Shown: positions 1-22,492 of the stretch, one piece after another
How the letters are laid out: each line of letters begins with the position of its first letter
Position numbering within the stretch: the first letter of the stretch is position 1
Source: a virus
IMG/VR virus record: IMGVR_UViG_3300009159_000348
Coordinates: 1 to 22,492 of that record
DNA length: 22,492 bases
Reading direction: 5' to 3' (one strand)
The notes under the pieces: model-generated
What the model was told of the DNA's origin: nothing
The model's input: only the letters and a program-made list of their open reading frames with translations
Database searches by the model: none
Program-made: the position numbers and the translations under genes

Positions 1-152
1 TTGCACTGCTCTAATAACACTTGTTCTAATTGCGCTTGTTCTGCTTTTAGTTCAGCGTCTTGTAACTCAAACTCTCTTGCTATATTCTCACGTTGACCGC
101 GTATTGTCAAGTAAGCTTGTACAATCTCATCTAACTTAATATTATCACTCAT
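1..152 (-). CDS. hypothetical protein, C-terminus cut by window edge
   Basis: Leftward gene whose ATG is at 152-150 and which runs off the left edge. The visible 50 residues begin MSDNIKLDEIVQAYLTIRGQ and continue as a charged, Glu/Gln/Leu-rich helix that looks like a coiled coil. Its start overlaps the stop of the helicase gene upstream as ATGA, so it is probably translationally coupled to it. Short phage proteins that open with a similar 'aYlkiRdq+eei' helix lie near replication genes in other phages, but I cannot assign a function. Confidence 0.75.
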   Translation of the reverse strand, partial: MSDNIKLDEIVQAYLTIRGQRENIAREFELQDAELKAEQAQLEQVLLEQC

Positions 153-1714
153 GATTCTAACTCCTCTCTATAAAGATCAACTAACTTGGTATGTAAATCT
201 ACTTTGCCTTGCAACATCTTATAAATTCTTTTCTCTACATCCGACCCTTCAAGATGAACGACTGTCATCTTATTCTTCTGACCTACACGATCCATACGGG
301 CAACACATTGTAGGTAAGTTTCAACTCCCATTACAGGTGACCAAAAGACTATGGTATCTGCTCTAGTTAGCGTCACTCCGTGAGAAGCTGCTTGCGGTTG
401 AATAACTAATACACGAGGATCGTCCATACTTTGAAAGCGTTGAATGATGTGCGCTCTATCTGTCGCTGATACTTCCCCGTTAATAACTTCGTTTGATATA
501 TCTTGTTTAGTTAAGTATTGAGATACAACTCGTATCGTATGTCGGTAAGGCACAAATACTAATATCTTATTAGTAGTCTCAGCAATCACTTCACTTAACG
601 CAGATAGACGAGGTGAAATATCAAACTCAATAACTTCTTTTTTATCTGTATATACTGCACCACCTGATATTTGTAATAGTTTATTAAGATTGGCGGCCGC
701 GTTAACTGCACTTACAGATTCTCCTGCGGTCTCAATAAGCATCTGTTCTTTTAACTGCTTATAATATTTTTGTACTTGAGGCGTCAATGGTATATCTCGC
801 GTCTGATACATAACATCAGGTAAATCTAGGCAATCATTTTTAGCGTATCTAATCGCGGGTTGTAGTGCTTTAAATACTTCATCTTTAGCATTGTGTTTTG
901 GTATCCATTTAAATCGTGTAATCTGTTGCATTACTTTATCGCGCCATGCCATAGCAAATTTAGGAACGCGTTGAGGTGCTACAAGTTTAGCTAAACCATA
1001 AGCGTCGACAGGTGATTGGGCCGCGGGCGTACCTGTGAGCATCCACAATCTTGTTTCAGGTTTAAGAATTTTAGATAGTGTTTTCCAACGAGCCGTGCTT
1101 GGACTCTTATACGCGTTAGCTTCATCGATCACTACTAAATCAAACCCGCCTTTAATGATTGCATCTTTAACAATAGCTACGCCATCATAATTAATAATAA
1201 CAAATTCATATTCACCATTAATAATCTTTTCTCGTTTAGTCGAAGTTCCATGAGCGATACCCACTGATCTATGCATGCACGTATTAAAGACATCACCTTG
1301 CCAAGCTGAATACATAATCGACAACGGACATATAATAAGAACGCGTTTAACTTTGCCCTGTTTCATTAGATAATCTGCCGACCAAAGTACTGACGAGGTT
1401 TTACCCGTACCCGCTTCGTTAAAACAAAAGGCGCGATGATTGATACTTAAAAATTCTGAGGTAACACGTTGGTGGTCGAAAGGTTTATATATACCCGGCC
1501 AATCATAATCACGTACGATAGGTGAAGGTAAGTTACTTCGAAATGCAATAAGTTGATTAAGGCGAGTCATCTCATCAACACCCCAAAATACAATAAGGTC
1601 TGTGAGATTGCCTTTTTGTTCTATCACTTCACACTTTTCAATATTGCTCGTGATGTGAGAAACAATGTGCTCAGGCACGGTAAGTTTAACTGCGGTATTA
1701 TCTATGATTTCCAT
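149..1714 (-). CDS. SNF2-like superfamily 2 DEAD/DEAH helicase
   Basis: 521-aa SF2 ATPase of the SNF2/Rad54-like kind, expected to translocate on duplex DNA during phage replication or recombination. Motifs seen in order: a Q-like FDHQ at 79-82; Walker A AGTGKT at 101-106; DEAN (motif II) at 197-200 after VVI; LTGTP (motif III) at 226-230; motif V ASHGVTLTRAD near 443-453; and motif VI QCVARMDRVGQ at 469-479, the Q-x2-R-x2-R-x-GQ signature typical of SNF2 proteins. No extra DNA-binding domain is visible, so it is a minimal phage-type enzyme. It is the most distal complete gene of the replication module (PolA, Cas4-like nuclease, HNH), and its stop overlaps the next start. A possible private promoter lies just upstream. 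No strong Shine-Dalgarno is seen before this ATG. The helicase call is firm; the precise role is inferred. Confidence 0.93.
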   Translation of the reverse strand: MEIIDNTAVKLTVPEHIVSHITSNIEKCEVIEQKGNLTDLIVFWGVDEMTRLNQLIAFRSNLPSPIVRDYDWPGIYKPFDHQRVTSEFLSINHRAFCFNEAGTGKTSSVLWSADYLMKQGKVKRVLIICPLSIMYSAWQGDVFNTCMHRSVGIAHGTSTKREKIINGEYEFVIINYDGVAIVKDAIIKGGFDLVVIDEANAYKSPSTARWKTLSKILKPETRLWMLTGTPAAQSPVDAYGLAKLVAPQRVPKFAMAWRDKVMQQITRFKWIPKHNAKDEVFKALQPAIRYAKNDCLDLPDVMYQTRDIPLTPQVQKYYKQLKEQMLIETAGESVSAVNAAANLNKLLQISGGAVYTDKKEVIEFDISPRLSALSEVIAETTNKILVFVPYRHTIRVVSQYLTKQDISNEVINGEVSATDRAHIIQRFQSMDDPRVLVIQPQAASHGVTLTRADTIVFWSPVMGVETYLQCVARMDRVGQKNKMTVVHLEGSDVEKRIYKMLQGKVDLHTKLVDLYREELES

Positions 1715-1756
1715 TTAACTAAGACCCAAGGTCGCTCTTTAATAACTAGGATAGGT

Positions 1757-1784
1757 AGTTTAGCACACCTATTAGTGCCGTCAA
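1757..1784 (-). promoter_or_regulatory. possible sigma70 promoter for the helicase gene
   Basis: On the minus strand TTGACG (1784-1779) is followed after 16 nt by TAAACT (1762-1757), about 43 nt before the helicase ATG. The -35 matches 5/6 and the -10 matches 4/6. The preceding TAATACTTGAC is identical to the sequence ending in the first five bases of the -35 of the stronger promoter at 10662-10691. It lies in one of the few non-overlapping gaps (1715-1795) of the leftward cluster. Confidence 0.4.
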
Positions 1785-1795
1785 GTATTACTTGA
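1781..1795. repeat. 15-bp perfect inverted repeat over a putative -35 region
   Basis: TCAAGTATTACTTGA reads as two 7-base arms (TCAAGTA/TACTTGA) around a single central base. It ends directly against the stop codon of the HNH-like gene and overlaps the -35 of the putative helicase promoter. A one-base centre does not suit a hairpin, so an operator is the more natural reading. The GTCAAGTATTA part recurs at the promoter near 10686. Confidence 0.5.
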
Positions 1796-2068
1796 TTATT
1801 TCTTTTTACGTTCTTTAGTACTAGTTTCTGATACTAACTTGTGTTGCGAATTTCTTTTAAATGATCTATTAGCTGATGCGGATTCAACACGTAATCCATC
1901 TTTGTTTGAACCGCCTTTAGATAAGGCTTTAACATGGGCTACATCTTTACCCTTACGAGCAACACCTTCTTTATCTAGCTTACGACGTGCACGTTGACGC
2001 TCCATCCGTTTCTCATGTTCTAGCGGGGAGTCTTTATAAATAGGTCTTGGTTTATTAACGAAAGGCAT
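1796..2068 (-). CDS. small HNH-like nuclease-related protein
   Basis: 90-aa very basic protein with the short HNH core of many small phage proteins: KDVAHVKALSKGGSN at 41-55, then GLRV and SANRSF around residue 67. H45, N55 and N67/R68 stand where the His-Asn-His/Asn core falls. Family members usually have D-x-D-H; here it reads D-V-A-H, so one acidic position is Ala and activity is uncertain. Basic N-terminal (RMERQRARRK) and C-terminal (KERKKK) tails suggest nucleic-acid binding. It sits between the Cas4-like nuclease (11-base gap) and the helicase, which suggests a role in replication or recombination. It might instead be a degenerate homing-type nuclease. Confidence 0.7.
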   Translation of the reverse strand: MPFVNKPRPIYKDSPLEHEKRMERQRARRKLDKEGVARKGKDVAHVKALSKGGSNKDGLRVESASANRSFKRNSQHKLVSETSTKERKKK

Positions 2069-2079
2069 GCGGTATTATA

Positions 2080-2736
2080 TCATGTTCTATTAAATTCACA
2101 GGTCTTCACAGGGCAGTATTTACATAACGGCGTAGAGTTTGCAACCCACGTATTAGTTTCATAAGAGTTATCAAGTCTTGACAAAGACACTATAAACTTA
2201 CTCCATGAATTATCTATATCTTCTCGCTTATATTCTTCTGTAATGAATGTATTATGCATTACAAACAATAACCCTGCTTTAATTTTATTTACTTGAGGGA
2301 AATGAGCAAAAGTCATCAACGCCATCAAGCGTAATTGTTTAGGATCAGGGTAGCGATTACTTCCGGTCTTATAGTCAACAATGAAAGCATAGTCATTATC
2401 AACAATAAGTAAGTCAACAATACCACGTACCCAACGATTAGAATCATCAAACGCGCAGGGCGACTTGTCTTTACCCAAAGCCATCTCATACTCCGCATAC
2501 TTCTCACCAGGAATGGCAATAAGCTCATCAACTACTCCTTTAAATCTTAAATAGTTTAACGCTAATTCTTTACCATCTTTAACATAATCTTCTAACGCTT
2601 TATGAACTTCTGTACCATAAATCATTTTCTCGCTAGGTATGACCGTATAGTTTTGTGCTACACGGATCTCGTAATACTTCTTAGGACAATTCTCATACTC
2701 TTTAAGAGCTGAATACGACCAAGTAAAATTAGCCAT
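2080..2736 (-). CDS. Cas4/RecB-like PD-(D/E)XK exonuclease with four-Cys cluster
   Basis: 218-aa PD-(D/E)XK superfamily nuclease. The N-terminal WSYSALKEYENCPKKYY is the classic opening of RecB/Cas4/AddB-like nucleases. The catalytic set is visible: H45 in GTEVHKALE, D108 in GIVDLLIV, D121 and K123 in FIVDYKTG, and Q134 in DPKQLRLMA. C17 plus the C-terminal C205, C208 and C213 match the four-Cys [4Fe-4S] arrangement of Cas4 and AddB. There is no CRISPR array or other cas gene, so this is a replication/recombination exonuclease, probably processing DNA ends with the nearby helicase and PolA. Its start overlaps the preceding stop by one base. Confidence 0.92.
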   Translation of the reverse strand: MANFTWSYSALKEYENCPKKYYEIRVAQNYTVIPSEKMIYGTEVHKALEDYVKDGKELALNYLRFKGVVDELIAIPGEKYAEYEMALGKDKSPCAFDDSNRWVRGIVDLLIVDNDYAFIVDYKTGSNRYPDPKQLRLMALMTFAHFPQVNKIKAGLLFVMHNTFITEEYKREDIDNSWSKFIVSLSRLDNSYETNTWVANSTPLCKYCPVKTCEFNRT

Positions 2737-2981
2737 TAGTCTTCTTTCTTTTGAACTTCACCTGTTGATTTATTAAGTTCATACTCGGGTAATTCTTTTT
2801 CTATGCGGGCTAATTCTTCATATACCTCTTCATTTTCTAACATTGATTTTACAAATTCTTCATGAGGTATAGGTTCTTTCTTTTTACGGAAGATTAAATC
2901 AAAGTTCTTTTCAAACATTTCATTGTTAGGTTTAGATTGTAGCCAATCCCCTGTTATGTCATTCTGTGCTGTTTTCTTCAT
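2736..2981 (-). CDS. hypothetical charged protein
   Basis: 81-aa protein starting MKKTAQNDITGDW. I chose the ATG at 2981-2979 because GGAG lies six bases upstream of it on the minus strand; the in-frame TTG four codons earlier would overlap that site. The protein is rich in Glu and Lys with predicted helices (HEEFVKSMLENEEVYEELAR) and has no domain I recognise. The gene overlaps the end of the HNH gene by 23 bases and abuts the Cas4-like nuclease gene, so it belongs to the replication module by position only. Confidence 0.75.
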   Translation of the reverse strand: MKKTAQNDITGDWLQSKPNNEMFEKNFDLIFRKKKEPIPHEEFVKSMLENEEVYEELARIEKELPEYELNKSTGEVQKKED

Positions 2982-3669
2982 CTTGTTCTCCAAAATATTT
3001 TTTTGAATGTTTATTATTTTTATATAGATTCCATTTAGCTGGTACTACTTGGATATTTAATGGTACATGTAATCCTGAAACTAACTTACCTCGCAATGGA
3101 ATAATGTGATCTAAATGCCATTCTACCTTAAATAATTTTTTCCGTATATAAGCTAACTTGTATGCTTCTTTTATAATCCATTCATCATCTTTTGATAGCC
3201 ATATAGGACATCTTTTCTTTTTGGCTGTATATCTTTTCATACCCCTAGCTCTCATGCCTGCCATGTAGGTTTCAGTATGTTTTAGTTCATGATATTTCTT
3301 TTTTGCATACTCTCTAATATTTTCACGATTTTTTTCTCTCCATTCAGCAGCTTGGTTTCTAAGATACTCATATTTTTCATAGTATCTTTTTTTAGCTCGG
3401 AATAAAAAATGATCTTTATTCTTTTCAACATATATTCTTCTTTTTATTCTTAGGGTATCTCTATTTTCGGCACCCCATTTATTAGTTCTATCCCGTATCT
3501 TCTGCCTATTTTTTTCTCTCCATGTAGCTAATATTTTATTTCTTTTTAACTTTCTCTCATCGTGCAAAAGTTCTTTTTCTATACATCTATAATATTTTCT
3601 GCCTTCAATAAGGGCTTTGTTTACTAAATATTTCCTCACCCATTCTACTTTTTTATAAGTTCTAGGCAT
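2959..3669 (-). CDS. HNH homing-type endonuclease
   Basis: 236-aa free-standing HNH endonuclease. The C-terminal catalytic core is intact: WHLDHIIPLRG (H185, D187, H188), then SGLHVPLNIQVVP (N205) and KWNLYKNNK (N214). The N-terminal two thirds is a very basic helical DNA-binding region with an internal repeat, WREKNRQKIR at 50-59 and WREKNRENIR at 110-119, as in many phage HNH homing endonucleases. It lies directly behind polA: its ATG shares one base with the polA TAA (TAATG). It is visibly more AT-rich than polA and splits polA from the Cas4-like gene, which fits a mobile gene inserted at a conserved replication locus. Confidence 0.9.
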   Translation of the reverse strand: MPRTYKKVEWVRKYLVNKALIEGRKYYRCIEKELLHDERKLKRNKILATWREKNRQKIRDRTNKWGAENRDTLRIKRRIYVEKNKDHFLFRAKKRYYEKYEYLRNQAAEWREKNRENIREYAKKKYHELKHTETYMAGMRARGMKRYTAKKKRCPIWLSKDDEWIIKEAYKLAYIRKKLFKVEWHLDHIIPLRGKLVSGLHVPLNIQVVPAKWNLYKNNKHSKKYFGEQDEENSTE

Positions 3670-5534
3670 TAGCAGTCCCCGTAACTATCTCCAAAGTGTG
3701 CCTCACATGCAACAGGTAGCCCTGTAGCCCAATCAGGAGGTGTTGACATCGTACCAATAATATACTCCATCGCACTATCTATCTCTGCCTCAGGTACTAC
3801 GTTTACTACCGCGTCGTGTACTGTTAAAGCGGGTCTATACTTCTCATTAATCTTTAACATCTGTTCGCCAATAATAATCCGCGCCAATGCCTGCACCACG
3901 TTCTCTACTACAGATCCTCCCCAAATGGAAATAAATCCGCGTCTTGACTTATATACATATTTAGATTTAGCCTCTGAAGTATCCCATGTAAGACCCGGAT
4001 ATTTAATATATAACCCATTAGGTAACTTGATACCTTGAGGTGTAGCGTATAACGCATTGTGTTGACCAATAGGATATGGTTCTTTACCATTAGGCCATGA
4101 GGCTATATCTCGTAGGGCTTCTTCACATTCACGCCATAGATCAATCACCTTACTATTAATATTACGATAAACACTTACTAACCTTTTACATTCGCGTTCA
4201 TCTAACTCAACACCCGCCGCCATCTTTAATGTCTGTTGTAGTTTAGCCCACCCTGTACCATATCCTAATCCAAGAATACAAGTCTTACCTACCGCACGTT
4301 CAATCTTATTAGCTTTAGTAATGGGGCGATCATATACCGTTGAAGCAAACTCACAATATACATCTCGTTCTTCTTTATACCATTGGACGACATCGTTCTG
4401 TCCCGCTAACCATACAAGAACTCTAGCCTCAATCTGTGATGAGTCAGCGTTAATAACTTTATATCCATCAGGTGCTATGACTGCGTTCTTCAACGCTTTC
4501 TTTTTAATATCTCGAGCGGGTAGGTTTTGGAAGTTAACCTTATCTGATCCCGCCCATCGCCCCGTATGAGCGCCGTAATATTTAAGTGGAATAGGTAGTT
4601 TACCTTTGTTCCTAGCACCAATACCGATGAACCTTTCAATACGAGATTCTTCTATCGTTGACTTCGTACCTAAACGGACGGTACATAATTGTTGAATGAA
4701 CGGGTCTTCATGTTCACATAAATCTATGAAGCCTTGATCACCTTTAGCTAAAGCAAATGTTTCTTTGCCTGTTGCTGGACTAATCTTTGTAGGCACGATG
4801 ACACCTAACTCTTGTAGTATCTCGGCAAACTGTTTATTACTTGCTAACTTACCCCGTACACATTCTTCTGTATCACATTCTAACTTAACCATGAGGCCTT
4901 GTAATAACTCTGACTTCGCTGTTTGAACTTCAATGAGGCGGTCTTGTAGTAAGGCGTCGTCCACTTCTAAAAGAGGTTGAGTATACATACGAAGTGTTAA
5001 GTCGATAAGATCAATCTCTGACTGCGGGAATTTAGGTGCGAGTACGCCGAATAGTTTGTATGTAAGGTTAACATCATTTATACAGTAGCCCGCGTATGCT
5101 GACAATTCAATGTCACTAAAGTCTTCTAACCTTTTACCTTTAGCTTGGACAACTTCTGTACCTTTTACACCTAAATCATAGTACTCAACCAAGAATCCAA
5201 GGCTTCCTCCTACTTCAACGCCGTTCGTAGCCCGTGCCATAGACAGAGTATCCAAGTAGAGACCAGGCACGATACCAAAACGGAATGCAAGAATAGCCCC
5301 GTCGAACTGCGTGTTGTGACAAAGAAGGGCAGAGTTTTTCCAATCAATTTTGTTAAGAGAATCTTGTATATCTGCGTGTGACCCCGTAACCCAATACGTT
5401 TCTGCCTCATCAATTTTAATTGCGACGCCAATAACTTGGAATCTTGCATCTCGAATATACTCCTCTGTTGTAAGCCCTGATAAACTAAAACCTACATCGT
5501 AGTAGGTCTCAAAATCTAGTGTAATTAATTGCAT
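3669..5534 (-). CDS. polA: family A DNA polymerase with 3'-5' exonuclease domain
   Basis: 621-aa replicative polymerase. The N-terminal DnaQ-like proofreading domain has Exo I D7/E9 (LDFETYYD), Exo II D78 (CHNTQFDGA) and Exo III Y150-x3-D154 (YCINDVN). The polymerase domain has motif A INADSSQIEAR with D364, motif B RAVGKTCILGLGYG (R413, K417) and motif C TVHDAVV with H573-D574. All catalytic residues are present. No 5'-3' exonuclease domain is seen, as is usual for phage PolA. The motif B residue equivalent to E. coli Phe762/T7 Tyr526 is Leu421, a variant known from virioplankton PolA. No primase or replicative hexameric helicase is visible in the window. The gene shares TAATG junctions with both flanking genes. 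Confidence 0.97.
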   Translation of the reverse strand: MQLITLDFETYYDVGFSLSGLTTEEYIRDARFQVIGVAIKIDEAETYWVTGSHADIQDSLNKIDWKNSALLCHNTQFDGAILAFRFGIVPGLYLDTLSMARATNGVEVGGSLGFLVEYYDLGVKGTEVVQAKGKRLEDFSDIELSAYAGYCINDVNLTYKLFGVLAPKFPQSEIDLIDLTLRMYTQPLLEVDDALLQDRLIEVQTAKSELLQGLMVKLECDTEECVRGKLASNKQFAEILQELGVIVPTKISPATGKETFALAKGDQGFIDLCEHEDPFIQQLCTVRLGTKSTIEESRIERFIGIGARNKGKLPIPLKYYGAHTGRWAGSDKVNFQNLPARDIKKKALKNAVIAPDGYKVINADSSQIEARVLVWLAGQNDVVQWYKEERDVYCEFASTVYDRPITKANKIERAVGKTCILGLGYGTGWAKLQQTLKMAAGVELDERECKRLVSVYRNINSKVIDLWRECEEALRDIASWPNGKEPYPIGQHNALYATPQGIKLPNGLYIKYPGLTWDTSEAKSKYVYKSRRGFISIWGGSVVENVVQALARIIIGEQMLKINEKYRPALTVHDAVVNVVPEAEIDSAMEYIIGTMSTPPDWATGLPVACEAHFGDSYGDC

Positions 5535-5809
5535 TATATAATTTCTCGTTCTTTAAATTGTTTATAAACTACATCAGTTAAATATAGTTTTTTATTGTGA
5601 TTATTTGTAGCCCTCTTCATGTGTTTCACTTTATATCCTTGATAACCTATTAGTTCTTCAGGATCTCGTTTACTTATGGCTGTTTTTTTCTTAACTTTTT
5701 CGTTGCAGGGTATACATAAATTGAGAGATTTATACCTCCCTACTTTTTTATCTGATCTAACACCTATCGATTTGTGCTTGCCACAACTAAAACAATAGAA
5801 CTCTTCCAT
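5534..5809 (-). CDS. small zinc-ribbon protein
   Basis: 91-aa basic protein with two CxxC knuckles, CFSCGK near residue 6 and CIPCNEK near residue 32, which should bind one zinc. The rest is Lys-rich with no recognised catalytic motif. The layout (CxxC...CxxC followed by a basic region) resembles zinc ribbons joined to HNH-type or DNA-binding phage proteins, but no HNH core follows. AAAGG lies about seven bases upstream of the ATG. The stop shares a base with the polA start, so it is co-transcribed and possibly coupled with polA. Confidence 0.75.
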   Translation of the reverse strand: MEEFYCFSCGKHKSIGVRSDKKVGRYKSLNLCIPCNEKVKKKTAISKRDPEELIGYQGYKVKHMKRATNNHNKKLYLTDVVYKQFKEREII

Positions 5810-5819
5810 GATATAACCT

Positions 5820-6095
5820 TTATATGATCGACAATACTACCACAAAGATTAAGAATAAACCAACCATAATTCTATTAGTTATCTTCTCATCTTTTTCTAT
5901 TCGGTCTTCGCTTTCATATGGTGAGCCCCATGCTTCTCTTGCTGAACGAGGTGTAGGTTTATCAAAGGCATCGGGTTGAAAAAAGTGCCACCCTTTCTTT
6001 GCATTCTTAGCAAATACTTTCATTTGCCATGTTTGAAATTCTCGAATTGCTATACGTGCTTCAGGGCTAAAGTTATTTAAATTTGCGTCTGCCAC
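5820..6095 (-). CDS. hypothetical protein with C-terminal membrane anchor
   Basis: 91-aa protein. I place the start at GTG 6095-6093 because AAAGGAG stands seven bases upstream; a longer frame starting at 6233 would overlap the Zn-finger gene extensively and has no such site. The soluble part (EARIAIREFQTWQMKVFAKN, then GWHFFQPDAFDKP) is of unknown function. The last roughly 18 residues (IMVGLFLIFVVVLSII) form one hydrophobic helix, so it is probably tail-anchored in the inner membrane. It is one of several small membrane proteins within about 3 kb of the endolysin. Confidence 0.75.
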   Translation of the reverse strand: MADANLNNFSPEARIAIREFQTWQMKVFAKNAKKGWHFFQPDAFDKPTPRSAREAWGSPYESEDRIEKDEKITNRIMVGLFLIFVVVLSII

Positions 6096-6108
6096 AATCT
6101 TTCTCCTT

Positions 6109-6303
6109 TTATTTTGCGTATTTTTCAAATTCATTACGGCACTCGGTAGAACACCAACGTCGGTCATCTTTGACTGGGATTTCACACCATATACACTTCC
6201 CTGTCTGATTAGAAGGTTTTTTGATTTTATCATGTGCGTTCCTTATGCCGACATCAATAGCGTGTTGTACCAAATCATTAGCCATATCGATGTCATCACT
6301 CAT
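6109..6303 (-). CDS. TraR/DksA-like small zinc finger protein
   Basis: 64-aa protein. Its N-terminus, MSDDIDMANDLVQHAID, resembles the short phage TraR/DksA-type proteins (DxIDxAq pattern). The zinc site is C37, C40, C51 and C55 (CIWC...WCSTEC), spaced more tightly than in DksA and with a CxxxC second half. TraR/DksA proteins act in the RNA polymerase secondary channel, so a role in tuning host transcription is possible but not shown. The start overlaps the stop of the upstream gene as ATGA. Confidence 0.75.
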   Translation of the reverse strand: MSDDIDMANDLVQHAIDVGIRNAHDKIKKPSNQTGKCIWCEIPVKDDRRWCSTECRNEFEKYAK

Positions 6304-6539
6304 CGTATAAACATCTTATCTTTTGATTGGACATAAAAATACTTACGCCATACTTCTCCTCTAACTTGAGCTTTTGGTAAGCTAATCAAACCTTTCTTAT
6401 CTAGGTCTCTAATTCTTTGATGATTACCGTGCGCATGTAAAATGATATGGTTTCTATTTGCATTAGGGTGATCTTCCATATACTTATTTACAGTAGCAAT
6501 AAGTTCTTCGTCTGTCTTCTTTTTATAATCCGCTATCAT
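6300..6539 (-). CDS. hypothetical protein, possible small HTH
   Basis: 79-aa basic protein. The middle, HPNANRNHIILHAHGNHQRI, then RDLDKKGLISLPK, could be a compact winged-helix-like fold (helix, glycine turn, helix, 'GLI.LP' strand), but the match is weak. It is followed by basic and aromatic residues (WRKYFYVQSKDK). It overlaps the Zn-finger gene by ATGA and starts next to the stop of its upstream neighbour. No firm function. Confidence 0.65.
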   Translation of the reverse strand: MIADYKKKTDEELIATVNKYMEDHPNANRNHIILHAHGNHQRIRDLDKKGLISLPKAQVRGEVWRKYFYVQSKDKMFIR

Positions 6540-6737
6540 TTAATACGTTGCCTCTCCTACTAAATTAAATAGTTCTTGTTGTATTTGTGTTGATGTTTGT
6601 TTAGGTTCTTGTTCTAGTCTTATCACTTTAGCATGAGGGTTCTTTTCTGTAAACCATTTTGCTTCCTTGACAGACCATCGATACTTGCGTATGACTTCGC
6701 CCTCATCATCTACGACTGCGTAACTAAATGGAATCAT
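6540..6737 (-). CDS. conserved-looking small phage protein
   Basis: 65-aa protein. The pattern FSYAVVDDEGEVIRKYRWSV followed by KEAKWF and HAKVI looks like a widespread type of small phage accessory protein: two short strands with a DDEG turn, then an EAkwF helix. No catalytic residues are apparent. It is coupled to the 40-aa membrane protein upstream by ATGA. Function unknown. Confidence 0.7.
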   Translation of the reverse strand: MIPFSYAVVDDEGEVIRKYRWSVKEAKWFTEKNPHAKVIRLEQEPKQTSTQIQQELFNLVGEATY

Positions 6738-6856
6738 TTCTTTTCTTGCGTTTGTTCTGCGGGTTTGTCAATGCCTATATCTTTTTTAATGTCCCCGCCC
6801 CAAAGTGCAATCCATAAAGTTAAATAAATAGCAAGTATAACTGCGCCTGTTTCCAT
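6734..6856 (-). CDS. 40-aa single-TM protein
   Basis: Hand-read short gene beginning METGAVILAIYLTLWIALWG and ending in a hydrophilic Lys/Glu/Gln tail. GGAG lies upstream of the ATG at 6856-6854, the start directly abuts the upstream stop, and its own stop makes an ATGA overlap with the next gene; these give good support for so short a gene. One N-terminal helix of about 18 residues and a charged C-terminus fit a small inner-membrane protein, possibly a holin or lysis regulator because the endolysin is about 450 bp away. That role is inference. Confidence 0.7.
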   Translation of the reverse strand: METGAVILAIYLTLWIALWGGDIKKDIGIDKPAEQTQEKK

Positions 6857-7063
6857 TTAAAAACTCCTTTGCTCAAAACATTCAAGGTGCGACTTAACAT
6901 AGAAGTTAGGTCTGATCTCTTCATAGAGCTCACCCTGTATACATTTAAGATTCATTTTATATTTTTTTTGTACGTGCATACTTTGCATGACTGCCCACGT
7001 TAAACAACAGCCAATAATAAATCCTACTACTACAAAACCCGTACCTTCATACCTAAAGTCCAT
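6857..7063 (-). CDS. small protein with N-terminal membrane anchor
   Basis: 68-aa protein with a hydrophobic segment GFVVVGFIIGCCLTWAVM at about residues 9-26 followed by a basic stretch (HVQKKYK) and a polar tail containing two further Cys. The topology (short N-terminus, one TM, small soluble domain) would fit an inner-membrane spanin or a holin-like protein, but no diagnostic motif is present. It overlaps the upstream gene by 11 bases and abuts the 40-aa TM gene. Confidence 0.7.
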   Translation of the reverse strand: MDFRYEGTGFVVVGFIIGCCLTWAVMQSMHVQKKYKMNLKCIQGELYEEIRPNFYVKSHLECFEQRSF

Positions 7064-7295
7064 TGTAAGCCTCCATCATTTTTTGTGTTGATTCTTTATA
7101 ACTCTTAATCCCTGTTATCTTCTCTGCTTTCGATTCATCTTTGTAGAGAGGTGTTAAGACTATGTTATGTTTCTTGGAGGGCAGGTCTCGTATCCACGAT
7201 AATTCTGTCGGTCTAAAGTTTGACATTGATGACCATACTAACTCCCCATCACTATTAAATTCTTCTATCGCCCACGCGTATGGTTGTTGTTCCAT
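7053..7295 (-). CDS. conserved phage hypothetical (PYAWAI...LTPLY type)
   Basis: 80-aa protein opening MEQQPYAWAIEEFNSDGELV with VLTPLYKDE in the middle. Short phage proteins with an N-terminal 'PyAWa' and an internal 'PLY' motif are common, and I recognise the layout, but no biochemical role is known to me. It is soluble with no TM segment. The gene lies nine bases downstream of the endolysin gene. Confidence 0.7.
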   Translation of the reverse strand: MEQQPYAWAIEEFNSDGELVWSSMSNFRPTELSWIRDLPSKKHNIVLTPLYKDESKAEKITGIKSYKESTQKMMEAYNGL

Positions 7296-7304
7296 TTTAA
7301 GTTC

Positions 7305-7658
7305 CTAATAAAATACATGGTTGTTTATTGTAACACGGGGTTTCATGCCCCATTGATTGTTTAATGCTATGCTATGAAAATTTGTCGCACCTTTACTATA
7401 ATCTTTTACTTTTAAATTTAATATCTGATATGCAATATTATAATACTGAGTTCCTCGTAACGCCTCAGGCGTCGGAGGTTTTAGTTTACCATACCACGAA
7501 AACTGATAGGGCTTTCTCATCTCATTACATACATTCTTAGGATTAAAATCAGCGCGACGATATAATACATAACCTACTGCAATCTGTCCCACTAATCCTT
7601 CGCCTCTTGCTTCCATGAATATAGTTGTAGCTAGGCATGCTAATGCTTGATCTATCAT
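7305..7658 (-). CDS. endolysin, SleB-like cell wall hydrolase
   Basis: 117-aa protein matching the Hydrolase_2/SleB peptidoglycan hydrolase fold. Signature residues: E16 in IFMEARGEG (likely catalytic Glu of a lytic transglycosylase-type enzyme), QIAVGYVLYRR, the VCN...PYQFSWY block, and GATNFHS...QWG near the C-terminus. It is a bare catalytic domain without signal peptide or cell-wall binding domain, so export would need a holin. AAGGAGG lies five bases before the ATG, a strong site. It is encoded within the leftward early-type cluster rather than with the structural genes. Confidence 0.9.
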   Translation of the reverse strand: MIDQALACLATTIFMEARGEGLVGQIAVGYVLYRRADFNPKNVCNEMRKPYQFSWYGKLKPPTPEALRGTQYYNIAYQILNLKVKDYSKGATNFHSIALNNQWGMKPRVTINNHVFY

Positions 7659-7684
7659 ATAACCTCCTTGTTTAAGGGACTAAA

Positions 7685-7966
7685 TTATTTTTTATTTGGG
7701 GTAGCTTCTTTGATGAGGCGTTGTAGATACCAATCTGCTTTACGCAAATCTTCTACGCCGTTTTTAAATTTCCAACGCCAAACATATTTAATAATATTAG
7801 CGGTGCATACCGCCTCAATACCAAATAGTCCTTTGGTGGCTTCCTTGATAGCGTCGATACATTCAATCGCGCCTTGTGTGTAATGTGATGGGTGATTCAC
7901 ATTATCTTTTATTACTTTTACTACTTTACTTTTATAACTATTAAGAATTTTTCTTAATCTTGTCAT
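7685..7966 (-). CDS. DUF3310 (SaV-like) protein
   Basis: 93-aa protein with the DUF3310 signature: VNHPSHYTQGAIECIDAI at 23-40, then NIIKYVWRWKFKNG near 57-70 and DLRKADWYLQRLI to the end. This domain is frequent in phages (often mislabelled nucleotide kinase) and its function is not established. The first roughly 20 residues are an extra basic segment. AAAGGAG lies five bases upstream of the ATG, and the start overlaps the VRR-NUC stop by ATGA. Confidence 0.9.
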   Translation of the reverse strand: MTRLRKILNSYKSKVVKVIKDNVNHPSHYTQGAIECIDAIKEATKGLFGIEAVCTANIIKYVWRWKFKNGVEDLRKADWYLQRLIKEATPNKK

Positions 7967-8253
7967 TGTATCTCCTTTACTAGAGCCAATAATGACTCTA
8001 TATTATCTTCATTTATCACAATTGCCAAGCCCTCATTGCGTTTTATGTCATCAATGTTGCGTAATTGCAACAAAGTAGGGGTATTTTTACCCGATTTACA
8101 CTCAATGCCGATGAATTTGCCCTTGTAACACGCAATAATGTCGGGTACACCACTCCTACCAAACCCTGTTGCCATTGGTGAGAAATGGTATGCGCCTAGA
8201 TCATCTAATATCTTTTTAACTCGCTTCTTTACTTTACTTTCTGGCGTTGCCAT
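7963..8253 (-). CDS. VRR-NUC family nuclease
   Basis: 96-aa minimal VRR-NUC domain of the PD-(D/E)XK superfamily. Visible: the N-terminal E5 helix (PESKVKKRVKKIL), GRSGVPDIIA with D38, IGIECKSG with E51 and K53, and Q63 in the TPTLLQLRN segment. Stand-alone phage VRR-NUC proteins can act as Holliday-junction or branched-DNA nucleases, which fits a replication/packaging role. The catalytic set is complete, so activity is expected. It is coupled to the DUF3310 gene by ATGA. Confidence 0.92.
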   Translation of the reverse strand: MATPESKVKKRVKKILDDLGAYHFSPMATGFGRSGVPDIIACYKGKFIGIECKSGKNTPTLLQLRNIDDIKRNEGLAIVINEDNIESLLALVKEIQ

Positions 8254-8254
8254 A

Positions 8255-8521
8255 TTAAATCACAGGAATGATGTTTAATTCTGATTGGCTTGATGTCCAT
8301 ATAGCACCCGCATCATTACCCTCATCATCACGCATCGCAAGTATCCAATGACCATCTTCAAACTCAATCACAAGTCCTGATTTATCCCATGCAATATCTT
8401 CACGTTCACGATCAGTTAAATATCTAACACGTCGTATCGTTTTACCTACTAAAAAATTACTTGCTAGATTACCCCAATATTCTCGAAGTTCTGCATTACT
8501 TGATACTTTAACGTCCGTCAT
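8255..8521 (-). CDS. conserved hypothetical (RDDEGNDAGAIW motif)
   Basis: 88-aa soluble protein. LVGKTIRRVRYLTDREREDI, then LVIEFEDGHWI and RDDEGNDAGAIWT, form a recognisable small family seen in phages and bacteria: a beta-rich domain with a 'DDEGNdaGa' turn. Function unknown. The ATG is preceded by GGGGACAGAAA, a copy of the AGAAACGGGG element found repeatedly at 10636-10823, which here may serve as the ribosome-binding site. Confidence 0.75.
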   Translation of the reverse strand: MTDVKVSSNAELREYWGNLASNFLVGKTIRRVRYLTDREREDIAWDKSGLVIEFEDGHWILAMRDDEGNDAGAIWTSSQSELNIIPVI

Positions 8522-8660
8522 TTTCTGTCCCCGTTTCTTTTAGTTTATGTTGTTCAACACTACACTTCATACCAAACATAATTGCGTCAAAGATATTAAA
8601 CTTCTCGACCTTATCATGTTCTTCTACTTGTTGCTTTATAGCTTCATCATTAGTCTTCAC
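8508..8660 (-). CDS. 50-aa hypothetical protein, GTG start
   Basis: Hand-read short gene starting GTG at 8660-8658 with a strong AGGAGG five bases upstream. The translation begins VKTNDEAIKQQVEEHDKVEK and continues NIFDAIMFGMKCSVEQHKL to a TAA at 8510-8508. It overlaps the next gene's start by 14 bases and the previous gene's end by 11, typical of this cluster. It is a polar helical protein with no known domain. Confidence 0.65.
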   Translation of the reverse strand: MKTNDEAIKQQVEEHDKVEKFNIFDAIMFGMKCSVEQHKLKETGTENDGR

Positions 8661-8931
8661 ATCGTCCTCCTACACAAGCACGTCCAATGATCTCGTTTTC
8701 TAAATCGTTGTATGCGTCAGCTTGAATTAAATGATCTTGATACTTCTTTAATCGGTCATACAATCTATGCTCGGTCTCAACGCTATAAGCATTTACAACA
8801 AAGCCTTTCTCTCTTAATGGTTCAGCTAATACTGTATTGACGTGGTCACTAGGTTCAACACCCCATTTAACTACCTCGTCATACTTCGCGTCTTCCATCG
8901 ATACTTCTAACACCACACTAAACTTAATCAT
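8650..8931 (-). CDS. hypothetical protein
   Basis: 93-aa protein starting MIKFSVVLEVSMEDAKYDEV. The ATG at 8931-8929 is preferred over an in-frame GTG two codons upstream because GAGG lies five bases before it. Predicted beta strand then helices; the C-terminus ends in CVGGRCED, a pair of Cys that could bind metal or form a disulfide. No recognised family. It overlaps the 50-aa gene downstream. Confidence 0.7.
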   Translation of the reverse strand: MIKFSVVLEVSMEDAKYDEVVKWGVEPSDHVNTVLAEPLREKGFVVNAYSVETEHRLYDRLKKYQDHLIQADAYNDLENEIIGRACVGGRCED

Positions 8932-8938
8932 ATACACC

Positions 8939-9097
8939 TCATCTTAACAAAGTAATTAGTAATAAAAATACTGCAATACCCCAACCCAATACTTCACTAA
9001 TAATCATACGTCTATATTTTTCTTTTGGTATTGTTGTAAATTCACTCATATAGATTTCTCTATCATAGTCTTTATATATCGGTTTTGTTTTCATCAT
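8939..9097 (-). CDS. 52-aa protein with C-terminal TM helix
   Basis: Hand-read short gene from ATG 9097-9095 to TGA 8941-8939. It begins MMKTKPIYKDYDREIYMSEF and ends in a hydrophobic helix (LGWGIAVFLLLITLL) followed by a single Arg, so it is a tail-anchored small membrane protein. Its start overlaps the upstream stop by ATGA and is preceded by ACGGGGACAA, related to the AGAAACGGGG element. Function unknown. Confidence 0.65.
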   Translation of the reverse strand: MMKTKPIYKDYDREIYMSEFTTIPKEKYRRMIISEVLGWGIAVFLLLITLLR

Positions 9098-9258
9098 TTG
9101 TCCCCGTTAATTAAGTTAATGATCTGTGCTTTAGCTTTCATCGCGCCGTCTTCTAAACCCGCTTCGTACGCCCGTGCAATTAAGTCTGACATCTGCGTAA
9201 ACTCTATGTCATAGCGTTCTGCCATAGCTTTTTGTAATTCTTCTTTAATCCCCTGCAT
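9094..9258 (-). CDS. 54-aa hypothetical protein
   Basis: Hand-read short gene from ATG 9258-9256. The sequence begins MQGIKEELQKAMAERYDIEF and continues with LIARAYEAGLEDG and a helical end NGDK: a soluble, mostly helical protein. It overlaps the upstream gene by 14 bases and the downstream gene by ATGA, which supports it as a real member of the operon. No known domain. Confidence 0.65.
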   Translation of the reverse strand: MQGIKEELQKAMAERYDIEFTQMSDLIARAYEAGLEDGAMKAKAQIINLINGDK

Positions 9259-9472
9259 TCTTTTTCTCCTCAAAGTTTTTTAATGATTGTATGTATTGGT
9301 TCGTTGCGAAATTAACACCCGCGTAGATACCCATTCTATAAACTTCATAAAACATTTTTGCATCTGCTTCTGATCTTACTAAACCTTTTCCGTCGGCGTA
9401 CTTATAATACTCCTCGACTGCAAGTGAAACTATGTTTTCCTCAAACTGCCTTTTCTTTTCTTCGGGCGTCAT
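9245..9472 (-). CDS. hypothetical helical protein
   Basis: 75-aa protein beginning MTPEEKKRQFEENIVSLAVE, with EADAKMFYEVYRMGIYAGVN. It is similar in character to the 54-aa product of the next gene (both contain an aliphatic helix followed by an 'AYEAG'/'IYAG' turn), so the two may be distant paralogues. The start overlaps the preceding stop as ATGA. Function unknown. Confidence 0.7.
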   Translation of the reverse strand: MTPEEKKRQFEENIVSLAVEEYYKYADGKGLVRSEADAKMFYEVYRMGIYAGVNFATNQYIQSLKNFEEKKNAGD

Positions 9473-9642
9473 TGATATATTCTCCCTACTCCGTTTAAAA
9501 TACTCTGTAAATCTTTTGCTTCAAAATCATTCTTGTTAAATGCAAACGGCGACTTTCTACCATTGGCGTGTTTAACGTAGCCTGTCACTATTACTTGCTC
9601 GACTATAATTTGTTTTTCTTTTTTCTTTTCAGTAGTCACCAT
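9469..9642 (-). CDS. hypothetical basic protein
   Basis: 57-aa protein, MVTTEKKKEKQIIVEQVIV followed by TGYVKHANGRKSPFAFNKND. I prefer the ATG at 9642-9640 because GGAG lies six bases before it; the ATG four codons upstream (9654) contains that GGAG in its second codon and has no site of its own. Small beta-rich fold, function unknown. It overlaps the upstream gene by 14 bases. Confidence 0.65.
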   Translation of the reverse strand: MVTTEKKKEKQIIVEQVIVTGYVKHANGRKSPFAFNKNDFEAKDLQSILNGVGRIYQ

Positions 9643-9877
9643 CGGGGTCTCCATATTTTTGTGCTTGGTGTTCTAGTATATCACGATTGTATTCATACTC
9701 AACTTCATCTAAAAAGTTCTCAATGTCTTTTCCCGCTTGTCTAAATTCAGCGGGTAGGGCTATCTCTTCTATTCTGCCGTCTTCCCATTTAACCGATAGC
9801 CACCATGATTTAATCCTTATAGGTTCTTGTGGTTCGGGCGGGTCTATGTCGCGTTCTAATCTATCTATGTTGTTCAT
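9629..9877 (-). CDS. hypothetical acidic protein
   Basis: 82-aa acidic protein. SWWLSVKWEDGRIEEIALPA suggests a small beta hairpin domain, followed by a helix (AGKDIENFLDEVEYEYNRD). No motif is recognised. It overlaps its upstream neighbour by ATGA. Function unknown. Confidence 0.7.
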   Translation of the reverse strand: MNNIDRLERDIDPPEPQEPIRIKSWWLSVKWEDGRIEEIALPAEFRQAGKDIENFLDEVEYEYNRDILEHQAQKYGDPDGDY

Positions 9878-10050
9878 ACTTCCCCCATTTCTTTATATAA
9901 GTTTTCTAATGTTTGTGCTGCCCATTGTAAATTAGATGCTCTGATTTCGTCAGCTTCCCCATTTGCTGTTTCTTCTAGATAGTCTGCCGTATTCTTTATT
10001 GTCTTTAAGCATTCTTTTAGCGTTTGTCTTATGGTAGATTTATAGGTCAT
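9874..10050 (-). CDS. hypothetical helical protein
   Basis: 58-aa all-helical protein starting MTYKSTIRQTLKECLKTIKN. A longer frame begins at 10146 but would overlap the upstream gene by 107 bases; the internal ATG at 10050 has AAGGGA just upstream and gives the usual 11-base overlap, so I chose it. The pattern (two helices, YLEETANGEADEI and LQWAAQTLENLYKEM) is common among small phage proteins of unknown role. Confidence 0.65.
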   Translation of the reverse strand: MTYKSTIRQTLKECLKTIKNTADYLEETANGEADEIRASNLQWAAQTLENLYKEMGEV

Positions 10051-10270
10051 TGATTTCCCTTTCAAAGTAAGCCATACATCGTTCATAAATTGCATTAAAT
10101 AAGTCTTGTCCGTATTCTGTATCACTTGTGTTGCCGTCTTCGTCATCTTGGATACACAAATGCTCTATATCAAGCAACCAAATCACGTCGTCGTAGATTG
10201 CTTCCGCTAGTTCCCCCGCCTTTTCATTTGGTGAATTGTCTATTATCTCTGTGCCGTTAATGAGTTTCAT
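10040..10270 (-). CDS. hypothetical acidic protein
   Basis: 76-aa acidic soluble protein beginning MKLINGTEIIDNSPNEKAGE, with an Asp-rich central stretch (CIQDDEDGNTSDTEYGQD) and a terminal helix (FNAIYERCMAYFEREIN). No known domain. It overlaps the upstream gene by ATGA. It is second in the leftward unit that starts at the 10662-10691 promoter. Confidence 0.7.
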   Translation of the reverse strand: MKLINGTEIIDNSPNEKAGELAEAIYDDVIWLLDIEHLCIQDDEDGNTSDTEYGQDLFNAIYERCMAYFEREINDL

Positions 10271-10629
10271 GTTGATGCGCCTTTCACTCTTTTGTCTATG
10301 TAAGATAATTCTTTTTCATAATCTTTTATTTCCTTTCCCGTCAAAAAATGGTTTTCACCGCAACAACTGCCTTTCCATTCAGGCACTTCGTCATAGCAAT
10401 ACACGCAATACGTTATGCCGTCATCTAAATCGTCAAACTCGGTTTCAACTGCGGGTTCAAACTTCTCTGCCGTCCATTCTTTTTGTGGAGGTTCTAAACT
10501 AAACCGATAAGGGAAATTCGTTTGATCGTTTAAAAATAAACATAGACGTTCCAATACTTGTTTGTAATCATCGCCCACAATCCTAAAATCGTCATCGCCC
10601 TCTGTATAGCTAATAAAAACTTCTTTCAT
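10267..10629 (-). CDS. hypothetical protein with Cys cluster, first gene of the long leftward operon
   Basis: 120-aa acidic protein. The C-terminal half has CVYCYDE followed by SCCGENHF, a likely zinc-binding knuckle pair (CxxC...CC/H). The N-terminal half (MKEVFISYTEGDDDFRIVGD) gives no recognised fold; the 'FISYTEGDDD' resemblance to TIR-like openings is too short to use. It is the first gene behind the strong promoter at 10662-10691, so it is probably expressed early. The ATG is preceded by AGAAACGGGGATTGAT, an element copy that may act as its ribosome-binding site. Confidence 0.7.
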   Translation of the reverse strand: MKEVFISYTEGDDDFRIVGDDYKQVLERLCLFLNDQTNFPYRFSLEPPQKEWTAEKFEPAVETEFDDLDDGITYCVYCYDEVPEWKGSCCGENHFLTGKEIKDYEKELSYIDKRVKGAST

Positions 10630-10661
10630 ATCAATCCCCGTTTCTGTTAGTGAGGTCTACG

Positions 10662-10691
10662 ATTATCTCAAACCCCGTTTCTACTTGTCAA
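10662..10691 (-). promoter_or_regulatory. sigma70-type promoter for the 10629-to-1 leftward operon
   Basis: On the minus strand TTGACA (10691-10686) and GATAAT (10667-10662) are separated by 18 bases: a perfect -35 and a 5/6 -10. The -10 lies about 33 bases before the ATG at 10629. The 14-bp string around the -10 (GTTTGAGATAATCG) recurs exactly at 15048-15061 before the second leftward operon. The spacer contains one AGAAACGGGG copy. Confidence 0.75.
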
Positions 10692-10732
10692 GTATTATTT
10701 TACAATTATTTTGTAGTCCCCGTTTCTAGTCC

Positions 10733-10752
10733 GCATTAAGTATTTATTGCGT
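10733..10752. repeat. 20-bp direct repeat, copy 1 (operator-like)
   Basis: GCATTAAGTATTTATTGCGT, identical to 10850-10869, 117 bases away. The first 18 bases have imperfect dyad symmetry (7 of 9 pairs match), as expected of a repressor or activator site. Confidence 0.75.
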
Positions 10753-10849
10753 TGACTTTGTCCCCGTTTCTTTTTTGGCGTGGGGAATTCCCCGCTTCTA
10801 GTCGCGCTGACGCCCCCGTTTCTAATGAAACCTGTTCCCTAGATTTTGC

Positions 10850-10869
10850 GCATTAAGTATTTATTGCGT
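10850..10869. repeat. 20-bp direct repeat, copy 2 (operator-like)
   Basis: Second exact copy of the sequence at 10733-10752, between the terminator of the peptidase operon and the CCCCGTTTCT array. A related AATACTCAAGTATT with 6-base arms lies nearby at about 10903-10916. Confidence 0.75.
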
Positions 10870-10922
10870 GGACGAAGTGAGAGAAAAAGAATAACCGAGT
10901 AGAATACTCAAGTATTTAAAGT

Positions 10923-10953
10923 GAAAAGAAAAGACGGGCATGGGTAGCCCGTC
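10923..10953 (-). terminator. rho-independent terminator of the 15004-10976 operon
   Basis: On the minus strand GACGGGC, a 7-base loop (TACCCAT) and GCCCGTC form a perfect 7-bp G+C-rich stem at 10953-10933, directly followed by TTTTCTTTTC. It lies 23 bases after the last gene of the peptidase operon and so separates the two leftward transcription units. Confidence 0.9.
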
Positions 10954-10975
10954 GAGGTGGAGTGATTGCATTAAT

Positions 10976-11998
10976 CTAGTAGTGATAAGGTGTGCGGTCG
11001 AGCGGTGCGTCGAGGTCGTCGTTCATTGGGTAGTATTGCGCCTCCTCCATGTATTGAATTTGATCGACTAGGTCATAGATAACATTAGCAATCTCGTCGG
11101 GCTTGGCACTTTTAACCCATTTCAACATTGACTTATAATCGGTATATAGTAGATCATCATAGGTCGGGAGATCGTGCGACATGGTGCGATTGTGTGCGCC
11201 GTAAAATGAATATAGTGGACGCGGTTCGGGTTTTCTGACAATCGGGAGGGCTTGGCGTTTCCAATCATAAGCGAGGATTGTGTCCCTCATTCGTAGGACG
11301 TGCGCCGTGTCTAAAGTTTCCGCGCTTGTGTGTTCTGACTGATAGCCTATCGAGATATTAAGACACTCGGGGACTAGGTGCGCATATTCCGCCGTGTCTG
11401 TATATATGCCCGTTGTGTCGAGTTGGAAGTCTTTACCGAATAGCTTAATTAATGCGTGGCCTAGTTCATCACTCGCGCACCTGTCGCCTCGTTGGTGTGT
11501 GATGATCGAAGTTGTCCCGCGTCTATCAAACGCGACCGCGTGTGTAAATTGTTTTATATAGTCGGCATGAAGTTCTGCGATCTGCGACGAACCCCACCCC
11601 CCGCGCTCCTCGCCTCTGTGGAATATATATGTCCCCTCAACGTCGGCGTCGATCATTTCAAGAAGTAAGAAAACCCCCGCGCCGTCGTCCGCGCCTAAAC
11701 AATCGGACGCTTGATCTACGAACGCCGTCCCGAAAGTATCTAGGAAAACTTCTTGCGTGATAAGTTCGGGCGTTGAGTTGTGCATGGTGTCAATGTGCGC
11801 ACTCCATAAAATGTTCGTCTTGGCTTTTTTGTTGTGGTTGTCGTAGATATAAGCGAGTGTTTCGCCTTCCTCATTCTTTAGCGTTTTGAAGTCTTTGAAA
11901 TATGCCTCTATAAATTCACGTTCGCCCTCGCTTTCATGTTGGCGTCTGTATGTAAGAATGTTTAATAGTCTGTCGATTGGTTTATTAATTGTTTTCAT
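10976..11998 (-). CDS. clan MH zinc metallopeptidase (M20/M28/M42-like)
   Basis: 340-aa protein with the metal-binding plan of co-catalytic zinc exopeptidases: H68 and D70 in WSAHIDTMH, D104 in CLGADDGAG, E130/E131 in HRGEERGGWGS, D158 in VAFDRRG and H223 in GYQSEHTSAE. All expected ligands and the catalytic Glu are present, so it should be an active aminopeptidase, carboxypeptidase or amidohydrolase; the substrate cannot be told. No signal peptide, so it acts in the host cytoplasm. The C-terminal 90 residues (RKPEPRPLYSFYGAHNRTMS onward) are an extra tail outside the catalytic core. It is the last gene of the G+C-rich leftward operon and overlaps the 633-aa gene by 14 bases. Such peptidases are unusual in phage genomes. 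Confidence 0.85.
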   Translation of the reverse strand: MKTINKPIDRLLNILTYRRQHESEGEREFIEAYFKDFKTLKNEEGETLAYIYDNHNKKAKTNILWSAHIDTMHNSTPELITQEVFLDTFGTAFVDQASDCLGADDGAGVFLLLEMIDADVEGTYIFHRGEERGGWGSSQIAELHADYIKQFTHAVAFDRRGTTSIITHQRGDRCASDELGHALIKLFGKDFQLDTTGIYTDTAEYAHLVPECLNISIGYQSEHTSAETLDTAHVLRMRDTILAYDWKRQALPIVRKPEPRPLYSFYGAHNRTMSHDLPTYDDLLYTDYKSMLKWVKSAKPDEIANVIYDLVDQIQYMEEAQYYPMNDDLDAPLDRTPYHY

Positions 11999-13886
11999 TT
12001 TGTTGTTGTCCTTGTTGGTTGGCGTCTATTGCGTTGTTTAATATTTCAAACACGGGCGCGAGTGGTTCGGGTTGTGGTTCTTTTAATGCGTCGGGGTATT
12101 CTATAATCTCTATTTCGTCCTCCGATTTCTCGCGGTCAATCTCTGCTTGTAAGTCTTTCGCGTCGTCGGTGTGGCACGTTGTCCCGTCGCTTAATTCGTG
12201 GACGTCGTCCTCGTGTGCTGATAGGTTGCCGTCCGCGTCCTCGTGGTCTATGTCCTCCACTAAATTAAAATAAATAAAACCGCGTAAGGTCATAACGAGG
12301 TCGTCTATGTGGTAATAGTCGCCCGTTTCCTCACAAGCATAAATATCATGCGCGGATAAATCGCAGTCCTCATGGTATGCGTCATCATTCGCCCAAATAA
12401 CGTGATCGTGGTGAACGTAGTCTTGAGTATTGTTATTGATCCAAGCATAAGAATAATTATTATCACAACAATGTCGGCATATATAGTCGCCGTGATGCGT
12501 GTAAGTCATATCGTCGTTGTGTTCCATGTCCCCGCAGTCGTCACACTCGCTCTCGTCCTCGTCCCGCACGTCGTCCGTCCAGCCGTTCGTCATGGTCAAA
12601 CTTAATTCGCCATGCGTGTTGATCTCAATATAAGTGTTGTTGTCGATGTCCACAAGTTCGCCCGATTGTGCCGAACCCTCCGAGCCGTTGCCGTTCACTC
12701 CCGCGTCGATATAAGGTGCAACAAAAATGTCGTCCTCGTCCTCATGCTCGATCATCTGCAATAAACACCCGTCGAGGTTGCCGTGAGTGTATCCGTTGGC
12801 TTTTAAATATTGTTGGAGGTATTTGCCCTCCGTTGAGCCGTTGGCGTCGGGATAAATTCTAACGTATTGTTTCAAGTCCTCCCGCACGATGCAACGCGCG
12901 AGTATGTCGCCCGACTTACTTTGAATATATGCCAAGCGTATCACCGATTTGTCATGCGCATAAACTCGGACGGCGTCCTCGCCTTTCATACATGAACCCG
13001 CCAAACAATCGCGGTATATGCGGACGAACCCGTCGGCGTCGGTGCTTTCAATGTATTTTACTTCCCAGCCCGTGCGACTTGCCACGATTGCGTTATATTT
13101 CTCGACGGCGTCCTTGATCTCTGTTTCTGTTATGCCGATGAAGTCCTTGAATGATGTTAAATACTTGCCTAACTTTGTGACGACCTCGCGCCCGTCCCTT
13201 AAATGTTTTAAAGTCGGATAGTGTGCTATCTGTAGAGGGTTCATTAAACTGACGTGGACGCGGTGCAAGTTGAAAAGGTAATCTAATGCCACGAATTGTT
13301 CGCCTGTAATGCCGATCGCGTTCCAATTCATGTGAACCCACTCACCGCCGTTAAATTCTTGATCGATCTGTTTAATGCGCGGTTCGAGTTTGTCCCGCAC
13401 CTTGTCGAGTTGTTCAATGCGCTTTATATATTCACAAGCGCGGAGGGTGTAGTCGAGGTTCTTGCGTTCCTGTTCTACGTCGGGAGGGTTGCGCACGTCG
13501 CTTATCGTTTTCGCGAGTGTTGCGCCGTTGATTTTGTAATAGGTTTCCGTCCCGCCTTGTGCGTAATAGTCCGAGCGTGAATATCTACTTTTGCGGAGTT
13601 GTTGGCGTTTCGCTCTGTCGTCTTTCTCGAGTTGATATTCTAAAAAAAAGCGGACGTTATTTGATCGAGCGTTTTTTAAATAGAGGTGCGTTTCCGCGCA
13701 GTCGTTCGGCGTCGGGTTAAATAGTTGCAATCGTGCCATAAACTCTTGATCGCTTACCGCCGAATAGATGTCCCTATATCTTAAAAGCGCGGGGGGTTTC
13801 GGCGTGTTCAAGTTGTGCATAGTTTCTATTATGCGTTTGTAGTCCGCGCCCGTTTTGTTTTGTTGGATTGTTTTATTCACGTTCAT
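11985..13886 (-). CDS. large acidic Cys/His-rich protein with possible zinc ribbons
   Basis: 633-aa protein, the second largest in the window. The N-terminal half is helical and basic. Around 287-350 a conserved-looking block runs FVRIYRDCLAGSCMKGED, then VYAHDKSVIRLAYI, ILARCIVRE and YVRIYP; the 'SCM...vRvYa...Lay...aR.i....yvRiY' layout recurs in large uncharacterised phage proteins I have seen but cannot name. Residues 440-600 are strongly acidic and hold C448, C451, C470, C473, C474, C508 and C518 with many His (THHGDYICRHCC, VHHDHVIWANDDAYHEDC), consistent with two or more zinc ribbons. The tail is Pro/Gln/Asn-rich. It overlaps both neighbours by 14 bases, so it is tightly co-expressed with the peptidase. 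Confidence 0.8.
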   Translation of the reverse strand: MNVNKTIQQNKTGADYKRIIETMHNLNTPKPPALLRYRDIYSAVSDQEFMARLQLFNPTPNDCAETHLYLKNARSNNVRFFLEYQLEKDDRAKRQQLRKSRYSRSDYYAQGGTETYYKINGATLAKTISDVRNPPDVEQERKNLDYTLRACEYIKRIEQLDKVRDKLEPRIKQIDQEFNGGEWVHMNWNAIGITGEQFVALDYLFNLHRVHVSLMNPLQIAHYPTLKHLRDGREVVTKLGKYLTSFKDFIGITETEIKDAVEKYNAIVASRTGWEVKYIESTDADGFVRIYRDCLAGSCMKGEDAVRVYAHDKSVIRLAYIQSKSGDILARCIVREDLKQYVRIYPDANGSTEGKYLQQYLKANGYTHGNLDGCLLQMIEHEDEDDIFVAPYIDAGVNGNGSEGSAQSGELVDIDNNTYIEINTHGELSLTMTNGWTDDVRDEDESECDDCGDMEHNDDMTYTHHGDYICRHCCDNNYSYAWINNNTQDYVHHDHVIWANDDAYHEDCDLSAHDIYACEETGDYYHIDDLVMTLRGFIYFNLVEDIDHEDADGNLSAHEDDVHELSDGTTCHTDDAKDLQAEIDREKSEDEIEIIEYPDALKEPQPEPLAPVFEILNNAIDANQQGQQQNENN

Positions 13887-14247
13887 TTAATGCCTCGCTT
13901 TCGTTTTTGAGTTCGTCTAGGTCTTTTGAATTGATCGTTAAAATGTCGGTGTATTCGGTCACGTCGTTTTCTACCAAGTTGAAAAGGTGCGCTTTTCTTT
14001 TGGCGACGCCGTCGCGTAGGTTGTTCTCTAGGTTCTTTGTCGCGTGGTGCGCGTTTGCCATGTCCGCCTTTGTTGGCTGATAGTAAAAGACAAACTTCAC
14101 TCCATGCCCGTTTATTGTGCCGTCGATGATGTTCACACTCTGCGCGGTGGGTTTCATGACCTCGTAGGCTTTTTGTGGGCGGAGTTGGTTTCGTAAAATT
14201 TCTATTGCGTCATGGCGTTGTTGCGCTTGGGTTGGTGTGGTTTTCAT
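13873..14247 (-). CDS. hypothetical protein
   Basis: 124-aa protein. A central beta segment (NIIDGTINGHGVKFVFYYQP) lies between a helical N-terminus (QQRHDAIEILRNQLRPQKAY) and a long charged C-terminal helix (ITNSKDL-like DELKNESEALNE region). No family recognised. ATGA overlap with the gene upstream and 14-base overlap with the 633-aa gene downstream. Confidence 0.7.
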   Translation of the reverse strand: MKTTPTQAQQRHDAIEILRNQLRPQKAYEVMKPTAQSVNIIDGTINGHGVKFVFYYQPTKADMANAHHATKNLENNLRDGVAKRKAHLFNLVENDVTEYTDILTINSKDLDELKNESEALNERE

Positions 14248-14489
14248 TTTGTGCCTTTCGTGAGTTGGTTTAATTTGTCTTGAAATTCTTGAAGCATAAG
14301 TTCGGCGTCGTAAACTCTCGCGCCTGTGGTTTCGTCCATGTAAAAATAAATTTCCTGTTCGATCACGTCAAAGTCCAAAAATCGCGCGTCGTCGTCGAGG
14401 TTGTGTTCTATTTTCATGTTCTGCGCGGTTCGATTAACGTAGGCGTCAAATTCTTTTTGATTTTTGAACGGGGTTTCGTTGGTTTCCAT
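14244..14489 (-). CDS. hypothetical acidic protein
   Basis: 81-aa acidic protein beginning METNETPFKNQKEFDAYVNR, with DARFLDFDVIEQEIYFYMDE and a C-terminal amphipathic helix (AELMLQEFQDKLNQLTKG). Soluble, no known motif. It lies three bases from the 66-aa possible HTH gene and overlaps the next gene by ATGA. Confidence 0.7.
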   Translation of the reverse strand: METNETPFKNQKEFDAYVNRTAQNMKIEHNLDDDARFLDFDVIEQEIYFYMDETTGARVYDAELMLQEFQDKLNQLTKGTK

Positions 14490-14492
14490 TTT

Positions 14493-14693
14493 TTATTGTC
14501 CTTTGTATTGAGTTTTGATAAAAAATTCTCGCGTTGTTTGTTCTACTTGTGCAATTGAGAGGCGTAGTTTGAACGCGGTTTCATAAGTGCTATTAAAAAG
14601 CAGAGTTGAGAGAATAACGCGCTCGGTTATGTTGAGCGCGTCGGGTTGTTTCAATGCCCGTTCAATTCTCGGGCGTAGGTAGTCGAGGTTCAT
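14493..14693 (-). CDS. possible GerE/LuxR-like HTH protein
   Basis: 66-aa protein. Residues about 20-60 (NITERVILSTLLFNSTYETA, then FKLRLSIAQVEQTTREFF) follow the spacing of a GerE/LuxR-type HTH: 'LT.rE..vL..L..g.s..eiA..L.lS..tV......'. The fit is by eye and the usual glycine in the turn is replaced, so this is suggestive only. If right, this is the only likely DNA-binding regulator of the second leftward operon, and it could act at the dyad sites near 10733 and 10850 or at its own promoter. Confidence 0.6.
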   Translation of the reverse strand: MNLDYLRPRIERALKQPDALNITERVILSTLLFNSTYETAFKLRLSIAQVEQTTREFFIKTQYKGQ

Positions 14694-14695
14694 TT

Positions 14696-15004
14696 TTAGC
14701 CCCTATATCCGAGATCGGAAAGGTCATTTTTAAGTTGAAATACTGCGCGTTGATATTGCGAGTGCTTGGTTGTTGTTTTGTGGTGTTCGTCGTGCGCGTC
14801 TGATGTTTCAATGTCATAAGCGAGGTTGTTAAGTTTAACCGCGAGTTCGATTAAAACATTGTGGTCGTGCGAGGTGTCTTGTGTGAACGTGGGGTTTTCT
14901 GCCATGACTTCGTCGATCAGTTTCCAAAAGACGTGGCGGACGCCGTTATCGAGTGACGTTCTTATGACTACTTGATCTATCGTGTAGGTGGGTTTCATGT
15001 TCAT
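14696..15004 (-). CDS. hypothetical protein, first gene of the peptidase operon
   Basis: 102-aa soluble protein beginning MNMKPTYTIDQVVIRTSLDN, with a His/Asp-rich centre (TSDAHDEHHKTTTKHSQYQR). No recognised domain. AAAGG lies about six bases before the ATG at 15004; a second ATG two codons in is possible. It is the first gene behind the putative promoter at 15050-15078. Confidence 0.7.
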   Translation of the reverse strand: MNMKPTYTIDQVVIRTSLDNGVRHVFWKLIDEVMAENPTFTQDTSHDHNVLIELAVKLNNLAYDIETSDAHDEHHKTTTKHSQYQRAVFQLKNDLSDLGYRG

Positions 15005-15049
15005 ATAATGCCTTTCGTTTGTAGTTGATAAATTAATACTGCGTCCGCG

Positions 15050-15078
15050 ATTATCTCAAACAATCTAAACTTTGTATA
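15050..15078 (-). promoter_or_regulatory. putative promoter of the 15004-10976 operon
   Basis: Minus-strand TATACA (15078-15073), 17-base spacer and GATAAT (15055-15050). The -35 matches 4/6 and the -10 matches 5/6. The surrounding GTTTGAGATAATCG (15061-15048) is identical to the -10 region of the other leftward promoter, which is the main support. It lies 46 bases before the first ATG. Confidence 0.6.
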
Positions 15079-15098
15079 GTAATTTTTTACAATGGGTT

Positions 15099-15119
15099 AA
15101 AAAAAGGCGCGGAACGCGC
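15099..15119 (-). terminator. short rho-independent terminator upstream of the peptidase operon promoter
   Basis: Minus strand: a GCGCG/CGCGC stem of five G-C pairs with a 3-base loop (15119-15107), then C and seven T (15106-15099). It would stop leftward transcription entering from the SprT-like gene side and insulate the promoter at 15050-15078. The stem is short, so moderate confidence. Confidence 0.5.
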
Positions 15120-15140
15120 GTAAGTCGTTGATTAATAACA

Positions 15141-15158
15141 GGTTCATGAGTTCATGTT
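15141..15158. repeat. GGTTCATG(A/G)GTTCATGTT direct repeat, copy 1
   Basis: GGTTCATGAGTTCATGTT matches 15271-15288 at 17 of 18 bases and is itself two GTTCATG units. Both copies follow ATTAAT-containing AT-rich sequence and flank the AT-rich tract. Confidence 0.7.
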
Positions 15159-15220
15159 TTGCTAACTTTACTTTAAAACGTGAACCGAAGGTTTTATGAA
15201 TGAGTGAATGAGAGTTAAGT

Positions 15221-15270
15221 TATTGATTTATATAGATATATTATATTATTTATTATTATTATTAATGATT
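15221..15270. other. AT-rich tract, possible DNA unwinding element
   Basis: Only 3 of these 50 bases are G or C, with a (TTA)n-like core (TTATTATTATTATTAA). It is flanked by the GGTTCATG repeats at 15141 and 15271, in the gap between the leftward and rightward gene blocks. Iteron-like repeats beside an AT-rich tract are the usual form of a replication origin; that role is inferred. Confidence 0.45.
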
Positions 15271-15288
15271 GGTTCATGGGTTCATGTT
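15271..15288. repeat. GGTTCATG(A/G)GTTCATGTT direct repeat, copy 2
   Basis: Second copy, 130 bases from the first. It overlaps the possible ATG (15284) of the doubtful rightward reading frame. Confidence 0.7.
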
Positions 15289-15547
15289 AAAAAAAGAGGA
15301 CAAGGGGGGAGGACGATCACTGCTCTACGAAGTCGAACGACGTGCAAACAATTCGAAACTCATTTCCCGATGTCCTATTATTTGGCATGAACTTCGTGAA
15401 CTTCATGAACTTCTCAATATAATCAAGGACTTACAACGTGAACGCCGTAAAATAAAACGTGAACTTCATGAACTTCTCAATATAATCAATGACTTACGCG
15501 CGAACCGCGCCTCCATGAACCGAGTGAACGAGGTGGACGAAGTTTAA
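15284..15547 (+). CDS. doubtful rightward ORF with duplicated coiled-coil segment
   Basis: 87 codons starting MLKKEDKGGGRSLLYEVERR. No clear Shine-Dalgarno precedes the ATG. The middle is a 21-residue tandem repeat, RELHELLNII(K/N)DL plus spacer, encoded by the 63-bp DNA duplication; with three heptads it would form a coiled coil. The end (RVNEVDEV) derives from low-complexity GTGAAC-type DNA. After the TAA the same frame stays open for 68 more codons. It could be a small real gene, a decayed gene split by a nonsense change, or an open frame produced by a repeat-rich control region. Confidence 0.35.
   Translation: MLKKEDKGGGRSLLYEVERRANNSKLISRCPIIWHELRELHELLNIIKDLQRERRKIKRELHELLNIINDLRANRASMNRVNEVDEV
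15395..15433. repeat. 63-bp tandem duplication, conserved 39-bp part, copy 1
   Basis: Starts CGTGAACTTCATGAACTTCT and ends CAAGGACTTA. It matches 15458-15496 at 38 of 39 bases. The period is exactly 63 bp, so the duplication keeps the reading frame. Each copy contains the TTCATGAA palindrome. Confidence 0.85.
15458..15496. repeat. 63-bp tandem duplication, conserved 39-bp part, copy 2
   Basis: Second copy with a single G-to-T difference. The intervening 24 bases (15434-15457) are not obviously repeated after copy 2, where the sequence passes into G+C-rich GTGAAC/GTGGAC low-complexity DNA. Confidence 0.85.
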
Positions 15548-15820
15548 CGGGGTAATAACCAAGCAAACGAGGCGGACGCGGTGAACTTCGTGGACGCGGT
15601 AGGAACTAGGCGCGACGCGGTCGCATACTACGAACCCCACCCGCACCCCATCACCCCGTTTTACAAAGTAGGAGTCCCGTCATTCCCTACATTGAACCCA
15701 ACGCAAATGGTCAGAAAAAAAGTCAAATATAGAAACACCCCCCATACCAAATAAAAAGGGTCAACAAAAAAAATTTCTATAAAAAAATGTGAAAAGTAGG
15801 GGTGTAAAGCAAGGTTTTAC
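15548..15820. other. intergenic stretch with open frame after an in-frame stop
   Basis: No supported gene. Positions 15548-15751 form 68 sense codons in the same frame as the ORF ending at 15547, closing with TAA at 15752-15754; the far part reads like a Pro/Tyr/Lys-rich protein tail (PHPITPFYKVGVPSFPTLNP). There is no good start codon or ribosome site for it alone. 15755-15820 is A-rich and holds only weak inverted repeats near the SprT-like stop. Confidence 0.4.
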
Positions 15821-16165
15821 TTAGATAGCTTTAGGGTCGAAGTTGTAAAGCTCGGAGTAAACATCTTTAATACGCATGAATTTAGCCCCGTGTTGATCAA
15901 AGTCATCATCGCCTCGAACGTAGAGAGCTAAGTGAACCATTTCATGGAGGAGGGTTTGAAAAATAGTGATGAAATGACCACAAGAACCAGAACTTATTTC
16001 AATAGCCATGTCCACTTCGTCAAAACAGCCATATATAGTAGGGTTTTTGATAACACGGAACTTAACTTTGTCCGACTTAGGCATAGGAAGTCTATTAAAG
16101 GGCGGCAATTTACACGCCATGTTGTATAAAATCTCTAAATTCTTCTTAGTCAACGTAGTTTTCAT
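15821..16165 (-). CDS. SprT-like zinc metalloprotease
   Basis: 114-aa protein with the SprT/Spartan-like active site: TLLHEMVHLALYVRG carrying H74-E75-x2-H78 and the third ligand H92 in DQHGAKF. It is a minimal catalytic domain without the zinc-ribbon C-terminus found in bacterial SprT. Eukaryotic Spartan removes DNA-protein crosslinks; the phage protein's role is unknown, with covalent DNA-protein complexes or host factors as plausible targets. It stands alone, leftward, opposite the terminase genes and 96 bases from their start. The basic linker KPTIYG...FDEVDMAIEI-type strand before the helix fits the family. Confidence 0.85.
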   Translation of the reverse strand: MKTTLTKKNLEILYNMACKLPPFNRLPMPKSDKVKFRVIKNPTIYGCFDEVDMAIEISSGSCGHFITIFQTLLHEMVHLALYVRGDDDFDQHGAKFMRIKDVYSELYNFDPKAI

Positions 16166-16261
16166 TTAGACATTCTACCAAAAGACTGTGCAAATAAGAT
16201 AAAACTAGGTTAAAATAGTTAAATAAGCTGCAAATTCTATTCAAAGGTGTAACAGCGACAC
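16166..16261. promoter_or_regulatory. divergent control region between SprT-like and terminase genes
   Basis: 96-bp AT-rich gap from which the SprT-like gene runs left and the structural genes run right, so start signals for both should lie here or in the neighbouring junction. I see no convincing sigma70 pair in either direction; TTAAAAT near 16211 is the best rightward -10-like string, with only a 3/6 -35. Phage-specific or activated promoters are possible. Confidence 0.35.
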
Positions 16262-16903
16262 ATGAACGACCTAAACAGTCAACAAAATCAATCAGATAAC
16301 TCTGATCACGACGTTTCTTACGTAATTATGATGCCCAACATCGATGAGGACGTCCCTTTGCCTAAAAATCCTAAAGATGCTATGCCTGAACTAGGTATGG
16401 AAGAAGAGTTACAGGTTAGAGTTGAGACAGTTAAGACCATAGCTGATCTAAAAGGTGAACCTATTCCTGATGCTAGCCCGGCAGAACAACAAAAAGCAGT
16501 CGACTTTGTTAAAAGAGTCATGACAGATCCCAACTTTAAACCTGAATATGGTACATACACCGATCCTACGATGGCATTTTGTGCAGGTATGGTAGCTCAG
16601 ACACAGGTACTACTCGCAAAGGAACTAGCAGACTATAAACTCTATGTAGTTAACAATTTAATCAAGGTCATAGAGACAACAAAGAATCCTAAAGAGAAGA
16701 CAACAGCATTAAGAGCGTTAGGCGAGGTTGATGGTGTAGACGCGTTTAAGAAGAAGACTGAAGTGACTCACAAGATGGAGTCGATGGAGGAGGTTGAGAA
16801 AGAACTTCTTACTATGTTAAACGACTTCAAGCAAAAAGGACTCATGAAGGAGCCAGCGCAGACAATAGATGCAGAAGTGATAGAAGATAAAACAGATGAG
16901 TGA
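16262..16903 (+). CDS. probable terminase small subunit
   Basis: 213-aa protein directly before the large terminase, overlapping its start by 8 bases. The central region (PAEQQKAVDFVKRVMTDPNF, then AFCAGMVAQTQVLLAKELAD and EKTTALRALGEVDGVDAFKK) is helical, and the acidic C-terminus (IDAEVIEDKTDE) resembles the tail by which small terminases contact the large one. The assignment rests mainly on position and character; no clear N-terminal HTH is seen. AAAGGTG lies rather far (about 14 bases) from the ATG, so a later start (e.g. 16325 or 16328) cannot be excluded. Confidence 0.7.
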   Translation: MNDLNSQQNQSDNSDHDVSYVIMMPNIDEDVPLPKNPKDAMPELGMEEELQVRVETVKTIADLKGEPIPDASPAEQQKAVDFVKRVMTDPNFKPEYGTYTDPTMAFCAGMVAQTQVLLAKELADYKLYVVNNLIKVIETTKNPKEKTTALRALGEVDGVDAFKKKTEVTHKMESMEEVEKELLTMLNDFKQKGLMKEPAQTIDAEVIEDKTDE

Positions 16904-18434
16904 GGAAAGGCTAACCCCAGAGAAAGCCGCGGAGTTAATGCAGATCATTCCACATCTGGATGATAACAAGAAGAGAGTAGCACTAGCGAAGTTAAGAGTG
17001 TTTAAGAAGAATTGGGTACAAGAACACGGTAAGGATAGTTTTCTAGACTTTATTATGCACGTGTATCCAGGTTACATGATAGGAGATCACCATCGAAGAT
17101 TGGCTAAGATATTTGAAGAGATTGCTAATGGCAAGAAGAAGAGAGTTATCGTTAACATTGCTCCTAGGCACGGTAAATCGGAGCTTATTTCATATCTTGC
17201 GCCGGCATGGTTCCTTGGTAAGTATCCACACAAAAAAGTTATTATGGCATCTCATACAGCTGACTTGGCAGTTAACTTTGGGCGTCGTGTGCGTAACCTC
17301 GTGGGTAGTGACGCTTATAAAGACATTTTTCCACAAGTAGAACTACAAGCAGATAGTAAATCAGCATCACGATGGGGGACAAATTTTAATGGGGAATATT
17401 TTGCTATTGGTGTGGGTGGTGCCCTCGCTGGTCGCGGGGCTGATTTGTTTATCATTGATGACCCACACTCAGAACAGGATGCTAAACTTGGACGATCTGA
17501 TGTATTTAAGCCTGCTTGGGAGTGGTTTCAGTCTGGCCCTTTACAACGTCTTATGCCTGGCGGTGCGATAATTGTAGTCATGACTCGGTGGTCTAAGCTT
17601 GACTTGACGGGTGAAATTGTAAACCAAATGGTTAAGAATAACGAAGTAGATGACTGGGAGGTCGTAGAGTTTCCAGCAATATTGACGGATAAAGACGGAG
17701 AAGAACGTAGCTTATGGCCTGAGTTCTGGCCACTAGAAGAATTAAAAGCTAAGAAGGCCGCGTTAGATATTAGGTATTGGAACTCACAATACTTACAAAA
17801 CCCAGTATCAGAAGAGGGCGCTCTAATTAAAAGAGAGTGGTGGAAGATATGGGAAGGAGAAGATCCTCCTAAGTGTGAATTCACAATTATGACACTAGAC
17901 GCTGCTCAAGAAGCTAATAACCGTGCTGACTATAATGCACTAACAACATGGGGTGTCTTTTTTAACGAAGAAACCAATAACTATAATATAATACTATTAA
18001 ATGCAATTAAGAAACGATTAGAGTTCCCCGACTTAAAAGAGCTTTGTATACAAGAATATAAGGATTGGGAGCCTGACGCATTCATAGTAGAAAAGAAATC
18101 TAACGGAGCTGCACTCTATCAAGAGGTTAGACGCATGGGCATTCCTGTTGGTGAATTTACACCAGGTAAAGGGCAAGATAAAATTAGTCGTGTAAATGCA
18201 GTGTCAGATTTGTTTAGAAGTGGTATAGTGTGGGCTCCAGATCATAGATGGGCGCATGAAGTAATTGAAGAGTGTAATGACTTTCCAAGTGGAGCGAATG
18301 ACGACTTAGTTGACGCGACAACACTTGCACTGATGAGGTTTAGACAGGGTGGCTTTATTAGGTTACCTAGTGATGAAGAAGATGACGTGGTATATGGGAT
18401 TCCAGGTCGTGGTAAAAAATTATACGCAATATAG
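16896..18434 (+). CDS. terL: terminase large subunit
   Basis: 512-aa packaging motor and headful nuclease. ATPase domain: Walker A-type APRHGKSE (89-96), Walker B LFIIDDPHSE (D188/D189) and coupling motif VVMTRWS (227-233). Nuclease domain (RNase H-like): D335 in IMTLDAAQE, E399 in FIVEKKSNG, and D470/D473 in ANDDLVDATT. All motifs are intact and the length is normal. It cuts concatemeric DNA and drives it into the prohead through the portal encoded next. The start lies within the end of the small-subunit gene. Confidence 0.97.
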   Translation: MSEERLTPEKAAELMQIIPHLDDNKKRVALAKLRVFKKNWVQEHGKDSFLDFIMHVYPGYMIGDHHRRLAKIFEEIANGKKKRVIVNIAPRHGKSELISYLAPAWFLGKYPHKKVIMASHTADLAVNFGRRVRNLVGSDAYKDIFPQVELQADSKSASRWGTNFNGEYFAIGVGGALAGRGADLFIIDDPHSEQDAKLGRSDVFKPAWEWFQSGPLQRLMPGGAIIVVMTRWSKLDLTGEIVNQMVKNNEVDDWEVVEFPAILTDKDGEERSLWPEFWPLEELKAKKAALDIRYWNSQYLQNPVSEEGALIKREWWKIWEGEDPPKCEFTIMTLDAAQEANNRADYNALTTWGVFFNEETNNYNIILLNAIKKRLEFPDLKELCIQEYKDWEPDAFIVEKKSNGAALYQEVRRMGIPVGEFTPGKGQDKISRVNAVSDLFRSGIVWAPDHRWAHEVIEECNDFPSGANDDLVDATTLALMRFRQGGFIRLPSDEEDDVVYGIPGRGKKLYAI

Positions 18435-18445
18435 GAAAATAAAAT

Positions 18446-20917
18446 ATGGCAGACATAGATAAAAGTTTATCGCAAGCACCACAAGGATTAGAAGCGATGG
18501 CTATGGGCGAACCCGACTTAAGCATCGAAATTGAAAATGCAGATTCTGTTACATTAGATGACGGTAGCATGGAGATTATGCTTGAAGCGGGCAAAGAACG
18601 AACAGACGAATTTAATGTGAACTTAGCAGAAGAACTTGATGAAGGCGTGTTGACAGAATTATCAGGTGATCTACTTAGTGAAATTACATCAGACTTAGAT
18701 TCAAGAAAAGATTGGTTAACTACATACGTAGACGGATTAGAATTACTAGGTCTTAAAATTGAAGACCGTACCGAACCGTGGCCTGGGGCATGCAATGTGT
18801 ACCACCCCTTAATGACGGAAGCGCTGGTTAAGTTCCAAGCTGAAACTATGATGGAGACATTTCCAGCATCAGGTCCAGTTAAAACACAGATCATCGGTAA
18901 GCAGACTAAAGAAAAAGAAGATGCAGCTGAACGTGTTAAAGAGGACATGAATTATCAGTTAACCGATGTTATGGCTGAGTATAGACCTGAACACGAAAGA
19001 ATGTTGTGGGGACTAGGTTTAGCAGGTAACTCATTTAAAAAGATTTATTATGATCCATCTATAGAACGCCAAGTTGCAATGTATGTAACTGCAGAGGACA
19101 TGGTAGTTCCTTATGGTGCATCTAATTTAGAAACAGCTGAACGTGTAACCCACGTCATGCGTAAAACTAAAAACGAAATTAAAAAACTTCAAGCAGCAGG
19201 ATTTTATCGCGACGTTGATCTAGGCGAACCATTCTTAGATATTGACGAAGCTGAGAAAAAGATTGCAGAGAAACTTGGCTTTAACGCAGCTGAAGATGAT
19301 AGATATAAACTTTACGAAATTCACACCCTACTCGATATCCCTGAGTTAAAAGATAGTGATGACGGAATTGCTTTACCATACGTAGTTACAATAGAAAAAG
19401 GTACTGGCACTATATTATCAATTAGACGTAACTGGAACCCAGAAGATGAGTTGAAATTAAAACGTCAACACTTTGTTCACTACGGTTACATACCAGGCTT
19501 TGGTTTCTATTGCTTCGGTTTAATCCATTTGATAGGTGCTTTCGCCAAATCAGGTACTATGATCTTACGTCAACTTGTTGACGCGGGTACCCTATCAAAC
19601 TTACCAGGTGGTATGAAGTCACGAGGACTTCGTATTAAAGGCGATGATACACCAATCGCACCAGGTGAATGGCGTGACGTAGATGTACCAAGTGGTGCTA
19701 TTCGTGACAACATTTTACCTCTTCCATACAAAGAGCCTTCACAAGTATTAAATTCATTGATGAATCAAATCATCGAAGAAGGTCGTGCATTTGCTAATGC
19801 TGAAGGTTTAAAAGTTTCTGACATGTCATCTAATGCGCCTGTCGGCACAACTCTAGCTATCTTAGAAAGAACATTGAAAGTAACATCAGCTATTCAAGCT
19901 CGTATTTACTATGCAATGAAACAAGAGTTTAAACTTCTTAAAGGTATTATTAGAGACTACACTCCGTCAGAATATAACTATGATCCTGAAGTGGGCGATA
20001 GACGTGCTAAACAAGCAGACTACGATAACGTAGATGTGATTCCTGTAAGTGATCCAAATGCTGCAACAATGTCACAGAAAGTTGTTCAGTATCAAGCTGT
20101 TATGCAGATGGCTCAAGCAAACCCACAGATCTATGATTTACCAGAACTTAATCGCCAGATGTTAGAAGTATTAGGTATTAAGAATATTGGCAAGCTTATT
20201 CCAAGTACAGAAGATCAGAAACCTAAAGATCCTGTATCTGAAAATATGGCTGTTATTAATGGTAAACCTGTTAAAGCATTTATCTATCAAGATCATCAAG
20301 CTCATATTGCAGTTCATATGGCAGCAATGCAAGATCCTAAGATGATGCAAATGATAGGTCAAAATCCAATGGCTTCTCAAATTCAAGCTGCAGCAATGGC
20401 TCACATAAATGAACATATTGCGTTTGAATATAGAAAACAAATTGAAGAACAGTTAGGCGTACCATTACCTAATCCAGATGAAAACTTACCTGAAGACGTG
20501 GAAGTTCAATTATCTAGATTAACTGCTGATGCGGCTAATAAACTTCTACAAAAAGATCAAGCTGAAGTTCAACAACAACAAATTGAACAACAACAACAAG
20601 ATCCGTTAATCCAAATGCAACAGCAAGAACTTCAAATCAAACAACAAGAAGTTCAAATTAAGCAACAAGAATCTCAAGCTAAGATTCAAGAAGGACAAGC
20701 TAAGATTCAAATTGAACAACAAAAACTTGAGTTTGAAAAATCTAAAGCTGAAAATGAACAAAAATTAAATGCTATGGAAATGACTGCAAAAGTATCTATG
20801 GACAAGAAAAGATTAGAGTCTCAGCAATCATTAGATGGAGTAAAGATTGGTCTAGATGCAGCGATTAAAAATGAGCAACTAGGAATACAAAAGGATAATA
20901 AACAACCAAAGGAGTAG
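18446..20917 (+). CDS. portal protein
   Basis: 823-aa portal, large and of the podovirus/P22-like size class. Seen: PWPGACNVYHPLMTEALVKF and the following AETMMETFPASGPVK, typical of the portal wing/clip start in many aquatic phages; GLGLAGNSFKKIYYDP; a stem-like ending around DMSSNAPVGTTLAILERTLK. Residues about 705-775 are a Gln-rich coiled coil (QQQQIEQQQQDP, EVQIKQQESQAKIQEGQ) that would form an extended barrel like the P22 portal. It is 11 bases after terL, with AGGA before the ATG. The dodecameric ring is the site of DNA entry and tail attachment. Confidence 0.93.
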   Translation: MADIDKSLSQAPQGLEAMAMGEPDLSIEIENADSVTLDDGSMEIMLEAGKERTDEFNVNLAEELDEGVLTELSGDLLSEITSDLDSRKDWLTTYVDGLELLGLKIEDRTEPWPGACNVYHPLMTEALVKFQAETMMETFPASGPVKTQIIGKQTKEKEDAAERVKEDMNYQLTDVMAEYRPEHERMLWGLGLAGNSFKKIYYDPSIERQVAMYVTAEDMVVPYGASNLETAERVTHVMRKTKNEIKKLQAAGFYRDVDLGEPFLDIDEAEKKIAEKLGFNAAEDDRYKLYEIHTLLDIPELKDSDDGIALPYVVTIEKGTGTILSIRRNWNPEDELKLKRQHFVHYGYIPGFGFYCFGLIHLIGAFAKSGTMILRQLVDAGTLSNLPGGMKSRGLRIKGDDTPIAPGEWRDVDVPSGAIRDNILPLPYKEPSQVLNSLMNQIIEEGRAFANAEGLKVSDMSSNAPVGTTLAILERTLKVTSAIQARIYYAMKQEFKLLKGIIRDYTPSEYNYDPEVGDRRAKQADYDNVDVIPVSDPNAATMSQKVVQYQAVMQMAQANPQIYDLPELNRQMLEVLGIKNIGKLIPSTEDQKPKDPVSENMAVINGKPVKAFIYQDHQAHIAVHMAAMQDPKMMQMIGQNPMASQIQAAAMAHINEHIAFEYRKQIEEQLGVPLPNPDENLPEDVEVQLSRLTADAANKLLQKDQAEVQQQQIEQQQQDPLIQMQQQELQIKQQEVQIKQQESQAKIQEGQAKIQIEQQKLEFEKSKAENEQKLNAMEMTAKVSMDKKRLESQQSLDGVKIGLDAAIKNEQLGIQKDNKQPKE

Positions 20918-20920
20918 TAA

Positions 20921-21115
20921 ATGATAGACCCAACGCTTGAGCTATTAATCAGTAAGATAGCTGAAAGACGCAAAGAAGTATTAGGTTCAATTGCTGAAGG
21001 TTCTGCGAAAGATTACGCGCATTACCAATCTGCTGTCGGATATATACGGGCTTGTGATACGATACAAGGCATTATTGCTGACATCGTAGACAGGATGGAG
21101 AACTCAGATGAGTGA
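20921..21115 (+). CDS. small structural-module hypothetical protein
   Basis: 64-aa all-helical acidic protein beginning MIDPTLELLISKIAERRKEV. GGAG lies six bases before the ATG (AAAGGAGTAGTAAATG), a strong site. It lies between the portal and the co-chaperonin and overlaps the latter by 8 bases. The pattern (helix, SAKDYAHYQSAVGYIRACD, helix) is seen in small genes next to phage portals; role unknown, possibly an assembly factor. Confidence 0.8.
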   Translation: MIDPTLELLISKIAERRKEVLGSIAEGSAKDYAHYQSAVGYIRACDTIQGIIADIVDRMENSDE

Positions 21116-21554
21116 TCAAATTCTAACCATGAATAAAGATTTGGTAGATGCAGATGGTCGACCAATTCATATCCCAACAGTTGATAATGTAGAAGCAGAA
21201 GACATTCCAATTGAAGAACGGGGTTTACAGTTACCTGAACCAAAAGGATATAAAATTTTATGTGCTATCCCAGATGCAGCAGAAACGTATAAGGGCGGTA
21301 TTGTAAAAGCCGATTCAACTAGAACTATAGAAGAACATTCAACTGTAGTTTTATTTGTAGTAAAAGTAGGTGACTTAGCTTATAAAGATGAGACTAGATT
21401 TCCTACAGGTCCATGGTGCAAAGAAGGTGATTTTGTTTTAACGCGTGCATACGCGGGCACTAGATTTAAAATTCACGGAAGAGAATTCCGCATTATTAAC
21501 GACGACACAGTTGAGGGGGTTGTAGAAGATCCTCGCGGCTATACTCGCGCATAA
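21108..21554 (+). CDS. GroES-like co-chaperonin
   Basis: 148-aa protein. Residues 45-140 match the Cpn10 fold: PKGYKILCAIPDAAETYKGG opens the first strands, GGIVKADSTRTIEE is the GroEL-binding mobile loop, and KEGDFVLTRAYAGTRFKIHG and INDDTVEGVVEDP are the later strands. The first 44 residues are an extra N-terminal arm absent from bacterial GroES. Phage GroES-like proteins (such as T4 gp31) help host GroEL fold capsid proteins, which fits its place between portal and scaffold genes. GGAG lies seven bases before the ATG. Confidence 0.88.
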   Translation: MSDQILTMNKDLVDADGRPIHIPTVDNVEAEDIPIEERGLQLPEPKGYKILCAIPDAAETYKGGIVKADSTRTIEEHSTVVLFVVKVGDLAYKDETRFPTGPWCKEGDFVLTRAYAGTRFKIHGREFRIINDDTVEGVVEDPRGYTRA

Positions 21555-21564
21555 GGAGTAATAT

Positions 21565-22492
21565 ATGGCTGACGATAAAGAAACGGAAATAGTATTTGAA
21601 TATCCAGATGATATGGATGTACCAGGCACTACAGGTAATAAGTTACCTGAAGAAAAAGAAATAGAGCCGAATGAAACAACAAAAGCTGCTATTAAAGAAG
21701 CAAGGCAAGATGATTTTGACCTTGAAATAGAAGACGATACTCCTCCTGAAGATAGAAATCGTGACCCTTTACCTAAAGAAGTAGTAGAAGAGGTAGAGAA
21801 TGATGATTTAACTAGTTATTCAGATAAAGTAAAAACGCGGTTATCACAGCTTAGAAAAATGCACCATGATGAAAGACGTGCTAAAGAAGCTGCTGATCGC
21901 GAAAGACAAGAGGCAATTAGGTTTGCACAACAGCTTGCAGATGAGAATCGAAAACTTAAAATAACTTTAAGTTCCGGCGAGCAAACTTATATTGAAACTC
22001 TTAAAGAATCACTAGAAAAAGAACTTTCTATAGCTAAACGAGACTATGGAGAAGCATACGATTCAGGTGACAGGGATAAGATTATTGATGCACAAAGTAG
22101 GATGAATGATACACAACTTAGGATGTCTCAAGCAAATGGTTATGTATCTCAATTTAAAACTTCTTTACAAGAACCTGAAAAAGATGTATATATACAACAA
22201 AATCAACAATCAATTCCAAAACCAGATTCTAGAGCTTTAGACTGGCAAGATAAAAACGAATGGTTTGGAAAAGATGAAGAAATGACAAGCCTTGCATTAG
22301 GCTTACATGAAAAATTAGTTAGAAGCGGGATCAGTCCTACCTCTGACGAATATTATCGTCGTATTGATAGTACGATGCAAAAACGATTCCCAGAACACTT
22401 TGGGGATGCAACGCTAGACGAGGACCAACCCGCCGAGCGCACAAAACCTTCGAATGTAGTTGCTCCGGCAACGCGTAGCACCGCGCCTAAAA
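21565..22492 (+). CDS. scaffold-like head assembly protein, C-terminus cut by window edge
   Basis: 309 full codons visible, starting MADDKETEIVFEYPDDMDVP with AAGGAG six bases upstream. The product is very acidic and highly helical, with a long charged coiled coil (RLSQLRKMHHDERRAKEAAD, then REAIRFAQQLADE-type heptads) and, later, a folded-looking block (ALDWQDKNEWFGKDEEMTSL, DEYYRRIDSTMQKRFPEHF). This composition, and its place after the portal where a major capsid gene would normally follow, fit a head scaffolding protein. The capsid gene itself is outside the window. Confidence 0.8.
   Translation, partial: MADDKETEIVFEYPDDMDVPGTTGNKLPEEKEIEPNETTKAAIKEARQDDFDLEIEDDTPPEDRNRDPLPKEVVEEVENDDLTSYSDKVKTRLSQLRKMHHDERRAKEAADRERQEAIRFAQQLADENRKLKITLSSGEQTYIETLKESLEKELSIAKRDYGEAYDSGDRDKIIDAQSRMNDTQLRMSQANGYVSQFKTSLQEPEKDVYIQQNQQSIPKPDSRALDWQDKNEWFGKDEEMTSLALGLHEKLVRSGISPTSDEYYRRIDSTMQKRFPEHFGDATLDEDQPAERTKPSNVVAPATRSTAPK

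Follow-up and report, generated by a model that had tools for sequence, protein, structure and literature searches.

The 22,492-nucleotide stretch of viral DNA analysed here (the window) carried an operon of six genes, all leftward (10976-15004, minus strand) and ending at a terminator hairpin. From the first gene onwards, they encoded proteins of 102 aa (14696-15004), 66 aa (14493-14693), 81 aa (14244-14489) and 124 aa (13873-14247), an acidic 633-aa protein referred to as SCM (11985-13886) and its partner, a 340-aa metallopeptidase (10976-11998). Gaps between genes were two and three nt and overlaps 4, 14 and 14 nt, the 3' end of the SCM gene overlapping the start of the peptidase gene by 14 nt. 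Open reading frames, coordinates and spacing were all as described in the initial annotation, which had reported six tightly coupled leftward genes.

The intrinsic terminator (10933-10953, minus strand) displayed a 7-bp stem of -14.5 kcal/mol (z -5.4) that was equalled in stability by 0/200 shuffles and was identical in 4/4 relatives. As a pattern class, terminators were not over-represented in the window (nine found versus 7.9 expected), so that this operon end is convincing because its hairpin is conserved in relatives and not because of class enrichment. The strong terminator previously called at this position was borne out on both counts, stability and conservation. The promoter called at the opposite end (15050-15078, minus strand) fared less well. 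This candidate sigma-70-like site (TATACA-17-GATAAT, with TG) did display nine out of 12 matches; the call is nevertheless weak, because such sites are frequent by chance (26 found in the window versus 15.1 expected) and the region 15078-15050 did not align in relatives. A second terminator-like hairpin (15107-15119, minus strand; -7.3 kcal/mol, z -2.6) was located just upstream of the operon, preceding the candidate promoter.

Base composition differed from that of the flanks, as already remarked in the initial annotation: G+C was 0.45-0.50 in the operon against 0.31-0.42 across most of the remaining window. Third codon positions behaved likewise, with GC3 values of 0.51-0.57 in five of the six genes (0.42 in the 66-aa gene) and 0.20-0.43 outside the operon. 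This GC3 contrast was reproduced in near relatives.

The four small proteins were of narrow distribution. Homologues of the 102-aa protein were found only in near-identical contigs, and those of the 81-aa protein in near-identical contigs and one 65% relative. The 124-aa protein was conserved in the clade of the window only; the 66-aa protein was also conserved within this clade and was without family match. A GerE-like HTH identity, once suggested for the latter, received no support from Pfam, PHROGs or NCBIfam. PADLOC models of defence systems matched none of the operon proteins.

The metallopeptidase matched PHROG 4191 at 1.6e-66 and lay marginally above the cut-off of Pfam M28 (2.1e-4; 21.5 bits versus 21.3), in agreement with its earlier description as a complete clan-MH peptidase. 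All five of its metal ligands as well as the two catalytic glutamates (HxD, D, EE, D, H; residues H68, D70, D104, E130, E131, D158 and H223, encoded at 11330-11797, minus strand) were retained in 90/90 sequences of a non-redundant set of SCM-peptidase pairs, and were also invariant in a wider set of 18 sequences including Thermus and Lactococcus phage homologues. In profile searches against the PDB the best matches were peptidase T 3gb0 and 3rza, and the closest cellular relatives were PepT-type tripeptidases. Metal ligands, general-base Glu and surrounding motifs were shared with PHROG 4191, Pfam M28 and peptidase T (M20B). In contrast to M20/PepT enzymes, the phage peptidase was devoid of the lid/dimerisation domain, its residues 137 to 175 bridging positions 151 to 301 of PepT; it further differed in coming with a dedicated partner.

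Association of the two large genes was found from both sides. SCM was encoded nearby in 79/79 testable viral contigs containing this peptidase, and the peptidase was present at 33/33 loci retrieved via SCM; the paired genes were tightly spaced and on the same strand. Both proteins diverged in step (Mantel r 0.90 over the 90 non-redundant pairs, permutation maximum 0.07). No third neighbour was conserved beyond 15 of about 100 loci, and the products of flanking genes were mostly unknown to Pfam, with integrase, resolvase and primase-helicase among the matches. The joint unit initially attributed to the whole operon therefore holds, across phage families and plasmids, for two genes and not for six, the other four being conserved at most within the clade. 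Recent acquisition of the peptidase from a host was not supported, as its close relatives were phage proteins and every testable member of its clade had the phage-type partner; it belongs to a phage family. Strict pairing and intact active sites point to one function under strong selection in distantly related phages and some plasmids, and the two proteins almost certainly operate as a single system.

The pair was found in phages of Klebsiella, Vibrio, Pectobacterium, Escherichia, Shigella and Rhizobium, and on four bacterial replicons. One of these was a conjugative plasmid on which it resided beside ParB, toprim and abortive-infection-type genes. Among annotated records, tblastn detected the peptidase in 367 and SCM in 310 (230 and 231, respectively, in Klebsiella; equal counts in Vibrio, Escherichia and Shigella). 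SCM was annotated as 'hypothetical' or 'putative structural' in phage records. Hundreds of sequenced phages hence carry the pair, which offers a defined two-gene target for uncovering a new phage-host interaction and is present in Drulisvirus and further Autographiviridae phages that are easy to grow. A salvage role, in which the exopeptidase would complete host peptide breakdown for phage protein synthesis and SCM would help via an unrelated route, would suit the PepT-kind tripeptidases as nearest cellular relatives. It is improbable, as it explains neither the constant presence of SCM in the peptidase clade nor the occurrence of the pair on plasmids.

In Autographiviridae the pair was situated ahead of the primase, in a region termed early (PMC6115819), and in phage Pasto an ArdA antirestriction gene was found immediately upstream. 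Action might also precede early transcription, if both proteins were packaged in the virion and injected. In Klebsiella phage fHe-Kpn01, the homologues of both proteins (gp12, gp13) and the next product were detected in purified particles by LC-MS/MS, which gave no signal for primase, helicase or DNA polymerase (PMC7291057). However, RNA polymerase was also detected in this preparation (PMC7291057), as were nucleases, terminase and endolysin, which makes carry-over likely, and the pair also resides on a conjugative plasmid; packaging is accordingly given little chance.

SCM proteins formed one family by hhalign (E 1e-40), although they are listed as three separate families of unknown function in PHROGs (6980, 13313 and 23053). 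They shared only about 22% identity, yet displayed invariant Cys-Met, Tyr, Arg331 and Asp394 residues in the core. The Cys-Met dipeptide is part of Ser298-Cys299-Met300 (12987-12995, minus strand), in which Cys and Met were present in 90/90 sequences and position 298 was Ser or Thr in 90/90. The core (residues 183-440; 12567-13340, minus strand) comprised a predicted GNAT-like half and an N-terminal GKYL segment, and was modelled confidently by AlphaFold2 (pLDDT 90.7, pTM 0.72). The predicted order of elements, b1-a1-a2-b2-b3-b4-a3-b5-b6-b7, is that of the GNAT fold. Nearly all top PDB matches in Foldseek belonged to the GNAT superfamily, among them FemX and L-PGS, both aminoacyl transferases; none reached E <= 0.001 and TM-scores were <= 0.44. 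Part of the SCM model also resembled a phage protein annotated as amidoligase.

Compared with the GNAT superfamily (Gcn5, RimI, FemX, L-PGS), with which it had element order and most of the best fold matches in common, the SCM core displayed an invariant Cys-Met, a PYxD loop in place of helix a4 and a fold score below significance. It also lacked acetyl-CoA motif A (Q/RxxGxG/A, b4-a3 loop), no invariant or near-invariant Gly being found there in 80 sequences. Profile comparisons with GNAT, LPG-synthase and Leu/Phe-transferase were negative, but so were the positive controls, known GNAT-fold families failing to match one another in the same setting. PcfJ (PF14284), considered because viral proteins gave weak fold matches and its Cys-Val/Met pattern was similar, was rejected as a relative of the core (hhalign probability <1%, with a weak profile of three PcfJ sequences).

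The core was followed by a Cys4 zinc-ribbon-like site (C448, C451, C470 and C473, conserved in 90, 81, 81 and 85 of 90 sequences; 12468-12545, minus strand) with weak profile matches to LIM/RING types, and by acidic hairpins predicted within a large C-terminal region. Sequence searches for this zinc and acidic domain in other phage proteins returned no match. SCM might be a non-enzymatic adaptor, whose zinc and acidic hairpin domain would capture host proteins or peptides and present them to the peptidase. Strict pairing, overlapping genes, the high confidence with which the Cys4 site and acidic region were predicted, the missing acyl-CoA loop and a GNAT similarity below significance are all consistent with such an adaptor; the invariant residues, at so low an identity, resemble an active site more than a scaffold, and we regard this alternative as possible but rather unlikely.

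The most likely reading, favoured at somewhat less than even confidence, is an early two-part system editing proteins or peptides for host takeover. Together, SCM and peptidase would make up a conserved system of two proteins that is active in the cytoplasm at an early stage of infection. The peptidase, judging from its residues, would be a working metal-dependent exopeptidase, while the SCM core, with its GNAT-like modelled topology, may be catalytic or ligand-binding and the acidic zinc domain would bind the target. A single protein terminus or peptide might be the substrate of both, with addition or activation by one partner and removal by the other, so that a host protein is redirected or a host factor disarmed. 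The host-protein remodelling or counter-defence proposed initially is so far an inference. Since the core is devoid of the acetyl-CoA loop, aminoacyl- or acyl-transfer appears likelier than plain acetylation. A more specific version is doubtful: a previously undescribed phage and plasmid two-component system, in which a GNAT-fold transferase without CoA loop and with an invariant Cys would modify a protein terminus or peptide, and the dedicated exopeptidase would reverse or complete the edit, setting the fate of the host target.

Experiments addressing the activity of the peptidase or of SCM were not encountered. A precedent for host takeover is the phiKMV protein Rac, a GNAT-type phage protein expressed in infection, which provokes cleavage of the host RNAP alpha subunit (PMC7552054). 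Unlike SCM, Rac is predicted to be a canonical GNAT possessing an acetyl-CoA pocket, and it appears to rely on host proteases, being without dedicated peptidase partner (PMC7552054).

Small-molecule or peptide chemistry, in which SCM would extend a peptide and the peptidase trim or degrade it, for instance neutralising a host signal or antibiotic peptide, has only a slight probability. FemX- and L-PGS-kind aminoacyl transferases among the best fold matches are in its favour, as is the theme of amidoligase, ATP-grasp and amidotransferase clusters in LUZ24-like phages, which likewise are early genes for peptide-building or modifying enzymes (PMC3890496). Biosynthetic or transport genes were however not conserved beside the pair, and neither was any amidoligase or ATP-grasp gene, in contrast to the LUZ24-like clusters.

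The six leftward ORFs between 15004 and 10976 encode proteins of 102, 66, 81, 124, 633 and 340 aa, exactly as in the initial annotation, and the tight spacing described there was confirmed: consecutive genes are 2 and 3 nt apart at two junctions and overlap by 4, 14 and 14 nt at the other three. That all six form one joint unit was only partly sustained: the two large genes, encoding the acidic SCM protein (633 aa, 11985-13886, minus strand; with Ser298-Cys299-Met300) and the PHROG 4191 / M28-PepT-like metallopeptidase (340 aa, 10976-11998, minus strand), did travel together, but the conserved unit comprised these two genes and not six. Both ranged far wider than the four small genes. The 124- and 66-aa genes were retained in the clade's own contigs, where the 81-aa gene was rare, while the 102-aa gene was restricted to near-identical contigs and absent from the clade's other contigs.

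Pairing was read from both sides, in searches seeded from clade members and including some closely related contigs. The peptidase alignment retrieved 80 viral contigs, 79 of which carried the SCM protein (77 of them on the same strand and within 170 nt); in the single contig where none was found, the locus began 86 nt from a contig end. SCM alignments, used without the peptidase, retrieved 33 loci, in all of which the peptidase gene followed downstream in the same orientation, in a few cases after an intervening 0.4-1.1 kb. The next commonest neighbour family occurred at 15 to 17 of ~100 loci. The more distant peptidases of Thermus phage P74-26 and Lactococcus phage phiQ1 had no evident SCM neighbour, so that the pairing rule covers the PHROG 4191 clade and not every phage M28-like peptidase. 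Distance matrices of the two proteins from 90 non-redundant pairs were strongly correlated (r = 0.90, permutation maximum 0.07; 0.83 with distant comparisons only). Median identity was 22% among the SCM proteins and 34% among the peptidases. The SCM subgroups tested by profile comparison belonged to one family.

Among annotated phages, the pair was encountered in Rhizobium phage Pasto, Pectobacterium phage PP16, Klebsiella Drulisvirus and Vibrio phage VP93. By tblastn, the peptidase was found in 367 records and its partner in 310, a shortfall mostly due to Pectobacterium, where the partner was evident by position and motif and was too divergent for BLAST. The plasmid collection contained the pair on the conjugative plasmid pMC4 of Sphingopyxis, on Limnohabitans pTEGF4 and on Methylobacterium pVL1_2, which harbored a tandem duplication of the system (SCM-SCM-peptidase followed by SCM-peptidase; locus L160, 3487-12636). 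For Shinella, the peptidase was found and the partner was present by count. Two exceptions were a Bradyrhizobium plasmid on which the SCM protein was shortened and the stretch read contained no peptidase, and a 719-aa protein of one bacterial genome combining the SCM core with a different C-terminal part (L156, 223-2382, minus strand). Two further loci (L143, 4938-7015; L144, 890-5684) each displayed two SCM-type regions, as if the partner had been duplicated or split.

Peptidase residues H68, D70, D104, E130, E131, D158 and H223 were invariant in 90 of 90 pairs and in a wider set; in the M28 and M20 families these residues are known to bind the two metals and to supply the general base. The closest solved structures were peptidase T (3gb0) and 3rza, although the 340-aa protein lacks the lid domain of peptidase T. 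The enzyme is predicted to be catalytically active as an exopeptidase.

The SCM protein had no match in Pfam, NCBIfam or PADLOC, and its PHROG matches were function-unknown families only. The full model (pLDDT 80.7) was confident in the core and in the hairpin region at the C-terminus, whereas the N-terminus was helical and variable. Modelled separately from 80 sequences, the core (residues 183-440; pLDDT 90.7, pTM 0.72) displayed its elements in GNAT order, except that a loop with a conserved P-Y-x-D replaced helix a4. Its 50 best PDB matches came almost entirely from enzymes of the GNAT superfamily; among them were FemX and L-PGS, both aminoacyl transferases. None was significant at E 0.001 and the acetyl-CoA loop was not conserved, so the modelled GNAT likeness is a fold-level lead and not family membership. 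C299, M300, Y309, R331, P391 and D394 were invariant (90/90), and the Cys4 cluster of C448, C451, C470 and C473 was kept in 81-90 of 90.

The reading with most support is a two-part system that edits proteins or peptides: the SCM protein would recognise a target and probably acylate or aminoacylate it, and the peptidase would remove residues from that target. Phage phiKMV Rac, a GNAT whose action ends in host-protein proteolysis, offers a precedent (PMC7552054). The main rival is an adaptor model that limits the SCM protein to presenting the target. No published description of the pair was found in the literature searched, which mostly lacks subscription journals; the components were already catalogued, and no earlier account seems to cover their link, the invariance of certain SCM residues, the GNAT likeness of the core or the copies on plasmids.

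In Autographiviridae the pair precedes the primase, in what has been called part of the early region (PMC6115819). Mass spectrometry of purified particles of Klebsiella phage fHe-Kpn01 picked up both homologues, together with RNA polymerase, nucleases and endolysin (PMC7291057), company which indicates expression rather than packaging. In that phage (locus L148), three adjoining early proteins, gp12-gp14, both homologues among them, were present in the particle proteomics and neighbouring replication proteins were not detected. An ArdA-like antirestriction gene lies directly upstream of the pair in Pasto, and ParB, toprim, HEPN and Abi genes adjoin it in Sphingopyxis; these contexts, though few, are compatible with a role in first host contact.

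The terminator at 10953-10933 proved a convincing hairpin, identical letter for letter in four relatives. The proposed promoter does match the consensus, but it is an ordinary match in a region rich in them and was not conserved in relatives. G+C was higher in the operon than in the remainder of the window, as annotated, a difference that stems from the codons used: five operon genes had a GC3 of 0.51-0.57 and the 66-aa gene one of 0.42, compared with 0.20-0.43 for other window genes. The contrast recurred in near relatives and was absent from some pair-bearing phages, and is thus a property of the window's clade. A 114-aa SprT-like protein (15821-16165, minus strand; Pfam SprT-like 7e-6), highly conserved in the clade, is encoded upstream of the operon on the same strand.

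The window is a virus record 22,492 bases long. Its terminase (16896-18434, plus strand), with ~50% identity to those of aquatic phages 023Pt_psg01 and DSL-LC04 and Pelagibacter phages HTVC027P and HTVC023P, places the virus near these four by sequence comparison. Other window genes encode a SNF2-type helicase, a PDDEXK nuclease, an endonuclease VII-like protein, a family A DNA polymerase, a cell-wall hydrolase, a portal and, in the late region, a GroES-like co-chaperonin (21108-21554, plus strand; Pfam Cpn10 7e-5, PHROG 3188).
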